In this document: piece by piece, positions 1 through 64,000 of the stretch
Layout: each line of letters begins with the position of its first letter
Position numbering within the stretch: position 1 is the stretch's first letter
Assembly: GCA_024742575.1 (NCBI GenBank)
Contig: JANSYF010000011.1
Span: 1-64,000, forward strand
From: Paracoccaceae bacterium
GTDB lineage: Bacteria > Pseudomonadota > Alphaproteobacteria > Rhodobacterales > Rhodobacteraceae
Direction: 5' to 3'
Length of the DNA: 64,000 nucleotides
The notes under the pieces: model-generated
Databases searched by the model: none
What the model saw: the letters and a program-made list of their open reading frames with translations, nothing else
What the model was told of the DNA's origin: nothing
Made by a program: the position numbers and the translations under genes

Positions 1-28
1 AACGGAATACCGATGGTTTGAGGACGTG

Positions 29-1057
29 ATGGCTGACTTCTTTACCACCCCCCTAGGGATCGGCGTGATCATCGTCGCACAGTGTCTTGCGGTACTGGGC
101 TTTGTGATGGTCAGCCTTCTCTTCCTCGTCTATGGCGACCGCAAAATCTGGGCCGCTGTCCAGATGCGGCGCGGACCCAACGTAGTTGGCGCTTACGGCC
201 TGCTGCAAACCGTGGCTGACGCGCTGAAATACGTGGTCAAGGAAGTGGTTGTGCCTGCGGGCGCAGACAAGCCGGTGTTCATGCTCGCCCCGATGACCAG
301 CTTTGTGTTGGCGATGGTGGCTTGGGCGGTGATCCCGTTCAATGACAGCTGGGTTCTGTCTGATATCAACGTGGCGATCCTGTTCGTTTTTGCCGTGTCC
401 TCGCTTGAGGTATACGGCGTAATCATGGGCGGATGGGCGTCGAACTCCAAGTATCCGTTTCTTGGCTCGTTGCGGTCCGCCGCGCAGATGATTTCCTATG
501 AAGTGTCGCTGGGCCTGATCATCATCGGGATCATCATTTCGACCGGTTCAATGAACTTTGGCGACATCGTGCGGGCGCAGGACGGGGATTTCGGGTTCTT
601 CTCTTGGTACTGGCTACCGCACTTCCCGATGGTGTTCCTGTTCCTGATCAGTGCCTTGGCCGAAACCAATCGCCCGCCATTCGACCTTCCCGAAGCGGAA
701 TCTGAACTGGTTGCGGGCTATCAGGTGGAATATTCCTCGACGCCGTTCCTGCTGTTCATGGCGGGGGAATACATCGCCATCTTCCTGATGTGCGCATTGA
801 TGAGCCTGTTGTTCTTCGGTGGCTGGCTGTCGCCCATTCCCGGGCTGCCGGATGGTGCGCTGTGGATGGTCGGCAAGATGGCGTTCTTCTTCTTCATCTT
901 CGCGATGGTAAAGGCGATCACGCCCCGTTACCGCTATGACCAGCTGATGCGCATTGGTTGGAAAGTGTTCCTTCCGTTCTCGTTGGTCTGGGTGGTATTC
1001 GTGGCCTTCACGGCGAAATTCGACTGGTTCTGGGGCGCATTTGCGCGCTGGGTTTAA
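29..1057 (+). CDS. nuoH: NADH-quinone oxidoreductase subunit H
   Basis: Membrane subunit of complex I that helps form the quinone site and joins the peripheral arm to the proton-pumping arm. The protein is 342 aa and almost entirely hydrophobic, with about eight membrane helices. The family signature [14 protein letters not shown] lies near residue 213 and the acidic loop after it is intact. An upstream GTG at 26 is in frame, but the ATG at 29 fits the family start and has GAGG a few bases upstream. Another frame ends with TGA at 19-21, which may be the 3' end of the preceding nuo gene (probably nuoG); too little is visible to annotate it. First gene of the nuo run in this window. Confidence 0.96.
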
Positions 1058-1068
1058 GGAGAGCTGAG

Positions 1069-1563
1069 ATGACGCAGATCGACTACGGACGCGCCGCCAA
1101 GTATTTCCTTCTTCAGGATTTCTGGGTCGGCATGAAGCTGGGCCTCAAGTATTTCTTTGCCCCCAAGGCGACGATCAACTACCCGCACGAAAAAGGCCCG
1201 TTGAGCCCGCGCTTCCGCGGTGAGCACGCGCTGCGCCGCTATCCGAACGGCGAAGAGCGCTGCATCGCGTGCAAACTGTGCGAGGCGATCTGCCCGGCGC
1301 AGGCGATCACGATCGACGCGGAGCCCCGCGATGACGGGTCGCGCCGCACCACACGCTATGACATCGACATGACCAAGTGCATCTATTGCGGCTTCTGCCA
1401 AGAGGCGTGCCCAGTGGACGCGATCGTCGAAGGTCCGAACTTCGAGTTTTCGACCGAGACCCGCGAAGAGCTGTATTACGACAAGGCCAAGCTTTTGGAC
1501 AACGGCGATCGCTGGGAAGCCGAGATCGCGCGCAACCTCGAACTGGATGCGCCGTACCGATGA
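1069..1563 (+). CDS. nuoI: NADH-quinone oxidoreductase subunit I (2x[4Fe-4S])
   Basis: Peripheral-arm ferredoxin-like subunit carrying clusters N6a and N6b, which pass electrons toward the quinone site. The 164 aa protein has two CxxCxxCxxxCP motifs, [12 protein letters not shown] and [12 protein letters not shown], as the family requires. The ATG at 1069 follows AAGGAG with good spacing; an in-frame upstream start at 958 would lie inside nuoH and is not needed. Its stop overlaps the next start codon in an ATGA, so translation is probably coupled. Confidence 0.96.
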
Positions 1564-1970
1564 CCGATCCCAAAACCCCTTTTGAGTTGATGATGCAGCA
1601 GGCGCAGGAAATGGCGAAAGCCTTTAATCCCGCTCTATCGTCGTTCGACCCTAAAGGGTTTGAAAAGATGTGGCCGACCATGCCGAAAGACGCCATGGAA
1701 ATGTGGTTCGGCAAGGGCCTCAGCAAAGATGGGCTGGATGCCAAGACGCGGCTGCTGCTGACGCTGGCGGGTCTGACCATGCAAGGCGCGCAGGCCGACA
1801 CGCAGGTGCGCATGACCGTGCGCCACGCTCTGGCCGCGGGTGCCACCAAAGACGAAATTGCCGAAACCATCGCCCAGATGTCGATGTTCGCCGGTATCCC
1901 TGCCATGACCCGCGCGATGGAACTTGCGCGGGATGTCATGGAAGACGACAAAAAGGATGACGAGACATGA
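1560..1970 (+). CDS. Carboxymuconolactone decarboxylase-like protein inside the nuo operon
   Basis: A 136 aa soluble protein. Its C-terminal two thirds (from about residue 55) read as an AhpD/CMD-like helical domain: a run [14 protein letters not shown] is followed by a second helix pair ending in [15 protein letters not shown]. The CxxC active site of AhpD is absent, so peroxidase activity is unlikely. It overlaps nuoI by ATGA and nuoJ by ATGA, so it is a true operon member. It is not a complex I core subunit; a role in assembly or in protecting the complex is only a guess. Family call is moderately sure, function unknown. Confidence 0.8.
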
Positions 1971-2569
1971 GCGTCTTTGCCTTCTACCTCTTTGCCCTGT
2001 CGACGATTGCGGGCGGGTTGTTCACGGTCGTAAGCCGCAACCCTGTGCATTCGGTGCTGTGGCTGATCCTCGCCTTCCTGTCTTCGGCCGGGCTCTTCGT
2101 GCTTCTGGGCGCGGAATTCGTGGCGATGCTGTTGGTCATCGTTTACGTCGGCGCAGTGGCGGTTCTGTTCCTGTTCGTCGTGATGATGCTCGACGTTGAT
2201 TTTTCGGAATTGAAGGCGGAAATGGCGCGCTACATGCCTCTCGCTTTGCTGATTGGGGTGGTGATCCTGATGCAGTTCGCGCTGGCGTTCGGTGCATGGG
2301 AAAGCAACGCTGCGGCGGAAGGATTGCGTGCGCAGGTGATGCCTGTCGACCGGCACAACACAGAAGCATTGGGCCTGATCCTGTATGATCAGTATTTCCT
2401 GCTGTTCCAACTGGCAGGTCTGATCCTGCTGGTCGCCATGATCGGCGCGATTGTGCTGACACTCCGCCACCGTTCTGACGTCAAACGCCAAAACGTGCTG
2501 GCGCAGATGTACCGCGATCCAGCCAAGGCCATGGAACTGAAAGATGTGAAACCGGGGCAGGGTCTCTGA
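1967..2569 (+). CDS. nuoJ: NADH-quinone oxidoreductase subunit J
   Basis: Membrane subunit of complex I (ND6 equivalent), 200 aa with five predicted helices. The segment [20 protein letters not shown] is the conserved third helix that contains the pi-bulge linked to coupling. The start overlaps the preceding stop (ATGA). It is followed by about 100 bp with two hairpins before nuoK, the largest gap inside this operon. Confidence 0.95.
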
Positions 2570-2583
2570 CCGGATAAACTTGG

Positions 2584-2632
2584 TGCCCCGAATGAGGGGC
2601 ATCTGAAAGATCAATGGGTTGGCAGCCGCCAA
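2584..2632 (+). other. Two hairpins in the nuoJ-nuoK gap
   Basis: TGCCCC (2584-2589) pairs with GGGGCA (2596-2601), and TTGGC (2619-2623) pairs with GCCAA (2628-2632). No T-run follows, so these are not intrinsic terminators. They may stabilise or process the long nuo mRNA. The pairing is seen; the role is inferred. Confidence 0.5.
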
Positions 2633-2673
2633 TCTGACGAAGAACCAGAGGGCAAAAGGCCCCGGGGGACGTG

Positions 2674-2979
2674 ATGATAGGACTTGAGCATTACCTGACA
2701 GTGGCAGCGGTGCTGTTCGTGATCGGGATTTTCGGGCTGTTCCTGAACCGCAAGAACGTGATCATCTTGCTGATGAGCATCGAACTGATGCTCTTGGCGG
2801 TGAACATCAACCTTGTCGCGTTCTCGAGCTTCCTTGGCGATCTGGTGGGGCAGGTGTTCACCCTGTTCGTCCTCACGGTCGCCGCAGCCGAAGCGGCCAT
2901 CGGCCTTGCAATTCTCGTCTGTTTCTTCCGCAACCGTGGCTCCATCGCGGTTGAAGACGTCAACGTGATGAAGGGCTGA
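2674..2979 (+). CDS. nuoK: NADH-quinone oxidoreductase subunit K
   Basis: Small membrane subunit (ND4L equivalent), 101 aa, the usual length, with three helices. It starts MIGLEHYL, the normal family N-terminus, at the ATG of 2674; a GTG one codon upstream is also in frame. The conserved membrane glutamates needed for proton transfer are present in [10 protein letters not shown] and in [10 protein letters not shown]. It lies 5 bp before nuoL. Confidence 0.96.
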
Positions 2980-2984
2980 CGATC

Positions 2985-5090
2985 ATGGAAACGCTTATCC
3001 TGTTTTCCCCGCTGGTCGGTGCCATTCTGTGTGGCTTTGGCTGGAAATTCATCGGTGAGACTGCCGCGCAATGGGTGGCCACGGGCCTTTTGTTCTTTGC
3101 CTGTGTTCTTTCGTGGATTGTCTTCCTGACCCATGACGGCGTCACCGAGACCATCAACATCCTGCGCTGGATCGAGTCCGGCACGCTGAGCACCGAATGG
3201 GCGATCCGTCTGGACCGACTGACGGCGACGATGCTGATCGTCGTGACCACGGTGTCGGCGCTCGTGCACCTGTATAGCTTTGGCTACATGGATCACGACC
3301 CGCAATGGAAAGAGGGCGAAAGCTACAAGCCGCGCTTTTTCGCGTACCTGTCATTCTTTACCTTCGCCATGCTTATGCTGGTCACATCTGACAACCTTGT
3401 GCAGATGTTCTTTGGCTGGGAAGGCGTGGGCGTCGCGTCCTACCTGCTGATCGGTTTTTACTACCGCAAGCCTTCGGCCAATGCCGCCGCGATCAAGGCG
3501 TTTGTGGTCAACCGGGTGGGCGATTTCGGCTTTGCGCTGGGGATTTTCGCGCTGTTCTTCCTTGTCGACAGCATCCGCTTTGACGACATCTTTGCAGCCG
3601 CGCCGACGCTGGCCGAGACACAACTGACCTTCCTCTGGACCGAATGGAACGCGGCCAACCTGATCGCCTTCCTGCTGTTCATCGGCGCAATGGGCAAATC
3701 GGCACAATTGTTCCTGCACACATGGCTGCCGGACGCGATGGAAGGCCCGACGCCTGTGTCGGCGCTGATCCACGCAGCAACCATGGTGACGGCGGGTGTG
3801 TTCCTTGTTTGCCGGATGTCGCCGTTGATGGAATTCGCGCCTGAGGCGATGATGTTCGTGACCGTCCTTGGTGCCTCGACAGCGTTTGTTGCTGCAACGA
3901 TTGGTCTGGTGCAGAACGACATCAAGCGCGTGATTGCCTATTCGACAATGTCACAGCTGGGCTACATGTTCGTGGCCGCGGGTGTGGGTGTCTACTCGGT
4001 CGCGATGTTCCATCTGTTCACACACGCGTTCTTCAAGGCGATGCTGTTCCTTGGGGCAGGGTCTGTCATTCACGCGATGCACCACGAGCAGGACATGCGG
4101 AACTACGGCGGTCTGCGCAAGAAGATCCCCTATACCTTTGCTGCCATGATGATCGGCACATTGGCCATCACCGGTGTTGGTATCCCGCTTACCGGCTGGA
4201 TCGGCTTTGCTGGCTTCGCGTCCAAGGATGCGGTGATCGAGAGCGCCTATGCTGCCGGTCCGATGGGCTATGCCTTCTGGATGCTGGTTATCGCGGCGCT
4301 GTTCACAAGCTTCTACAGCTGGCGTCTGATGTTCTTGACCTTCTATGGCAAGCCGCGCGGTGACAAGCACACACATGAGCACGCGCATGAAAGCCCGATG
4401 ATTATGCTGATCCCGCTCGGCGTTCTGAGCCTTGGGTCAATCTTTGCCGGGGCCATCTGGTACAATAGCTTCTTCGGCCATACCGACAGTGTCGCGAAAT
4501 TCTTTGGTGTGCCCTATGCCGAAGCAGGTGAGCATTCCGCCGAAGGTGAAGGCCATGGTGAGACGGCTGCGGCGGATGCCGGACATGGCGAAGCGGCCAA
4601 GGGTGGCGAGCATCATTATGTCTTTGCCGGTCAACCGGGCGAGGGTGCGATCTATGTCGGCCCGGACAACGACATTCTGAACGAGGCGCATGAAGTTCCG
4701 AAATGGGTCAAGGTCAGCCCGTTCATTGCGATGTTGTTGGGTTTTGTGACCGCCTACTGGTTCTACATCGTGAACCCGAAACTGCCCAAGCGTTTGGCCG
4801 AAAGCCAGCGTCCGCTGTACCTCTTCCTGCTGAACAAATGGTATTTTGACGAAATTTACGATTTCCTTTTCGTCAAACCAGCCAGCATGGTCGGTCGCCT
4901 GCTATGGAAGCGCGGAGATGGCAATGTCATCGACGGATCGCTTAATGGGGTCGCTATGGGCTTTATCCCGATGCTGACGCGCCTCGCCGGTAAGGCACAG
5001 TCCGGATACATCTTCACATATGCCTTCTTCATGGTGATTGGCATTGCAGCCCTTGTCACCTGGATGACGCTGAGCGGAGGAGCACACTGA
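2985..5090 (+). CDS. nuoL: NADH-quinone oxidoreductase subunit L
   Basis: Largest antiporter-like proton-pumping subunit, 701 aa. The core motif [19 protein letters not shown] and the [20 protein letters not shown] segment are intact. Lysines and histidines of the central hydrophilic axis are visible, for example in [16 protein letters not shown]. Around residues 510-545 there is a His/Glu/Gly-rich hydrophilic insert, and the C-terminus carries the long lateral-helix region. The stop shares one base with the nuoM start. Confidence 0.96.
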
Positions 5091-6634
5091 TGGATAACCT
5101 TCTTTCCATTGTCACGTTCCTGCCTGCACTGGCAGCAGTGATCCTGCTGGTCTTCTTGCGTGGGGACGATGAGGCAGCCAACCGGAATGCCAAATGGCTG
5201 TCACTGATCGCGACATCTGCGACGTTCCTGATCTCGCTGTTCATTCTGGCGCAGTTCGACCCACAAAACACTGGCTTCCAGATGGTGGAGCAGGGCGATT
5301 GGCTGTTGGGCCTGCAATACAAACTGGGTGTCGACGGCATTTCGGTACTGTTTGTCATGCTGACCACATTCATGATGCCGCTCGTCATTGCCGCGTCATG
5401 GGACGTGAACACCCGCGTCAAGGAATACATGATCGCGTTCCTTGTCCTTGAAACGCTGATGCTGGGCGTGTTCATGGCGCTGGATTTGGTGCTGTTCTAC
5501 CTGTTCTTTGAGGCGGGTCTGATCCCGATGTTCCTGATCATCGGCATTTGGGGCGGCAAAAATCGTATCTACGCGTCGTTCAAGTTCTTCCTCTACACCT
5601 TCCTTGGTTCGGTCCTGATGCTGGTGGCGATGGTCGGCATGTTCTCGGATGCGGGCACCACCGATATCGAACAGTTGTTGGTGCATCAGTTCGGATCGGA
5701 GACATTTTCGATCCTTGGGTTCCAGATCGTTGGCGGCTTGCAAACGTTGATGTTCCTCGCGTTCTTTGCCAGCTTTGCGGTGAAGATGCCGATGTGGCCC
5801 GTGCACACTTGGTTGCCTGACGCGCACGTTCAGGCGCCGACTGCCGGTTCCGTCGTTCTGGCGGCGATCCTGCTCAAGATGGGGGGCTACGGCTTTCTGC
5901 GGTTCAGCCTGCCAATGTTCCCTGTCGGCGCAGATGTGCTGACGCCGCTTGTGCTTTGGATGTCGGCTATCGCTATTGTCTACACCTCGCTGGTGGCGCT
6001 GGTGCAGGAAGACATGAAAAAGCTGATCGCCTATTCGTCGGTGGCCCACATGGGTTATGTCACCATGGGCATTTTTGCGGCCAACCAGCAGGGTGTGGAC
6101 GGCGCGATCTTCCAGATGATCAGCCACGGCTTCATCTCGGGTGCGTTGTTCCTCTGCGTTGGTGTGATCTATGACCGGATGCACACCCGTGACATCGATG
6201 CCTATGGCGGTCTGGTGAACCGGATGCCGGCCTATGCGTTGATCTTCATGCTGTTCACCATGGCCAATGTCGGCCTGCCGGGCACATCGGGCTTCGTTGG
6301 CGAATTCCTGACGCTGATGGGCATCTTTCAGGTCAACACATGGGTCGCGGCAGTGGCCACATCCGGTGTGATCTTGTCGGCGGCTTATGCGCTATGGCTC
6401 TATCGCCGCGTGGTCATGGGTGACCTGATCAAGGAAAGCCTGAAGACCATCACCGACATGTCGCGCCGCGAGCGGGCGATCTTTGCGCCGCTGGTGGTGG
6501 CGACGATCCTCTTTGGCGTCTATCCGGCACCGATCCTCGATACGATTGGACCGTCGGTTGAGGCGCTCGTGACCAATTATCAAACCGCGGTTGCGGCGGC
6601 GGACACCGCCACGCAATTCGCCGTGAACCATTAA
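5090..6634 (+). CDS. nuoM: NADH-quinone oxidoreductase subunit M
   Basis: Second antiporter-like subunit, 514 aa, with about 14 helices. The motifs [22 protein letters not shown] (helix 5 glutamate) and [18 protein letters not shown] are intact, as is the [17 protein letters not shown] loop. The length is typical. It begins at the last base of nuoL and ends 12 bp before nuoN. Confidence 0.96.
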
Positions 6635-6646
6635 GGGGGCGAGGCT

Positions 6647-8089
6647 ATGCTCTCGGCTGATCTGGGTATCATCCTGCCGGAAATCATTCTGGCGATCTAC
6701 GCGATGCTGGCGCTTTTGGGGGCGGTCTATACCGTCAAGGATGGTGCTGCGTCTCTGCTGGTCTGGGTGACGAGCGGTTTGTTTCTTGCCCTTGCGGTCT
6801 GGATTGGGCTGAACGGGGCAGGGACAAACGTTGCCTTCAACGGCATGTTCGTCGATGACGGATTTGCGCGCTTCACCAAGATCGTGATCCTTGCCTCGGC
6901 CGCCGCCGTGCTGCTGATGTCCGAAGCTTACATGACACGGCGCGGGCTGTTGCGCTTTGAATACCCGCTGCTGATCGCATTGTCGGTAGTGGGCATGATG
7001 ATGATGGTTTCCGCAGGCGACCTGATGGCGCTTTACATGGGGCTTGAGCTGCAATCGCTTGCGCTTTACGTCGTGGCATCGTTGCGCCGGGACAGCCTTA
7101 AGTCGACCGAAGCGGGCCTCAAGTATTTCGTGCTGGGTGCATTGTCGTCGGGTCTACTGCTGTACGGTGCCTCGCTCGTTTATGGCTACTCGGGTACTAC
7201 GCTGTTCTCGGGGATCATCCAGACAGCTGTGCATGGCGATCTGTCGCTGGGGCTGCTGTTCGGTCTGGTCTTCTTGATCTCAGGCCTTGCGTTCAAGGTC
7301 TCTGCCGTTCCGTTCCACATGTGGACACCCGACGTCTACGAAGGCTCGCCCACGCCGGTGACTGCGTTCTTTGCAACTGCACCCTAGGTCGCGGCGATGG
7401 CGCTGTTCGCCCGTGTCATGCACGACGCTTTTGGAGCCGCAGTCAGCGACTGGTCCCAAGTTATCGCGCTTTTGTCGCTGCTGTCGATGTTCCTGGGCGC
7501 CATTGCCGCCATCGGCCAGACCGACATCAAGCGTCTGATGGCGTTCTCGTCTATTGCCCACATGGGCTATGCCCTGATGGGGCTTGCGGCAGGAACGGCC
7601 TTTGGCGTGCAGGCGATGCTGATCTATATGGCGATCTACGTTACCATGAATATCGGTACGTTTGCCTTCATCCTGTCGATGCATCGCGATGGTCAACCGG
7701 TGTCGAATATCGGCGCGCTGAACATGTATTCCAAGCGCGAACCGGGCAAGGCGCTGGCGATGCTGGTGCTGCTGTTCAGCTTGGCGGGTGTGCCGCCGCT
7801 GGTTGGCTTTTTCGGCAAGCTGTATGTTCTGCGCGCGGCCTATGAGGCTGGTCTGGCATGGCTTGCGATTGCCGGTGTGATCGCGTCGGTGATCGGTGCG
7901 TTCTACTACCTGCGGATCGTCTTCTACATGTATTTCGGCGAAGAGCGCGATGATGCGTTGGACAGCAGCCGATCTCCGGTACTGTGGGGCATGCTGATGG
8001 CCAGTGCGGTGATTATGGTGGTCGGCGTGGTCAACCTGTTCGGGATCGAAGGCGCGGCTGCGGCTGCTGCGGCGACCCTTGTCAACTAA
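6647..8089 (+). pseudogene. nuoN: NADH-quinone oxidoreductase subunit N, interrupted by an in-frame TAG
   Basis: Third antiporter-like subunit of complex I. The frame is open from 6647 to a TAG at 7385-7387 and continues in the same frame from GTC at 7388 to 8089. Read through, it would give 480 aa, a normal NuoN length. The stop falls 30 residues after the lysine of [16 protein letters not shown], exactly where family members carry a second conserved lysine (K247 in E. coli numbering, from memory). One A-to-T change (AAG to TAG) explains it. Both halves are otherwise well conserved, so the change is recent or a sequencing error. If real, complex I would lack a full NuoN. Confidence 0.9.
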
Positions 8090-8114
8090 ACTTGCTTTTC
8101 CGTTGAGAAACAGT

Positions 8115-8145
8115 GACGCGCCAATGGCGCGTCGCTTTGTTTTTT
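8115..8145 (+). terminator. Intrinsic terminator of the nuo operon
   Basis: GACGCGCC (8115-8122), loop AAT, GGCGCGTC (8126-8133), then GCTTTGTTTTTT. A second perfect hairpin follows at once: GCGCCCTGC (8146-8154), TGC, GCAGGGCGC (8158-8166). The strong stem and T-run 26 bp after nuoN mark the operon end, and argue against any birA start upstream of this point. Confidence 0.9.
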
Positions 8146-8196
8146 GCGCCCTGCTGCGCAGGGCGCGGTGCCTCCGGCGGGAGTTTGTCGGGCAAG

Positions 8197-8949
8197 ATGA
8201 AGGGGCAGATTGTCTTGTCTGAGTGGCCTTTGGGATATGAGCGAAAGGTGCTGACTGAGGTGGATAGCACCATGCTTGAGGCCGGGCGGCAGGCGGCTGG
8301 TTTGGCTGGACCCACTTGGATTTGTGCGCTGCGGCAGACGGCGGCGCGGGGACGGCGGGGGCGGGCCTGGGTCAATCCAGAAGGTAATTTTGCTGCCACT
8401 TTGGTGTTGCCAACCTCGGACGCGCCGGAAAAGCGGGCCTTGCGCAGTTTTGTGGCGGCCCTTGCGCTTTACGATGCTTTGGTTGTGGTATCGGGTCGAG
8501 TGGACGGGCTGACGCTCAAATGGCCGAACGATGTGCTTTTGACCGGGGGCAAGGTGGCGGGCATCCTGTTGGAAAGCATCGGTGCGCATCTGGCGATCGG
8601 AATCGGCGTCAACCTGATTACAGCGCCTGCATCTTCTGAGGTAGAGATACGCGCTGTTCCGCCGGTCTCGGTTCTGTCTGGTCTTGGAGTCGAGGTTTCG
8701 CCCGAGGCATTTCTAGACATTCTTGCCGTGGCTTATGCGCAGCACGAGTCGCAGTTCGTCACCTATGGGTTTGCTCCCATACGCGAGGCGTGGCTGAGCC
8801 GCGCGGCACGCTTGGGTGAACTGGTCACGGCGCGGATGGGTGACCGCGAGGTGACGGGCACGTTCGAGACTGTGGACGCCGAAGGGCGGATCGTCCTAAA
8901 CACCGCGACAGACCGGCAAGCGATTGCGGCTGCGGATATTTTCTTTTGA
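8197..8949 (+). CDS. birA: Biotin--[acetyl-CoA-carboxylase] ligase
   Basis: Attaches biotin to carboxylase carrier domains. The 250 aa protein lacks the N-terminal DNA-binding domain of the E. coli repressor form, as is usual in alphaproteobacteria. It shows EVDSTMLEA, the biotin/ATP loop TAARGRRGRAWVNPEGN (about residues 49-65), KWPNDVLL and a short C-terminal SH3-like domain. The frame is open further upstream, but starts before 8197 would lie in the nuo terminator. The Shine-Dalgarno sequence before 8197 is weak. The stop is 11 bp before coaX. Confidence 0.92.
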   Translation: MKGQIVLSEWPLGYERKVLTEVDSTMLEAGRQAAGLAGPTWICALRQTAARGRRGRAWVNPEGNFAATLVLPTSDAPEKRALRSFVAALALYDALVVVSGRVDGLTLKWPNDVLLTGGKVAGILLESIGAHLAIGIGVNLITAPASSEVEIRAVPPVSVLSGLGVEVSPEAFLDILAVAYAQHESQFVTYGFAPIREAWLSRAARLGELVTARMGDREVTGTFETVDAEGRIVLNTATDRQAIAAADIFF

Positions 8950-8960
8950 GGGGCAAAGCC

Positions 8961-9734
8961 ATGCTTCTGTGCATCGACTGTGGCAATACCAATACCGTGT
9001 TTTCGATCTGGGATGGCACGCGCTTTCTGTGCACGTTGCGCACGTCGACCCACCATGGGCGCACAGCGGATGCCTATTTCACATGGTTTTCGACGCTGAT
9101 CGGTCATTACAGGATCGAGCCGAATATCACCGATGTGATCATTTCCTCGACGGTGCCGCGCGTGGTGTGGAACCTGCGGGTCTTTTCTGACCGCTTCTTT
9201 GGTGTGCGCCCCATCGTCGTGGGCAAGCCAGAATGCCTTTTGCCGCATCCGCCTCGGGTGGATGTGGGCACTGGGGTGGGACCGGACCGGCTTGCTAATG
9301 CGGCGGGCGCGTTTGATCGCCATGGTGGCGATTGCGTTGTGGTCGATTTCGGAACGGCGACGAATTTCGACGTGGTGGCCGAAGATGGCGCTTATGTCGG
9401 TGGGGTCATTGCGCCGGGGGTAAACCTAAGCCTTGAGGCACTTCACCAAGGGGCGGCAGCGTTGCCGCATGTGGACATTTCGCAACCCGAACGTGTGATC
9501 GGCACCAACACGGTGGCTTGTATCCAGTCGGGCGTGTTTTGGGGCTATGTCGGCCTGATCCAAGGCATTACCGAACGTATCAAGGCGGAATTCGGAAAAC
9601 CGATGAAGGTCATCGGCACTGGCGGGCTTGCGCCCTTGTTTGCGCAGGGTGAACTGCTATTTGACACAATTGAAGATGACCTGACCATGCATGGTCTGAC
9701 AGTCATACACGCCTATAACACAGAAAACGGATAA
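8961..9734 (+). CDS. coaX: Type III pantothenate kinase
   Basis: Phosphorylates pantothenate, the first step of CoA synthesis. The 257 aa protein has the ASKHA fold motifs: CIDCGNTNTVFSIWDG at the N-terminus (phosphate 1), DVGTGVGPDRLANAAGA (pantothenate site) near residue 105, and VVDFGTATNFDVV (catalytic Asp region). The ATG at 8961 follows GAGGGG; a TTG at 8946 is in frame but overlaps birA. The order birA-coaX-rnj after nuoN is common in alphaproteobacteria. Confidence 0.94.
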   Translation: MLLCIDCGNTNTVFSIWDGTRFLCTLRTSTHHGRTADAYFTWFSTLIGHYRIEPNITDVIISSTVPRVVWNLRVFSDRFFGVRPIVVGKPECLLPHPPRVDVGTGVGPDRLANAAGAFDRHGGDCVVVDFGTATNFDVVAEDGAYVGGVIAPGVNLSLEALHQGAAALPHVDISQPERVIGTNTVACIQSGVFWGYVGLIQGITERIKAEFGKPMKVIGTGGLAPLFAQGELLFDTIEDDLTMHGLTVIHAYNTENG

Positions 9735-9737
9735 AAC

Positions 9738-11405
9738 ATGAGCGGTGAACGGATCATCTATCTGCCCCTTGGCGGGGCGGGCGAAATCGGCATGAATGCC
9801 TATGTCTATGGCTATGGTAAGCCCGGCGAAGAACGTCTGATCCTTGTAGATCTTGGCGTCACCTTTCCGGACATGGACGGCACGCCGGGGGTTGATCTGA
9901 TCCTGCCCGACATCAGTTGGCTGAAAGAACGTCGCAACCGACTTGAAGCGATTTTTATCACGCATGCGCATGAAGATCACGTTGGCGCGGTCGGGCATTT
10001 TTGGGAAGAGCTTGGCGCGCCAATCTATGCGCGGGCCTTTACCGCCCATATTGCGCGGCTCAAGATGGAAGATGCGGGTCAGTCAGCCGAGATTGTCCGC
10101 ACCGTTTCACCGTGGCCCGAAACCGTTGAGGCGGGGCCGTTCAAGGTGGGCTTTGTGCCGATCTCGCATTCCATTCCAGAAAGCTCGGGTCTTGTGATCG
10201 ACACGCCAAAGGGGCGGCTGGTGCATTCCGGTGACTTCAAGATCGACGAAACTCCGGTGGTGGGCGAGGCCTTTGATCGTGCGCTTTGGGAAGAAGTTGG
10301 CAGGCCGGGGGTCAAAGCGTTGATCTGCGATTCCACCAACGTGTTTTCGGGACATGAAGGCCGATCCGAGGCAACTGTCGGCCCGGAAATCGAAACGCTT
10401 GTGCGCGAAGCTACTGGAATGGTGGTGGCAACGACCTTTGCCTCAAACGTGGCTCGGGTTAAAACTTTGGCCGAAGCGGCCGTTCGGGCAGGGCGGTCGG
10501 TATGTCTTTTGGGACGCGCGATGCGACGGATGATCGAAGCGTCGATCAAGACAGGTGTGCTCGCGGATTTTCCGACGGTGGTCAGCCCTGAAGAGGCAAC
10601 GCAAATCCCGCGCGAAAACCTGATGCTGATTGTGACCGGATCGCAGGGCGAACGCCGGGCCGCCTCGGCGCAATTGGCGCGGGGCAAGTTTCAGGGGCTG
10701 ACAATGGCCGAAGGGGATCTGTTCCTCTTTTCGTCCAAGACAATTCCCGGAAATGAGCGCGGCGTCATCAACATCATGAACGCGTTTTCCGAACAGGGCG
10801 TGGACGTGGTGGATGACAGCTCGGGCAAATACCACGTGTCCGGCCATGCGAACCGTCCCGATCTTGAAACCATGCACGCTGTCGTTAATCCGCAACTGGT
10901 CGTGCCTATGCACGGTGAACACCGCCATTTGCGCGAACACGTAAAGGTTGCTGGCGCCAACGGACGGAAGGGCGTGTTGGTTGTCAACGGTATGATGATG
11001 GACCTGAGCGGTAATGAACCCACAGTGGCCGAATATGTCGAAACCGGGCGTACCTATCTGGACGGATCGGTTAAGATTGGCGCGCTTGATGGTATTGTAC
11101 GCGACCGCATCCGCATGGCGCTGAACGGTCATGTGATCGTGACAGTCATTCTTGATGAAGACGACGAACTGCTGGGCGAGCCGTGGTGCGAGATTATGGG
11201 TTTACCCGAGATGGGCCGCAGCAATGCGCCGTTGGTCGATGCTTTGGAAGAGGATCTGTCGCAGTTTATTGGTCGGGCCGGGGACAAGACAGTCACCGAT
11301 GACGACAAGTTGGAAGAGGGCTTGCGCCGCATTGCGCGTCAGACGACGCAGAACGAAATCGGCAAGAAGCCCGAAGTGACAGTTGTTATCAGCAGGCTCG
11401 CATGA
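9738..11405 (+). CDS. rnj: Ribonuclease J
   Basis: Metallo-beta-lactamase/beta-CASP nuclease with 5'-3' exonuclease and endonuclease activity, used in rRNA maturation and mRNA decay. The 555 aa protein has the metal-binding THAHEDHVGA motif (His76, His78, Asp80, His81), the HSGDFKID motif, the beta-CASP region and a late histidine motif VPMHGEHRHL. It starts 3 bp after coaX and overlaps gph by ATGA, so the four genes birA-coaX-rnj-gph look like one operon. Confidence 0.94.
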   Translation: MSGERIIYLPLGGAGEIGMNAYVYGYGKPGEERLILVDLGVTFPDMDGTPGVDLILPDISWLKERRNRLEAIFITHAHEDHVGAVGHFWEELGAPIYARAFTAHIARLKMEDAGQSAEIVRTVSPWPETVEAGPFKVGFVPISHSIPESSGLVIDTPKGRLVHSGDFKIDETPVVGEAFDRALWEEVGRPGVKALICDSTNVFSGHEGRSEATVGPEIETLVREATGMVVATTFASNVARVKTLAEAAVRAGRSVCLLGRAMRRMIEASIKTGVLADFPTVVSPEEATQIPRENLMLIVTGSQGERRAASAQLARGKFQGLTMAEGDLFLFSSKTIPGNERGVINIMNAFSEQGVDVVDDSSGKYHVSGHANRPDLETMHAVVNPQLVVPMHGEHRHLREHVKVAGANGRKGVLVVNGMMMDLSGNEPTVAEYVETGRTYLDGSVKIGALDGIVRDRIRMALNGHVIVTVILDEDDELLGEPWCEIMGLPEMGRSNAPLVDALEEDLSQFIGRAGDKTVTDDDKLEEGLRRIARQTTQNEIGKKPEVTVVISRLA

Positions 11406-12058
11406 CACGCGGCGTTGTCTTTGATTTGGACGGGACACTGATTGACAGCCTTCCCGACATTGCGGCAGCCGCAAATGCGTTGCTGGCGGATCAAGGCTTG
11501 CCATCACTGCCGCAAACGCAGATTGGCGGGTTTGTGGGTATGGGGGAGCGAGTTTTCCTTGACCGACTGATCGCGGCAACGGATTTGGCCGCTGCGGACT
11601 ATGACACGCTGATGATCGCATTCATCGCGCATTACAAAAGCAGCACTGGACTGACCACTGTGTTTCCGGGCGCTGTGGACGCGGTCAAAGTTCTGAAGGC
11701 CGAGGGCATAAATCTTGGCATTTGCACCAACAAACCCGGCGTACCTTTGGCGGCGGTTTTGGAAGCGCTGGATCTGGCCAAATGGTTCGACGTGATTGTT
11801 GCAGGTGACACTTTGCCTGTGCGTAAACCTGATCCGGAGCCGCTACGGCTGGCATTCGAAAAGATGGGCGCCACGGAAGGTGTCTATGTCGGGGATAGCG
11901 ATGTCGATGCGGAAACTGCGCAGCGGGCCGATGTGCCTTTCGCATTCTTCACGGAAGGTATCCGGACAAAATCTGTCGACGAGATCCCACATGACCGCAC
12001 GTTTAATCAGTTCGCAGAGTTGCCTGCGCTGTGCAAAGAGTTGATGCGTCCAATTTAG
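11402..12058 (+). CDS. gph: HAD-family phosphoglycolate phosphatase
   Basis: Likely removes phosphate from 2-phosphoglycolate, which arises from DNA repair and from Rubisco oxygenase activity. The 218 aa HAD hydrolase shows motif I FDLDGTLIDS (nucleophile Asp8), motif II CTNK, motif III RKPDPEP and motif IV GDSDVDAETA. An alpha-helical cap lies between motifs I and II. The substrate is inferred from best family fit and could be another sugar phosphate. Overlaps rnj by 4 bp. Confidence 0.85.
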   Translation: MTRGVVFDLDGTLIDSLPDIAAAANALLADQGLPSLPQTQIGGFVGMGERVFLDRLIAATDLAAADYDTLMIAFIAHYKSSTGLTTVFPGAVDAVKVLKAEGINLGICTNKPGVPLAAVLEALDLAKWFDVIVAGDTLPVRKPDPEPLRLAFEKMGATEGVYVGDSDVDAETAQRADVPFAFFTEGIRTKSVDEIPHDRTFNQFAELPALCKELMRPI

Positions 12059-12066
12059 GATGATGA

Positions 12067-12110
12067 GGCGATGCGTAACCGCATCGCCGCGTTTCCGTCG
12101 ACGGAAACGC
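12067..12110. repeat. Double-palindrome intergenic repeat, copy 1
   Basis: Hairpin GGCGATGCG (12067-12075), TAAC, CGCATCGCC (12080-12088), then the perfect 22-bp palindrome 12089-12110 with core TTCCGTCGACGGAA. It lies between the convergent ends of gph and the helicase gene. The order of the two parts is the reverse of copies 2 and 3, so this copy is inverted. It may serve as a two-way terminator, but it has no T-run. Confidence 0.75.
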
Positions 12111-12121
12111 CCGCTTGCTGA

Positions 12122-13624
12122 TCAGCCAGCGCGGCGTTCGTCAAAGCTTTTGGCGATAAAAGACGGCATGTGATCCCCCATACCGACAACCTTGCTATCC
12201 CGGCCACCACGGTCATTGCGCCGATTGCGGGAATTGCCGCTGTTACGGGACTTGTCCTGCTCTGGATTTTGATCAGAGGTTTGCACTTCGACGCGTGACG
12301 GTGCTGGGGCTGCAGCTTTTGGGGCTTCTTCGCTTGATGCCACATCTTGCGGTTCGACCTGCGTCTCTTGCACCTTGTCTGCGGTTTTACTGCGTCCGCG
12401 ACCACCGCGAGACCGGCGCGGCTTGGTGTCAGACTTGTCCCCGGTGCTGTCGTCCGACGTTTCCGTAACGGCCTGAACCAGCGGGTTTTCGATCCTTGGG
12501 ATCTCTCTCTGGATCAGGCGCTCAATGGCGTCAAAGTTCTTTTCGTCCTTGGGGCCGCAAATCATCATGGCTTTGCCCTGACGACCGGCGCGACCCGTGC
12601 GCCCGATTCGGTGCACGTAGTCTTCTGCGTGGCTGGGCACGTCGAAATTGAATACATGGCTGACAGCGGGTACATCCAGTCCGCGAGCGGCCACGTCCGA
12701 GGCGATCAGGAACCGCAATGTCCCTTCGCGGAAGCCCTCTAGTGTCTTCGTGCGTTGGGATTGATCAAGGTCGCCATGGATCGGCGCAGCATCAAGCCCA
12801 TATTTCTTGAGCGATTTCGCGACAATATCCACGTCCGACTTGCGGTTACAGAAGATGATTGCGTTCGAGCAGGCATCGCCTTCGCCCTCGATCAGTTTGC
12901 GCAACAAGGCGCGTTTTTCAGTGCCTTCACGGTCGCGGCGCGATGCTTTGAACATCACAACGCCTTGTTCGATCGTTTCAGACGCGGTGGCCTGACGGGC
13001 CACTTCGATCCGCGCCGGTGCGGACAAGAAGGTGTTGGTGATCCGTTCAATTTCTGGCGCCATCGTCGCCGAGAAGAACAGCGTCTGACGGGTAAAGGGG
13101 GTCAGACTAAAAATGCGTTCGATATCGGGGATGAACCCCATATCAAGCATCCGGTCCGCCTCGTCGACAACCATCACCTGTACGCCGGTCAGCAGCAGCT
13201 TGCCGCGCTCGAAATGGTCAAGCAAGCGACCGGGTGTGGCGATCAGCACATCGACGCCTTTGTCGATCAGCAGATCTTGTTCCTTAAAGCTAACGCCACC
13301 TATCAGCAGTGCTTTGGTCAGTTTGACGTGCTTGGCATAGGTGTCGAAGTTTTCTGCGACTTGCGCCGCCAATTCACGTGTCGGGCACAGCACAAGGCTG
13401 CGTGGCATCCGGGCGCGGGCGCGGCCACGGGCAAGAAGCGTGATCATGGGAAGCGTAAAGCTTGCGGTTTTGCCGGTGCCAGTTTGGGCGATGCCAAGGA
13501 CGTCGCGCCCTTCCAAAGCCGGGGGAATTGCGCCTGCCTGAATGGGCGTGGGCGTGTCGTAACCCGCCTCTTCAACAGCTTTCAGGACTTTCGGGTTGAG
13601 GTTCAACTCAGAGAATTTTGTCAT
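12122..13624 (-). CDS. rhlE: DEAD-box RNA helicase, RhlE type
   Basis: ATP-dependent RNA helicase for ribosome assembly or RNA decay. The 500 aa protein starts with the Q motif and has AQTGTGKTASF (Walker A), VVDEADRML (DEAD), FFSATMAPE (SAT) and HRIGRTGRAGRQG. After the core (about residue 375) there is a long disordered basic tail rich in Arg, Asn, Asp and Ser, which probably binds RNA. Monocistronic by position; about 220 bp without a gene separates it from the glycosyltransferase upstream. Confidence 0.9.
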   Translation of the reverse strand: MTKFSELNLNPKVLKAVEEAGYDTPTPIQAGAIPPALEGRDVLGIAQTGTGKTASFTLPMITLLARGRARARMPRSLVLCPTRELAAQVAENFDTYAKHVKLTKALLIGGVSFKEQDLLIDKGVDVLIATPGRLLDHFERGKLLLTGVQVMVVDEADRMLDMGFIPDIERIFSLTPFTRQTLFFSATMAPEIERITNTFLSAPARIEVARQATASETIEQGVVMFKASRRDREGTEKRALLRKLIEGEGDACSNAIIFCNRKSDVDIVAKSLKKYGLDAAPIHGDLDQSQRTKTLEGFREGTLRFLIASDVAARGLDVPAVSHVFNFDVPSHAEDYVHRIGRTGRAGRQGKAMMICGPKDEKNFDAIERLIQREIPRIENPLVQAVTETSDDSTGDKSDTKPRRSRGGRGRSKTADKVQETQVEPQDVASSEEAPKAAAPAPSRVEVQTSDQNPEQDKSRNSGNSRNRRNDRGGRDSKVVGMGDHMPSFIAKSFDERRAG

Positions 13625-13847
13625 GTGTATCCGTTGTTCACGGACTGACTGCGCCCGTGCGTCTGTTGTGATCTGGCCCGTATGACCCTGTGTTTATCCA
13701 CAGTCTCGATCTGACAGCGTGTTTACTCTTGGATTGCAGGCGGGTCAATGGAGCGGCGCGGGACTGCGCGGATGTGCCATGTTGGGATAGGTTTTGGTGG
13801 CGGTGCAGCAACAATTTCCGAGTACGTGCTGGAATACTCTCAAAACG

Positions 13848-15602
13848 TCACCCAATCCGCGCTTTGCCGAACACGCGGGCAACCGCCGCATCAGGATCGA
13901 ATTTGGGAGTCAGCAAAAGACCATGGCGTCTCAGTCTGGCGCGCAAGTCTTCGCTGTCTGCGCACAGTTCGTCAAAGAACGCACGGAGCCCGTCTTCGCC
14001 TTCCTCGTCGCGCAAATACTGCAGGAGATGGCCAATATTCTTAAGCGCGTCGTCCGATTTGACGCGGTAGGAACCTTTGGTCTGACGGAAATCAAGCTTG
14101 GCAACGAAACTGTCCCAATCAGGCGCGTGCACGTGACCGACATACGCTCCGCCCAGTTCATGTGTGTTCAGAACATCTTCGCCTTTTACGCGCAGGCGGT
14201 GGATTGCCAAACGTACATTGCCCAACCCAGTTCGGGCAAACACCTTACCCGCCAAATGGCTTAGAAATCCGCCCCGCAAATAGCTGCCAAAGGTCGGATA
14301 GATGTCCGTCACAGCGGTCGTGGGAACGCCTTCTGCCGTCGTGCGCAATTTGAAGTGCTTTGGTGTCTCGCCCGCTTTGCGGACAGCCAACGCCTCGGCT
14401 GGGTAAAGCCTTGCACCTGCCATGTCTGCGGGGACTGATTTTAGCAAGGTCGACAGCTTTTTCGTGCTCAGAATGAACTCGTCCGTATCGATATGGCCAA
14501 GCCAGTCCACTTGCTCCGTGGCGTCACGCAGGGCACGGGTGGCATTGTAGGTCTGGCGAAGCTGATGCGCGTCGGGCCGGTTTTTGCCCGCTTTTTTCCA
14601 ATACGTCGCATCGCACACCGTCAGCGTGACATGGGGGTGTGCCTCAAGCAACGCGCTAACTTCGGGATCGGGGGTGTCAAGATACACATAGATATGCGCA
14701 GCGCCAATATCGAGGTGATGCGCCACGAACCGTGCCACATCGCGTAGTGGCGCATTGGTGGTGCAGACCACGCCCCATTTTGGCGTTTTGGTCGGCAGGG
14801 TGGACACCGGCAGTCTCACCCCGATTTCTGCCTCCGGTGCTGAATTTTCTTCGATCCGACGCAGTTTGCGCGCGCGAAGGCGGTGCAAACGTCGGAAGAC
14901 CGTGCGCGGATCGTCGATCAGTTGCTGCAGAAGATCATGCGCAAGCGGTTGGATCACCGGGTCACCTTGGGCCTCGTCCCAAAGCCGACCGATCATGTTC
15001 ACGTCGAGCCCGCCATCGGTCAGAGAAAATGCGTCCATCTGCAAAGGTAATGGTCCTGCGGCGCGCCCATCCAGCGTGAAGGGCCGGTCCGCCTCGCGCC
15101 CCGAAAACAGGCGCTCGCTTTCATAAAGCTTCATCGTGCCGAACAGCGTGGACAGCGCCAGCCCAGTGCTGCGTTGTGTCGGTGTCTTGCCATGATCGCC
15201 AAAGGTGGTCAGGCTGGACACTTTCCAGCGCAGGTCCATCTCACGCAGCAGAAGGTCGGAATGTTCGGTCCAGAGGCGCAGAAACAGATCGGCAGTGTGC
15301 ACAGGCTGACTGCGTTTGCGCAAATGCGCGATCAAAAGTCCATTGAGGTGCAATAGCGCGTTATGGCCCTCAAGTTCTTTGGCGATTTCCCAGGTTTTGC
15401 GAGCATTGTCCGATGTCTTGCGGCTGTGTTCGTCTGGCACCGTGACCCGTTGCTTGGCTAACTCGGCCAGATCGCAGTCCAACGGCGGTAAGGTTTCGCC
15501 CTTGGCAAAGCCCAACGGCGTGCGCCGTTCGTTCATTTGTTCCAAGATGCCGGCCAGCCCGTTTGGATAAGCCGGGTTCGGTGGCGTTTTTTGACTGCTC
15601 AT
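13848..15602 (-). CDS. Glycosyltransferase family 2-like protein
   Basis: A 584 aa soluble protein in two parts. Residues 1 to about 270 match nothing I recognise; they are helical and rich in charged residues. Residues from about 280 on read as a glycosyltransferase of the Glyco_tranf_2_4 kind: KWGVVCTTNAPLRDVARFVA opens the Rossmann core, YVYLDTPDPEV follows, and the metal-binding WLGHIDTDEFIL lies near residue 370. It probably modifies a surface polysaccharide, but donor and acceptor are unknown. No sugar-synthesis genes lie nearby. Confidence 0.75.
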   Translation of the reverse strand: MSSQKTPPNPAYPNGLAGILEQMNERRTPLGFAKGETLPPLDCDLAELAKQRVTVPDEHSRKTSDNARKTWEIAKELEGHNALLHLNGLLIAHLRKRSQPVHTADLFLRLWTEHSDLLLREMDLRWKVSSLTTFGDHGKTPTQRSTGLALSTLFGTMKLYESERLFSGREADRPFTLDGRAAGPLPLQMDAFSLTDGGLDVNMIGRLWDEAQGDPVIQPLAHDLLQQLIDDPRTVFRRLHRLRARKLRRIEENSAPEAEIGVRLPVSTLPTKTPKWGVVCTTNAPLRDVARFVAHHLDIGAAHIYVYLDTPDPEVSALLEAHPHVTLTVCDATYWKKAGKNRPDAHQLRQTYNATRALRDATEQVDWLGHIDTDEFILSTKKLSTLLKSVPADMAGARLYPAEALAVRKAGETPKHFKLRTTAEGVPTTAVTDIYPTFGSYLRGGFLSHLAGKVFARTGLGNVRLAIHRLRVKGEDVLNTHELGGAYVGHVHAPDWDSFVAKLDFRQTKGSYRVKSDDALKNIGHLLQYLRDEEGEDGLRAFFDELCADSEDLRARLRRHGLLLTPKFDPDAAVARVFGKARIG

Positions 15603-15738
15603 AATCGCAGAGTGCCGTTTCGTTTCGGTTCGATCAACGAAAAAGGCAAGTTGAATCGCCTTGATTCACTTGTCTTTAAAGACCCTTGTAGACGCGATCT
15701 TGAGATCGCGCGCCCAAGCCCGTTTGAACGGGCTTTGA

Positions 15739-17346
15739 TCAGACCATCATTTCCTTTGTCGCAGATAGGGTCACGTCCGGATAATCCCGACCGATGCGGT
15801 CGATATCCCATTGTAGGCGCGTCAGGTAGACAACATCGCCGTCATTGTCCTCGGCCATATGCTGCTTGTTTGCTTGGACCAGCTTGTCCACAGCCGCCTT
15901 GTCGCCATGCACCCATCGGGCCGAGGTGAATTGCGATGCCTCGAACCGGACGGGCAGGCCATATTCCAGCTCGATCCGGCTTCCCAACACTTCGAATTGT
16001 AGTGCGCCCACAACGCCGACGATAAAGCCGGAACCGATCATCGGCTTGAATACCTTGGCCGCGCCTTCTTCGGCGAATTGCATCAACGCCTTTTCCAAAT
16101 GTTTGGATTTAAGCGGATCGCCCGCGCGAACGGTTTGCAACAGTTCCGGAGCAAAGGACGGGATACCCGTGACCTTTAGTGCTTCGCCCTCGGTCAGCGT
16201 GTCACCGATGCGTAATTGCCCGTGGTTGGGGATGCCGATGATGTCACCTGCCCAAGCCTCTTCCGCCAGTTCCCGGTCTGAAGCCAGAAACAGTACCGGG
16301 TTCGTGATCGCCATGGGCTTTTTTGACCGAACATGGGTCAACTTCATTCCGCGATTAAAGTGTCCGGACGCCAGACGCACAAACGCGACGCGGTCGCGGT
16401 GCTTGGGATCCATGTTCGCCTGAACTTTGAAGACAAACCCGGAAACTTTTGTTTCTTCTGGAAGAATCTGTCTTGGGGTAGCCTTTTGCGGCTGTGGTTC
16501 TGGGCCGTAAGTCCCGATCCCATCCATCAGTTCTTTGACGCCAAACGAGTTGATCGCTGATCCGAACCAAATCGGGGTCATATGCCCCTCAAGCACCGCC
16601 TGCGGGTTCAGCGCAGGTAACAATTCGCGCGCCATTTCCACGTCTTCACGCAGCTTTTCAAGCAAGTGTGCGGGAATATTTTCGTCGAGCTTGGGATCAT
16701 TAAGGCCATTGATTTCAATGCTTTCCGCGACTTTGTTACGATCAGCGCGATCCATCAATTCCAACCGATCGCGGATCATGTCGTAGCACCCCATGAAATC
16801 GCGGCCCACGCCAATAGGCCAGCTGGCTGGGGTCACGTCGATGGCAAGATTTTCCTGAATCTCATCGATGATATCAAAGGTGTCGCGGCTTTCCCGGTCC
16901 ATCTTGTTACAAAAGGTCATGATGGGCAGATCGCGCAGTCGGCACACTTCGAACAGCTTTTGCGTCTGGCTTTCAACACCTTTCGCGCCATCGATCACCA
17001 TCACTGCCGCGTCCACTGCCGTCAGTGTGCGATAGGTGTCTTCGGAAAAGTCCGAGTGGCCGGGCGTGTCGACAAGATTGAAGCGGAAGGTTTTGAAATC
17101 GAAAGACATTGCGGATGCAGAGACCGAAATGCCCCGGTCCTGTTCCATCTTCATGAAGTCCGACCGCGTGCGCCGCGCTTCGCCCTTTGCGCGCACCTGA
17201 CCCGCCATCTGGATGGCACCACCGTAAAGCAGGAATTTTTCGGTCAGCGTCGTCTTTCCCGCATCGGGGTGCGAGATGATGGCAAAGGTGCGTCGCCGTG
17301 CGATTTCGGCAGGCAGATTTGGGCGATTTGAAACGGTGTCCAGCAT
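15739..17346 (-). CDS. prfC: Peptide chain release factor 3
   Basis: Translational GTPase that recycles RF1 and RF2 after termination. The 535 aa protein has the P-loop SHPDAGKTTLTEK, the switch region EQDRGISVSASAMSFDF, DTPGHSDFSEDTYR (G3) and NKMDRESRD (G4), followed by EF-Tu-like domains II and III. Length is typical. Just past its 3' end, AAGCCCG (15717-15723) can pair with CGGGCTT (15730-15736) without a T-run. A short tandem repeat lies upstream of its start. Confidence 0.95.
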   Translation of the reverse strand: MLDTVSNRPNLPAEIARRRTFAIISHPDAGKTTLTEKFLLYGGAIQMAGQVRAKGEARRTRSDFMKMEQDRGISVSASAMSFDFKTFRFNLVDTPGHSDFSEDTYRTLTAVDAAVMVIDGAKGVESQTQKLFEVCRLRDLPIMTFCNKMDRESRDTFDIIDEIQENLAIDVTPASWPIGVGRDFMGCYDMIRDRLELMDRADRNKVAESIEINGLNDPKLDENIPAHLLEKLREDVEMARELLPALNPQAVLEGHMTPIWFGSAINSFGVKELMDGIGTYGPEPQPQKATPRQILPEETKVSGFVFKVQANMDPKHRDRVAFVRLASGHFNRGMKLTHVRSKKPMAITNPVLFLASDRELAEEAWAGDIIGIPNHGQLRIGDTLTEGEALKVTGIPSFAPELLQTVRAGDPLKSKHLEKALMQFAEEGAAKVFKPMIGSGFIVGVVGALQFEVLGSRIELEYGLPVRFEASQFTSARWVHGDKAAVDKLVQANKQHMAEDNDGDVVYLTRLQWDIDRIGRDYPDVTLSATKEMMV

Positions 17347-17406
17347 GGCCGCGCGTATAGGCGGCGCGGCGCGGCTTGTCTATAAGTCGCGTGCGTCGGC
17401 AAGATC

Positions 17407-17446
17407 GATCAGCGGATCAGCGGATCAGCGGATCAGCCGATCAGGC
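17407..17446. repeat. Five tandem 8-bp repeats (GATCAGCG)
   Basis: Three exact GATCAGCG units (17407-17430) are followed by GATCAGCC and GATCAGGC (17431-17446). The array includes the stop codon (17433-17435) of the hypothetical gene on the minus strand and sits about 60 bp upstream of prfC. The unit is not a multiple of three, so loss or gain of a unit would change the C-terminus of that protein. Confidence 0.85.
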
Positions 17447-17924
17447 GCAGGTGCGGTGGTGTAGGGGCGTGAGACCTGTCGCGACCAGCCGGGGCAATTG
17501 GGAACGGTTCGGTTGGAATGATCGCGGGGACAACAACGTCTTCGCGCCTGTTGATGTCGATAAGCACATATTCGACATTGCTGCTAAACGGGGTATCCGA
17601 CACGAAAAACAGTTTCCCGTTATAGACCGCAACGAACACATCAAGTCGCTGTCCTGTCGTGCTCATGAAGATCAACTCGGCAAGAGTGATCAATCGTTCT
17701 TCGGGCAAGTTCGCGGCACGGGCACGGGTAAAGATGTCATGCGTCGTTCCGTCAGTGGCGACCTCTGTCCAGTTTGCATCACGTTTGGGAAGGAATGTGT
17801 CACCAAGGATCAGGTCTTGAATGTGACGGATCGGATCGCCTCGACAAACACCAAATTCGGTCCGTACCCCATCGGCAGGGCAGGCTTTGAAGTGTGAAGA
17901 TCGAATTCCCAGGTAAGCAGACAT
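17433..17924 (-). CDS. Hypothetical protein
   Basis: A 163 aa soluble protein that I do not recognise. The chosen ATG at 17924 starts MSAYLGIRSSHF and has AAAGAG upstream; the frame is open further upstream but without a good start. The central part contains a beta-rich stretch, LDVFVAVYNGKLFFVSD, and the last residues are encoded inside the 8-bp repeats. It is divergent from the SDR gene and upstream of prfC. Coding is supported by a single long frame and a plausible start, not by family membership. Confidence 0.6.
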   Translation of the reverse strand: MSAYLGIRSSHFKACPADGVRTEFGVCRGDPIRHIQDLILGDTFLPKRDANWTEVATDGTTHDIFTRARAANLPEERLITLAELIFMSTTGQRLDVFVAVYNGKLFFVSDTPFSSNVEYVLIDINRREDVVVPAIIPTEPFPIAPAGRDRSHAPTPPHLRLIG

Positions 17925-18060
17925 AAACAGATACTCTTTTGCAGACCGGAATTGCAGACACACGCACCGGCATGGGTTTAAGATCGACTTGAAATGTGGC
18001 ACCTCTAAGGGCAGGCCGTGGCATTTCGCGGACAATTCTGACCAAATTGGGAGTGATCGA

Positions 18061-18840
18061 ATGGATCTTGGGATCAGCGGAAAGCGGGCGCTCGTCTGCG
18101 CGTCGAGCAAGGGTTTGGGGCGCGGCTGTGCGGAAGCGTTGGCTGCAGCAGGTGTGAACCTTGTTATGAATGCCCGTGGGGCAGAGGCGCTTGAGGCTAC
18201 AGCAGAAGAGGTCCGCGCGGCCTACGGTGTTGAAGTCACTACAATCGCTGCCGACATCGTGAGCGAAGAAGGTCGCGCCAAGGTTCTTGAGGCAGCGGGC
18301 GAAATCGACATTCTTGTGACCAATGCAGGTGGCCCGCCTCCGGGCTTGTGGTCCGACTGGGGCCGGGAAGATTTCATCAAGGCGCTGGATGCCAACATGC
18401 TGACCCCCATTGCTTTGATGACCGCGCTGATGCCTGGCATGATCGACCGGGGCTGGGGACGGGTGGTCAATATCACTTCGCAATCCGTAAAGGCGCCGAT
18501 TCCTGCGCTGGGACTCTCAAATGCAGCCCGTACCGGTCTGACCGGATATGTCGCCGGAACGGCGCGGCAGGTGGCGGAACATGGGGTGATCGTCAACAAT
18601 CTGCTGCCGGGCATCCATGCCACAGACCGCGCTGACCAACTGGACGGCGGTGTGTCAAAGGCGCAGGGCATCTCGGTCGAACAGGCCCGCAAGAACCGTC
18701 AGGCGACAATCCCCGCGCGGCGCTATGGCACGCGTCAGGAATTCGGCGCGACCTGTGCGTTCCTGTGTTCCGAACATTCGGGCTTTATCGTGGGTCAGAA
18801 CATCCTGATTGATGGTGGTGGCACCAACGCGACCATCTAA
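18061..18840 (+). CDS. SDR-family oxidoreductase lacking the YxxxK dyad
   Basis: A 259 aa short-chain dehydrogenase/reductase-like protein close to 3-oxoacyl-ACP reductases. The nucleotide motif is CASSKGLGRG and the NAG motif NAGGPPPG is present. The catalytic Tyr and Lys are missing: where YxxxK is expected the sequence reads LSNAARTGL. A known subgroup of diverged BKR-like SDRs has this change, so catalysis may differ or be lost. The C-terminus VGQNILIDGGGTNATI is typical. The start follows a divergent intergenic region, and the next gene begins 3 bp after the stop. Confidence 0.85.
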   Translation: MDLGISGKRALVCASSKGLGRGCAEALAAAGVNLVMNARGAEALEATAEEVRAAYGVEVTTIAADIVSEEGRAKVLEAAGEIDILVTNAGGPPPGLWSDWGREDFIKALDANMLTPIALMTALMPGMIDRGWGRVVNITSQSVKAPIPALGLSNAARTGLTGYVAGTARQVAEHGVIVNNLLPGIHATDRADQLDGGVSKAQGISVEQARKNRQATIPARRYGTRQEFGATCAFLCSEHSGFIVGQNILIDGGGTNATI

Positions 18841-18843
18841 GGC

Positions 18844-19986
18844 ATGGCGCGCGGACCGGACGGAGCAGGGCAAGCACAGGGGTTTTCCCTGAAAGACCAG
18901 TTGTTCAATGCTGAAACGACTGCGGATTTGGCTGCAGAGTTTGCAGTCTTGCCCGGTTTCGATCCGGAGCGATTTACCAAACAGGCCGTCGCGGGGTTGT
19001 CCTCGCGGGGGTTGTTGGAACGGCTTGACTGGCTGGCCGACTGTATTCAAGCGCAGATGCCGACATCCTTTCCTGCGATGGCAGAGGCGCTGGAAGCGGC
19101 CATGCCTGCTCCGCTGGATCCGTCTAAAACCGATGACGACTTCGGCCGCTTCATTCATGCAGTGCCCGGTATTCTTGCCGTGCGACACGGGCTGGAGGAT
19201 CATCGCGACCGCGCCCTTGATCTTCTGGAAGCCGCAACCCAACGCTTTTCGATGGAATTCTATATCCGACCATTTCTAAACCGTTGGCCTGAAGAAACGC
19301 TCGCAAGACTTGATCGCTGGGCTGGGCACGAGAATTATCACGTCCGGCGGCTGGTCAGCGAAGGCACGCGCCCGCGTCTGCCTTGGGCCGCCAACATCAA
19401 GCTTGATCCACTTGTACCGCTGCGGTTTCTGGATGCACTGCATGCCGATCCAACCCGTTACGTGACGCGATCCGTTGCCAATCACATGAATGATCTCACC
19501 CGGCACGCGCCCGATCACGTGGTGACGCAGTTGAACGCGTGGCAGCAAGAGGCACGTCAGATTCCGAAAGAACTTGATTGGATGACCCGCCACGCACTGC
19601 GCACCGCCGTAAAACGTGGCGACGCAAACGCTCTAGCACTTCTTGGGTATCGGCAGGATCGCGATATATCAGTGACGCTGAAAGTAACCCCCGATCCCGT
19701 CGCTATTGGCGACGTGCTGCAGATCGAAGTGACGTTGCTTGCCGATGAAGACTTTTCGGTGATGGTGGATTACCGCATCCGGTTCCATCGCCCAAATGGA
19801 CGGGTCGGCGAAAAGGTGTTCAAGCTGAAAAGCGCGAACTTGAAAGCCGGTGTTCCGTTAAAGGTCCAAAAGGCGCATCGGCTGAAGGAGGGGGCCTCTA
19901 CCTTTACGCTGCATCCCGGCGCGCATCAGGTGACGGCGCAGGTCAACGGCCAAGATCGAGCCGAAGCATCTGTGACGTTCGTTTAG
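18844..19986 (+). CDS. alkC: DNA glycosylase of the AlkC type with C-terminal Ig-like domain
   Basis: Probable base-excision enzyme for alkylated bases such as 3-methyladenine. The 380 aa protein has a HEAT-like helical N-terminal part (to about residue 265) with the AlkC-like motif HVRRLVSEGTRPRLPWA near residue 165. Residues from about 275 form a beta-rich domain (VTLKVTPDPVAIGDVLQI) that matches the Ig-like domain known in the AlkC-alpha subtype. It follows the SDR gene by 3 bp, so the two are probably co-transcribed. Family call is fairly sure, substrate inferred. Confidence 0.8.
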   Translation: MARGPDGAGQAQGFSLKDQLFNAETTADLAAEFAVLPGFDPERFTKQAVAGLSSRGLLERLDWLADCIQAQMPTSFPAMAEALEAAMPAPLDPSKTDDDFGRFIHAVPGILAVRHGLEDHRDRALDLLEAATQRFSMEFYIRPFLNRWPEETLARLDRWAGHENYHVRRLVSEGTRPRLPWAANIKLDPLVPLRFLDALHADPTRYVTRSVANHMNDLTRHAPDHVVTQLNAWQQEARQIPKELDWMTRHALRTAVKRGDANALALLGYRQDRDISVTLKVTPDPVAIGDVLQIEVTLLADEDFSVMVDYRIRFHRPNGRVGEKVFKLKSANLKAGVPLKVQKAHRLKEGASTFTLHPGAHQVTAQVNGQDRAEASVTFV

Positions 19987-20046
19987 TCTGCCGAACCCAG
20001 CGCACACGCAACTGATGCTTCGACCATTGTCAAAGGGAAGACGATA

Positions 20047-20739
20047 TCAGGACCGCTGGTCTGTCCAACGCGTTTCAAGCTGCTCTAGCGCTGCGATCCG
20101 TTCGGATGTCTTTGGGTGAGACATGAGCCACGCTGGTACAACGCCAGACCGCGATTGCGTCAGTGCATCCAGTTTGTGAAACAGGGATTTCTGCGCCGAG
20201 ATACCGATGCCAGCCTTGTGCAGCAATGCTGCGGCATAAGCATCCGCTTCGTATTCGTCACCGCGCGACAATCGCGCTGCCAACAAGGTGGCGACCGAAT
20301 TGGCAATCAACACACCGATCCCCGGCAGAAACCTTGACAACACCATCGCAAGCGCCGTGCGCAAGGCGTTTTGCCCTGAAAAATCAATCATCCGGCGGCG
20401 CGTGTGGCCCAATGCAACATGTCCAAGTTCGTGAGCGATCACGCTGGCAAGCTCTTCGGCTGTGACCTCTCCATTCTGATACTTGCGGTAAAAACCGCGC
20501 GTGATGAAAATTCGGCCATCCGGTGCGGCCAGGCCGTTTACCGGATCGATTTCGTAAATATTAACGCGTATCCGATCAAGTTCGAGCGCCGCCGCCAAGC
20601 GGTCAGTCAACGCCTTGAGGCGCGGATCAGCAAGTTCGGTTGAACGCGCATCAAGCTCGCGTTTGGTGCGCCAGACCGAAAAATGATACATGGCCAACGC
20701 GTACATGATCGCAAGAAGGATCGGGGTCAGTTTAAACAT
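20047..20739 (-). CDS. M48-family zinc metalloprotease
   Basis: Membrane-anchored peptidase of 230 aa. A hydrophobic segment at residues 4-18 is followed by a soluble domain with the zinc motif VIAHELGHVALGHTRR and a later third zinc ligand in RGDEYEADAYAA. This resembles small HtpX/Oma1-like proteases used in membrane protein quality control. The target is unknown. It converges with alkC. Confidence 0.85.
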   Translation of the reverse strand: MFKLTPILLAIMYALAMYHFSVWRTKRELDARSTELADPRLKALTDRLAAALELDRIRVNIYEIDPVNGLAAPDGRIFITRGFYRKYQNGEVTAEELASVIAHELGHVALGHTRRRMIDFSGQNALRTALAMVLSRFLPGIGVLIANSVATLLAARLSRGDEYEADAYAAALLHKAGIGISAQKSLFHKLDALTQSRSGVVPAWLMSHPKTSERIAALEQLETRWTDQRS

Positions 20740-20817
20740 GTCTTAGATATGGGGGCGGAAAGGCGATGCGGCAAGCACGATGCGCGGCTTGGACTGTGCG
20801 TGCCTGCCGTAACCCCA

Positions 20818-21249
20818 TCAATCAGCCAGCTTTGCATCCATCGTGATCTCGGCTCCGGCCAGAACCTTGGACACGGGGCAATTTTCCTTTGCCGTTGTCG
20901 CGGCTTCCTGAAAATCGCTTTCGCTGAGACCAGGAATTTTTGCGGTCATTTCCAAATGGATTTTAGTGATCGCAAAGCCGCCATCTTTCTCTTCGACGCT
21001 GACCGTCGCCTTGGTGTCGATGTCGTCTGCCAAAGCGTCGTAGTTTGCAAGGATCATGGAAAACGCCATCCAAAAGCATCCGGCATGGGCTGCTCCGATC
21101 AGTTCTTCGGGGTTTGTGCCAGGTTTGTCTTCGAACCGTGTGTTAAACCCATATGGCTGGGTGCTAAGTGCGCCCGAATCGGTTGAAATCTGGCCTTTGC
21201 CTTTCTTCAGGCTGCCGGACCAATGAGCGGTTGCTGTCTTGTTGATCAT
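20818..21249 (-). CDS. OsmC-family peroxiredoxin
   Basis: A 143 aa OsmC/Ohr protein that likely reduces organic peroxides through a cysteine pair. The two expected cysteines are in HAGCFWMAF and in ENCPVSK. The ATG at 21249 (MINKTATAHW) is preferred; a longer frame starts twelve codons upstream. It stands alone between the M48 protease and DedA genes. Confidence 0.88.
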   Translation of the reverse strand: MINKTATAHWSGSLKKGKGQISTDSGALSTQPYGFNTRFEDKPGTNPEELIGAAHAGCFWMAFSMILANYDALADDIDTKATVSVEEKDGGFAITKIHLEMTAKIPGLSESDFQEAATTAKENCPVSKVLAGAEITMDAKLAD

Positions 21250-21312
21250 GTCTGTCTCCCTTTCTGGGTTGCGTTCGCTAGGCAAACGACCCCCGGGTCA
21301 AACAGGTTCCGT

Positions 21313-21924
21313 CTAGGTCGCACGTTTGCCCGCTGCGGATCGCCGCGCGCGCCGCAGTAGCATCCAACCCAGAACCACGGTGATCAATCCGGCAACAAGG
21401 AACCCCGACAGGCTTGAGGTGAGGTCCGAGATCAAGGTCAACTGGCCAGCGAAACTGTAGCCAAGGGCAATATAACCGAAGACCCAGATGGCTTCGCCCG
21501 CCGCATCCCAAAGGGTGAAGCGCAGCCATGGCAGACCGGATGCCCCCGCCGCCATGTTGACCCACGGGCCCAAGGGCGCAAACAGCCAAGTGCTGAAGAA
21601 GACACCGATTTCGCCCTTTTTGCGGACAGTGCCCATCGCCCGGCCATAGATGCGTTTCCGTGACTCGCGTCGATCGGTAAAGCGTTCCAAGTGGTGCCCA
21701 AATCGGCGTCCGATGGCAAAGCCGGTCTGGTCACCCAGAACTGCACCAAGCCAAGCGCCGGCAAAAGCGGTCCCGCCTTCGAGATCGCCAGCTGCTACAA
21801 ATGCACCACCGGCCAGCATCAATAGCGATGTGGGGATGGGCACAAGAAGACAAGAGAGATAGCACGAGGCCGCAAGAACCCAGACGCCATAATTGGCCAC
21901 AAGTCCAAACAGCGCATCGCTCAA
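21313..21924 (-). CDS. DedA-family membrane protein
   Basis: A 203 aa membrane protein of the SNARE-associated/DedA family, members of which are linked to undecaprenyl-phosphate and phospholipid translocation. The family features are the acidic DLEGGTAFAGAWLGAVLGDQTGFAIGRR segment and the arginine-rich cytosolic loop near residue 85. The stop overlaps no gene, but its start overlaps the stop of the gene upstream by 4 bp. Confidence 0.85.
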   Translation of the reverse strand: MSDALFGLVANYGVWVLAASCYLSCLLVPIPTSLLMLAGGAFVAAGDLEGGTAFAGAWLGAVLGDQTGFAIGRRFGHHLERFTDRRESRKRIYGRAMGTVRKKGEIGVFFSTWLFAPLGPWVNMAAGASGLPWLRFTLWDAAGEAIWVFGYIALGYSFAGQLTLISDLTSSLSGFLVAGLITVVLGWMLLRRARRSAAGKRAT

Positions 21925-22280
21925 GGCTGTCGCACCGGGTCATTGGCGCGTTGGTCGGCGATGGCTGCTTCGATCTGGCCGATGATCTCTTCTGTAGAAA
22001 CGCCGCGCCCTTTGGCCAGAGCGTCAATGCTCAGGCCTTTGGCGTCCGATGGCACCGCCAATGCATCGCGCAGAACCTCTGGCGGGATCGACCACGAATG
22101 GGCAACATAGCGCGGGGTCATCCACCCGGCGATGGGTTGTTCGCGGTGGGCAGGATCGGCCCAGTAAACCCAGAACATCACTGACCGCACTGCAAAAAAC
22201 AGCATCACTGCAAGGGCAAGCAGAAACCCTGCCAGCAACAGCTTGTGATCTGTCCAAAGCTTGCGCGCTGTGGAAGTCAT
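21921..22280 (-). CDS. Hypothetical single-pass membrane protein
   Basis: A 119 aa protein with one membrane helix (LLLAGFLLALAVMLFFAVRSVMF, residues about 14-36) and a soluble C-terminal part that includes a short helix-turn-helix-like stretch, LSIDALAKGRGVSTEEIIG. Family unknown to me. It overlaps the VWA gene upstream and the DedA gene downstream by 4 bp each, so the three are translated as a unit. Confidence 0.75.
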   Translation of the reverse strand: MTSTARKLWTDHKLLLAGFLLALAVMLFFAVRSVMFWVYWADPAHREQPIAGWMTPRYVAHSWSIPPEVLRDALAVPSDAKGLSIDALAKGRGVSTEEIIGQIEAAIADQRANDPVRQP

Positions 22281-23461
22281 TTGGCCAAAGCCTTGATCCC
22301 GCGACTGATGCCTTCAAGCGTCATAGGCACCATCGCATCTTCAAATATCTCGCGGATCATCTGGATCGACTGGGTGTATTGCCAATGCCGTTCTTGGGTC
22401 GGATTGATCCATAGGTTATGTGGCCATTGCTGGCGTGCGCGTTGCAGCCAGACCTGACCGGCCTCGGCATTCCAATGCTCATTGGCCCCACCGGCATAGG
22501 CGATTTCGTAAGGTGACATGCTGGCGTCACCAACAAAGATGCATTTGTAATCCGGCCCGTAGGTGTTGAGCACCTCCATCGTGGGTGTCTGCGCATCCCA
22601 GCGGCGGCGATTGTCTTTCCAAACCCCTTCGTACAGGCAGTTGTGGAAGTAATAGTGTTCCAGATGTTTGAATTCGGCCCGTGCAGCGGAAAACAGCTCT
22701 TCCACCACCTTTACATGCGGGTCCATTGATCCGCCGATGTCCAGAAACAGGATCACCTTGACCGCATTGCGCTTCTCGGGCCGGGTCTGGACGTCCAAGT
22801 AGCCATGTTCGGCCGTGGCGCGGATGGTGCCATCAAGGTCCAATTCTTCGGTCGCACCATCCCGCGCCCAACGGCGCAGACGTTTCAGCGCCACCTTGAT
22901 GTTGCGGGTACCCAGCTCGACGCTGTCATCCAGATTGCGGAACTCGCGCTTGTCCCAGACCTTGACCGCGCGCTGATGGCGGCTTTCGTTCTGACCGATG
23001 CGCACACCTTCGGGATTGTAGCCATAGGCCCCAAAAGGCGAGGTGCCCGCCGTGCCGATCCACTTGCTGCCTCCCTGATGGCGGCCTTGTTGTTCCTTCA
23101 AACGCTCTTTCAGCGCCTCCATTAGCTTGTCGAAACCGCCAAGCGCCTCGATCTCGGCCTTTTCCTCATCGCTCAGATGCTTCTCGGCCATCTTGCGCAA
23201 CCAGTCTTCGGGAAGCTCCAACGCATCGAGAACGCCATCGGCGCTCAGGTGTTCCAAACCTTTGAACGCTTCGGCAAAAGCGCGATCAAAGCGGTCGATA
23301 TGGCGCTCGTCTTTCACCATCGCAGTACGGGCAAGGTAGTAAAACGCCTCTGGATCATAAGTCGCCAGACCCGCGCGCATCGCTTCAAGAAAGCTCAGAT
23401 ACTCCCGCAGGGAGACGGGAACACCGGTAGAGCGCAGGGTGTCGAAAAAGGGAACAAACAT
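22277..23461 (-). CDS. VWA domain protein, CoxE-like
   Basis: A 394 aa cytosolic von Willebrand A protein. The MIDAS motif is LFLDIGGSMDPH (near residue 250), a DxGxS form. The N-terminal half is helical and charged. Such proteins act with MoxR AAA+ ATPases to insert metals or mature enzymes; a MoxR gene lies 3.7 kb away on the same strand (27167-28009). The client is unknown. First gene of a three-gene overlap with the membrane proteins downstream. Confidence 0.87.
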   Translation of the reverse strand: MFVPFFDTLRSTGVPVSLREYLSFLEAMRAGLATYDPEAFYYLARTAMVKDERHIDRFDRAFAEAFKGLEHLSADGVLDALELPEDWLRKMAEKHLSDEEKAEIEALGGFDKLMEALKERLKEQQGRHQGGSKWIGTAGTSPFGAYGYNPEGVRIGQNESRHQRAVKVWDKREFRNLDDSVELGTRNIKVALKRLRRWARDGATEELDLDGTIRATAEHGYLDVQTRPEKRNAVKVILFLDIGGSMDPHVKVVEELFSAARAEFKHLEHYYFHNCLYEGVWKDNRRRWDAQTPTMEVLNTYGPDYKCIFVGDASMSPYEIAYAGGANEHWNAEAGQVWLQRARQQWPHNLWINPTQERHWQYTQSIQMIREIFEDAMVPMTLEGISRGIKALAK

Positions 23462-23510
23462 GTCCCTGATCTAGCAAGCGTACTGTGGGCTGACCAGCCG
23501 TCCCGGCGTC

Positions 23511-23646
23511 TTTGGGCTTAAAATACCTCGGGTAAGATCGCCGTGCGCGGGCAGGGGCGTTGCTCATTGGGCTTGAACCAATGGCGCAGCAATAGACGAC
23601 CCCAAGATGTTTCCGTCGACGGAAACAAATGATGCGCCGACGCATC
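23511..23646. repeat. Double-palindrome intergenic repeat, copy 2, with shared upstream motif
   Basis: A 22-bp motif TTTGGGCTTAAAATACCTCG plus GG (23511-23532) is also found at 27069 with few changes. Downstream are the 18-bp palindrome GTTTCCGTCGACGGAAAC (23609-23626) and the hairpin GATGCG-CCGA-CGCATC (23631-23646). The element lies between the small membrane protein gene and the VWA gene, both on the minus strand. Confidence 0.7.
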
Positions 23647-23656
23647 GTGTCGCAGC

Positions 23657-23824
23657 TTAGAACACCAGTTTTTCGATGGCGATGGTCAATATCAGCCCAC
23701 CCAAGGCAAACGCGATGGCGAACACCGCCCCATACTGCCACATGTCCGCGCGATTGCCTTTGCGCTTTTTCGCGGTCATGGCACCGAAGATGGCCCCGAA
23801 AAGGGCGCCTGCAAGAACGATCAT
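23657..23824 (-). CDS. Small two-helix membrane protein
   Basis: A 55 aa protein. It has a first hydrophobic helix (MIVLAGALFGAIFGAM), a short basic loop (TAKKRKGNRADM) and a second helix (GAVFAIAFALGGLILTIAI). The start overlaps the stop of the DUF2927 gene by ATGA, which supports it as a real downstream gene of that operon. Function unknown. Confidence 0.65.
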   Translation of the reverse strand: MIVLAGALFGAIFGAMTAKKRKGNRADMWQYGAVFAIAFALGGLILTIAIEKLVF

Positions 23825-25191
23825 AAACTGCCTCTGGCCCTGTTAAGCGGGTTGAGGGACGCGATCTCGCGCAGTTTCGCCCGCACAGACCAGTCCGAGC
23901 CGAACCCGTACCGTGCCCATCCCAGACTGTCCAGACGCACATCCGACCCTGCTGACACGCGACCGGCAAGGTCGAAGGCCTCGGCGCGCAGCATCAAGAG
24001 GGTCGACAACAACGCCGCGTTTTCGTGACGCGCGGCAAGGTCGATGGAAATACCAGTCAGGTGAACCGCCGCGTCAGGGTTGTTCTCTGTCAACGCAAAC
24101 GCCGCCAATTGCGACGCGACATAAGCGCGGTGTAGTTCCGTGTTTGGGTTGCGTGCAAAGTAGGCGTCAGCCTGCAAGAATTGGGCGCGTGCCGCGTCAG
24201 GGTCGGTGCTTTGCAGGATGCGCCCCATGGCGTAGTGGGTGAACCCACGCCGATGGTCGTCCCACCCCATAGCGGACGCGATGCTCAGGGCTTCGGTCGC
24301 GGCGGCGCGCCGCATGATTGGTGTTGCTCCCGGGCCAAGCGCGGTCTGGATGGCTTCGATCCAAGGGCGCGGCGTGCGTGGCGCGCGGCGTGCTGGCACC
24401 AATTCGCCCTCAGGGTTCAACCGTGAAAAGATTCCGGGAATGCGGTTCATCACTTCAGCACGTGTCATGCCGTTGCGCAGCATCGGATCATAATATGCCC
24501 GCAGAATTAACATGTCATAGCCGGTCAAAACCGTGTGCACATTGTCGTCGTTGAAGACGGAATTCGGCAAACGGTAAAGATCATTCAAGGGCCCAAGTGC
24601 TTGCGCCAATTCTTCGTGCAGGCAATCACGTGCCTCTTGCGGGCTGGAATCGTTGGGCAGAAAAATAGCCAGTCGGGTGCGATTGGTGATCCGGCCCCAA
24701 TTCACCCGGGCCGAGCGACGGGCCTGCCGGTACTCTGACAGGGTCGATACGTTCGGGACGACGAAACAGGCGGCTTGAGGCAGGAAGCGTTGAATCTCCG
24801 CTCGGCTGACTGCGTTGATCGTGATATTGGCATCTGGCGCAACGGTCGAGAAAATGTTGATCCCGGCCTCTGTGCGCAATCGATGCAGCAATCGGTCCAG
24901 ATCGCTGGGCACAGTGGCTTGTACGTTGCCGATCAAGCGCACCGAGATCGGGCCCTCAAACCGCGTGAACACTTCAAGATCGCGCCCGGATTCCAGCCCC
25001 ATGGCCAAATCCATGAAATCGCGTGACAGGTCTGCATTCGAGGTGCGCACCGGCTGTGGCCGTGGCACCGAAAACACCTTCATTGCGGGCAGGCTGGAGT
25101 CAACAAATGCCGCGCGGGTCGCTGGTTCCGATTGCGACACAGGCATACACGCGCCCAAAAACAGGTAAAGCGGAAGAAGAAATCGACGCAT
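23821..25191 (-). CDS. DUF2927 lipoprotein
   Basis: A 456 aa secreted protein with a lipoprotein signal: a hydrophobic stretch after MRRF ends in LGAC, so Cys15 would be the lipidated residue. The body matches DUF2927, a family found mostly in Rhodobacterales, with the region INAVSRAEIQRF through CLHEELAQALG, where HEE resembles a metal-binding motif of a protease-like fold. The C-terminal third looks helical and repeat-like (TPR-like). Likely anchored in the outer membrane; function unknown. It starts 3 bp after the GNAT gene. Confidence 0.8.
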   Translation of the reverse strand: MRRFLLPLYLFLGACMPVSQSEPATRAAFVDSSLPAMKVFSVPRPQPVRTSNADLSRDFMDLAMGLESGRDLEVFTRFEGPISVRLIGNVQATVPSDLDRLLHRLRTEAGINIFSTVAPDANITINAVSRAEIQRFLPQAACFVVPNVSTLSEYRQARRSARVNWGRITNRTRLAIFLPNDSSPQEARDCLHEELAQALGPLNDLYRLPNSVFNDDNVHTVLTGYDMLILRAYYDPMLRNGMTRAEVMNRIPGIFSRLNPEGELVPARRAPRTPRPWIEAIQTALGPGATPIMRRAAATEALSIASAMGWDDHRRGFTHYAMGRILQSTDPDAARAQFLQADAYFARNPNTELHRAYVASQLAAFALTENNPDAAVHLTGISIDLAARHENAALLSTLLMLRAEAFDLAGRVSAGSDVRLDSLGWARYGFGSDWSVRAKLREIASLNPLNRARGSL

Positions 25192-25194
25192 TCG

Positions 25195-25647
25195 TCAGCC
25201 CCGCTGATACTTGATGAACGGGGTTAACTGACCGATCCGGTCGTAAAGCTGGCGGGCGGTGTGGTTGAAATCTTGCGTCGTCCAATAGACCGATGGCGCA
25301 CCCGCAGCGTCTGCTTGCGCATAAACCGCCTCAATCAACGCCCGGCCCACACCCATACCCCGCGCGGCGGGATCTGCATAAAGGTCCTGTAGATAACAAA
25401 CGTTTTCAGTTTTCCAGCAATGCCGGTGGAACAGGTAATGCGCCAAACCAATTGGCTTGCCGTCTTTCTCGGCCACAAGACCAGAGAAATCCTGCGGGTC
25501 ATCCCCCAACAAACGGGCAAAGGTCGACGCATACACGGCCTCCGACACCGACGTTTCGTAAAACGTCAGGTATCCGCGCCACAAAGTGCACCACGAGTCG
25601 TAGTCATCCGCACGCAAAAAGCGCACGCTCAATTCAGTTTGGGACAC
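25195..25647 (-). CDS. GNAT-family N-acetyltransferase
   Basis: A 150 aa acetyltransferase. The acetyl-CoA loop is ARGMGVGRALIEAVY (Q/RxxGxG/A form) near residue 98, preceded by the beta strand YLQDLYADP and followed by the WTTQDFNHTARQLYDRIG segment. The substrate is unknown. It is the first gene of a run with the DUF2927 and small membrane protein genes. Confidence 0.85.
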   Translation of the reverse strand: MSQTELSVRFLRADDYDSWCTLWRGYLTFYETSVSEAVYASTFARLLGDDPQDFSGLVAEKDGKPIGLAHYLFHRHCWKTENVCYLQDLYADPAARGMGVGRALIEAVYAQADAAGAPSVYWTTQDFNHTARQLYDRIGQLTPFIKYQRG

Positions 25648-25934
25648 GTATGAAGCCTGCCTGCTCGTTGCGGATGCTTTATGCTCCGCGGTTTTTTTGT
25701 CCTCTGTGGGGGCAGCTTACGGCGAAAAGATGGTTTTTGCCTAGACTGAACGAATCGGTACGAATCACTTTTTTCGAATCTCCGAATCGGATGTTGAAAA
25801 TAACTTGAAAACAGCCACTTAACCTGTGCAAACGGGCAACAGGCATGGGCTGTGGCGCCAGTGGCGTCTGCGCGCGCAACCTGTTGCGCGGGCTTTGGCT
25901 ATCGGTGCGTTTAAAATCAGGATAAGTCGCAGCC

Positions 25935-27053
25935 ATGACACTGGATGCACCACTCGAAATTTTCCTTTCCGGCACGCCCGGGCTGGAACACCTTCTGCGC
26001 GATGAAGCCGCCGCACTCGGTTTTGCCAATGCAACCTCGGTGCCGGGCGGCGTGACCTGCCAAGGGGACTGGCCCGAAGTCTGGCGCGCGAACCTCATGG
26101 TGCGTGGGGCAGGGCGGGTGCTCGCGCGGGTGGCGCAGTTTCGGGCGATGCATCTCGCGCAGCTCGACAAACGGGCGCGTAAACTGGACTGGGCGGCACT
26201 TCTGCGCGCCGATGTGCCCTACCGCGTTGAGGCGTCGTGCCGCAAATCCCGCATATACCATGCAGGTGCCGCCACCGAGCGGGTAGAGAACGCAATCACC
26301 GATGCGCTTGGGGTCAAACCCGCTGAAAAAGCGGGACTTGCCGTGCGCGTTCGGATCGAAGACGACCTGTGTGAAATCAGCCTCGATACCTCTGGCGAAG
26401 GTCTGCACAAGCGCGGCCACAAACAGGCCATCGGCAAAGCGCCGATGCGCGAAACGCTGGCCGCTCTGTTCCTGCGCGCTTGCGGCTATAACGGGTCAGA
26501 GCCGGTGCTCGACCCGATGTGTGGATCTGGTACGTTTGTTATCGAAGCCGCGGAAATCGCATTGGGTCTCGCTCCGGGGCGAGACCGCAGATTCGGGTTC
26601 GAGGATTTGGCCGCGTTTGACGCCTCAGCGTGGGAGGCGACCAAGGCTTCCCTGCCAGAGCGCAACCAAACCGATCTGCGCTTTTACGGCTTTGACCGCG
26701 ACGCTGGTGCCGTCACCAACGCCACCACGAATGCAGACCGGGCGGGGGTGGCGGGCCTCACAAGCTTTACCCATCAGGCTGTGGCAGATCTTACCCCACC
26801 GGATGGTCCGCCCGGTCTTGTGATCGTCAATCCGCCCTACGGCGCGCGGATCGGCAACCGGAATCTGCTTTTTGCGCTCTACGGATCGTTCGGCACAGTT
26901 ATGAAAGAGCGGTTCAAAGGCTGGCGAGTCGGGATCGTCACGTCCGACAAAGGCCTTGCCCGTGCCACCGGTCTGCATTTCCGCAATGTCAGCGCCCCGA
27001 TCCCGCATGGTGGACTAAAGGTGCAGCTCTTCCAGACAGGTTCTCTGAAATAA
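25935..27053 (+). CDS. THUMP-domain rRNA (guanine-N2) methyltransferase, RlmL-like
   Basis: A 372 aa SAM-dependent RNA methyltransferase. Residues about 45-160 form a THUMP domain; the methyltransferase part has LDPMCGSGTFVIEAA (SAM site) and the catalytic motif VNPPYGARIG. It corresponds to the N-terminal half of E. coli RlmKL, so it probably makes m2G in 23S rRNA. It stands alone, divergent from the GNAT gene and convergent with moxR. Confidence 0.87.
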   Translation: MTLDAPLEIFLSGTPGLEHLLRDEAAALGFANATSVPGGVTCQGDWPEVWRANLMVRGAGRVLARVAQFRAMHLAQLDKRARKLDWAALLRADVPYRVEASCRKSRIYHAGAATERVENAITDALGVKPAEKAGLAVRVRIEDDLCEISLDTSGEGLHKRGHKQAIGKAPMRETLAALFLRACGYNGSEPVLDPMCGSGTFVIEAAEIALGLAPGRDRRFGFEDLAAFDASAWEATKASLPERNQTDLRFYGFDRDAGAVTNATTNADRAGVAGLTSFTHQAVADLTPPDGPPGLVIVNPPYGARIGNRNLLFALYGSFGTVMKERFKGWRVGIVTSDKGLARATGLHFRNVSAPIPHGGLKVQLFQTGSLK

Positions 27054-27068
27054 CCCAAGCCTGGCTTC

Positions 27069-27156
27069 TTTGGGCTCCAAATACCTCGGGGGTTTGGGGG
27101 TGGAACCCCCAAGCGGTTCCGTCGACGGAAACGCGCAGATGCGTTGACGCATCTGC
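27069..27156. repeat. Double-palindrome intergenic repeat, copy 3, with shared upstream motif
   Basis: The motif TTTGGGCTCCAAATACCTCG plus GG (27069-27090) is followed by a GGGGGT/ACCCCC hairpin (from 27088), the palindrome TTCCGTCGACGGAA (27117-27130) and the hairpin GCAGATGCG-TTGA-CGCATCTGC (27135-27156). It fills the gap between the convergent methyltransferase and moxR genes. Confidence 0.72.
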
Positions 27157-27166
27157 AGCCCCAACC

Positions 27167-28009
27167 TCACCGCCGTTCGCGTCGGGCCATGAAGGCCAAC
27201 CGCTCGAATAAATGCACATCTTGCTCGTTTTTGAGCAGTGCTCCGTGCAACTTTGGCAGCGCATTCGCCCCATCGCGTTTCAGATCATCCGCCGTCATGT
27301 CCTCGGCCAACAACAGCTTGAGCCAATCCAGCACTTCCGAAGTTGACGGCTTCTTCTTCAACCCCGGCTGTTCACGCACCTCATAAAACTGCGTCAGCGC
27401 AGTGGTCAGCAACGCCTCTTTCAGTCCCGGATGATGCACCTCGACGATCTGGCGCAACGTGTCAGGATCAGGAAAGCGGATGTAGTGGAAGAAACACCGC
27501 CGCAGGAACGCGTCGGGCAGCTCTTTTTCGTTGTTTGATGTGATGATGACGATGGGGCGCTGGCGCGCTTTGATCGTCTCGCCAGTCTCGTAAACGTGGA
27601 ACTCCATCTTATCGAGCTCTTGCAACAGATCGTTCGGAAACTCGATATCCGCCTTGTCGATCTCGTCGATCAGCAGGACAACCTTTTCCTCTGCATCAAA
27701 GGCCTGCCAAAGCTTGCCCTTGCGGATGTAGTTTTTCACATCGTTGACCCGCTCATCGCCCAATTGGCTGTCTCGCAACCGGCTCACGGCGTCGTATTCA
27801 TAGAGGCCCTGCTGCGCCTTGGTGGTGGATTTGATGTTCCATTCGATCATCCGCACCCCCAGCCCTGCCGCCACCTGCCGCGCCAGTTCCGTCTTGCCAG
27901 TGCCCGGTTCCCCTTTGACCAGCAGCGGACGCTCCAGCGTCACGGCGGCGTTCACCGCGATGGTTAAATCGTCAGTGGCCACATAGCTGTCGGTGCCTTC
28001 AAATCTCAT
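27167..28009 (-). CDS. MoxR-family AAA+ ATPase
   Basis: A 280 aa ATPase, chaperone-like partner of VWA proteins in metalloenzyme maturation. Walker A is VKGEPGTGKTELA and Walker B VVLLIDEIDKAD; sensor 1 is VIITSNNEKELPDA. The probable partner is the CoxE-like gene at 22277-23461. It is divergent from dksA. Confidence 0.9.
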   Translation of the reverse strand: MRFEGTDSYVATDDLTIAVNAAVTLERPLLVKGEPGTGKTELARQVAAGLGVRMIEWNIKSTTKAQQGLYEYDAVSRLRDSQLGDERVNDVKNYIRKGKLWQAFDAEEKVVLLIDEIDKADIEFPNDLLQELDKMEFHVYETGETIKARQRPIVIITSNNEKELPDAFLRRCFFHYIRFPDPDTLRQIVEVHHPGLKEALLTTALTQFYEVREQPGLKKKPSTSEVLDWLKLLLAEDMTADDLKRDGANALPKLHGALLKNEQDVHLFERLAFMARRERR

Positions 28010-28143
28010 GTCAGTCCTGCCTTCTTGTGTCTTTGTGCCAACTCAAGGAAATCACCGTTTTGTGCTGCTATTCGGTAGTGACAACCCTTGGGCCTTCGGT
28101 TAAGTGCTGCCCACAGGGGTGCCAGATATCTAGGGGAATTTCT

Positions 28144-28599
28144 ATGACAGATACTGGCGTAGACAAGGGGACCAAGATGAAAGCTGAAACTTTCCTGCCC
28201 GACGATTACCGACCCGCCGAGGATGAGCCCTTCATGAATGATCGCCAGCTGGAGTGGTTCCGTCGGGAACTGCTGGAACAGCGAAGCGAACTTCTGAGCG
28301 ACAGCAAATCCACGATTGCAGGTCTGCAGGACGGCACACGTAATATTCCGGATGTCGCGGACCGCGCCTCCGAAGAAACTGACCGCGCGCTTGAGTTGCG
28401 GATCAGGGACCGCCAGCGCAAGCTGGTGGCAAAGATCGACGCAGCTCTACGCCGTATCGACGAAGGTGAGTTCGGCTATTGCCAAGCCACTGGCGAGCCT
28501 ATCTCGCTCAAGCGTCTTGTGGCACGTCCGACCACGACGCTAAGCCTTGAGGCGCAAGAGCGTCATGAACGGCGCGAAAAAGTGCATCGCGACGACTGA
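28144..28599 (+). CDS. dksA: RNA polymerase-binding transcription factor DksA, zinc-cysteine-poor form
   Basis: Binds the RNA polymerase secondary channel and works with ppGpp. The 151 aa protein has the coiled coil with DVADRASEETDRALELR at its tip (Asp/Ala motif) and a C-terminal globular part. Only the first of four zinc cysteines remains: FGYCQATGEPISLKRL, then LSLEA where the second pair should be. This is seen in other alphaproteobacteria, including the R. sphaeroides protein. Two starts have good ribosome sites: 28144 (AGGGGA) and 28177 (AAGGGGA, MKAETFLP), and the second fits many relatives. Confidence 0.87.
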   Translation: MTDTGVDKGTKMKAETFLPDDYRPAEDEPFMNDRQLEWFRRELLEQRSELLSDSKSTIAGLQDGTRNIPDVADRASEETDRALELRIRDRQRKLVAKIDAALRRIDEGEFGYCQATGEPISLKRLVARPTTTLSLEAQERHERREKVHRDD

Positions 28600-28624
28600 C
28601 GCGCGACGGATTTGTACGGAATTG

Positions 28625-28659
28625 ACGCGCCGGGGCTCACGCTCTGGCGCGTTTGTTTT
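28625..28659 (+). terminator. Intrinsic terminator of dksA
   Basis: ACGCGCC (28625-28631) pairs with GGCGCGT (28646-28652), followed by TTTGTTTT. It separates dksA from the monooxygenase gene and shows that starts of the latter upstream of this point are unlikely. Confidence 0.85.
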
Positions 28660-28672
28660 GAAAGGGGTTGGC

Positions 28673-29848
28673 GTGGATCTGAACGCATTGTACATCACGG
28701 TAATCGGTGGCGGCATTGGCGGGTTGACCTGTGCGCTTGCGCTGCGCCAGCGAGGAGCTAACGTGACTGTGCTGGAACAGGCGCAGGCCATCACCGAAGT
28801 GGGCGCGGGCATACAAGTTTCCCCGAATGGCTTGCGGGTGATCGAAGCGCTGGGTCTTGGTGATGCACTCTCGGAACGATCCGTACAGGGGTGTGCGGTA
28901 TCGCTGCGCAACGGCAGCACAGGTGCCGAGGTGGCACGGCTGGATCTCACGCGGCTGCCGTCCGACCAGCGATATCTTTTCGTACACCGCGCCGACTTGG
29001 TCGACCTTTTGTCTGCAGCCGCCCGCGATCAAGGGGTGAAAGTGCGACTGCTTCAGCGTGTGGATACGGTCACGCCCGGACCCCGCCCACGCATCGTTCT
29101 GGCCACAGGTGACACCCGCGAAACCGATTTGGTGATCGGGGCCGATGGCATCCATTCGTCAGTGCGCCCAGTTCTCAATGCAACGCAAAAACCGTTCTTC
29201 ACAGGACAGGTTGCGTGGCGCTGTATCGTGCCCAACTCCACTGGTCATCCGCCGCATGCGCGGGTTCATATGGGGCCGGGGCGGCATATGGTGACTTATC
29301 CACTGCGGGATGGGTCGATGCTGAACGTTGTTGCTGTTGAGGAACGCGCCCAGTGGGCCGCCGAAAGCTGGTCGCAAAAAGACGATGCCGACAATCTGCG
29401 CAAAGCGTTTGCCGAGTTCGATGCCGAGGTGCACCAGATTCTGTCGCAGGCCGACTCTCCGGGTGTTTGGGGGCTTTTTCGACATCCGGTTGCGGCGCAT
29501 TGGCACGGGCCAAGCATGGCGCTTTTGGGGGATGCGGCACATCCCACCCTGCCGTTTCTGGCACAGGGCGCGAACATGGCGATGGAAGACGCGTGGGTTC
29601 TGGCGGATGCGCTCGCGCAGGCCCCGGACAAAAACACTGGCCTTGCGGATTATCAACAACGTCGCAAAGCACGTGCCACACGGGTGATCGACGCAGCCAG
29701 CAAGAACGCCCGCAATTACCACCTGTCGCCGGGCCCGTTCCGATTTGCCGCCCATACAGCGCTGAGGGTGCTCAGCCGCGTGTCTCCGGGGCAGATGCTT
29801 GGCAGGTTCGATTGGCTTTATGGGTATGACGTGACCAAGGCCGTGTGA
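28673..29848 (+). CDS. FAD-dependent aromatic-ring-type monooxygenase
   Basis: A 391 aa class A flavoprotein monooxygenase resembling salicylate hydroxylase. It has the FAD motif VIGGGIGGLTCALAL at the N-terminus, the DG motif IGADGIHSSVR, and the GD motif LLGDAAHPTLPFLAQGAN. The start is GTG at 28673, with AAAGGGG upstream; earlier in-frame starts overlap the dksA terminator. The substrate is unknown, and no aromatic degradation genes lie beside it. Confidence 0.85.
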   Translation: MDLNALYITVIGGGIGGLTCALALRQRGANVTVLEQAQAITEVGAGIQVSPNGLRVIEALGLGDALSERSVQGCAVSLRNGSTGAEVARLDLTRLPSDQRYLFVHRADLVDLLSAAARDQGVKVRLLQRVDTVTPGPRPRIVLATGDTRETDLVIGADGIHSSVRPVLNATQKPFFTGQVAWRCIVPNSTGHPPHARVHMGPGRHMVTYPLRDGSMLNVVAVEERAQWAAESWSQKDDADNLRKAFAEFDAEVHQILSQADSPGVWGLFRHPVAAHWHGPSMALLGDAAHPTLPFLAQGANMAMEDAWVLADALAQAPDKNTGLADYQQRRKARATRVIDAASKNARNYHLSPGPFRFAAHTALRVLSRVSPGQMLGRFDWLYGYDVTKAV

Positions 29849-29860
29849 GTGGCGGCGGTC

Positions 29861-29885
29861 GCAACGGGCCAGGATAGCCCGTTGC
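29861..29885. terminator. Terminator between convergent genes
   Basis: GCAACGGGC (29861-29869), 7-base loop, GCCCGTTGC (29877-29885), then ATATTTTC on the plus strand. It lies between the monooxygenase and the spondin-domain gene. Confidence 0.75.
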
Positions 29886-29910
29886 ATATTTTCAAAAACT
29901 TATCAGTATC

Positions 29911-31203
29911 TTATCCGAATAGAATAAACCCGTCGTCGATGGTGTCGGCAAAGCGGTCCAACGTTTCGACTGCCGTGGCAAAGCCAAGCGCGACTTCGCC
30001 CCGATCCACAGCACCCGAGTCCAGCGCATCCTCCCAGAACGCCCGACCCTCGGCGTCTGCCTCGCGCCCCAAAGCGGATTGGTAGATGAAGTCTAGGAAA
30101 TCATCAGTGCCGGCCAGCGTGCCGTTGCTGGTGACGAACTCGTCTGACGCGAGGATGAAATCGGCCACGTTGCCAAGGCCGAAATCACCAGCACCCAGCG
30201 CCGACCAAAAGCTCAGACCGGCAATATCGCTGTCCCGCCCCAACAGGGTTTCGTAGAACAGGCCAACAGTCTGAACCGCGCCGCCGCTTTGCACCGACAA
30301 GGTTGCATCGTCAAAGCGGATTTCTTCGATCCCCGAGATATGAAGCGCTGATCCGCCCTCGGTCGCGATGGCAAACCCACCGTCGATGCGGTTTATCTCG
30401 ACCGCGTCAAAGGATGTCCCGCTGGCGTCGACGACGTCAGTACCCCCATCGCCCGCAATCCGCGCCGCCGAAGCGAAATCGCTGACCTCGAATGTCTCAT
30501 CCGCAGAAGAGCCAAGGCGCACAGCAACCTCTTCGATCGAGATCTGTGCGATTTGCGCACCCTCACGGGTGAAATCCGCTGCTGTTGGATCAATCGGAAC
30601 GCCAAATGCATTGGTCCCGCCGAGAATGATTTGGTCCCCTTCGCCGTCCGGGTTGCCCTCAGATCCGTTGAAGCCGGGATGCAGGGTGATAACGCCGTTC
30701 TCTGTCTCGCCAGTGTTAGGCCCCATCTGGTTGATGAATGCAGCATCCAGTTCGGTGTTCACCTCTGTGCCTGCGTCGTAGACGTCGGAACCATCGAATG
30801 TCAGTGTCACGGGGCCGATGAAGTCGCCGTCTTCCGCGAAAAGCTCAACCGCGTCCAGTGTGCCAATGAACGCGTCATTCGAGGGCAGGATCATAGCAGC
30901 AAGACTGATATAGGGCAGGGATATTCCATCAACATTCAAAAGCGCTGTGGCCACTTCGCCAGTGGCAATCGGGCCGGCAGCGCCGAACACGGCACCGCCC
31001 AAGGCTCCGGCGTCGGCTCCGGTCAATTCGGCGGCGATGGCGTCAAAACTGCCATCTTCCGCCAAGGCTTCAAGTCCGGGCGACGCCGCATCGCCAATGT
31101 CGCCAAGATCGAACGCGCCATTGTGCAATCCGAACCAGAACGGGGTGAGAAACGTGCCGCCGTCTGGCGAGTTATTGGTAACAGTGATCCGAAGCATGGA
31201 CAT
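29911..31203 (-). CDS. Spondin-domain and DUF4214 secreted protein
   Basis: A 430 aa acidic protein with very few Lys or Cys residues. Residues 1 to about 200 match a spondin N-terminal domain (LRITVTNNSPDGGTFLTPFW, then SLAAMILPSNDAFIG). A beta-rich linker follows (VRLGSSADETFEV). The C-terminal 120 residues are two DUF4214 units (FYETLLGRDSDIAGLSFW and FIYQSALGREADAEGRAFW). There is no N-terminal signal peptide, so a C-terminal type I secretion signal is likely; this is inferred. DUF4214 is often found in secreted surface or RTX-like proteins. Confidence 0.8.
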   Translation of the reverse strand: MSMLRITVTNNSPDGGTFLTPFWFGLHNGAFDLGDIGDAASPGLEALAEDGSFDAIAAELTGADAGALGGAVFGAAGPIATGEVATALLNVDGISLPYISLAAMILPSNDAFIGTLDAVELFAEDGDFIGPVTLTFDGSDVYDAGTEVNTELDAAFINQMGPNTGETENGVITLHPGFNGSEGNPDGEGDQIILGGTNAFGVPIDPTAADFTREGAQIAQISIEEVAVRLGSSADETFEVSDFASAARIAGDGGTDVVDASGTSFDAVEINRIDGGFAIATEGGSALHISGIEEIRFDDATLSVQSGGAVQTVGLFYETLLGRDSDIAGLSFWSALGAGDFGLGNVADFILASDEFVTSNGTLAGTDDFLDFIYQSALGREADAEGRAFWEDALDSGAVDRGEVALGFATAVETLDRFADTIDDGFILFG

Positions 31204-31575
31204 GAAGGGAAGCCTTTCGCTTTGATTGAGAACGCCAGAGCAAGGGCGCTCTGCCTGCCACAGCGTTAGGGTTCAGTTTCCGCTCCGCACAATTCAGGCT
31301 TTCTCACTTTGGAGTGACGAGTGCGTGAAAGCCGGACGCAATACGTCTGGCGCGAGGTCCGCATATTTCAGGTTAAACAACCCCGAAAACAGCACAGGTT
31401 TTTGGAAAACCGTTTGTTTGTCGAGGATGTAGATGCAGCAGGCCATATCTCTTGTGTAAAGACGACCCTGTCACGCCGCTGTGCTTCACGCGTTTGCGAC
31501 CTACCACCATCGCAGGGGGAGACAGCGCTGCGCGGCGTGATATGGTCCCGGCGAAGATCAATGGAGGCCACGACA
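31204..31575. other. Divergent intergenic region without a gene
   Basis: About 370 bp between the spondin-domain gene and xdhC. No convincing reading frame. A small hairpin, GGTTTTTGGAAAACC, lies at about 31399. Promoters for both divergent genes should be here, but I see no clear -35/-10 pair. Confidence 0.5.
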
Positions 31576-32544
31576 ATGGAGCGGTTTGACAGGTGTCCTG
31601 AAACGGCACTCGACTGGCATCGCGCTGGCAAGGGCGCAGTTTTGGCAACGGTGATCGAAACATGGGGCAGCGCTCCGCGCCGTATTGGTTCACAGCTTGC
31701 CATCTCGGGCGAGGGCGAGATCGAAGGCTCTGTTTCGGGTGGCTGTGTCGAGGGTGCCGTCGTGGTCGAAGCGATGGATGCGCTGGCCGATGGAAAAACA
31801 CGCGAGTTGGAGTTTGGGGTCAGCGATCAGGATGCATTTGCAGTGGGCCTTGCCTGTGGCGGCACCATCCGTGTGCTGGTCGAACCGGTCGGATCGGTGC
31901 TGCCCGAGGATATTCTTGACCAATTGGTAAAATTTCGCGCGGCCCGTACCCCCGTCGCCTATGTGGTCGATCTTGATGCGGGCGCGCGAACTCTCGTGCA
32001 AGACGGACACGCCCAAGCCTTCCGCATGGATCGGTCTGGTTTTGTCGAGGACAGCCGCACCTTTGTTGCGGTCCACAATCCGCCTTTGCGCCTTATCATC
32101 GTCGGTGCCGTACACATTGCACAGGCTCTGGTGCCGATGGCGCGGATCGCAGGGTATGACCCAACGCTGATTGACCCGCGTGAAGCCTTCGGTTCGGACA
32201 GTCGCTTTCCGGGTGAAACCATCCTGCACGACTGGCCGGACGAGGCGATCAGCCAGCTTGGTTTGGACAGCCGCACCGCGTTGGTGCTCTTGACCCACGA
32301 CCCGAAACTGGATGATCCGGCACTGGAACAGGCGCTGCGGGCAGAGTGTTTCTACATCGGTGCGCTGGGATCAACCCGGACCCACGCCAAGCGCGTGGAA
32401 CGTCTGATGGCCGCCGGGTTCAACGACGCCGAGATCGCGCTGATCCATGGACCCATCGGGTTGGATATCGGCGCATCAGGCCCTGCTGAAATTGCGGTTT
32501 CAATTCTGGCCGAAATGACCCGCGTTTTGCGGAAGGGCGCATGA
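31576..32544 (+). CDS. xdhC: XdhC/CoxI-family molybdenum cofactor maturation protein
   Basis: Helps insert or modify the molybdenum cofactor (for example its terminal sulfido ligand) in xanthine dehydrogenase-type enzymes. The 322 aa protein has the N-terminal XdhC/CoxI motif SGGCVEGAV with its conserved Cys, and a C-terminal Rossmann domain (LIIVGAVHIAQALVPMA, FYIGALGSTRTHAKR). The ATG at 31576 is chosen because GGAGG (31563-31567) lies 8 bp upstream; ATG 31561 is also in frame. Overlaps the next gene by ATGA. Confidence 0.88.
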   Translation: MERFDRCPETALDWHRAGKGAVLATVIETWGSAPRRIGSQLAISGEGEIEGSVSGGCVEGAVVVEAMDALADGKTRELEFGVSDQDAFAVGLACGGTIRVLVEPVGSVLPEDILDQLVKFRAARTPVAYVVDLDAGARTLVQDGHAQAFRMDRSGFVEDSRTFVAVHNPPLRLIIVGAVHIAQALVPMARIAGYDPTLIDPREAFGSDSRFPGETILHDWPDEAISQLGLDSRTALVLLTHDPKLDDPALEQALRAECFYIGALGSTRTHAKRVERLMAAGFNDAEIALIHGPIGLDIGASGPAEIAVSILAEMTRVLRKGA

Positions 32545-33542
32545 AGTTCGGCGCGGTTCCCTTGGCTGAAGCGGAAGGCGCAATCCTTGCGCATTCCGTT
32601 GCCTTGGCGAAAGGTCGTCTGCGCAAAGGTGTCGTGCTGGACACTGCCGCCCTGTCCAAGTTGACCGCCGCCGGGGTTGCAAAGGTTACCGTGGCCCGTA
32701 TGGAGCCCGACGATGTGCATGAAGATCGTGCTGCCGAACGGCTGGCGCGCGCGTTGGTCCCTGATCCAGCTTCGGTGAACCTTCGGGTTGCATCAGCCAG
32801 CACGGGCAGGGTGAACATCTACGCCACCCAGATTGGCGTGGCCCAGATTAACGCGGCCAAGATCAACGCTGTGAATGCGGTACATCCGATGGTCACGGTG
32901 GCAACTGTTCCTGAATGGCACCGCATGGCAGCGCGGGGCATGGTGGCGACGGTGAAGATCATATCTTATGCCGCTCCCGAAGCGGCAGTTGCAGCAGCCT
33001 GCGCTGCGGGGCAAGACGCGCTTGCTCTGCGACCCGTGTCGCACGCACGGGCTCTGCTGATTCAGACCAGTGTTGGTGGGCGGGATGACAGCGCCAAGGG
33101 TCAGCGTGCCATGGCGCAGCGGTTTGACCGCATGGGTGTCAGTCTTGGTCCTAAGACGGTTGTGCCACACGAAATCGAGGCATTGCGTCAAGCGTTGGTC
33201 GCGGCTGCGCCGGATTATGATATGCTGTGCATCCTGACCGGATCAGCCACTTCAGATCTTTATGATGTCGCACCCGAGGCGGTCAGGGCTGCCGGAGGAA
33301 ACGTTGCACATTACGGGATGCCTGTTGATCCCGGGAATCTGCTTTTCTGGGGGCATTTGGGTGACGTTCCAGTTATCGGCCTGCCGGGATGTGCCCGATC
33401 ACCCGCGTTGAATGGTGCAGATTGGGTTTTGGAACGTTTGCTGTGTGACGTGCCAGTGCGCCCGCAAGACATCATGGCGTTGGGCGTAGGTGGGCTGCTC
33501 AAAGAGCCGCCATCCCGCCCAGCACCGCGCGAAACGGCATAG
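32541..33542 (+). CDS. Molybdopterin-binding (MoCF-like) protein
   Basis: A 333 aa protein with a molybdopterin-binding fold: the C-terminal half has LLIQTSVGGRDDSAKGQR, ILTGSATSDLYDVAPEA and MPVDPGNLLFWGHLGDVPVIGLPGCARSP, similar to the MoeA/MogA binding domain. It is coupled to xdhC by a 4-bp overlap, so both likely serve one molybdoenzyme. No molybdoenzyme subunit gene is in the window. Confidence 0.82.
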   Translation: MKFGAVPLAEAEGAILAHSVALAKGRLRKGVVLDTAALSKLTAAGVAKVTVARMEPDDVHEDRAAERLARALVPDPASVNLRVASASTGRVNIYATQIGVAQINAAKINAVNAVHPMVTVATVPEWHRMAARGMVATVKIISYAAPEAAVAAACAAGQDALALRPVSHARALLIQTSVGGRDDSAKGQRAMAQRFDRMGVSLGPKTVVPHEIEALRQALVAAAPDYDMLCILTGSATSDLYDVAPEAVRAAGGNVAHYGMPVDPGNLLFWGHLGDVPVIGLPGCARSPALNGADWVLERLLCDVPVRPQDIMALGVGGLLKEPPSRPAPRETA

Positions 33543-33544
33543 AA

Positions 33545-33566
33545 AAAGCGACCCGAAGGTCGCTTT
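33545..33566. terminator. Bidirectional terminator
   Basis: AAAGCGACC (33545-33553), CGAA, GGTCGCTTT (33558-33566), then CAAAAATTT. It lies between the convergent molybdopterin-binding and infC genes and carries A-run and T-run flanks suited to both strands. Confidence 0.88.
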
Positions 33567-33593
33567 CAAAAATTTCCAAAAAATGGATCGCGA

Positions 33594-34139
33594 TTATTTC
33601 GGAAGCGGCCCGATCATCATGACCATCTGACGGCCTTCCATCTTGGGCATGTTCTCGACCTTGCCGTGTTCTTTCGTGTCTTCGGCCACGCGTTCCAACA
33701 GTTCGCGTCCAAGGTTCTGGTGCGCCATCTCGCGGCCACGGAACCGCAGTGTCACTTTCACTTTGTCGCCGTTTTCAAGAAACTTGAACACGTTCCGCAT
33801 TTTCACTTCGTAATCGTTCGTGTCCGTGTTCGGGCGGAACTTGACCTCTTTGATCTCGATGATCTTCTGCTTCTTGCGCGCCTCGGATTCGCGTTTTTGC
33901 TGTTCATACTTGAACTTGCCGAAATCCATGATCTTAACGACCGGCGGCGATGCGTTGGGCGAAATTTCTACTAGGTCCAGCCCGGCTTCTTCAGCCAGCT
34001 GCATACCACGCTCGGGCGTGACAACGCCTACGTTTTCACCGTCAGCGCCGATCAGGCGAATTTCCGGGGACCGGATGCGTTCATTGATGCGGGGGCCGGT
34101 GTCGCGCGTAGGGGGCGCGTTGTGAGGTCTGCGGGCTAT
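33594..34139 (-). CDS. infC: Translation initiation factor IF-3, with ATA start codon
   Basis: Binds the 30S subunit and proofreads start codons. The first in-frame ATG (34004) would remove the N-terminal domain. Reading back gives an intact IF-3 N-terminus ([20 protein letters not shown]) that begins right after an ATA at 34139-34137, with AAAGGAG seven bases upstream. The ATA start gives 181 aa, the usual length. E. coli infC uses the rare start AUU, which IF-3 itself rejects, giving autoregulation; the ATA here very likely does the same. The C-terminal domain is complete, ending in [10 protein letters not shown]. Confidence 0.93.
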
Positions 34140-34499
34140 GGTGTCGCTCCTTTGGTGCAGTTCAAATCAGGGATGCAAAGTAGACGTCATACCGTTGGCT
34201 TTCAAGCGGCTTTTCGGGGGAGGCGCGCCGCAATTTCGGTGTTTTTCCCAGTCAGTCGCTGGAAAGAGCCTGTGTGTCAGTCTCTGGTGATGATCTTCAT
34301 CGCAAAACGTGCCGTTATTACTTTGTCCGAGTTCAGGGTGTTGCGTGGTGCGAAGAACAGGTGTTGATGACCGGCGCTGCCCGCACGGAACAGCGCGACT
34401 GATCTCAGTCACGCTGTGTTTGCCTGTTCTAATTTGCGATCAATTTTGATATTTTTACTTTATTATTAATGTTTTAACTGCTTTTGTTAATGCTTCACC
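34140..34499. other. infC upstream region without a gene
   Basis: About 360 bp between the fpr 3' end and infC. It contains a strong imperfect hairpin, ACAGCG-C-GACTGA / TCAGTC-A-CGCTGT (34391-34418), and an AT-rich stretch at 34438-34495. No reading frame is convincing. The infC promoter must lie here. Confidence 0.5.
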
Positions 34500-35357
34500 T
34501 TAATCGAGGAAAGCCTTTTCAACCACATAAGTCTTTGGGTCCGAATTTGCGCCTTCCTCAAGCCCATAGCTTTCAAGCATTTCTTTGATTTCGAGGTTGA
34601 AGGCGAGATTGCCGCAGACCATGGCGCGGTCGGTTTCCGGCGATATGACCGGGACTTCCAAGTCTTCGAAACATTCGCCCGAGCGCATCAGGTCGGTGAT
34701 GCGGCCCATTTTGGGGCTCTCTTCGCGGGTGGTGGTCGGATAGTAGCGCAGTTTGTCGGCAAAGCCTTCGCCGATCAGTTCTGCCAGCAATTCGTCGCTG
34801 CGGATCATGTCGATCAGCTCTTTGCCGTATTGCAGCTCACCCACCTCGCGGCAGGTGTGGGTCAGGATAACCTCGTCGTAATCCTCGAATGTTTGCGGGT
34901 CGCGCAGCAGCGAGGCAAAGGGCGCAATGCCGGTGCCGGTGGCGAACAGCCAAAGCCGTTTGCCCGGCAGCAGAGCGTCATGCACCAGTGTGCCGACGGG
35001 TTTGGGGCGCAGGACGATCTGATCGCCCGGCTGGATGTGCTGAAGGCGGCTGGTGAGAGGGCCGTCCTGAACCTTGATCGAGTAGAATTCGAGTTCCTCG
35101 TCCCAGCTTGGCGACGCGATGGAATAGGCGCGCAGCAAGGGCTTTTCGCGACCTGTCTTTTCGTCCGTCTGCATCAGGCCGATCATCACGAACTCGCCCG
35201 AGCGGAACCGCAAAGACGCAGGCCGGGTGACGCGGAACGAGAACAGGCGATCAGTCCAATGTTTGACCGATGTCACGGTCTGCGCGTCGGGTATGGCAAG
35301 GGTCTTGGCGGGCGCTTTGGTGGCTGTGGCTTCGGTCACGGGTGTCAACTCTGTCAT
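34500..35357 (-). CDS. fpr: Ferredoxin--NADP+ reductase
   Basis: FAD enzyme of 285 aa that moves electrons between NADPH and ferredoxin or flavodoxin. It has the FAD motif RAYSIASPSW, the NADP motif FATGTGIAPFASLL and the family C-terminus YVVEKAFLD. It lies 118 bp after the sulfate assimilation operon on the same strand with a terminator between, so it may have its own promoter. It could supply electrons to the ferredoxin-type CysI next door; this is inferred from position. Confidence 0.92.
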   Translation of the reverse strand: MTELTPVTEATATKAPAKTLAIPDAQTVTSVKHWTDRLFSFRVTRPASLRFRSGEFVMIGLMQTDEKTGREKPLLRAYSIASPSWDEELEFYSIKVQDGPLTSRLQHIQPGDQIVLRPKPVGTLVHDALLPGKRLWLFATGTGIAPFASLLRDPQTFEDYDEVILTHTCREVGELQYGKELIDMIRSDELLAELIGEGFADKLRYYPTTTREESPKMGRITDLMRSGECFEDLEVPVISPETDRAMVCGNLAFNLEIKEMLESYGLEEGANSDPKTYVVEKAFLD

Positions 35358-35418
35358 GTTTCCATCTCCGGCTCGTGTAAACCGGTCCCCTACATCTATC
35401 TTTGATTTACATCAGACG

Positions 35419-35450
35419 AAACCCGCCCTTGGTCGCAAGGACCGGGCGGG
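35419..35450 (-). terminator. Terminator after the cys operon
   Basis: On the minus strand CCCGCCC (35450-35444) pairs with GGGCGGG (35428-35422), with an inner GGTC/GACC stem, and TTTCGT follows. It separates the DUF934 gene from fpr. Confidence 0.65.
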
Positions 35451-35474
35451 TGGTCTTAAGGCAGCAGTTATGAG

Positions 35475-35870
35475 TCAGGCCGCAAGGCCCCGCAGGCGCG
35501 ATTGGTAGTCATGCGTCTGCCAGTTCGCACGCGCCAGCCATTGGACTTCGGGCTGACGGGCGGCCAGATCGTCGTCGATTTCCACGTCGTCAAAGCCCGC
35601 GCGACGTGCCATCGCATATTGGTCGGCGATGACGTGGCCATGTGCTCGGAGCCAACCCTTGTAGCCCTGTTGGCGTATAAGACGGGCAAGGGTAAAGCCG
35701 CGTCCATCTGCAAAGCTGGGGAAGTCGATGCGAACAAGTTCCTTGCCGATCAGCCGACATTTGAGCCGTGCAGGATCAGTGTCGGACGGCAAGTCAATGC
35801 GCGCCTCGGGGTCAATCCAGCGGGCGGGGTCGGTGGTCAGAAAGCCGGTATCGTTGATGAGAACGGTCAT
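35475..35870 (-). CDS. DUF934 sulfur assimilation protein
   Basis: A 131 aa protein of the DUF934 family, which is almost always encoded beside cysH and cysI. It has the typical segments LIGKELVRIDFPSFADGRGF and GYKGWLRAHGHVIADQY. The ATG at 35870 overlaps the cysH stop by 4 bp. The biochemical role is not known; context points to assimilatory sulfate or sulfite reduction. Confidence 0.88.
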   Translation of the reverse strand: MTVLINDTGFLTTDPARWIDPEARIDLPSDTDPARLKCRLIGKELVRIDFPSFADGRGFTLARLIRQQGYKGWLRAHGHVIADQYAMARRAGFDDVEIDDDLAARQPEVQWLARANWQTHDYQSRLRGLAA

Positions 35871-36637
35871 TGTGCGTCTCCTGTCTGTGTAGGCCGGTGC
35901 AGGCCGCATTCCGTTTTGCCCAATCCGCGCCAACGCCCGGCGCGCGCGTCTTCGCCTTGCGCGACGCGGGTGGTGCAGGGGGCGCAGCCGATGGAAGGGT
36001 ACCCCTTGGCCACAAGCGGGTGGCGAGGCAGGTTGTGTGTATTTAGGTGGGCCGCGATGCGGGCCGGTTTCCAGTCGATCAGCGGGTTGATCTTGATGCG
36101 GGCAGTCCCTTCATCGAGGTCAAAGTAGTGTAGGCCCTCACGGGTCTGCGCCTGATGCCGTTTGCGCCCGGTGATCCATGCGTCATAGCCCTGAAGCGCG
36201 TCATTGAGCGGCTGGGTCTTGCGCAGGTCGCAGCAGGCGTCGGGATTGCTGAAGCGCAGGGCGCCGTACGGATCGACTGCGTCAACCGTATGTTTAGACG
36301 CGCGGATCACCTGCACATTGGTCAGGCCCAGATGATCGGCCAGTTCTTGCTGGTAGGTCAGGGTTTCCTCGAAGAGCAGCGCGGTGTCGATGAAGAGCAC
36401 CGGCAGGTCGCGGTCGATCTGCGCGATCAGGTGCAGGAGCACTGCCGAATCCGCGCCGAAGCTCGACACCATCGCAACCCGGTCGAAGATGCCGCGCGTC
36501 AGCACCGCCTCCAACAGGTAGGAGGTGCCGAAGTGGCGATACCGTGTGTTCAGATCGGCGACGCGATCCTGCGCCGCCATTCGCTCATCCAGCGCGGGCG
36601 CGTTGTCTTCGCGTGTACGGTGGGACAGGGGCAGCAT
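35867..36637 (-). CDS. cysH: Phosphoadenylyl/adenylyl-sulfate reductase
   Basis: Reduces activated sulfate (APS or PAPS) to sulfite. The 256 aa protein has the nucleotide motif VSSFGADSAVLLHL and four iron-sulfur cysteines in DACCDLRK and GCAPCTTR, which mark the 4Fe-4S form and point to APS as substrate. The redox-active cysteine is in TECGLH near the C-terminus. It shares its start base with the cysI stop. Confidence 0.92.
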   Translation of the reverse strand: MLPLSHRTREDNAPALDERMAAQDRVADLNTRYRHFGTSYLLEAVLTRGIFDRVAMVSSFGADSAVLLHLIAQIDRDLPVLFIDTALLFEETLTYQQELADHLGLTNVQVIRASKHTVDAVDPYGALRFSNPDACCDLRKTQPLNDALQGYDAWITGRKRHQAQTREGLHYFDLDEGTARIKINPLIDWKPARIAAHLNTHNLPRHPLVAKGYPSIGCAPCTTRVAQGEDARAGRWRGLGKTECGLHRPTQTGDAQ

Positions 36638-38310
36638 TAGGCGGCCTTTTGCTTTTTGTCACTTTCGCCATAGAGCGCGGTCTTGAACGGGGTCATGCCG
36701 ACGCGGGCGAAGGTGTCGATGAACGCCTCGTCGGCATTGTCGCGTTCCGACAGGTAGGTGTCGACGATCCGCTCAATCGCGGGCACGATCTCGTCCGCCG
36801 AAAAGCCGGGTCCGGTGCGCTGACCGATGGCGGCGGTTTCGGTGTGATCCCCGCCCAACGTGATCTGGTAGTTTTCTACACCCGCTCGGTCCAGCCCAAG
36901 GATGCCGATATGGCCCACATGGTGGTGGCCGCATGCGTTGATGCAGCCCGAGATCTTGATCTTCAGATCGCCAACCTCGTGTTCCAGCTTGAGCTGGTCG
37001 AAACGGATCGCGATCTCCTGTGCGATGGGGATCGAGCGGGCCGTGGCCAGCGCGCAGTAATCCATGCCCGGGCAGGCGATGATGTCGCTGATCTTGCCGA
37101 TATTGGCGGTGGCGAGGCCCGCCGCCTTAAGCGCTGAGTGGATCGCGGGAAGATCAGCCTTGTGCACATGAGGCAACACGACGTTCTGTTCGTGGCTGAT
37201 GCGCAATTCGTCATGGCCGTAGCGTTCGGCCAGATCGGCCATCACGCGCATCTGTTCGGCTGTGGCGTCACCCGGTGTTGCGCCATGTGCCTTGAGGCTG
37301 ATCTGTGCAATCGCGTGGCCCGGCGCGCGGTGGGCGCTGAGGTTGGTGTCGGCCCAGGAGCGGAACACCGGGTCATTCGCGTACGCCTGATCGAAGGGTG
37401 CCACGTCACGGTCGCTGAACGCGGGCGGCGCGAAATCCGCTTTGATCTGTGCAAATAGCTGCTGATCCACACCGGTGAACGCTGGGCGCAGCAGAGCAAA
37501 CCGCTCTTCCACGCGCGCGCGGATGTCGTCGATGCCGTGTTCGTGCACGGTGATCTTGATCCGGCTCTTGTACTTGTTGTCGCGACGACCCAGCAGGTTC
37601 CAGACGCTGACCACCGCTTCGAGATAGGGCAGCAGGTCCGCCTCGGGCAGGAAGTCACGGACAACCTTGCCGATCATCGGGGTGCGGCCAAGACCGCCGC
37701 CGACGATGACTTCGAAGCCCGGCTCGCCCGCGTCGTTGCGCACCATGCGCAGGCCGATGTCGTGGGCTTTGGTCACCACGCGGTCATTGGGCGATCCGGT
37801 GACGGCGATCTTGAACTTGCGCGGCAGGAACTGGAATTCCGGGTGGTCGGTGGACCATTGGCGGATCAGCTCGGCGACCGGGCGCGGATCGGCGATTTCG
37901 TCGGCCGCGGCACCTGCGAAATGGTCGGCGGTCACGTTGCGGATCGTGTTGCCCGAGGTCTGGATCGCGTGCATCTGCACCTTGGCCAGCGCGTCGAGCA
38001 TATCCGGTACGTCACGCAGCGTAGGCCAGTTGAACTGAATGTTCTGGCGCGTGGTGAAGTGGCCATAGCCCTTGTCCCACCGCTCGGCGATATAGGCGAG
38101 CTGCCGCATCTGGGCACTGTTCAACGTGCCATAGGGGATTGCCACACGCAGCATGTAGGCGTGCAGTTGCAGGTAAAGCCCGTTCATCAGGCGCAGCGGC
38201 TTGAATTCATCTTCGGTGAGAGAACCGTCGATACGGCGTTCCACCTGCGCGCGGAACTGGGCGTTGCGCTCTGCCACGAAGGCGGCGTCGAAATCGGTAT
38301 AGCGGTACAT
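36637..38310 (-). CDS. cysI: Sulfite reductase hemoprotein (nitrite/sulfite reductase family)
   Basis: Six-electron reduction of sulfite to sulfide. The 557 aa protein binds siroheme and 4Fe-4S through CPGMDYC and CINACGHHHVGH. The first half-repeat includes RQNIQFNWP and the second half the substrate arginine and lysine residues. Genes for siroheme synthesis (cobA) and DUF2849 lie just upstream, and no flavoprotein subunit is present, so a ferredoxin is the probable donor. Confidence 0.92.
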   Translation of the reverse strand: MYRYTDFDAAFVAERNAQFRAQVERRIDGSLTEDEFKPLRLMNGLYLQLHAYMLRVAIPYGTLNSAQMRQLAYIAERWDKGYGHFTTRQNIQFNWPTLRDVPDMLDALAKVQMHAIQTSGNTIRNVTADHFAGAAADEIADPRPVAELIRQWSTDHPEFQFLPRKFKIAVTGSPNDRVVTKAHDIGLRMVRNDAGEPGFEVIVGGGLGRTPMIGKVVRDFLPEADLLPYLEAVVSVWNLLGRRDNKYKSRIKITVHEHGIDDIRARVEERFALLRPAFTGVDQQLFAQIKADFAPPAFSDRDVAPFDQAYANDPVFRSWADTNLSAHRAPGHAIAQISLKAHGATPGDATAEQMRVMADLAERYGHDELRISHEQNVVLPHVHKADLPAIHSALKAAGLATANIGKISDIIACPGMDYCALATARSIPIAQEIAIRFDQLKLEHEVGDLKIKISGCINACGHHHVGHIGILGLDRAGVENYQITLGGDHTETAAIGQRTGPGFSADEIVPAIERIVDTYLSERDNADEAFIDTFARVGMTPFKTALYGESDKKQKAA

Positions 38311-38612
38311 CAGAGAGCCTCGGACTGTTTGCCGTGGGGATAGTTGGACGGGCCGCGCATGCGGAACGTTTCGCGGAAATGGGTGGGCTTGGGGCCTTTG
38401 GCGTCAGGGGACACGTCGGCCAGATAAACGCCGACCACTTCGGAGGTGCGGGTGCTGGCGTCGATCAGGCGGATTTGCGCGTCTGCCTCGTCGGTCAGGA
38501 CATCTGCGTCTTTCAGGTCGCGCGTCCATGTGTCGTTTTGGGCAAGGTACACCACATCGCCCTCAAGGAGCGCGTTGGCGGTGATGACTTTCGGCGTGAA
38601 GATAGCAGGCAT
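38310..38612 (-). CDS. DUF2849 protein
   Basis: A 100 aa protein of the DUF2849 family, found between cobA/cysG and cysI in many alphaproteobacteria. It opens with ITANALLEGDVVYL. It shares single-base junctions with both neighbours, so its translation is tied to theirs. A role in sulfite reduction is likely but unproven. Confidence 0.85.
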   Translation of the reverse strand: MPAIFTPKVITANALLEGDVVYLAQNDTWTRDLKDADVLTDEADAQIRLIDASTRTSEVVGVYLADVSPDAKGPKPTHFRETFRMRGPSNYPHGKQSEAL

Positions 38613-39388
38613 CAGATCATCTCCTGAATGTGGGGCAGGGCATGGGCGACCGCCGCGCGCGGGGCCAGCCCGTACATGAGAAGCGCGGGGCCGGTCATGT
38701 CGGCCTCGGCCAGAATGGCGGGCAGCGTTGCCAGAGTGGCGGCAACAATGCGCTGGTCGGGGCGCGACGCGTTCTCGACGATGGTCACCGGCGTTGACGG
38801 TGTCGCGCCATGCATCAGCAAGCGGCCCTGAATGAAACGCGCAGCCTTCTTGGCCATATAGATTGCGGCCACCTCGCCCTCGCGGGCCAGCGCGCGCCAG
38901 TCGTGATCGGCATAGCCTTGCATGTCATGCCCGGTGATCAGGCGCACGGCGGTGTTGCGCCCGCGTTTGGTCAGCGATTGCCCAAGCGCGGCCACGGCAG
39001 CGGCGGCGGAGGTGAGGCCCGGCACGATGGTGTAGTCGAGACCCGCCTCGATCACCGCATCCAGTTCTTCGTCCAGACGGCCAAAAACGGTGGGATCTCC
39101 GGATTTGAGCCGCACGACGCGGGCACCGGTCAATGCCTCGTCCACGATCATCTGGTTGATCGCGTCTTGGCTGAGGGAGGGGCCGAAGCCTTCCTTTCCG
39201 GCGTTGCGCAGGCGGGTCTGTGGACCGACCATGCCAAGGATCTCGGCGCTGACCAAACGGTCATGGATCACCACATCGGCGCATTCCAACGCGCGCAGAG
39301 CCTTGACTGTCAGCAGATCGGGATCACCGGGACCTGCGCCGACAAAGGCGACAGGCTGGAGCGTGGTCATGTGCAGGTCGCGTGGCAT
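38612..39388 (-). CDS. cobA: Uroporphyrinogen-III C-methyltransferase
   Basis: Makes precorrin-2, the precursor of siroheme for CysI. The 258 aa SAM methyltransferase has the family motifs VGAGPGDPDLLTVKAL, GKEGFGPSLSQDAIN, VRLKSGDPTVFGR and the TLATLP region. The ATG at 39388 has AAGAGG upstream; a later ATG at 39370 lacks one. First gene of the operon cobA-DUF2849-cysI-cysH-DUF934, divergent from the Lrp/AsnC gene. Confidence 0.9.
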   Translation of the reverse strand: MPRDLHMTTLQPVAFVGAGPGDPDLLTVKALRALECADVVIHDRLVSAEILGMVGPQTRLRNAGKEGFGPSLSQDAINQMIVDEALTGARVVRLKSGDPTVFGRLDEELDAVIEAGLDYTIVPGLTSAAAAVAALGQSLTKRGRNTAVRLITGHDMQGYADHDWRALAREGEVAAIYMAKKAARFIQGRLLMHGATPSTPVTIVENASRPDQRIVAATLATLPAILAEADMTGPALLMYGLAPRAAVAHALPHIQEMI

Positions 39389-39538
39389 CGGGTTGTCCTC
39401 TTCACCGCGTTTCTTGTCTCTAAAATAGAATTTTGTTCCGGCATTGCGCCAGTGCCTTGCAGAAATAAGGAAATATGTTCTATGTGGCGGGTGGGCGAGG
39501 ACATGTGATCCTCCAAATCGGCAGAAAGCAGAACAGAG

Positions 39539-39994
39539 ATGAAGATCGACGACACGGACCGGAAAATTCTTGTCGAGTTGCAGACAGACGCGGCGCAGTC
39601 ACTGGACGATATCGCCCGCAAGGTGGGCTCATCAAAGACTCCGGTCTGGAACCGGATTCGCAAGATGAGGGAGGCCGGGATAATCGGTGCGCAGGTGGTG
39701 CAGCTGGATGCCGACGCGCTGGGGTTCGAGGCCTGTTTCTTCGTGTTGATCCGCACCAGCGAACATGACGCGGCTTGGCAGCGTGCGTTTCTCAAGGCGT
39801 TGCAAGATCGCCCCGAAGTGCAGGAGGCGCACCGACTGGCAGGGGATATCGACTACATCCTCAAAGTGCGCGTGAAGAATGCACGCGCCTATGACGCCTT
39901 CTATCAGGCGTTGATCGCAGAGGTGAAGGTGCACAACGTCACGGCGCTTTTGTCGATGGAAGAGATCAAATCGACCACGGCGCTACCGCTCTAG
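39539..39994 (+). CDS. Lrp/AsnC-family transcriptional regulator
   Basis: A 151 aa regulator with an N-terminal winged helix (MKIDDTDRKILVELQTDAAQ, SKTPVWNRIRKM) and a C-terminal RAM ligand-binding domain. It is divergent from the sulfate assimilation operon and likely controls it, possibly in response to a sulfur amino acid. An AT-rich, partly symmetric stretch AGAAATAAGGAAATATGTTCT (first 20 bases from 39461) in the shared promoter region could be its site; this is only a suggestion. Confidence 0.88.
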   Translation: MKIDDTDRKILVELQTDAAQSLDDIARKVGSSKTPVWNRIRKMREAGIIGAQVVQLDADALGFEACFFVLIRTSEHDAAWQRAFLKALQDRPEVQEAHRLAGDIDYILKVRVKNARAYDAFYQALIAEVKVHNVTALLSMEEIKSTTALPL

Positions 39995-40088
39995 ACGCGT
40001 CTCAGATGTGCGCTGCCGCGCGCACTTGGTCTGCCAGTTATCCGGCGACGCCTTTGCCGTGTCGCGCTTCGGGGTTTGCGGCGCGCAT

Positions 40089-40156
40089 GCATATTTAGAA
40101 AAAGAAGAAGCGGGGGTTCGGGCGCTATGCTCTGCTTCTTCTTTTCTCAAATATGC
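40089..40156. terminator. Long hairpin between convergent genes
   Basis: A 23-bp arm at 40089-40111 pairs with 40134-40156 with two mismatches (first arm begins GCATATTTAGAAAAAG, second ends CTCAAATATGC), with a 22-base loop. The arms are purine-rich on one side and pyrimidine-rich on the other. It most likely ends transcription from both the Lrp and P450 genes. Confidence 0.75.
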
Positions 40157-40183
40157 AAATACACGGGGGCAGCTTGGTGCGGA

Positions 40184-41353
40184 TCAGGAGGTTTGCACCA
40201 TCAGGCGATCCAGCCCGTGGAAATGGTAGGTGTTGGCGTAGACGGGTGTGTCTGCGAGGCGCAGCTTGGGGCAGCGGTCCCACAGGATCGGCAGGGCGAT
40301 TTGCAGCTCAAGCCGGGCCAGCGGTGCGCCGACGCAGAAATGTAGACCGCCGCCAAAGCTGGTGTTCTGTATCACCGGGCGGGTTGGGTCGAAGCGGTGG
40401 GCGTCGGGCCATTGAACCGGATCGCGATTGGCCGCGGCGAGCAGCAGCGCCACCTGATCGCCGCGTTGAAAGGTGTGTCCGAAGAGGGCGACCTCTTCGT
40501 AGGCATAGCGGGTAAACATGTGCAGCGGCGGGTCGTAGCGGAGGATTTCCTCGACGGTTTGGTCGTCGATCTGCTGCGTGCTGGTCTCGAGCAGCGTTTT
40601 GATGCCGTTACCCAGCGTGTGAACGGTGGCTTCGTGGCCCGCATTCAGAAGCAGGATGCAGGTGGTGATCAGCTCTTCTGTCGAAAGCTTTTCACCCTCC
40701 TCTTCAGCGGCGATCAGGTGGGTGATCAGATCGTCGCGTGGGTCGGTGCGGCGGATGTCGATGTAGTTGCGCAGGAAGTCGGAGAAGTCGCTTGCAGCCT
40801 GTGCGGCGGCATCCTCGGTCGCGCGGGTGCGGCTGGCTTGGTACATGGCGACCATGGCGTTCGACCAGCGCAGGAGTTGTGGGGCCATGTCGTCGGGTAC
40901 ACCTAAGAGCCGCGCTATGACGATCACCGGGATCGGTTGGCAAAAGGTTGTGAGTATGTCGAAGGGGGTGCCAGTCGGGAAGGTGCCTATTTTTTCGTGG
41001 GTTAGAGCGGTTATTTCAGGTTCCAGTGCCTTTATCCGGCGCGAGGTGAAGGCGCGCAGCACGAGGCCGCGCAGGCGGGTGTGGCGTGGGGGCTCCAACT
41101 CCAACATCGAGTGGGCTTCGACCTTGTAGAAGGCGTCGAGGTGGTCAGGGATCGTTGGAGCCATTTCCGGCGGCACTTCGCGGCCAAAGCGGCGGTCGCG
41201 CAGGATGGCGTGCACCGCGCGGTGGCTGACGGCGCAGGGCATGGCGTAGTCGTCCCACCACGCCAGATCGCCCGCCGCGCGGAGGCGGTCGTAGAACGGG
41301 TAGGGGTTCTGGACAAAGCCTGGGTCGGTCGGGGATTGGGAGAACCGCTGCAT
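40184..41353 (-). CDS. Cytochrome P450
   Basis: A 389 aa soluble bacterial P450. The I-helix motif is LNAGHEAT, the K-helix region EEILRYDPPLHMFTRYA, and the heme site FGGGLHFCVGAPLARLEL with the axial cysteine. The ATG at 41353 is preferred (MQRFSQSP); the longer frame upstream is Arg-rich and is a shadow of tpiA. It lies 17 bp after tpiA on the same strand. The substrate is unknown. Confidence 0.9.
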   Translation of the reverse strand: MQRFSQSPTDPGFVQNPYPFYDRLRAAGDLAWWDDYAMPCAVSHRAVHAILRDRRFGREVPPEMAPTIPDHLDAFYKVEAHSMLELEPPRHTRLRGLVLRAFTSRRIKALEPEITALTHEKIGTFPTGTPFDILTTFCQPIPVIVIARLLGVPDDMAPQLLRWSNAMVAMYQASRTRATEDAAAQAASDFSDFLRNYIDIRRTDPRDDLITHLIAAEEEGEKLSTEELITTCILLLNAGHEATVHTLGNGIKTLLETSTQQIDDQTVEEILRYDPPLHMFTRYAYEEVALFGHTFQRGDQVALLLAAANRDPVQWPDAHRFDPTRPVIQNTSFGGGLHFCVGAPLARLELQIALPILWDRCPKLRLADTPVYANTYHFHGLDRLMVQTS

Positions 41354-41370
41354 GTCCTGAAGTGACGCGA

Positions 41371-42108
41371 TCAGCCGTTCAAGGCGGCGACGATGGGGGC
41401 AAAGTCGCTGGCCTTTAGGCTTGCGCCGCCGACAAGTGCGCCGTCCACATCGGCGACGGCAAAGATCTCGGTCGCGTTCGATGCTTTGACGCTGCCGCCA
41501 TAGAGCAGGCGGATGGCGTGGGCGGTCTCGTTGCCGAAGCGCTGGATCAGGGCGGATCGCATGAAGCTGTGAACTTCGGCGATCTGGTCGGTGGTGGGCA
41601 CTTTGCCGGTGCCGATGGCCCAAACGGGTTCGTACGCGATGACGGTGTTGTCGCCGGTCACATCGTCGGGCAGAGAGGCGGCAAGCTGGCGACCGACCAC
41701 GTCGAGGGTTGAACCGCTTTCGCGCTCGTCAAGGGTTTCGCCGACGCAGACGATGGCGGTCAGGCCAGCGGCCCATGCGGCTTGGGTCTTGTAGGCCACC
41801 AGCGCATCGCTTTCGCCATGATCGGCCCGGCGTTCGGAGTGGCCGAGGATCACGTAAGACGCGCCCGCGTCCTTGAGCATGGCCGCGGAGATATCGCCTG
41901 TATGTGCGCCCGAGGCGGCGCTGTGGCAGTCTTGGCCGCCAATCGCGATCTTGCCGGATTTGGCAACGGCCGCGGCAACCAGCGTTGCGGGTGGGCAGAT
42001 CAGCACTTCCGCGGCACCAGCAGCTGTGTTCTGCAACGCGTCAAGCTCGGCCAATGCGGCGGTGGTTCCGTTCATCTTCCAGTTTCCGGCGGCGAGTTTG
42101 CGGCGCAT
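41371..42108 (-). CDS. tpiA: Triose-phosphate isomerase
   Basis: Glycolytic isomerase of dihydroxyacetone phosphate and glyceraldehyde 3-phosphate, 245 aa. The motifs AAGNWKMNG (catalytic Lys), GHSERR (catalytic His), [12 protein letters not shown] (catalytic Glu, loop 6) and LLYGGSVK are all present. It is divergent from the oxygenase gene and followed by the P450. Confidence 0.95.
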
Positions 42109-42234
42109 GGGGGGGCTCCTGCTGGTGGTCTGCGTTCGGGCGCATCATCGCGGGGATGGGGGCGGCGTCAAGAGCAGTTGCACGGGTCGTTGTTGGCTGT
42201 CACAAGACCGACCGACAGATCAGGAGGGCGACAG

Positions 42235-43146
42235 ATGATCCCGAGACTGGATGCAAAGGCTTTGGCGGCGGGCGATGCGGATGCGCTGGCGCAGATGCGG
42301 ATCGCGGCCGAAGAGGTGGGGTTTGCCACGGTTTACAACACCAAGTTCACCTCGGCGCGGATGCGGTTTGTGCTGGCTGCGTACCGCGCATTCTTTGCCT
42401 TGCCAAATGAGATCAAGGATCAGGTGAACATGGCGCGCACCGGGTCAAACCGGGGCTGGGGTGCGCCGAAATCCGAGCAGGTCGATCCGAATGCGAACCC
42501 CGATTACAAAGAGTTGTTCGACTGCGGATACACGCTACAGGATGGCGATTTGCGGGTGGCTCTGTCGGTTTACGCGCCGAACCACTGGCCCGACAGACCT
42601 GCTGGGTTCGAACAGGTGATCCGGGCCTATTACAGTGATGCACTTGACGTTGCGCGGGGCATTCTGCGCGGGATTGCCATGTCCATCGGGACGGACGAGA
42701 ATTTCTTTGAGGACAAGTTTGACTGCCCGATGGCTCTTTTGCGGGGCAATTACTATCCGCCGCGCCCGGACTGGGCCGGAGACAAGGATTTCGGCATTGG
42801 TGCCCATACGGATTACGGCTGCCTGACGCTGTTGGCGACGGATGGTCAGCCGGGGTTGGAGGTGCAGCCGCGCGGGCGCAGCGATTGGTTGCCGCTACAC
42901 GCGCCGCCGGGAGAGTTCATCATCAACTTCGGCGAAATGCTGGAGATGTGGACCGAGGGCCGTGTCGTGGCGACGCTGCACCGGGTCAAGGGCGGCGCGG
43001 AAGAGCGGATTTCGGTGCCGCTTTTCTTTAATCCGAACGTTGAGACCAATGTCGCGCCGCTCGGGTCAGGCAAGCTGATCCGCGCAGGGGATCATTTGTC
43101 CAAGCGTTATGCCGAGACCTATGTGCATTTGCAGGGGAAGGGGTGA
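42235..43146 (+). CDS. Isopenicillin N synthase-family Fe(II) dioxygenase
   Basis: A 303 aa non-heme iron oxygenase. Its iron ligands are the His and Asp of GAHTDYG and the His of ATLHRVK, and the RISVPLFFNP segment gives the RxS co-substrate motif. The DIOX N-terminal region is typical (EEVGFATVYN). The ATG at 42235 follows AGGAGGG. Reaction unknown; many relatives use 2-oxoglutarate. Confidence 0.88.
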   Translation: MIPRLDAKALAAGDADALAQMRIAAEEVGFATVYNTKFTSARMRFVLAAYRAFFALPNEIKDQVNMARTGSNRGWGAPKSEQVDPNANPDYKELFDCGYTLQDGDLRVALSVYAPNHWPDRPAGFEQVIRAYYSDALDVARGILRGIAMSIGTDENFFEDKFDCPMALLRGNYYPPRPDWAGDKDFGIGAHTDYGCLTLLATDGQPGLEVQPRGRSDWLPLHAPPGEFIINFGEMLEMWTEGRVVATLHRVKGGAEERISVPLFFNPNVETNVAPLGSGKLIRAGDHLSKRYAETYVHLQGKG

Positions 43147-43346
43147 TTGGGCAGTTTGTGTTTGGTCTCACGAAGACAGATCCCGGCAGAATACCCCTGT
43201 ATTGAGGTGTTCAGGATGTTGAGGCCCAACGTCGACTGAGCGGGACAAAGCGCCATTTCGCTGCAGCTGCGCCAAAGGCTGCTTCTTACTGGTTTTCCGG
43301 TTACAAATTGAAGCCAGAATGTCTGGTGAATGCAATCGGAGCCTTC

Positions 43347-43787
43347 ATGAAGCTGAAATACCGACTTGCTGAAGGGTGCGATGGGCGCCCTTGTGCAGAA
43401 ATAGTTAGAGACTGGAGCCTGGAGACGCCTTGGCTAGGCCCGATAAACGAATTTGAGAGTGTTGTGGAGTGGTGGACCGGCTGCTTTCACCACGTTGATA
43501 CCTCTTGGGTTTGTGAAGAGAACAGTAAGGTCGTTGGGTTCTGTGTTAGGCAAGACGATAACCTTACCTGCCTTTATGTCTCACGCGGTGTACGGGGCCG
43601 CGGTATCGGTAAGAATTTACTCGACATGGCCAAGCTGGATCGAGAATGGATTACGGTATGGGCGTATGAACAAAATCCTCGCGCTCGCAAGTTCTATCGT
43701 CGAGAAGGTTGTGTCGAGATTTCTCGTGAGATTGAAGAGGGAACGGGTCTGGTCGACGTCGAACACCGATGGACGAAGTCGAAGTAA
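43347..43787 (+). CDS. GNAT-like acetyltransferase
   Basis: A 146 aa acetyltransferase with the acetyl-CoA loop RGVRGRGIGKNLLDMAK, then WAYEQNPRARKFYRREGC. ATG 43347 has GGAG upstream; a TTG start at 43308 is possible. Base composition is lower in GC than its neighbours and about 175 bp on its 3' side hold no gene, so it may be a recent arrival. Substrate unknown. Confidence 0.72.
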   Translation: MKLKYRLAEGCDGRPCAEIVRDWSLETPWLGPINEFESVVEWWTGCFHHVDTSWVCEENSKVVGFCVRQDDNLTCLYVSRGVRGRGIGKNLLDMAKLDREWITVWAYEQNPRARKFYRREGCVEISREIEEGTGLVDVEHRWTKSK

Positions 43788-43963
43788 CTGGCGATTTTCA
43801 TGCGCACAGAAAGCGAAGTGACTTGATACTGGACATTCACCCGCTGCGCAGTATCGGCCAATCTGGCTCAAAGCTCACATTTGTGCCGGGATACCTTTTG
43901 TGGATGCTCGTGGACGCAGCAAGAACGCTGAGCCGTGCCCTTCAAATCACAAGCAGGCCTTGC

Positions 43964-44362
43964 TCACGCCTTGAGGTTCGGCGCGCCGTTTGCGTGTTCG
44001 GTGGCTAGCTCTTCCACATCCTTGAACTTGATCGACTCCCCACATCCGCAGGCGTCGGCGACGTTCGGGTTGTTGAAGTGGAAGCCGGATTCCAGCAGCG
44101 AAGTCTGGTAGTCGATTTCGGTCCCGAACAGGAACATCTGGGCCATCGGGGCGATCATCACAACGGCACCGTCCTGTTCGACAACTTCGTCGTGTGGATC
44201 GGGGGTATCGACATAATCCATGGTGTATTCCATGCCCGCGCAGCCGCCCTTCTTGACGCCGATGCGCAGGCCAGCATGGCCTTTGGACTCCATCAGCTTG
44301 CGCACTTGTGCGGTGGCTTTGGGGGTCAGGGTGACGGCTTGTTTTCCGGGTATGCCGAACAT
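43964..44362 (-). CDS. HesB/IscA-family iron-sulfur assembly protein
   Basis: A 132 aa A-type carrier that passes Fe-S clusters to target proteins. The three conserved cysteines are in KKGGCAGMEY and ACGCGES. The ATG at 44362 (MFGIPGKQAVTLT) is chosen over the longer frame. SufT lies 1.8 kb upstream on the same strand; the rest of the suf operon is not in the window. Confidence 0.9.
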   Translation of the reverse strand: MFGIPGKQAVTLTPKATAQVRKLMESKGHAGLRIGVKKGGCAGMEYTMDYVDTPDPHDEVVEQDGAVVMIAPMAQMFLFGTEIDYQTSLLESGFHFNNPNVADACGCGESIKFKDVEELATEHANGAPNLKA

Positions 44363-44393
44363 GGGATCTCTCGCTTTCGCTGTTACGCTTAAC

Positions 44394-45128
44394 CTAGGGG
44401 CTTGCGGCTGCGATCTCAAGAAGGGAAAGCGTGGCGTATCCGGTGGCCAGCCCCCAGCCAAAAGACGCCAGCGTGCCGATGATGATGTATTCGCCTGCTT
44501 TCTGGCCTTTGGAGGCGGTGTCAAAGCGCAGAACAGATTTTGCAGCGATCAGGAAGCCTGTCGCGGTGGCCTCGCCCACGCAAAGGAAGAGAAAGATCAG
44601 CCCGCGTTCCAGTTTGCCGATCATGCGCCCTGCATTGTCCAGCCCTTCGGCGGTTGGCCCGGCCTCATCCGCTGCGAATTGGTCGGTATAGGGTTTCATC
44701 AACAGGCCAACGGCAAAGCCCCCGGCCCAGATCGACACGATCGCGCCACTGAGCAGGATCGCAGGGGCTTGCAGCATCGCGACGTATTCCGCCCAGAAAC
44801 CAGTGGCGACGGCGTTGGGCAGAAGGGTTGCCCCCACGACCAACGTGCCCACATGGGCCGCCTGATCCAGCAGAAAGGCAGGCAGGCTGTCGCGCCATGT
44901 CGCGGGCAAGGCCCAGACTTTGATGGCGTCGATGACGAAATGTGCTGCCGCGATTCCAAGTGCCAGTTCCCAGTTGCCGCCAAGTGCAAGGAGGGTCAAA
45001 GCAAAGACAATCGCGATATGCAGGACAAGAAACAGCGGTTCCGACTTGCGCCGGATCAGAACGTCGGGCTGCCCAAGAAAATCCGCGATCACATGGGCCA
45101 GCAGGAGTGCGATAAACACGTCGATCAT
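44394..45128 (-). CDS. DUF3307 membrane protein
   Basis: A 244 aa membrane protein with about six hydrophobic segments. The N-terminus MIDVFIALLLAHVIADFLGQ is the DUF3307 signature. DUF3307 proteins commonly pair with SatD-type regulators, as here. Function unknown; transport or stress sensing are possibilities. Confidence 0.8.
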   Translation of the reverse strand: MIDVFIALLLAHVIADFLGQPDVLIRRKSEPLFLVLHIAIVFALTLLALGGNWELALGIAAAHFVIDAIKVWALPATWRDSLPAFLLDQAAHVGTLVVGATLLPNAVATGFWAEYVAMLQAPAILLSGAIVSIWAGGFAVGLLMKPYTDQFAADEAGPTAEGLDNAGRMIGKLERGLIFLFLCVGEATATGFLIAAKSVLRFDTASKGQKAGEYIIIGTLASFGWGLATGYATLSLLEIAAASP

Positions 45129-45177
45129 GGGAACCTCGGCAAGTTCTGGGGCTTGCTTTGGCAGAAAGAAAGCTTGT

Positions 45178-45798
45178 TCACTTGCGCTGCTCCGTTTCTA
45201 TCGCATCAAGCGCATCTGCGATGGCAGGAAAACCTGCGGACCAAAGTGCCTGATTCACGGCTTGGCGGGTGATGCCAATGGATTTGGCGACATCGGCACG
45301 GTTGGGTGCGTTTGGCGGCAAAAGGGCGGCCACAGCGCGTGCCTGTGCCTGTGTCCACCCAGAGGCGATGTGATCGGCAAGGCGGGTGGCAGCATGGGAT
45401 GCGCCGCCGTCGGCGTGGGCAAGACGGGTATTGCCCGACAATTTGCCCAGCAGCCGGCCAGAGGCGACAAAAACCGGGCCATGGGCTGCGTTCAGGTCCC
45501 CTGTTTCGGGCAAGATGCCTGTACCCGTTGCCAACGCGATGCGAGTCGTGGTGTCGCTGTCACGCCGGAGACAGGCCTGAATGAAAAGTGCTGCCCGCAG
45601 CGCGAAGAGGGGGGCATCAAGGGCAACTTGCCAGCCGTCGCCACCACGCCGGGCAAACCGGCTTTTTACAGTGGGGGTCCACCAGTCAGACATGTCATTG
45701 GCGGCCGTTTCGATGCAGTGCAAAGCGGTATCTACCCCTTGCGGGGTTAGGTCGGACGAGGCGACAAGATCGCCGGTGAGCACGCAGAAGACGGCCAT
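45178..45798 (-). CDS. SatD-family protein with C-terminal helix-turn-helix
   Basis: A 206 aa protein that starts MAVFCVLTGDLVASSD, typical of SatD. Its C-terminus has a helix-turn-helix, RADVAKSIGITRQAVNQALW. It probably regulates itself and the DUF3307 gene 49 bp downstream. A near-perfect inverted repeat (45812-45838) lies 13 bp upstream of its start. Confidence 0.8.
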   Translation of the reverse strand: MAVFCVLTGDLVASSDLTPQGVDTALHCIETAANDMSDWWTPTVKSRFARRGGDGWQVALDAPLFALRAALFIQACLRRDSDTTTRIALATGTGILPETGDLNAAHGPVFVASGRLLGKLSGNTRLAHADGGASHAATRLADHIASGWTQAQARAVAALLPPNAPNRADVAKSIGITRQAVNQALWSAGFPAIADALDAIETEQRK

Positions 45799-45811
45799 AG
45801 TGCAAGCTATA

Positions 45812-45838
45812 TCACTCTCTTTGGCGCAAAGAAAGTGA
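45812..45838. promoter_or_regulatory. Inverted-repeat operator of the satD gene
   Basis: TCACTCTCTTTG (45812-45823), GCG, CAAAGAAAGTGA (45827-45838): 12-base arms with a single mismatch. Its position just upstream of the start codon and the HTH in the adjacent protein suggest autoregulation. Confidence 0.7.
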
Positions 45839-45853
45839 ATTTGATTGTCGCGG

Positions 45854-46180
45854 TTATGCAGTTTCCAACAGGGACCGACGCGCCCAAGCGCAAGCCTCGT
45901 CCGGATCGTCAAGTGCAGCATCCGGCAGGGTCCAGTAGGGCATCACAGAAGGCTTTCCGGATTTGCCCTCATACGACCATTGTTGGCAGCCTTCAGTGGC
46001 AAGATCGTCAGCCAATTGTCCGCGCGCTTTGAGAAGCAGTGCGTCCTCTGGGCCGATGATCGCAAAGATCACGCCCTCAGAATAAATTCCAAGGCCTCCG
46101 AACATCTTGCGTGTGGAGATGGCTGGCAGTCCGCGGAACAGATCATGGACAAAAGCGATCTGTTCGTCAGAGACTGCCAC
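45854..46180 (-). CDS. TfoX N-terminal domain protein
   Basis: A 108 aa protein with the TfoX/Sxy N-terminal fold: STRKMFGGLGIYSEGVIFAII. It lacks the C-terminal domain of full Sxy. In other bacteria TfoX proteins promote competence gene expression, but the short form is of unknown role. It starts 3 bp after the SufT gene. Confidence 0.85.
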   Translation of the reverse strand: MAVSDEQIAFVHDLFRGLPAISTRKMFGGLGIYSEGVIFAIIGPEDALLLKARGQLADDLATEGCQQWSYEGKSGKPSVMPYWTLPDAALDDPDEACAWARRSLLETA

Positions 46181-46183
46181 GGC

Positions 46184-46546
46184 TTACATGAAACCAAGTT
46201 CGAGGCGGGCCTCGTCGGACATCATGTCCATGCCCCATGGCGGTTCCCAGGTCAGGTCGACTTCTACCTGTTTGACACCGGGCAGAGGTTCAATCGCTTC
46301 GGCCACCCAGCCGGGCATTTCGCCAGCGACAGGACACCCCGGAGCGGTCAGGGTCATTGTCACGCGAACTTCGTTTTCGTCATTGATGTCTAGCGTGTAG
46401 ACCAGTCCAAGGTCATAGATGTTGACCGGGATTTCGGGGTCATAAACCGAACGGCATGCCTCGACCACCTGATCATACAAAGGATGATCCGTGCTGGAGG
46501 GGGCAATCAGCGGTGCACCTTCGATTTTGGGGCTGGCGTCGTTCAT
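46184..46546 (-). CDS. sufT: SufT/MIP18-family iron-sulfur maturation protein
   Basis: A 120 aa DUF59 protein. The motif DPEIPVNIYDLGLVY and the cysteine in LTAPGCPVAGEMP are family features. SufT helps mature Fe-S proteins, in keeping with the nearby HesB/IscA gene. First gene of a pair with TfoX. Confidence 0.88.
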   Translation of the reverse strand: MNDASPKIEGAPLIAPSSTDHPLYDQVVEACRSVYDPEIPVNIYDLGLVYTLDINDENEVRVTMTLTAPGCPVAGEMPGWVAEAIEPLPGVKQVEVDLTWEPPWGMDMMSDEARLELGFM

Positions 46547-46677
46547 GTCGGTCCTTCCCGTCGGTTCCTGACCAAATATATAGGGAAAGGGGTGAAGGGG
46601 GTAAAGGGGCGGAAATGCACTGTATCATCAAGCGACAACTGATCTGCGATCAGTAGTAGGCAGGACGTGTGGCGGGG

Positions 46678-47364
46678 TCATTGATTTTCAAATTGTGTTC
46701 GTAGCGTCGAGATCACGTTGTTCGCGGATTGGCTTAATCCCCGAATTTCTGTCGCCACGGCCGAGAATCCGCGTCCAGCTTCGCCGACACGGGATGCTTC
46801 GATCGACGCGTTCACTGAAATGATCATGATCATGCGGCTGATTTTTTCCAATTCCGAGATCGACGAGCGAAGCATTTTGGTTTGCTTGCCCGCTTGAGAT
46901 TGGCGGGTCGACACGACATAGTCCAATGCCCTGTTGATCCCTTCAACTATGCTGTTGAGTGTCGCCAAAAGCGTTGTTTTCACGAACTGTGCGAGATCTT
47001 GGATGATTTTATTCAAATGGCTGCCGCCCTTTTCCTTCAAGCGCTGTTGAATCAAACGGGCATTGGTCAAGAACTGAACCAGCGTGTCGTTTTGCGATCT
47101 ACTGACAGCGTCCACTTTTTCCAGAATCCCTTGCACGTTGCCGGGCACTGAAGTTTTTTTCGAACCTGGGGTCACATCAGACGCGATTTTTGAAAATTCG
47201 GTCAGGTCTTGTTCGAGTTCCTCCATTGCTTCGCTACAAGGGTTTTCCTTTGCCCCCTCCAGAAGAAGCGTCACGACAACGCGGTGTGACAGCATTCGCA
47301 TCTTGCCACACCGATTGATCAGGGTGCCAAGGATGGCCTCCTCATTCGTATCATCATTTGCCAT
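46678..47364 (-). CDS. Soluble methyl-accepting-chemotaxis-like signalling protein
   Basis: A 228 aa protein with no membrane helix. Residues near 15-30 (INRCGKMRMLSHRVV) resemble the type IV pili/NarX-like sensing helix; the C-terminus NASIEASRVGEAGRGFSAVA is the conserved MCP hairpin tip. The coiled coil is shorter than in normal MCPs. It lies 29 bp downstream of a globin gene, so it may signal heme-based O2 or NO sensing. Confidence 0.78.
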   Translation of the reverse strand: MANDDTNEEAILGTLINRCGKMRMLSHRVVVTLLLEGAKENPCSEAMEELEQDLTEFSKIASDVTPGSKKTSVPGNVQGILEKVDAVSRSQNDTLVQFLTNARLIQQRLKEKGGSHLNKIIQDLAQFVKTTLLATLNSIVEGINRALDYVVSTRQSQAGKQTKMLRSSISELEKISRMIMIISVNASIEASRVGEAGRGFSAVATEIRGLSQSANNVISTLRTQFENQ

Positions 47365-47393
47365 TGGATCAGTTCGCTGCTTCGGAGTTGAAT

Positions 47394-47825
47394 TTATGCG
47401 TGCGCCGTTGTTTCGACGGCAGCAGCGCCCTCGAGCATGGTCTGAGCGATGATCGTCAATGCATCGTTCCATGCTTGGGTGTGCTCGGGCGTCCAAGCGT
47501 CCCCAACAGCATTTTCCAATCGGTCGACAAGCACTTCGGCAACAACGGCATAATGCGCGGCCTCAGCGCCATATCCTGCGTGTTTTGCGCCAAGCGTGCG
47601 CAGCGGTTCGATCAAAGCCTCGACATTCTCGAGTTTCTGAACTGCGAAATGCAGGGTTGAGGCAAGCATCTTGGATTGGGTTGAAAGGTCGTCTGGAAAC
47701 ATGCTGCGCACGGACGGTGCTTTGGCGAAAAGCGATTGGTAGAAATCCGTGATCAGGTCATCGCGGTGGGATACCGCTGTCGCAAAGGAATCTTGGATAA
47801 GGTGTACTTGGGAGGAGGTTAGCAT
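47394..47825 (-). CDS. Single-domain globin
   Basis: A 143 aa globin resembling the heme domain of flavohemoglobins. The proximal histidine is in LGAKHAGYG; the B10/CD1 aromatic positions fit DFYQSLF and MFPDDL. It lacks reductase domains. It is probably co-transcribed with the MCP-like gene. Confidence 0.85.
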   Translation of the reverse strand: MLTSSQVHLIQDSFATAVSHRDDLITDFYQSLFAKAPSVRSMFPDDLSTQSKMLASTLHFAVQKLENVEALIEPLRTLGAKHAGYGAEAAHYAVVAEVLVDRLENAVGDAWTPEHTQAWNDALTIIAQTMLEGAAAVETTAHA

Positions 47826-47934
47826 GATTGGTCCTAGCTTGCTTGTGTCCCTTCCCCCAACGGTCGAATTTGCAAAACTTTAAGCCAAAAATTGAAAGCA
47901 CTGGACGTCGTGTCGCACACCCTTGTCCGCGCGC

Positions 47935-49377
47935 CTATTTTTTTGGGTCCGATTTCTTGCGCCGCGGTACCGGGGTTGGGCGGACCTTTTCTTCGATTGC
48001 ATCATACAGCAGTGCCGCAATGTTCTTGCCACTGGCAGTTTCAATTCCTTCCAAACCCGGTGAGGAATTCACCTCGAGAACTTTTGGTCCAGCGTTTGAG
48101 CGCAACAAATCAACGCCAGCAAGCCCAAGTCCGAACACGCGTGCAGCGCGCGCGGCGGTGTCGCGTTCTTCCTTGGTGATGCGCACTTTCTGCGCTGTAC
48201 CGCCACGATGCAGGTTTGAGCGGAAATCGCCTTCTGACCCGGTGCGTTTCATGGCCGCCACCACTTTGCCGTTCACCACAAGACAGCGGATGTCTTCGCC
48301 TGCGGCCTCTTTCACGAAATCCTGAACGAGGAAGTTGGCTTTTAAACCTCTGAAAGCGTCGATCACCGACTCGGCGGCTTTCTTGGTTTCAGCCAGGACT
48401 ACCCCTTTTCCTTGGGTCGACTCCAATAGTTTGACGATCAGTGGCGCCGTCCCAACAAGCCCTATGAGGTTGGAGGTGTCCTTGGGGGAGTTGGCAAAGG
48501 CCGTCGGTGGCATGCCTATGCGGTGGCGGGCTAGGATTTGATGAGCATGCAGTTTGTCGCGGCTAGACGTGATGCCGGTGCTGCCATTCACAACGTAGGT
48601 GCCAATGGATTCGAACTGGCGGACAATGGCGGTGCCATAGGGGGTGATTGACGCGCCGATGCGCGGGATGATCGCGTCATAACGGGGCAGGCGTTTGCCG
48701 TCATAATAGACTTCGGGTGCCATCGCGTTGATCGCCATGTAGCAGCGGGTGGTGTCGATCACCTCGACCGAGTGACCGCGTTTTTCACCTTCTTCGACCA
48801 AGCGGTTGGTGGAATAGTTGCTTTCCCGGCTTAGCACGGCGACGCGCAGCGCCCGGTTCGGGGCGATGCTGCGCACTTTGGGGGTATGGTAGACATCAAA
48901 ATCAAGTTCCGGCTGGTGGAAGCGTTCGCTGGGTACGATGTTAACGTGATCCTTAAGCGCCTGACGGCCCAGTAGCATTCGGTTGCTCATGGTGCCCCGG
49001 TCGGTCAGCGTGATTTCGATATCCCAAGAATACCCGCCAACACTAAGCTTTGATGCGATGACGTAGCGGCTTTCCGTCTCGCCATTGGACGACGTCACAT
49101 CGCGGCGATCCACAATCGGAGCAGAGCAGGGGATCATCAGGTCTTCGCGGCCCGGGATAGGATGCACCGCAAAGCGCACGCGGGGTTTGCTGGCCGACCC
49201 GAACACTTCAATATCAGCAGCATGCAGCGCGGATGTGCGCGCGCCTGTGTCCACCTTGGCCCGGATCGCCGGAAGGCCAAGATCAGGCAGGCTGACCCAT
49301 TCCTCCCATCCGAAGGTGAGCAAAGCGTCTGGGCCCGGGCCCTTGGGCGCGGGATCTTGCGATGGGGTGTCAGACAT
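47935..49377 (-). CDS. RimB-RimK fusion: Zn-protease-like domain and ATP-grasp ligase
   Basis: A 480 aa two-domain protein. Residues about 20-165 match the RimB/ATP-dependent zinc protease family ([17 protein letters not shown] and [11 protein letters not shown]). The rest is a RimK ATP-grasp ligase ([47 protein letters not shown]). RimK adds glutamate to ribosomal protein S6, and RimB and RimC modulate it; here two partners are fused. The start at 49377 is preferred; it is divergent from tgt. Confidence 0.85.
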
Positions 49378-49448
49378 GGGAATCGCGCCTCCTTGGCAAT
49401 GTGTGTGATTTGGCGCACAAGGGCGCCCTCTGCAAGTAAGGCTGAACC

Positions 49449-50579
49449 ATGACAGTTTCTTCTTCCTTTGCCCTGCACGCCACCGATGGATCGGCACGGA
49501 CCGGGGCCATTACGACACCGCGTGGAACGATCCGCACGCCGGCCTTCATGCCTGTTGGCACGGCGGCGACGGTCAAGGCGATGATGCCCGAAAGTGTGGC
49601 TGCCACAGGGGCGGATATCTTGCTGGGCAACACCTATCACTTGATGCTGCGCCCCACAGCCGAACGCATTGACCGCTTGGGCGGGCTGCACCGGTTCATG
49701 AACTGGGACAAACCGATCCTAACGGATTCTGGCGGATTTCAGGTCATGAGCCTTGCTGATCTGCGCAAGCTGACAGAGAAAGGCGTGACATTCAAATCGC
49801 ATATCGACGGGTCAAAGCACGAACTGACGCCGGAGAGGTCGATGGAAATCCAGCGCCTGTTGGGGTCCGACATCGTGATGTGTTTCGATGAATGCCCCGC
49901 GTTGCCTGCCAACCGAGATCGGATCGCAGAGTCGATGCGCCTTTCGATGCGCTGGGCGGAGCGGTCGAAAGACGCCTTTGGTGATCGTCCCGGACACATG
50001 CTGTTCGGCATTCAGCAGGGTGGATTGGAGCAGGATTTCCGCGAGGAATCGGCGGAGGCTTTGAAGGCCGTCGGATTTGACGGCTATGCCATCGGTGGCT
50101 TGGCCGTGGGCGAGGGGCAGGAGGCCATGTTCGGCTGTCTGGACTTTGCACCAAGCCAATTGCCCGAGGATCGTCCGCGTTACCTGATGGGTGTCGGCAA
50201 ACCCGACGATATTGTCGGCGCGGTTAAGCGGGGTGTTGACATGATGGACTGTGTGCTTCCGTCACGGTCTGGTCGGACGGGACAGGCATGGACGCGGCGC
50301 GGGCAGGTCAACATCAAGAACGCGCGGCATCAGGATGATCCGCGCCCGTTGGATGAGGATTGCACCTGTCCCGCCTGCCGGAACTACAGTCGCGCCTATC
50401 TGCACCACGTGTTCCGCGCGCAGGAAATGATCTCGGGGATGCTGCTGACGTGGCACAACCTGCACTATTACCAGGAATTGATGCAGGGCATGCGGGATGC
50501 CATCACTGAGGGCCGTTTTGCCACCTTCGAGGTGCAGTTTCACGCTCAGCGGGCTGAGGGCGACATCGAACCACTTTGA
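49449..50579 (+). CDS. tgt: Queuine tRNA-ribosyltransferase
   Basis: Exchanges guanine 34 of certain tRNAs for a queuosine precursor. The 376 aa TIM barrel has [12 protein letters not shown] (catalytic Asp), the [12 protein letters not shown] loop, [10 protein letters not shown] and the zinc site [16 protein letters not shown]. Full length. Divergent from the rimK fusion. Confidence 0.95.
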
Positions 50580-50652
50580 ACAGGTCTGCGTTAAAACACG
50601 CCTTGGTGCCACCGTTACGTATTCTCAGGGGAATATGTGTTCAGGAGGTTCT

Positions 50653-51081
50653 ATGAATGTAGAGACGGTGGACGAGGGAGAGATCCAAAGTTGGACACCC
50701 GACGAAGTTGCGGGTGCATTCTTTCGCGGCGAGATTGTTCTGATCGATGTGCGCACCCCGCAGGAATATGTGTTCGAGCATATTGCCGGGGCGCTGTTGT
50801 TGCCGATGCCCTATTTCAAGGCGCAATACCTACCTTTGCAGGCCGAAAAGCAGTTGGTTCTGTACTGTGGCGAAGGGTTGCGGTCAGAGCATTGCACGCG
50901 GGTCATGCTGGCTGGTGGGTCAGGAATTTCCGCCCAGTTGGAGGGTGGGTTCAAGGCGTGGCGCGAAGCCGATAAACCCTATATCGGGACCAACACGATG
51001 ATTGGCACGCCGCAGCTGATGGGGGGCAAGGTGGCGGACCAACTTGAACTGCCGGCTCCGCTAATGGAACGCGTGGAGTAA
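50653..51081 (+). CDS. Rhodanese-like protein
   Basis: A 142 aa protein with a single rhodanese domain: VLIDVRTPQEYVFEHIAGA and the active-site loop VLYCGEGLRS with its cysteine. The ATG at 50653 follows AGGAGG. Sulfur carrier or transferase role likely; partner unknown. Confidence 0.88.
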   Translation: MNVETVDEGEIQSWTPDEVAGAFFRGEIVLIDVRTPQEYVFEHIAGALLLPMPYFKAQYLPLQAEKQLVLYCGEGLRSEHCTRVMLAGGSGISAQLEGGFKAWREADKPYIGTNTMIGTPQLMGGKVADQLELPAPLMERVE

Positions 51082-51157
51082 TCGTCGCACCGTTTCACTC
51101 TTCCTCACATCCGAATCTTCGAATATAATTGCCACATCGCATGCAGGGGGTTCCAAG

Positions 51158-51712
51158 ATGCTGAGACGATTGACTTTGGCTTTGGTCGCGGCTTTTGCGG
51201 TGGCCAACCCGATAGCAGCGCAGATGAACGGCCATGGCCACATGCACGGGGCCGATGGCGCAGGCCATGACATGGTCAACATGCCGGGCTTGCAGGGTGA
51301 AAACGCCAGCGCTGAAGAAAGCGCTGAACTGGCGATCATGTTCCAACGATTCCAGACCATGAGCCGCGAGGTCGAAAACCTGCCCAACGGGATTCGCACC
51401 GTCACGCGGTCCACCGATCCCGAGGTGATGGATGCGCTGGTCAGCCATACGGTTGGAATGATCGACCGCGTGGGTCAGATGAACGATCCCAAGATCTTCA
51501 TTCAAAGCCCGACGCTGGATATCTTCTTTGTGAGCGGGGATCGTATCTTGTCCGAGGTTGATGTGACCGATGAGGGCGTCATTGTGATCCAAACCTCAGA
51601 AGACCCAGAGGTGGTGGCCGCCTTGCACACACATGCTGCGGAGGTCACGGCGATGGTAGAGCAAGGCATGCATGCAGTGCATCAGATGATGATGCGACGC
51701 GTCGCCAACTAA
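51158..51712 (+). CDS. Hypothetical periplasmic His/Met-rich protein
   Basis: A 184 aa protein with a Sec signal (LTLALVAAFAVANPIAAQ, residues about 5-22) and a His/Met-rich start of the mature part (NGHGHMHGADGAGHDMVNM) that could bind copper or zinc. The C-terminal part has more His and Met (HTHAAEVTAMVEQGMHAVHQ). I do not recognise the family. TATAAT at 51124-51129 could be its -10 box, but the -35 is poor. Confidence 0.75.
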   Translation: MLRRLTLALVAAFAVANPIAAQMNGHGHMHGADGAGHDMVNMPGLQGENASAEESAELAIMFQRFQTMSREVENLPNGIRTVTRSTDPEVMDALVSHTVGMIDRVGQMNDPKIFIQSPTLDIFFVSGDRILSEVDVTDEGVIVIQTSEDPEVVAALHTHAAEVTAMVEQGMHAVHQMMMRRVAN

Positions 51713-51825
51713 GCGTTTGCGTTCACGCACCAAGCTTGCCGTGTCCAGTATCATGTTGTCCTTGCGACCCAAGGCAGCATGGGGCAATGCTGCCCAATCG
51801 CCCGTATCGGGCTTAGGAGCACATC

Positions 51826-51981
51826 ATGGACTACGGTAAATCGGGCGCCCCCAAATCAGCCAAAGGCGCGCCGAAATTCAACCCACACAAGACCCCACCG
51901 AAGGGCACGGCCCAGTCAGAGTCAAAAGCGGCTTTGCTTGAACGGATGAAGGCGGCTGCAACGAAGAAAACCACTGACTGA
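51826..51981 (+). CDS. Small basic protein (51 aa)
   Basis: Starts MDYGKSGAPKSAKG after TAGGAG with good spacing; rich in Lys, Pro and Ala; ends in an Ala/Lys/Thr tail. Small basic proteins with the same opening are common in Rhodobacterales as I recall them. Function unknown. About 220 bp with several short inverted repeats (for example GGTGGG-CAGA-CCCACC near 52110) separate it from lon. Confidence 0.65.
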   Translation: MDYGKSGAPKSAKGAPKFNPHKTPPKGTAQSESKAALLERMKAAATKKTTD

Positions 51982-52203
51982 CTGCGTTGTGGCATCGGTT
52001 TTGCAGGCTTGCCGCAAGGTCAGTGTTAACGCTTGAAGTAAAAGCCACCTTGCAGGCTCCGACCATCAGGATATGGTGGTCTTAGCCGGAGCAAGGTTGA
52101 AACCTTGGGTGGGCAGACCCACCTTTAAGCTCCATGACCGGAGATGGTCAGTGCTGCCGCCGAGCGGGGCCGGTGCCATCTTGCCAATGATAAGGATACG
52201 AGC

Positions 52204-54609
52204 ATGCAAGAGCCTCTTAACGCCTCCTACCCAGTGCTGCCGCTGCGGGACATCGTGGTGTTCCCGCACATGATCGTCCCGCTGTTCGTGGGCCGTGACA
52301 AGTCGGTGCGCGCACTTGAGGAAGTGATGGCGGATGACAAGCAAATCCTGCTTGCCAGCCAAATGGACCCGTCCGAAGACGACCCGCAAACTGATGGAAT
52401 TTACCGGGCTGGTGTGTTGGCGAATGTGCTGCAACTGCTCAAACTGCCGGATGGTACAGTAAAAGTTCTGGTCGAAGGTCAGACGCGTGTGCGCATCACG
52501 GAATACCTTGAAAACGATAACTTCTTCGAGGCGCGGGCAGAATACCTGACCGAGATGCCGGGCGATCCCGCTGCGATTGCTGCGCTCGTCCGGACCGTGG
52601 GCGAAGAATTCGAACGCTATGCCAAGGTCAAGAAAAACATCCCCGAAGAGGCGCTGGGCGCTGTGTCGGAAGCGGACGCGCCTGCCAAATTGGCAGACCT
52701 TGTCGCAGGGCACCTTGGGATCGAAGTTGACCAAAAGCAGGAGCTTTTGGAAACGCTGTCAGTCAGCGAACGCCTTGAAAAGGTCTACGGTCTGATGCAG
52801 GGCGAAATGTCGGTTCTGCAGGTCGAAAAGAAGATCAAGACGCGCGTCAAATCCCAGATGGAGCGGACGCAGCGTGAATACTATCTGAATGAGCAAATGA
52901 AGGCCATTCAGAAGGAACTTGGCGACGGCGAGGACGGCCAGAACGAGGTTGCCGAACTGGAAGCCAAGGTCGGCGCGACCAAGCTGTCCAAGGAAGCGCG
53001 CGAAAAGGCTGACGCCGAGATCAAGAAGCTCAAGAACATGAGCCCGATGAGCGCCGAAGCGACCGTCGTGCGCAACTACCTTGACTGGATGCTGTCCATC
53101 CCGTGGGGCGTGAAGTCGCGCGTGAAGAAGGATCTTGGCAATGCCGAAAAGATCCTTGATGCGGACCACTTTGGTCTTGAGAAGGTCAAAGAACGCATCG
53201 TCGAATACCTCGCGGTGCAGCAACGCTCCAAAAAGCTGAAAGGCCCGATCATGTGCCTTGTCGGCCCTCCGGGTGTTGGTAAGACGTCGCTTGGTAAATC
53301 CGTTGCCAAGGCCACAGGGCGCGAGTTCATTCGCATCTCATTGGGTGGCGTGCGGGACGAATCCGAGATCCGAGGACACCGCCGGACCTATATCGGGTCC
53401 ATGCCGGGCAAGATTATTCAGGCGCTGAAAAAGGCGAAGACGACGAACCCGCTGATCCTTCTCGATGAGATCGACAAGATGGGTCAGGATTTCCGGGGTG
53501 ATCCGGCGTCGGCCATGCTGGAAGTGCTTGATCCAGAACAGAATGGCACCTTCGTGGATCATTACCTTGAGGTGGAATACGACCTGTCGAACGTGATGTT
53601 CCTGACAACAGCGAACTCTTATAACATGCCGGGTCCGCTTTTGGACCGGATGGAGATCATTCCTCTCGCTGGCTACACCGAGGACGAAAAGGCCGAGATT
53701 GCCAAACGTCACCTGACGTCGAAGCAGGTCAAGAACCATGGCCTTAAGAAAGGCGAGTTCGAACTGACGGACGAGGCACTGACAGACATGATCCGCTACT
53801 ACACCCGTGAAGCCGGTGTGCGGAACCTTGAGCGTGAGATTTCCAAACTCGCGCGGAAAGCAGTGACCAAGATCGTCAAGAAGGAACAGGAAAAGGTGGT
53901 TGTGTCTTCCGACAACCTTGACGACTTCCTTGGGGTTCGGAAATACCGTTACGGCTTGGCTGAAGACGAGAACCAGGTCGGTGTTGTAACCGGGTTGGCC
54001 TATACGTCGGTTGGCGGTGATCTGCTGCATATCGAGGCGCTCAAACTGCCGGGCAAGGGGCGGATGAAGACCACCGGTAAACTGGGCGATGTGATGAAAG
54101 AGTCGATTGACGCTGCGGCCAGCTATGTTCGGTCGATTGCGCCCGAGATCGGGGTCAAACCGCCAAAGTTTGATCAGATGGATATCCACGTGCACGTGCC
54201 CGATGGCGCGACGCCCAAGGATGGTCCTTCTGCTGGTTTGGCCATGGTGACGTCTATTGTGTCGGTTCTGACAGGTATTCCGGTGCGCCGTGACATCGCC
54301 ATGACAGGTGAGGTTTCGTTGCGTGGTAATGCTATGCCCATCGGTGGCCTGAAAGAGAAACTGCTTGCCGCTTTGCGGGGAGGGATCAAAACGGTGTTGA
54401 TTCCTCAGGAAAACGAGAAAGACTTGGTCGAGCTGCCGGACAATGTGAAGAATGGACTCGAGATCATTCCTGTTGAGCACGTATCCGATGTTCTGAAGTT
54501 GGCACTGGTTTCTAAACCAGAGCCAATCGAATGGGACGAAGCTGCTGAAGAGGCGGCCGCGCAGGCGATGAGCAAGGACAATGGCGGCGCGTCAGCAATC
54601 GCACACTGA
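52204..54609 (+). CDS. lon: ATP-dependent protease Lon
   Basis: Hexameric AAA+ serine protease that degrades misfolded and regulatory proteins. The 801 aa protein has an N-terminal substrate domain (YPVLPLRDIVVFPHMIVPLF), Walker A GPPGVGKTSLGKS (residue about 355), Walker B LLDEIDKM, and the catalytic serine in PKDGPSAGLAM near residue 677. The ATG at 52204 has AAGGA upstream. Followed by a clear terminator. Confidence 0.96.
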   Translation: MQEPLNASYPVLPLRDIVVFPHMIVPLFVGRDKSVRALEEVMADDKQILLASQMDPSEDDPQTDGIYRAGVLANVLQLLKLPDGTVKVLVEGQTRVRITEYLENDNFFEARAEYLTEMPGDPAAIAALVRTVGEEFERYAKVKKNIPEEALGAVSEADAPAKLADLVAGHLGIEVDQKQELLETLSVSERLEKVYGLMQGEMSVLQVEKKIKTRVKSQMERTQREYYLNEQMKAIQKELGDGEDGQNEVAELEAKVGATKLSKEAREKADAEIKKLKNMSPMSAEATVVRNYLDWMLSIPWGVKSRVKKDLGNAEKILDADHFGLEKVKERIVEYLAVQQRSKKLKGPIMCLVGPPGVGKTSLGKSVAKATGREFIRISLGGVRDESEIRGHRRTYIGSMPGKIIQALKKAKTTNPLILLDEIDKMGQDFRGDPASAMLEVLDPEQNGTFVDHYLEVEYDLSNVMFLTTANSYNMPGPLLDRMEIIPLAGYTEDEKAEIAKRHLTSKQVKNHGLKKGEFELTDEALTDMIRYYTREAGVRNLEREISKLARKAVTKIVKKEQEKVVVSSDNLDDFLGVRKYRYGLAEDENQVGVVTGLAYTSVGGDLLHIEALKLPGKGRMKTTGKLGDVMKESIDAAASYVRSIAPEIGVKPPKFDQMDIHVHVPDGATPKDGPSAGLAMVTSIVSVLTGIPVRRDIAMTGEVSLRGNAMPIGGLKEKLLAALRGGIKTVLIPQENEKDLVELPDNVKNGLEIIPVEHVSDVLKLALVSKPEPIEWDEAAEEAAAQAMSKDNGGASAIAH

Positions 54610-54633
54610 TTGATCTGAAACGTAGCACCTTTG

Positions 54634-54666
54634 CGCCGTCCCTTAAGGGGGCGGCGTTTTTCGTTT
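54634..54666 (+). terminator. Intrinsic terminator of lon
   Basis: CGCCGTCCC (54634-54642), TTAA, GGG plus GGCGGCG (54647-54656, one bulged G), followed by TTTTT and CGTTT. Confidence 0.88.
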
Positions 54667-54800
54667 CAGCAGGCGAAAACTGGGGTGGAAAGCCTATTTT
54701 GTGGCGCCTTTTGATCAAAGCACTGGATAAAGTGGCCGTTCTTGGTATGCTGAGGTCTGAATTCGCCAATAAAAATCAGAGCAGACAAAGGATGAATACG

Positions 54801-55196
54801 ATGGCGACGACCAAGAAAACCACAACGCCCGCCCGGACAACCAAGGCGTCAACAACCGCAACAAAGGCCGCAGCGCAAGCGCCTGAGCCTGAAGTGGTCG
54901 TGAACGAAACACCCAAGATCACTGGCCCGGAATTGAAGAAAAGAGAACTGATCGACACGGTTGTGGCGCGCAGCGGTGTTAAAAAGCGTGATGCGAAACC
55001 CGTTGTTGAGGCAATGCTGGCAGTTCTTGGTGAAACGATTGCTGACGGGCGAGAAATGAACCTCGCGCCGATGGGAAAACTCAAGATCACACGCATGAAG
55101 AAAACAACAAAAGCGCACATCATCACGACACGCCTGCGCCGGACAGAGCCACAGACAGCTGAAGCGCCTGACCCTCTTGCACAGGCTGCCGAGTGA
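54801..55196 (+). CDS. HU-family DNA-binding protein with N-terminal extension
   Basis: A 131 aa histone-like protein. Residues 1 to about 40 are an Ala/Thr/Lys/Pro-rich tail; the rest matches HU/IHF (LKKRELIDTVVARSG, NLAPMGKLKITRM). The ATG at 54801 has AAAGGA 8 bases upstream; ATG 54792 is in frame. Nucleoid role likely. The last chromosomal gene before the tRNA. Confidence 0.88.
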   Translation: MATTKKTTTPARTTKASTTATKAAAQAPEPEVVVNETPKITGPELKKRELIDTVVARSGVKKRDAKPVVEAMLAVLGETIADGREMNLAPMGKLKITRMKKTTKAHIITTRLRRTEPQTAEAPDPLAQAAE

Positions 55197-55215
55197 CGGT
55201 AAGACGCCTGCCAAT

Positions 55216-55290
55216 GGGTGATTAGCTCAGTGGTAGAGCGCTTCGTTCACATCGAAGATGTCAGGAGTTCGAATCTCTTATCACCCACCA
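55216..55290 (+). tRNA. tRNA-Val (CAC anticodon)
   Basis: Cloverleaf read by eye: acceptor GGGTGAT/ATCACCC, D arm GCTC/GAGC, anticodon stem CTTCG/CGAAG with loop TTCACAT (anticodon CAC, valine GTG), T arm AGGAG/CTCTT, discriminator A and encoded CCA (55288-55290). It is intact and is the probable attachment site of the island that follows. Confidence 0.95.
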
Positions 55291-55363
55291 CCTCTCCTCA
55301 TTGCCCTTTTTTCTATAATAACATAGGGTTTGAGCTACTCAGAATAGCAATCGGGGGAGTATT

Positions 55364-56728
55364 ATGGGGAGTAGACGGCAGGGGTCGCTAGACCTAGCTC
55401 AGGATTATCACGCCTCCTCGTTGGTCAAAGTACCATCCAAAAAGAACACCTATTACGTCTATGTGACACGTCCTCAGGTACTTCAGACCAAAGGCAAGCA
55501 AGCAAAAAGGTCCACCCGCACCACAGACCTCAAGATTGCTCAATCACGACAGCACCAGATCACTGAAGAAATCTACCAAGAGTTCGACAGACAGCTATCC
55601 GAGTTGAACTCTTTTGACGCTCAGGTTGACAAGATACTTGCAGGTAGGGGGATCAACAGGGACCTTCTGAGAGCCTTGGAGCCGTCCGGTGAGGTGCCTG
55701 ACCAAACTTCGCTAATGATCCTCCTCAAAAGCCTTGGTGTAGCTATCACGCCTGAACTGGTAGCCGCTATGGAACCTCAGTACCGCCAAGAGGTGCAGGA
55801 ACTAGGTAGACCTCAGCCACCTGTAGATATGCTCTCTGATGTAGCCGCTATTGCTGCTGAGGATAGATTTTCGGACTACCTGCCCCTTTACCTTGAAGGG
55901 AGAAGTTGGAACCGTCTGAGCACCCGTGGGGAGGCTAACAGGTACATCACCCAATTCATCAAACAGGTGGGGAACCTGCGCGTATCAGAACTCAAGGTAA
56001 AACATGCCTACGACTGGGCGCGGATTATGCACAACTCAGGTGCTTCAAACTCTCGGATAAAAGCTGCAATCTCTTATGTCCGTGGCTTACTTCAGTGGTG
56101 TATTGAGTGTGGCCACCTTGAAGAGAACCCTTGGGCAGCAAAAATCACCCTGACCAACTACGGTGTGAAAAAGAAGCACTACAAGCCATTCACCAAGAAG
56201 CAGCTACACCAACTCTTTGCCTTAGACATGAAGGATGAGGACCGTCTGCTGTTATCCATTCTGATTACTACAGGTATGCGTTTGGATGAGGCTGCACTCC
56301 TGTCGTGGGAAAATATAAAGATTGAAGGCGAAGAGGTGCCTCACTTTGACTTGCTTGGTGGTATTGTGAAGAACTCAGGTTCAGAGAGGTTTGTAGCTAT
56401 CCCTGACGTGTTGCTGAGACGGCTACCAGAGAGAGGGCAGGGGCGTTTGTTCTCCTATCCCTTAGATGCAGATGGTAAGGCTCAGAGGAAGGCCAGTGAG
56501 CGCCTTGGTAGGTATATCCACAAGATAAGGACTGACCCCAAGCAAGTTACCCACTCACTGAGAGGCACATTGAAGGACCTATTGAGGGATGCAGGTGTTA
56601 CCAAAGAGGTGAATGACTTCATTACAGGGCATGACCAAGGGGATCAAGCTGGTAACTACGGCTCAGGACCATCTATGGAGGTGCGCCTAGAGGCAATAAA
56701 CCGTGTGGATCATGCTTGGTTGAAATAG
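55364..56728 (+). CDS. int: Tyrosine-type site-specific recombinase (integrase)
   Basis: A 454 aa integrase. The N-terminal part is long (DNA-arm and core-binding domains; the latter at about residues 170-260). The catalytic residues fit: Arg in TGMRLDEAALL (about 305), HSLRGTLKDLL (about 396), the second His in TGHDQGD (about 422), and Tyr in GNYGSGPS (about 432). It sits 73 bp after tRNA-Val, the usual place for the integrase of an element in that tRNA. Confidence 0.92.
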   Translation: MGSRRQGSLDLAQDYHASSLVKVPSKKNTYYVYVTRPQVLQTKGKQAKRSTRTTDLKIAQSRQHQITEEIYQEFDRQLSELNSFDAQVDKILAGRGINRDLLRALEPSGEVPDQTSLMILLKSLGVAITPELVAAMEPQYRQEVQELGRPQPPVDMLSDVAAIAAEDRFSDYLPLYLEGRSWNRLSTRGEANRYITQFIKQVGNLRVSELKVKHAYDWARIMHNSGASNSRIKAAISYVRGLLQWCIECGHLEENPWAAKITLTNYGVKKKHYKPFTKKQLHQLFALDMKDEDRLLLSILITTGMRLDEAALLSWENIKIEGEEVPHFDLLGGIVKNSGSERFVAIPDVLLRRLPERGQGRLFSYPLDADGKAQRKASERLGRYIHKIRTDPKQVTHSLRGTLKDLLRDAGVTKEVNDFITGHDQGDQAGNYGSGPSMEVRLEAINRVDHAWLK

Positions 56729-57405
56729 AGATGCTGAAAGAAAAACCCGAGTGCGTTAGCACGAACCCCCAAGGCTGTTACACCAAGGGGGCTGTAGCTA
56801 TAATACTATACTACGATACAAACTACAGATAGAAACTACCAAGAAGGGTACTGAGGAGATTGCTTAGACCGTTCCGTAAGGATAAGGGCTGATAGGCAAG
56901 CTCATACTCAGGACCAAATACTTCGAGGGTTATACTACAGAAGAACTACACAAAATAAGAGGGAATCTTAAGATTCTCACCTATAAGTATATCCCCGACC
57001 TTCGGTATCTCGGGGACTCTTAATCTTTACTCTCTCAGCATACCTACCCAAGATACCCTACCACATATGTAGTCCTTACCCTTACGGGTCGGCCTAAGTG
57101 GCAGGTCTTGGATAGTGCTGAAATAACTACAAAAACAAAAGAAGGGACTGTAGGTATAGCTAACAGATACCTGTGTAAGTCACTTATAGCGTAGGTCTCT
57201 CTCTGGTTGTTTGTAGTTACCTCTTTAGTATATACACTATGAAGGGACGCTTTTGAGTGGGCCTACAGATGAACCTCTTTAGTATTACACTATGAAGGGA
57301 CGCTTTTGGTGTAGCTCTTTAGTATTACACTATGAAGGGACGCTTTTGGTGTAGCTCTTTAGTATTACACTATGAAGGGACGCTTTCATTTGATAATGTC
57401 CTACC
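56729..57405. other. Non-coding region between convergent island genes
   Basis: About 680 bp with no credible frame. It holds hairpins: GTGC-GTTA-GCAC (about 56751), CCCCC/GGGGG (56767-56792), CCCCGA/TCGGGG (about 56993-57015) and ACCC-TTAC-GGGT (about 57080). The last part is the direct-repeat block described separately. Stretches like ATACTATACTACGATACAAACTAC recall the repeats at 62.8-63.2 kb (first 20 bases shown would be ATACTATACTACGATACAAA). Confidence 0.6.
57221..57388. repeat. Four direct repeats with 40-bp period
   Basis: The core CTCTTTAGTATTACACTATG AAGGGACGCTTT begins at 57221 (variant with an extra TA), 57275, 57315 and 57355. The last three are 40 bp apart with identical linkers; the first is 54 bp from the second. 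They could be binding sites of an element-encoded protein (iteron-like) or phage-type promoters: TTTAG...ACACTAT.GAAGGG resembles the SP6 RNA polymerase promoter. No such polymerase gene is in the window. Confidence 0.85.
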
Positions 57406-58116
57406 TTAATGGGCGCTCAGAGCCTCCTTAGCGGCTGTTCTGTGGCTTTGTCCGTCATAATACCAAGGATGGATATATCGACCACTGGGGTCTCTTGCTG
57501 GACCTTTCTGCACTCTGGGTAGTTCTTCCTTTGCTTTACGCTTCTTGTGACCAGCTACAGCAGGCTTCCACCCTTGAGCACCAATGCGAATGTTAATAGT
57601 GCCATCTGCAAGGGCCTCACCTGTACTCGGCTCAGGTACATTACCCTTCAGGAATTCTTGTAGATAACAGTTCCAAGGGCTGTTGAGTAGATAATGATTA
57701 CAAAGCTGAGGAAAGGTCTTGTAGCTTTTAGGTGAATTACGAAAGAATAACTTTTCCTGATTACGGTTGGGGTATTGGTATTTCTTGTTCTGTAGTAGTG
57801 CTCTCAGCAATCCGCCCTTAGAGTGTAAGGCTACTTGTAGAATATCCTCAACATAACCCATTCTTTCCTGCGGTGGCATAGTGTAAACCTTCTCACTCAG
57901 TACTGCGTTTAGGTGCCACAACTCCACATTTTGACGAACCTCAGAGGGAAGCATATTGTTTTTAGTGCGACATTGCTCCTCTCTCAGTACCAGCTTACTA
58001 TGGGCTTTACGGCACTTGGGTTTACAATACTTTTTGTTGCTTCGGTACTCGAACAGGTCCCCACAATTAGGACATACAGACTTAGAGAGGGTATCAAATG
58101 ACTCAATTACACTCAT
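57406..58116 (-). CDS. Zinc-finger protein of the island
   Basis: A 236 aa protein. The N-terminus has a zinc-binding pattern CPNCG (Cys15, Cys18) and YCKPKCRKAH (Cys31, Cys35). The middle is helical and basic; the C-terminus has KKRKAKEELPRVQKG and DPSGRYIHPWYYDG. It likely binds nucleic acid. I do not recognise the family. Its start is preceded by a double hairpin and AAGAGG. Last gene of the minus-strand run. Confidence 0.72.
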   Translation of the reverse strand: MSVIESFDTLSKSVCPNCGDLFEYRSNKKYCKPKCRKAHSKLVLREEQCRTKNNMLPSEVRQNVELWHLNAVLSEKVYTMPPQERMGYVEDILQVALHSKGGLLRALLQNKKYQYPNRNQEKLFFRNSPKSYKTFPQLCNHYLLNSPWNCYLQEFLKGNVPEPSTGEALADGTINIRIGAQGWKPAVAGHKKRKAKEELPRVQKGPARDPSGRYIHPWYYDGQSHRTAAKEALSAH

Positions 58117-58133
58117 ATCTTTAGTCCTCTTAA

Positions 58134-58161
58134 GATGCGTAGCATCGACGTCCTTACGGAC
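58134..58161 (-). repeat. Double hairpin H1
   Basis: On the minus strand GTCC-GTAA-GGAC (58161-58150) then GATGC-TAC-GCATC (58146-58134), just before the ribosome site of the zinc-finger gene. The first hairpin includes the stop codon of the upstream gene. GTAA is a GNRA loop. Confidence 0.75.
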
Positions 58162-58600
58162 TAGTCAGAATAAGGTTAGCTCTACGGATAGTAGGAAGGT
58201 CCACACCAGCAAAGAATGTCTTGTCAGCGTATGGGTAGATAATACCTCTAACAGTAGAGTTGTGAGGGAAGCTGAGAGCCTTGTTCTTAGTACGGTAGAG
58301 TAGAAGATTGCTCTTGTTAGCTGGTGTAAGAAGGTGTACGTACTCTTTTGAGCGGTACCCAGTAACTACAACACTTAGACGAACCCAAAAGTCTACTTGC
58401 GCGGTAGGTAGGGAAGGAACTGTGAAGAGGAAGCTATTAGCCTTTAACCCCTTCTGGACCCGCTCATAGATAGCGAAACGCTCTTCAACAAACTGTATAC
58501 GACCCTCTGTCCAGTTGTCCTCTTCTAGGTACTTAGCAGCGGTCGTCTCGTACCACTTGAAATTCTTAGCTACAATCTCACACTTCTGTCTCACTTGCAT
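58154..58600 (-). CDS. Hypothetical island protein
   Basis: A 148 aa protein starting MQVRQKCEIVAKNFKWYETT. The start at 58600 is fixed by AAAGGAG seven bases upstream; the in-frame ATG at 58630 lies in a hairpin. The C-terminal part is beta-rich. No family recognised. Confidence 0.68.
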   Translation of the reverse strand: MQVRQKCEIVAKNFKWYETTAAKYLEEDNWTEGRIQFVEERFAIYERVQKGLKANSFLFTVPSLPTAQVDFWVRLSVVVTGYRSKEYVHLLTPANKSNLLLYRTKNKALSFPHNSTVRGIIYPYADKTFFAGVDLPTIRRANLILTSP

Positions 58601-58614
58601 GTCAATCTCCTTTA

Positions 58615-58738
58615 GATGCAAAGCATCCACGCCCTTTGTGTTGCGCCAGCAAGCTGTCTGCCGGGCTAGAAAATACTGGTGTCAAAGTCTCTGCTAGAAT
58701 TACTGCATAGCTACGCAGTAGCGCCGACACTTCGTGTC
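58615..58738 (-). repeat. Hairpin cluster H2 and H6
   Basis: GATGC-AAA-GCATC (58615-58627), GCCC (58631-58634) pairing with GGGC (58663-58666) around a 22-nt insert (58640-58661) that also occurs at 59540-59561, ACTGC/GCAGT (58702-58719), and GACAC-TTC-GTGTC (58726-58738). This fills the gap between the sigma-like gene and the gene at 58154. Confidence 0.7.
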
Positions 58739-58759
58739 TTAAAAGAATAACAATATCCA

Positions 58760-59344
58760 TTATACCAGCCCTTCCTTAACCATGTAGTCTCTAATCTCTC
58801 TCATCAAATCGGCCTTATCGTGGCTCACTGTAGATTTATGCTTAGACCACTCTTCAGCTACTTCATTAACTTTGAGTTCACCACTCCAGATACCGATTAG
58901 GGCAAGTCTGTAAGGATCGTCACCTACGACACTATAAGCACCTTGGATAATCTCATTCTTAATCAAACTATCCTCTGCACTATCCTCAACACCATAGTTC
59001 TCGTAAGCGTAGCTATCTAGAAAACCTTCTGGTTGATCTTCAATGTAAGTAGTTCTTTGAGACTTCTCTAGCTCGTCTAGTGCAAAGCCATTAATCCGAG
59101 TGACTGACTGCTTGAGTACATCGTCTTCACCTAACCAACCCTCATGCACAAAGGCTAAGCGATCTAGGATAGGGTAAAGCTGTGATACAAGTTCCTCTCC
59201 TTCGATGTGGGTAATCCCGTAACGGTTAAGTTTACTCTGAGCTATCTTGACGAGTGTGTAGTAGTGTTCTCCGAAAAAAGCTTCTATCTTGCGGTGTTGG
59301 TGTAGCTTCTCTTCTGGTGTTAGTAATACTTCTTCATGCTTCAT
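58760..59344 (-). CDS. Sigma-70-like protein of the island
   Basis: A 194 aa protein with features of a small sigma factor: a region-2-like helical part (FFGEHYYTLVKIAQSKLNRY through GEELVSQLYPIL) and a region-4-like helix-turn-helix at the C-terminus (LKVNEVAEEWSKHKSTVSHD). It may redirect host RNA polymerase to element promoters. Sequence match is weak, so another HTH regulator is possible. Confidence 0.55.
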   Translation of the reverse strand: MKHEEVLLTPEEKLHQHRKIEAFFGEHYYTLVKIAQSKLNRYGITHIEGEELVSQLYPILDRLAFVHEGWLGEDDVLKQSVTRINGFALDELEKSQRTTYIEDQPEGFLDSYAYENYGVEDSAEDSLIKNEIIQGAYSVVGDDPYRLALIGIWSGELKVNEVAEEWSKHKSTVSHDKADLMREIRDYMVKEGLV

Positions 59345-59360
59345 TTAATTCTCCAGCAGC

Positions 59361-59375
59361 GATAGCTGCGCTATC
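59361..59375. repeat. Hairpin GATAGCTGCGCTATC, copy 1
   Basis: Perfect stem GATAG/CTATC with loop CTGCG just upstream of the sigma-like gene. The surrounding 22 bases (59355-59376) recur at 60434-60455. Confidence 0.6.
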
Positions 59376-59400
59376 TACAATTTTTTTAATAAGCTCTATA

Positions 59401-59487
59401 AGCCCCGTACAGTGCGATCTAAGGCTGTAGGCTATGGTCATACCTGAAAAGGTAACTACAGCACTCAGTGAGGCTCTCTGTGGCTCT
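59401..59487 (-). repeat. Leader repeat A (87 bp)
   Basis: Highly similar to 59890-59976, with 49 consecutive identical bases (59430-59478 and 59919-59967). On the minus strand it contains TACCT-TTTC-AGGTA and CACTGAGTG and lies upstream of the sigma-like gene. It may be a promoter, operator or structured leader. Confidence 0.82.
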
Positions 59488-59490
59488 AGA

Positions 59491-59565
59491 GATGCGTAGC
59501 ATCCGAGCTAGCGTCTAGCGACCTAGTGACGTCCTTACTGTTGCGCCAGCAAGCTGTCTGCGGAC
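59491..59565 (-). repeat. Double hairpin H3
   Basis: GATGC-GTA-GCATC (59491-59503), GCTAGC-rich spacer, then GTCC (59531-59534) pairing with GGAC (59562-59565) around the 22-nt insert also found in H2. Confidence 0.7.
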
Positions 59566-59579
59566 TAGGGTGGGGGTTA

Positions 59580-59819
59580 TCAGTCTTCTTGTAGCTGTCG
59601 GTAGATAATAGACCCCAAAGGAATCTTCTTATCCTTGCGTAGTTTCAAAATATCCTTGCTAATGACCCAGTAAGCCTTTTGAGCGTCCTCTGAGGTTAGA
59701 CCCTTTAGGCCATGCTCTAGACCTGCTTCAGCTACCTGCTTAACGGTTACTGGTGCATTCTTTGTGATGTAGTCTTGGACCCAAGTGCGGCGCTGTTTGG
59801 CAATATAACGAATAGACAT
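59580..59819 (-). CDS. Hypothetical island protein
   Basis: A 79 aa basic protein (MSIRYIAKQRRTWVQDYITK). The middle VKQVAEAGLEHGLKGLTSED could form a winged-helix-like fold. The start at 59819 has AAGGAA upstream. Repeat block B precedes it and A follows it. Family unknown. Confidence 0.62.
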   Translation of the reverse strand: MSIRYIAKQRRTWVQDYITKNAPVTVKQVAEAGLEHGLKGLTSEDAQKAYWVISKDILKLRKDKKIPLGSIIYRQLQED

Positions 59820-59889
59820 AATTGGTAGGTTCCTTCTAGAAGGTAAGATTTGATTAAGTTCTGTTTTGAGATTTGATAGAGCTAGAGAA

Positions 59890-59976
59890 AGCCCCATACA
59901 GTGCCATCTAGAGCGTTTGGCTATGGTCATACCTGAAAAGGTAACTACAGCACTCAGTGAGGCTCTCCGTGGCTCT
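59890..59976 (-). repeat. Leader repeat B (87 bp)
   Basis: Second copy of the 59401-59487 block, upstream of the gene at 59580. In this copy AGCCCC at one end can also pair with GGGGCT at 59977-59984. Confidence 0.82.
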
Positions 59977-60005
59977 GTGGGGCTATCTAGTAGTAGTTAC
60001 TTAGA

Positions 60006-60033
60006 GATGCGTAGCATCGACGCCCTTTCGGGC
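60006..60033 (-). repeat. Double hairpin H4
   Basis: On the minus strand GCCC-GAAA-GGGC (60033-60022), then GATGC-TAC-GCATC (60018-60006), directly after a stop codon. GAAA is a GNRA loop. Confidence 0.75.
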
Positions 60034-60377
60034 TACTTCAGTACAGTGACCTTATGGCCGCTTTTGTTGATGTACTGCTTAAAAACGCTGTCGTTCTTGA
60101 AAGTGGCCTTAGGCTTATCCTGACCCTTAGAGATAGCATCCTTAGCGTACTCAATACGAAGTAGGACTTGGTTAGGACCCAGACCACCACAGTTGTTACC
60201 TGTAGACTTCTGGAGTGCGTGTAGTTCTTCACCAGCCTTGAGCACTTCTTGAGCATAGGACTTATCATCCTTAAACTTGTCCCAAGCCTTCTTTAGTTGA
60301 AGCTGTAGGTCTACACCCTTTTTAATCTGTTTGAACTGTTCTTTAGCTATGTGGTGTGGTTTAGAATCATAACTCAT
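60033..60377 (-). CDS. Hypothetical island protein
   Basis: A 114 aa basic, helical protein (HIAKEQFKQIKKGVDLQLQL). It overlaps the stop of the upstream gene by ATGA. Family unknown. Last of five overlapping genes. Confidence 0.66.
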   Translation of the reverse strand: MSYDSKPHHIAKEQFKQIKKGVDLQLQLKKAWDKFKDDKSYAQEVLKAGEELHALQKSTGNNCGGLGPNQVLLRIEYAKDAISKGQDKPKATFKNDSVFKQYINKSGHKVTVLK

Positions 60378-60568
60378 TTGAATTTCCTTGTTCGACGTTT
60401 TTGAGGTTTAGGTTTATCTTGGTCTAGGTCGCTAGCAGCGATAGCTGCGCTATCTATAGACGCTAGCTCGTTAATGTGGTTTATGATAAAGGCCATAAGG
60501 TCAGCCTTGGTGTTACCCTGTGAGAATATATATTGCTCTAGGATTCGTATGTAGGTCTTGTCGGTCAT
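60374..60568 (-). CDS. Small hypothetical island protein (64 aa)
   Basis: Starts MTDKTYIRILEQYIF and ends in a basic tail (PKPQKRRTRKFK). The region SIDSAAIAAS is encoded by a hairpin (60440-60454) shared with a non-coding site at 59361-59375, suggesting that the hairpin inserted into this gene. Overlaps both neighbours by ATGA. Confidence 0.62.
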   Translation of the reverse strand: MTDKTYIRILEQYIFSQGNTKADLMAFIINHINELASIDSAAIAASDLDQDKPKPQKRRTRKFK

Positions 60569-60669
60569 ATGACTCCTTCACATTGTAGGCACTGATAGTT
60601 TTCACCATTCCAATACAGCTTACTCTCACAGTAAGGACATTTCTTAACTAGTCCGATACTACGCGGCAT
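60565..60669 (-). CDS. 34-aa zinc-ribbon microprotein
   Basis: Starts MPRSIGLVKK and holds CPYC (Cys11, Cys14) and CLQC (Cys27, Cys30), a complete two-knuckle zinc ribbon. The start lies inside the end of the upstream gene in another frame and the stop overlaps the next start (ATGA). The position and motif support it as real. Confidence 0.65.
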   Translation of the reverse strand: MPRSIGLVKKCPYCESKLYWNGENYQCLQCEGVI

Positions 60670-60841
60670 TGGTGAGACTTTCTTGGTTGGTAAGGTAATC
60701 TACATACCACTGAGCTTCTTTATAAGTGACAAAGTATTTATCATTAGCTGTCACATACCTATTACGGACAGAATCATAATAGATACCTACTGGTAGATTT
60801 GCTCTAATGAACTCATCATACTCCTTCTTAGGGTTTTTCAT
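60659..60841 (-). CDS. Small hypothetical island protein (60 aa)
   Basis: Aromatic-rich protein (GIYYDSVRNRYVTANDKYFV) with a TAATG overlap with the gene upstream. No family recognised. Confidence 0.62.
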   Translation of the reverse strand: MKNPKKEYDEFIRANLPVGIYYDSVRNRYVTANDKYFVTYKEAQWYVDYLTNQESLTNAA

Positions 60842-61695
60842 TAGTGAGACCCCTGAGTTAGGTCTAACGACCCCCGCTGTTTGGCTTGTTGTGTAGCATG
60901 ACCGGCTACAGGTACCACACGACCGTCTCTTGTGTGCACCTCGCTGTACATCTTAGTTAAAGGCATACCTTGGCTACCTAACCATTTAATGGTGCGTACC
61001 TGCACAAAGTCTGCTAACTCATGAGCATGGTCCTCTACGCAAGTGAAACTGATACTTTCCGGGTCACCATCTTGAATAAGGACTGCCAAGAATCGAAACT
61101 TCTTTAGCCACATATCAATCTCATTGCGATATAGCTGCACCCTCTCACGCTGGTAGAGACCTTGGGGATGCTCTTCTAGCTTTGTGTAGTTGATAGGCAG
61201 GTCTTTACCCGTCATAAGGTAATCAAAAGTAGTCCCCACTTGCGGCATCACTACAGGAACAGCATGTCGGCTATTCATTTGGGTAACTAGACGTGGGTCG
61301 GTTATGCTAGATGCCTTCTGAAAGCGTACATAGTTGTTGGTACATTTGAAAGGTAGGTCTGGTGGTCCAATATCCCTAACTACAGTATGAGGGGCCTTAG
61401 GGTGTATACGGTAGGTATTACGATTAACCCGCTGTAGGAGATAACCGACGAGACACTTAGCTACCGTCTGATAAGCTTTTTTGTAGACTTCCAGTTCCTT
61501 CCCATCGTATTTGTCCTTAAGGTGAGTGACGCTTAGGTCAAACTCAAAGCCACGTAGAGCTAGACAGCCACAGATAACCGATTTAGTGATCTGCATAGGT
61601 ATCTTTAGCTTAGCGTCGATGTATTGGTCTATGAGTGACTGTACGTATTGACTTGTCGCTGCACCATCCGGTACAAAATTGTGGTGTATTTTCAT
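60841..61695 (-). CDS. Hypothetical island protein (284 aa)
   Basis: First gene of the overlapping run. Soluble, mixed helical and beta; it has LKIPMQITKSVICGCLALRG and a segment FTCVEDHAHELADFV. RBS AGGAATG lies upstream. I do not recognise the family; an element replication or regulatory role is possible but not shown. Confidence 0.65.
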   Translation of the reverse strand: MKIHHNFVPDGAATSQYVQSLIDQYIDAKLKIPMQITKSVICGCLALRGFEFDLSVTHLKDKYDGKELEVYKKAYQTVAKCLVGYLLQRVNRNTYRIHPKAPHTVVRDIGPPDLPFKCTNNYVRFQKASSITDPRLVTQMNSRHAVPVVMPQVGTTFDYLMTGKDLPINYTKLEEHPQGLYQRERVQLYRNEIDMWLKKFRFLAVLIQDGDPESISFTCVEDHAHELADFVQVRTIKWLGSQGMPLTKMYSEVHTRDGRVVPVAGHATQQAKQRGSLDLTQGSH

Positions 61696-61722
61696 AATTG
61701 AGACATTCCTAGTTAGAAAAAG

Positions 61723-61824
61723 CCCCTACAATGACTCTCAAGCCCTCACCTAGGAGTAGCTGAATAAGGGGAAACCCTAGGCTGGCCTATGCACAACCAG
61801 TAAGAGCGAAAGTCACTGTAGGGG
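61723..61824. ncRNA. Structured RNA candidate 1
   Basis: A 14-bp closing stem (61723-61736 with 61811-61824, one mismatch) encloses AGGG-GAAA-CCCT (61767-61778) and CTGG/CCAG (6182-85 and 97-100 of the 61700s, i.e. 61782-61785 and 61797-61800). The GAAA loop is a GNRA tetraloop only on the plus strand, opposite to the genes. It may be a leader of the 61695 operon or a separate plus-strand RNA. Confidence 0.55.
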
Positions 61825-61826
61825 AG

Positions 61827-61896
61827 AAGACCCAAGAGTAAGCCGAAAAAGATGGAAAACAACTTACTCTATCAGGTGGAGTAACCTGTGGGTCTT
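61827..61896. ncRNA. Structured RNA candidate 2 (three-way junction)
   Basis: AAGACCCA (61827-61834) pairs with TGGGTCTT (61889-61896), AGAGTAAG (61835-61842) with CTTACTCT (61863-61870), CAGGT (61873-61877) with ACCTG (61884-61888). All pairs are perfect and only two bases of the junction are unpaired. Strand not certain; it lies in the minus-strand leader before the 61695 gene. Confidence 0.6.
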
Positions 61897-61912
61897 GGAA
61901 CCTATACGGTAG

Positions 61913-62218
61913 CTACAAGAAAAAGTTGGGAAGATTCTCTGCTAGGTCTGGTGCGTCACGTCTTACTTCTTTGGCGTCCTTTACTGTCCTTTCTCCAACA
62001 TTAAGAGACTTAGCGGCCTCTGCTGTAGTTTTGGAATCCGGCGAATTTGCCGCTTTGCTACTTGAGTGTTGATTATTCCCGTTACCACCTACAGTCATAT
62101 TAGCCAAAGATGTCTTATCGTCCGAATTCGGACTATTAGAATTTTCACCCCCGTTACCACCCACAGTCATATTAGCCAAAGAAGCAGCAGCCTCTGCTGT
62201 AGATTTTGCATCGGGCAA
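61913..62218 (-). pseudogene. ParB-type C-terminal remnant with internal duplication
   Basis: A 101 aa frame starting at TTG. It contains SLANMTVGGNG twice and ends NVGERTVKDAKEVRRDAPDL, like the HTH linker region of ParB-like phage proteins (motif LNVSERTVxxAKxV). The ParB nuclease-like N-terminal domain is absent, and two TGA codons lie upstream in frame. Probably a decayed, internally duplicated fragment. Confidence 0.55.
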
Positions 62219-62265
62219 ATTTGCCCCTTGATCTGACTTCCTGTCACCTCATCAAGAGAGATACT

Positions 62266-62610
62266 TTAATTAAGTTCCTCTTGTATTGACTGGCAATGAC
62301 ACCGCTCAGGATAACACCAACACCCTAACGCGCGTCCCCTAAGAGGGCTTACATCTAGGTTAGGTAACACTTCCTTCTCGAACCTATCGCAGACTTCATC
62401 TCTAGTCCCGTGCTTGGGGGACCTGAAGGGGTTATGCCAAGGGCTTTGTTCATGTCCGGTATAGAACACACGATCCCCGCAGTAAGTAAGAAGTCCCTTA
62501 TCGTGAGCATACTGAGCCACTGGGTCCACATAAGAACCCTTACGCTTATTCATGCGTACCACTACAGCTTTACCAGCGTTCAGGTCAGCAATGCGTTTTT
62601 CAATCTCCAT
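62266..62610 (-). CDS. DUF4326 protein
   Basis: A 114 aa protein with DUF4326 features: WHNPFRSPKHGTRDEVC and GRALGCWCYPERCHC with clustered Cys/His that may bind metal. DUF4326 is common in phages. The start at 62610 follows AAGGAGAG. It is the most upstream minus-strand gene seen here. Confidence 0.8.
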   Translation of the reverse strand: MEIEKRIADLNAGKAVVVRMNKRKGSYVDPVAQYAHDKGLLTYCGDRVFYTGHEQSPWHNPFRSPKHGTRDEVCDRFEKEVLPNLDVSPLRGRALGCWCYPERCHCQSIQEELN

Positions 62611-62820
62611 CTTTTCTTCTCTCCTTACAGTAGACGCAGTTTTAACCCCGGTCAGGTTATTCCCTGCGAGGTTGGCCCCTCTAGCCCGTAGGGCGTCGAC
62701 ACGACGTGTCTCTTGAGCCTAGCGATGTGAAAGTGCACCCAAGAGGGGAACACCAGTTGTTAGGTAGGTTTGTTAGACACTCTCAAGTGAGAAGGTCTTG
62801 AGCGTAGTTTCCTGCGCCTC

Positions 62821-63219
62821 TCTACTATACTATAGCAACCTTTTTTCAGAGAATCCACGTAAAGCTGACGTAAGGTCAATCCTAAGCTATTGGAATCTAA
62901 TGTATCTTTTCTGAGATGTATTATTGCTACCGCCAAGTTGTCGGTTGGACTACACCACAAGATGGTCACTTGGGATGGCTCCTAAGAGGAGAACTACACA
63001 AACAATAACTATTAGTTGCAATTAGCAAGAAGTCATGACTCTTAAGATTCAAAACTTAAGCTACGTATCTCTATGTGTGTATATTCACTATGAGATGTAA
63101 AACTTAAGAGGGAAACTTAAGAGTCTCTACTATACTATAGCAACCTTTTTTCAGAGAACTCACATAAAGTTGACGTGAGGTCAATCCTAAGCTATTGTAA
63201 TCTAATGTATCTTTTCTAG
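62821..63219. repeat. Direct repeat of about 93 bp, two copies
   Basis: Copies at 62821-62914 and 63126-63219, starting TCTACTATACTATAGCAACC and ending ATGTATCTTTTCT, about 90 percent identical by eye. Copy 2 contains TTGACG, 17 bases, TATTGT, a fair sigma-70 promoter on the plus strand; copy 1 has the weaker CTGACG/TATTGG. Confidence 0.82.
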
Positions 63220-63252
63220 GAAGTATTACCCCGGTGTACTACAATAGTGTTG

Positions 63253-63502
63253 CATGTTCCTCTTCGGTGGCAGCCGTTCCATCATTTGATGGATCGATAG
63301 AGTTCTTCTTGGGATGGAGCCGTTGCAGAATTTTCTGCATCGATAGAGTTCTTCTTGGGACTGTCCTATCAGCTACACCAATCCCATCTACATGATCTTC
63401 CAGCGGTGGGACCATTGTATCATTTGATACATTGATAGAGTTCTTCTTGGGACTCTCCTATCAGCTACACCAATATCTTCGGCATGATCCTCTGCGGTGG
63501 GA
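63253..63502. repeat. Hairpin array 1
   Basis: Three hairpins occupy one slot: CCATC-ATTT-GATGG (63279-63292), GCAGAA-TT-TTCTGC (63325-63338) and GTATC-ATTT-GATAC (63417-63430). Each is followed by a near-identical 22-mer starting ATCGATAGAGTTCTTC (ATTGATAG in the third), and the last two by a further shared 45-50 bp. The stem sequence changes on both sides while pairing is kept. Confidence 0.8.
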
Positions 63503-63511
63503 ACTGAACCT

Positions 63512-63916
63512 CCGAAATTTTTCGGACCTTTTGACCTGTCTCCGCTTTTACGAACAATGCACAAGCATCCACCAAGGCAAAAAAGGAGCGTGCTCCCCTT
63601 TTGAGACCAATGCACAAGCATCCACCAAGGCGAAAACTGCGGACCTCCGCACATTTGACCAATACATGAGGGTTGCAAGAGTTCAAAAATTTGTCGCGGC
63701 AAACATTTGACCAATGCACAAGCATCCACCAAGGCGAAAAGTGCCTCGCGGGGCACATTTGATCAATACATGAGGGTGACCAAGGCAAAAAGCACCCACG
63801 GGTACCATTTCAAACAGTGTACATTCGGGTCGCGACCCGAAAAACTTCAGCTCTGATGTAGAGAATATCACTACGCTAGTGAGATCAACCGCCAGAGAAA
63901 AGTGCAGGTCACTGCA
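63512..63916 (-). repeat. Hairpin array 2
   Basis: Hairpins at 63512-63525 (CCGAAA-TT-TTTCGG), 63585-63596 (GGAGC/GCTCC), 63639-63650 (GCGGA/TCCGC), 63690-63703, 63741-63756 (GTGCC/GGCAC), 63794-63803, 63824-63841 (18-bp palindrome) and 63903-63916 (TGCAG/CTGCA). Flanks such as CAATGCACAAGCATCCACCA (63555, 63609, 63713) repeat. On the minus strand most stems are followed by a T-run, so they look like successive terminators. Confidence 0.8.
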
Positions 63917-64000
63917 AAAAACTTCAGTAAGCACGTTGAGGGAGGACTTTGGGAAGCCTCAAGAGCCTGTGACTACGCAAAGCAGATTAATCAATCGAGA

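Follow-up and report, generated by a model that had tools for sequence, protein, structure and literature searches.

When repeats occur in the control region of a mobile element, they are usually taken for iterons, binding sites of a protein whose letters must stay fixed. What, then, is an array of short hairpins whose stems differ from unit to unit and still pair? We investigated this question for an array near the right end of the window, the term used here for the whole analysed stretch, bases 1-64000 of a 68,827-base contig; the bases to the right of 64000 were read in L003. The host, which we take to be an alphaproteobacterium, has a draft genome, 87% complete and in 126 contigs.

Anatomy of the array

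Between 63278 and 64017 the array has 13 hairpins, which belong to three families of repeats (A, B and C). Within each family the flanks are near-constant, and the stems differ yet pair:

63270-63314, + strand: A1 unit, hairpin 63278-63293, TCCATCA-tt-TGATGGA
63316-63360, + strand: A2 unit, hairpin 63324-63339, TGCAGAA-tt-TTCTGCA
63408-63452, + strand: A3 unit, hairpin 63416-63431, TGTATCA-tt-TGATACA
63511-63526, + strand: A4 hairpin, TCCGAAA-tt-TTTCGGA, an A-type hairpin with a B-type right flank
63585-63596, unstranded: B1 hairpin, GGAGC-gt-GCTCC
63638-63651, unstranded: B2 hairpin, TGCGGA-cc-TCCGCA
63690-63703, unstranded: B3 hairpin, TTTGTC-gc-GGCAAA, one T.G
63741-63756, unstranded: B4 hairpin, GTGCCTC-gc-GGGGCAC, one T.G
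63792-63805, unstranded: B5 hairpin, GCACCC-ac-GGGTAC, one C.A, then TTTTT on the minus strand
63824-63841, unstranded: C1 hairpin, TTCGGGTC-gc-GACCCGAA
63868-63882, unstranded: C2 hairpin, TCACTA-cgc-TAGTGA
63903-63916, unstranded: C3 hairpin, TGCAG-gtca-CTGCA
64006-64017 (L003:3006-3017), beyond the window: fourth C hairpin, GGGT-tgcg-ACCC

The sequence-only reading had placed about eight pairing, GC-rich stems at roughly 50-bp spacing in 63512-63916. We found nine stems at 63511-63916, 32-74 bp apart from start to start, unrelated in sequence and all pairing. The stems of that stretch are real, but the array starts earlier, with the A units from 63278, and ends at 64017, the last hairpin appearing on the proposed extension to the right of 64000. 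GC-richness does not hold for all stems, A3 having GTATC. Among the repeated flanks, CAATGCACAAGCATCCACCAAGGC occurs in three exact copies, and CATTTGACC in two exact copies and one with a change; copy spacings are 46, 92, 53 and 104 bp, none divisible by three. In the fold of the A units on the + strand of the window, a T.T mismatch separates two outer pairs from six inner pairs, and the loop is ATTT. The loops of B and C differ from ATTT, and most are CNNG-like.

Three further palindromes with differing stems (about CGGCGAATTTGCCG, GTCCGAATTCGGAC and GGGCAAATTTGCCC) at 62042-62226, two of them sharing a repeat in which C-G became G-C, were not counted in the array. They lie inside an ORF with repeated segments (61913-62218), which has one weak IMG/VR relative (L035, 40%, query residues 45-94) within a 558-aa ORF that we take to encode a ParB-HTH/methyltransferase-like protein.

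Compensatory change in the stems

We aligned A1-A3 by their flanks alone, and all 18 of 18 pairs formed, compared with 10/18 in the next best register. This flank-only register is the strongest test for a folded strand. In the alignment, four of the six inner pairs and one of the two outer pairs, the latter standing past the T.T mismatch, had changed on both sides, and none of the eight pairs was broken. Four extra outer pairs proposed for A by RNAalifold showed no double change and one break. For B2-B4, both-sided change was found in 4/5 pairs, with 15/15 cells paired; B1 and B5 were left out of this count because their centres sit one base off.

We then counted the seven A-type units together, that is A1-A4 and the units of a related array in the genome G123 (below). 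The results showed 54/56 cells paired, with double change in 7/8 pairs and in 15 cells, counts that lean towards structure, since the search model that picked out the G123 units scores pairing favourably. In 500 shuffles, none reached the percentage, the cells or the score, while the number of pairs was reached by 4/500 and the pair types by 37/500; slid partners paired to at most 51.8%. The ATTT loop was invariant (7/7), and the T.T mismatch was present in 6/7 units, with C.C in A4. The earlier claim that unrelated stems pair inside repeated flanks was thus borne out, with compensatory changes in the A units, in B2-B4 and in the seven A-type units. Because pairing is kept while the stem letters change, conservation probably acts on a single strand in its folded form, be it RNA or ssDNA. 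Such a strand would explain why the two arms of a stem change in step, which a protein dimer bound to double-stranded DNA would not.

Excess of palindromes and folding energy

Perfect palindromes (stem of at least 6, loop 2-8) numbered seven at 63240-63960, against a mean of 1.07 and a maximum of 3 in 60 first-order Markov resamplings. In the 55.2 kb of the host part, no 720-bp stretch held more than five palindromes (loop 2-4), compared with seven in the array. The complementary run averaged 5.85 between own arms and 2.72 between swapped arms, and 0 of 200,000 permutations reached the total, although this test is biased upward because the centres were chosen as hairpins. Between B2 and B4, 53/58 flank bases were identical but only 8/16 stem bases. 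A detector for repeat-flanked palindromes with different stems (strict Watson-Crick) returned two pairs in the element, none in the 55.2 kb of host and one in 406,333 bases of other loci, a figure that leaves out the 20 loci from the same contig.

Folded as a whole, the 771-nt array region was no better than shuffles (z -0.35 minus, -0.55 plus; 20 shuffles each). Folded singly, the A1-A4 hairpins were more stable than shuffled sequence whichever strand was taken (z -2.2 to -3.4), and six B and C hairpins (B1-B5 and C1) gave z -0.01 to -2.9 on the plus and -1.1 to -2.9 on the minus strand. Cross-pairing between stems was at chance (2.72 vs 2.70), as expected if stem letters drift freely, and selection for mutually orthogonal stems was not supported.

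Across 16 hairpins, 84/89 stem pairs were Watson-Crick, with four wobbles on the + strand and one on the - strand; an outer pair of the G123 hairpin G123c adds one wobble for the - strand, and wobbles hardly separate the two strands. Template-switch correction of short imperfect palindromes is known, and such a process could hold the palindromes perfect and leave a fold without function, in keeping with the exactness of these pairs. It could also change the arms in pairs, but it should leave neither a T.T mismatch amid covarying pairs nor an ATTT retained in one orientation, and both persist here. The conserved flanks and the existence of a related array elsewhere also speak against it, and we regard this explanation as improbable.

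A related array in another genus

We built covariance models from A1-A3 (R1) and from the seven A-type units (R2). In the host, R1 returned A1-A3 and one weak further match (C77, E 0.41), and R2 returned the four A units (E 1.8e-6 to 0.006) and one match at 0.13 (C80); no further array copy was significant elsewhere in the host. In 345 genomes of the family, its own included, R1 matched seven others at E <= 0.01, with about three expected by chance. Six of the seven matches were single: four were mainly flank-driven (L076, L078-L080), and two were single hairpins (L077, with broken pairs, and L081). The seventh is a tandem array in another genus, at G123:C1:1454145-1454269 (L073:14145-14269, minus strand). 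The sequence-only reading had proposed such a model and had named a lack of related arrays and of transcription as grounds for rejection; R1 located a related array in G123.

The G123 array consists of three tandem hairpins, 43 and 52 bases apart, all with the loop ATTT and with stems CCGAC, CCATC and CCTTC. The inner stem of G123a is the same as that of A1, so G123 contributes two new stems. The left flanks resemble the A left flanks (GGAACCATT in the middle unit), and BLASTN between the two arrays gave 28 bases at 89% (E 5e-6). In 185 genomes around G123, R2 gave multiple matches in G123 only; three others had single weak ones, which is within chance for 185 genomes at E 0.05. A DNA search of plasmids and phages with the G123 stretch gave no match. 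The known loci are two, one element and one short relative.

The start of the G123 array is about 140 bases upstream of a gene for a serine resolvase (PF00239, E 2.2e-35). On the other flank of the array is a 105-aa ORF, which partly matches transposase-annotated genes in 11 plasmid records; one of these records gives an accessory protein of the IS66 family. With three palindromes packed into 125 bp so near a resolvase gene, the array could be a set of serine-resolvase binding sites. Recombinase half-sites keep their letters, however, whereas the array stems vary. Upstream of two other resolvase genes, in L051 and L053, no such palindromes are present, and no resolvase was recognised among the nine scanned proteins of the window element. 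We consider this identity very improbable. Res sites (PMC9943657) are matched by the three palindromes close upstream of the G123 resolvase gene and not by the 13 variable-stem hairpins of the array at hand.

Terminators, promoters and coding frames

The sequence-only reading had also noted T-runs after most stems on the minus strand and likened the stems to terminators in series. The T-runs are there: a minus-strand run of at least four T within two bases of the stem accompanies 6/9 hairpins in 63511-63916 and 7/13 overall, and the minus-strand stem of B1 is 11 pairs long, AAAA in one arm and TTTT in the other (z -2.9). No run of four T lies by the stem in 6/13 hairpins; the A units, whose form the G123 relatives share, have no T-run at all. 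We scanned 3.6 kb around the array for a stem with at least three G-C pairs followed by at least five T in eight bases, and found two sites, against 2.3 expected. Because both proved to be array hairpins (B5 and C3, minus strand), a barrier of serial minus-strand terminators keeps a small probability, similar in order to that of template switching but lower. A series would call for such sites in most units; only 2/13 hairpins fit the scan definition, their number is at chance level, and the likeness to intrinsic terminators, a hairpin followed by a minus-strand T-run, extends to part of the units. The serial claim is accordingly weak. Sigma-70-like promoters were not in excess (5 vs 6.2 expected).

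No reading frame runs through the array. Stops occur in all A frames and in all B/C frames, save for short open stretches in B and C, and the copy spacings are not multiples of three; the coding frame that could have overturned the earlier claim is absent from this sequence. For five array ORFs, Pfam and PHROG searches with hits allowed up to E 10 returned no significant match, and no profile supports the HTH-like minus-strand stretches of A ('TAEDHAEDIGVADRRV'). Decayed or frame-shifted coding repeats would account for the short stretches that look like protein on the minus strand of A and on the plus strand of C (a 77-aa ORF) and for the palindromes within ORF 61913-62218 with its weak relative. 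The broken frames, the lack of a significant Pfam/PHROG match for the array ORFs and the compensatory pairs make this origin quite improbable, and a coding array was rejected. A known RNA family was ruled out as well, since no Rfam family reached gathering score at the array: Rfam 15 at gathering score found one tRNA in the window, and a permissive search of L003 and 56700-64000 found tRNAs and two sub-threshold matches only.

The host element

The array lies in an integrated, low-GC element of about 10.8 kb (55272-66116), inserted at tRNA-Val(cac). GC is 44-46% across 56001-64000, compared with 53-63% in the host part. The borders and the integrase are as follows:

55216-55290, + strand: tRNA-Val(cac), of which the 3' bases 55272-55290 form the left attachment core
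55364-56728, + strand: element integrase (PHROG 1, E 1.5e-32; Pfam DUF6538, E 8.3e-7)
66098-66116, beyond the window: right attachment core, a 19-base second copy of the tRNA 3' end (AATCTCTTATCACCCACCA)

The integrase also matched Pfam Phage_integrase (E 1.1e-5), slightly short of the family cut-off. The eight other ORFs studied, at 57406-62610, are all on the minus strand and include one DUF4326 protein (E 2.9e-13) and one short HNH-endonuclease PHROG match (E 5.1e-5); the remaining ones had no clear Pfam/PHROG match. In 62611-66098 the longest ORF does not exceed 122 aa and repeats are abundant. This is the element's largest non-coding stretch, and the array sits within it amid long inverted and direct repeats.

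Several other structures were observed in the element. An inverted repeat, 56799-57288 vs 64357-64928 (blocks of 337 and 162 bp, 94-95% identity), brackets the minus-strand genes and the array. A 109-bp inverted pair, 63026-63134 / 64653-64761 (94%), forms a long CTTAAG-rich hairpin in each copy, and 63026-63125 folds with z -6.7 (minus) and -5.1 (plus). Between orphan genes, an 88-nt intergenic repeat occurs at 59400-59487 / 59889-59976 (91%), its second copy with z -3.7 on the minus strand. Small GATGC-nnn-GCATC hairpins (58128-58163, 58617-58640, 59485-59505 and 60000-60035) are intergenic in the element and close to minus-strand start sites. On the minus strand, 61695-61935 is strongly structured directly upstream of a 284-aa ORF (z -5.1 over 241 nt, 100-nt windows down to -5.9) and terminates in a long helix, then CTTTTT; its appearance is that of a leader or small RNA, with no Rfam match in the permissive search of 56700-64000.

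The motif TATnnnCACTATGARRkG, which in our view resembles T7/SP6-type phage promoters (a resemblance only), occurs in four tandem copies on the left (57230-57383, +) and in three more close to the array:

63082-63097, + strand: motif copy
L003:3396-3416, - strand: motif copy
L003:3690-3705, - strand: motif copy

A longer form of the motif has zero copies expected by chance. A helper phage was sought through it: exact IMG/VR scans gave 0 matches in one case and six contigs with one match apiece in the other.

Relatives of the element

Exact IMG/VR scans for the A, B and C flanks gave 0 matches. Nothing was found by a DNA search of phages and plasmids with 57400-64000, and no relative of the element DNA was present in the family or genus genomes. 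The 284-aa and 194-aa ORFs had no relatives, and seven joined element proteins searched against phages gave nothing. Relatives of the integrase were absent from the genome contigs; eight distant ones (21-28%) occurred in IMG/VR and one at 43% among 100 other genomes (G297), where no element is readable because the contig ends right after the integrase gene.

The 236-aa protein with a Cys-rich N-terminus (57406-58116, minus) has relatives in 12/344 other family genomes. Several adjoin tRNAs and integrases or resolvases, and one, in L050, lies within an element of 7.9 kb that has a 107-bp repeat of tRNA-Tyr at its borders. In the 12 stretches around these relatives, the densest 700 bp held 2-5 palindromes (GC up to 0.65), and R2 gave no match better than E 5.

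Control region or platform

The main rival explanation is a control region or replication origin, in which the constant flanks would be iteron-like initiator sites and the hairpins would form on single-stranded DNA at initiation or mark dimer sites. The position of the array in the largest non-coding stretch, amid long repeats, agrees with this. The closest published setting is the PLE satellite of Vibrio cholerae, which has several repeats in a non-coding region and an origin with iterons; these are direct repeats of semi-palindromic form, and their arms converge on an A-tract (PMC7145576, PMC8263062). The array is similar to this RepA_N-type origin in position and repeat style, since in both cases semi-palindromic repeats stand in tandem where an integrated element is non-coding. 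The A units also have the RepA_N iteron trait of direct repeats holding inverted repeats around an A/T tract, their arms lying around ATTT in copies 46 and 92 bp apart. The PLE arms, however, have a fixed recognition sequence, whereas the array arms change in pairs (4/6 inner A1-A3 pairs differ). Neither RepA nor any other replication protein was recognised among the nine element proteins, most of them orphans, and no GC-skew turn singles out the array. An origin is therefore rather unlikely, though it ranks first among the alternatives.

In logic, the array comes closest to the Csr/Rsm decoy RNAs such as RsmZ, whose several stem-loops bind protein through one constant loop motif, A(N)GGAX (PMC4005645). 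In both, the stems differ and a single loop motif stays constant, which would make a platform for binding. RsmZ-type loops carry GGA, whereas the array has ATTT (7/7 A-type) and no GGA in its four-base B/C loops. CRISPR arrays share the alternation of constant and variable pieces, but here the variable pieces are palindromes of 12-18 bases and unit lengths vary; no Cas family was found among the nine scanned element proteins. No described element of this form appeared in the literature at the level of titles and abstract openings.

We favour a multi-copy platform, because iteron arms must keep their letters and these do not, and because the loop logic is like that of Csr/Rsm. Each unit would fold as a single strand into a small hairpin in which pairing, loop and flanks are kept and stem letters drift through paired changes. 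The copies would then present the constant loop and flank to a binding partner; our guess is a protein or an RNA that comes from the host, from the element itself or from a helper. The most likely form would be a transcribed non-coding RNA serving as scaffold or decoy, RNA over ssDNA being a guess. For this reading, taken jointly with the view that the array belongs to the non-coding control region of this mobile element at a tRNA gene, we put the probability at roughly 0.38. Weighing against it are the lack of a promoter excess, the unremarkable stability of the array as a whole, the wide spread of z among the singly folded B and C hairpins and the small number of loci. A plain mRNA leader is unlikely because the orientation to the next gene differs between the two loci.

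The anatomy, the compensatory change, the constant A loop and the related array in a second genus are observed features of these loci. Kept pairing and changing stem letters in two genera point to a folded single strand, which we infer to be the working form. It is possible, though doubtful, that the array represents an undescribed family of tandem hairpin elements in the mobile elements of this bacterial family, whose stems diversify while a single-strand fold of eight pairs with a T.T mismatch and an ATTT loop stays conserved, and which would serve, as RNA or ssDNA, as a platform for capturing a factor of the host or of a helper phage. The covariance model is available for searching other mobile elements. 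Should the array act as a scaffold or decoy, a satellite-like element would have a new tool in it.
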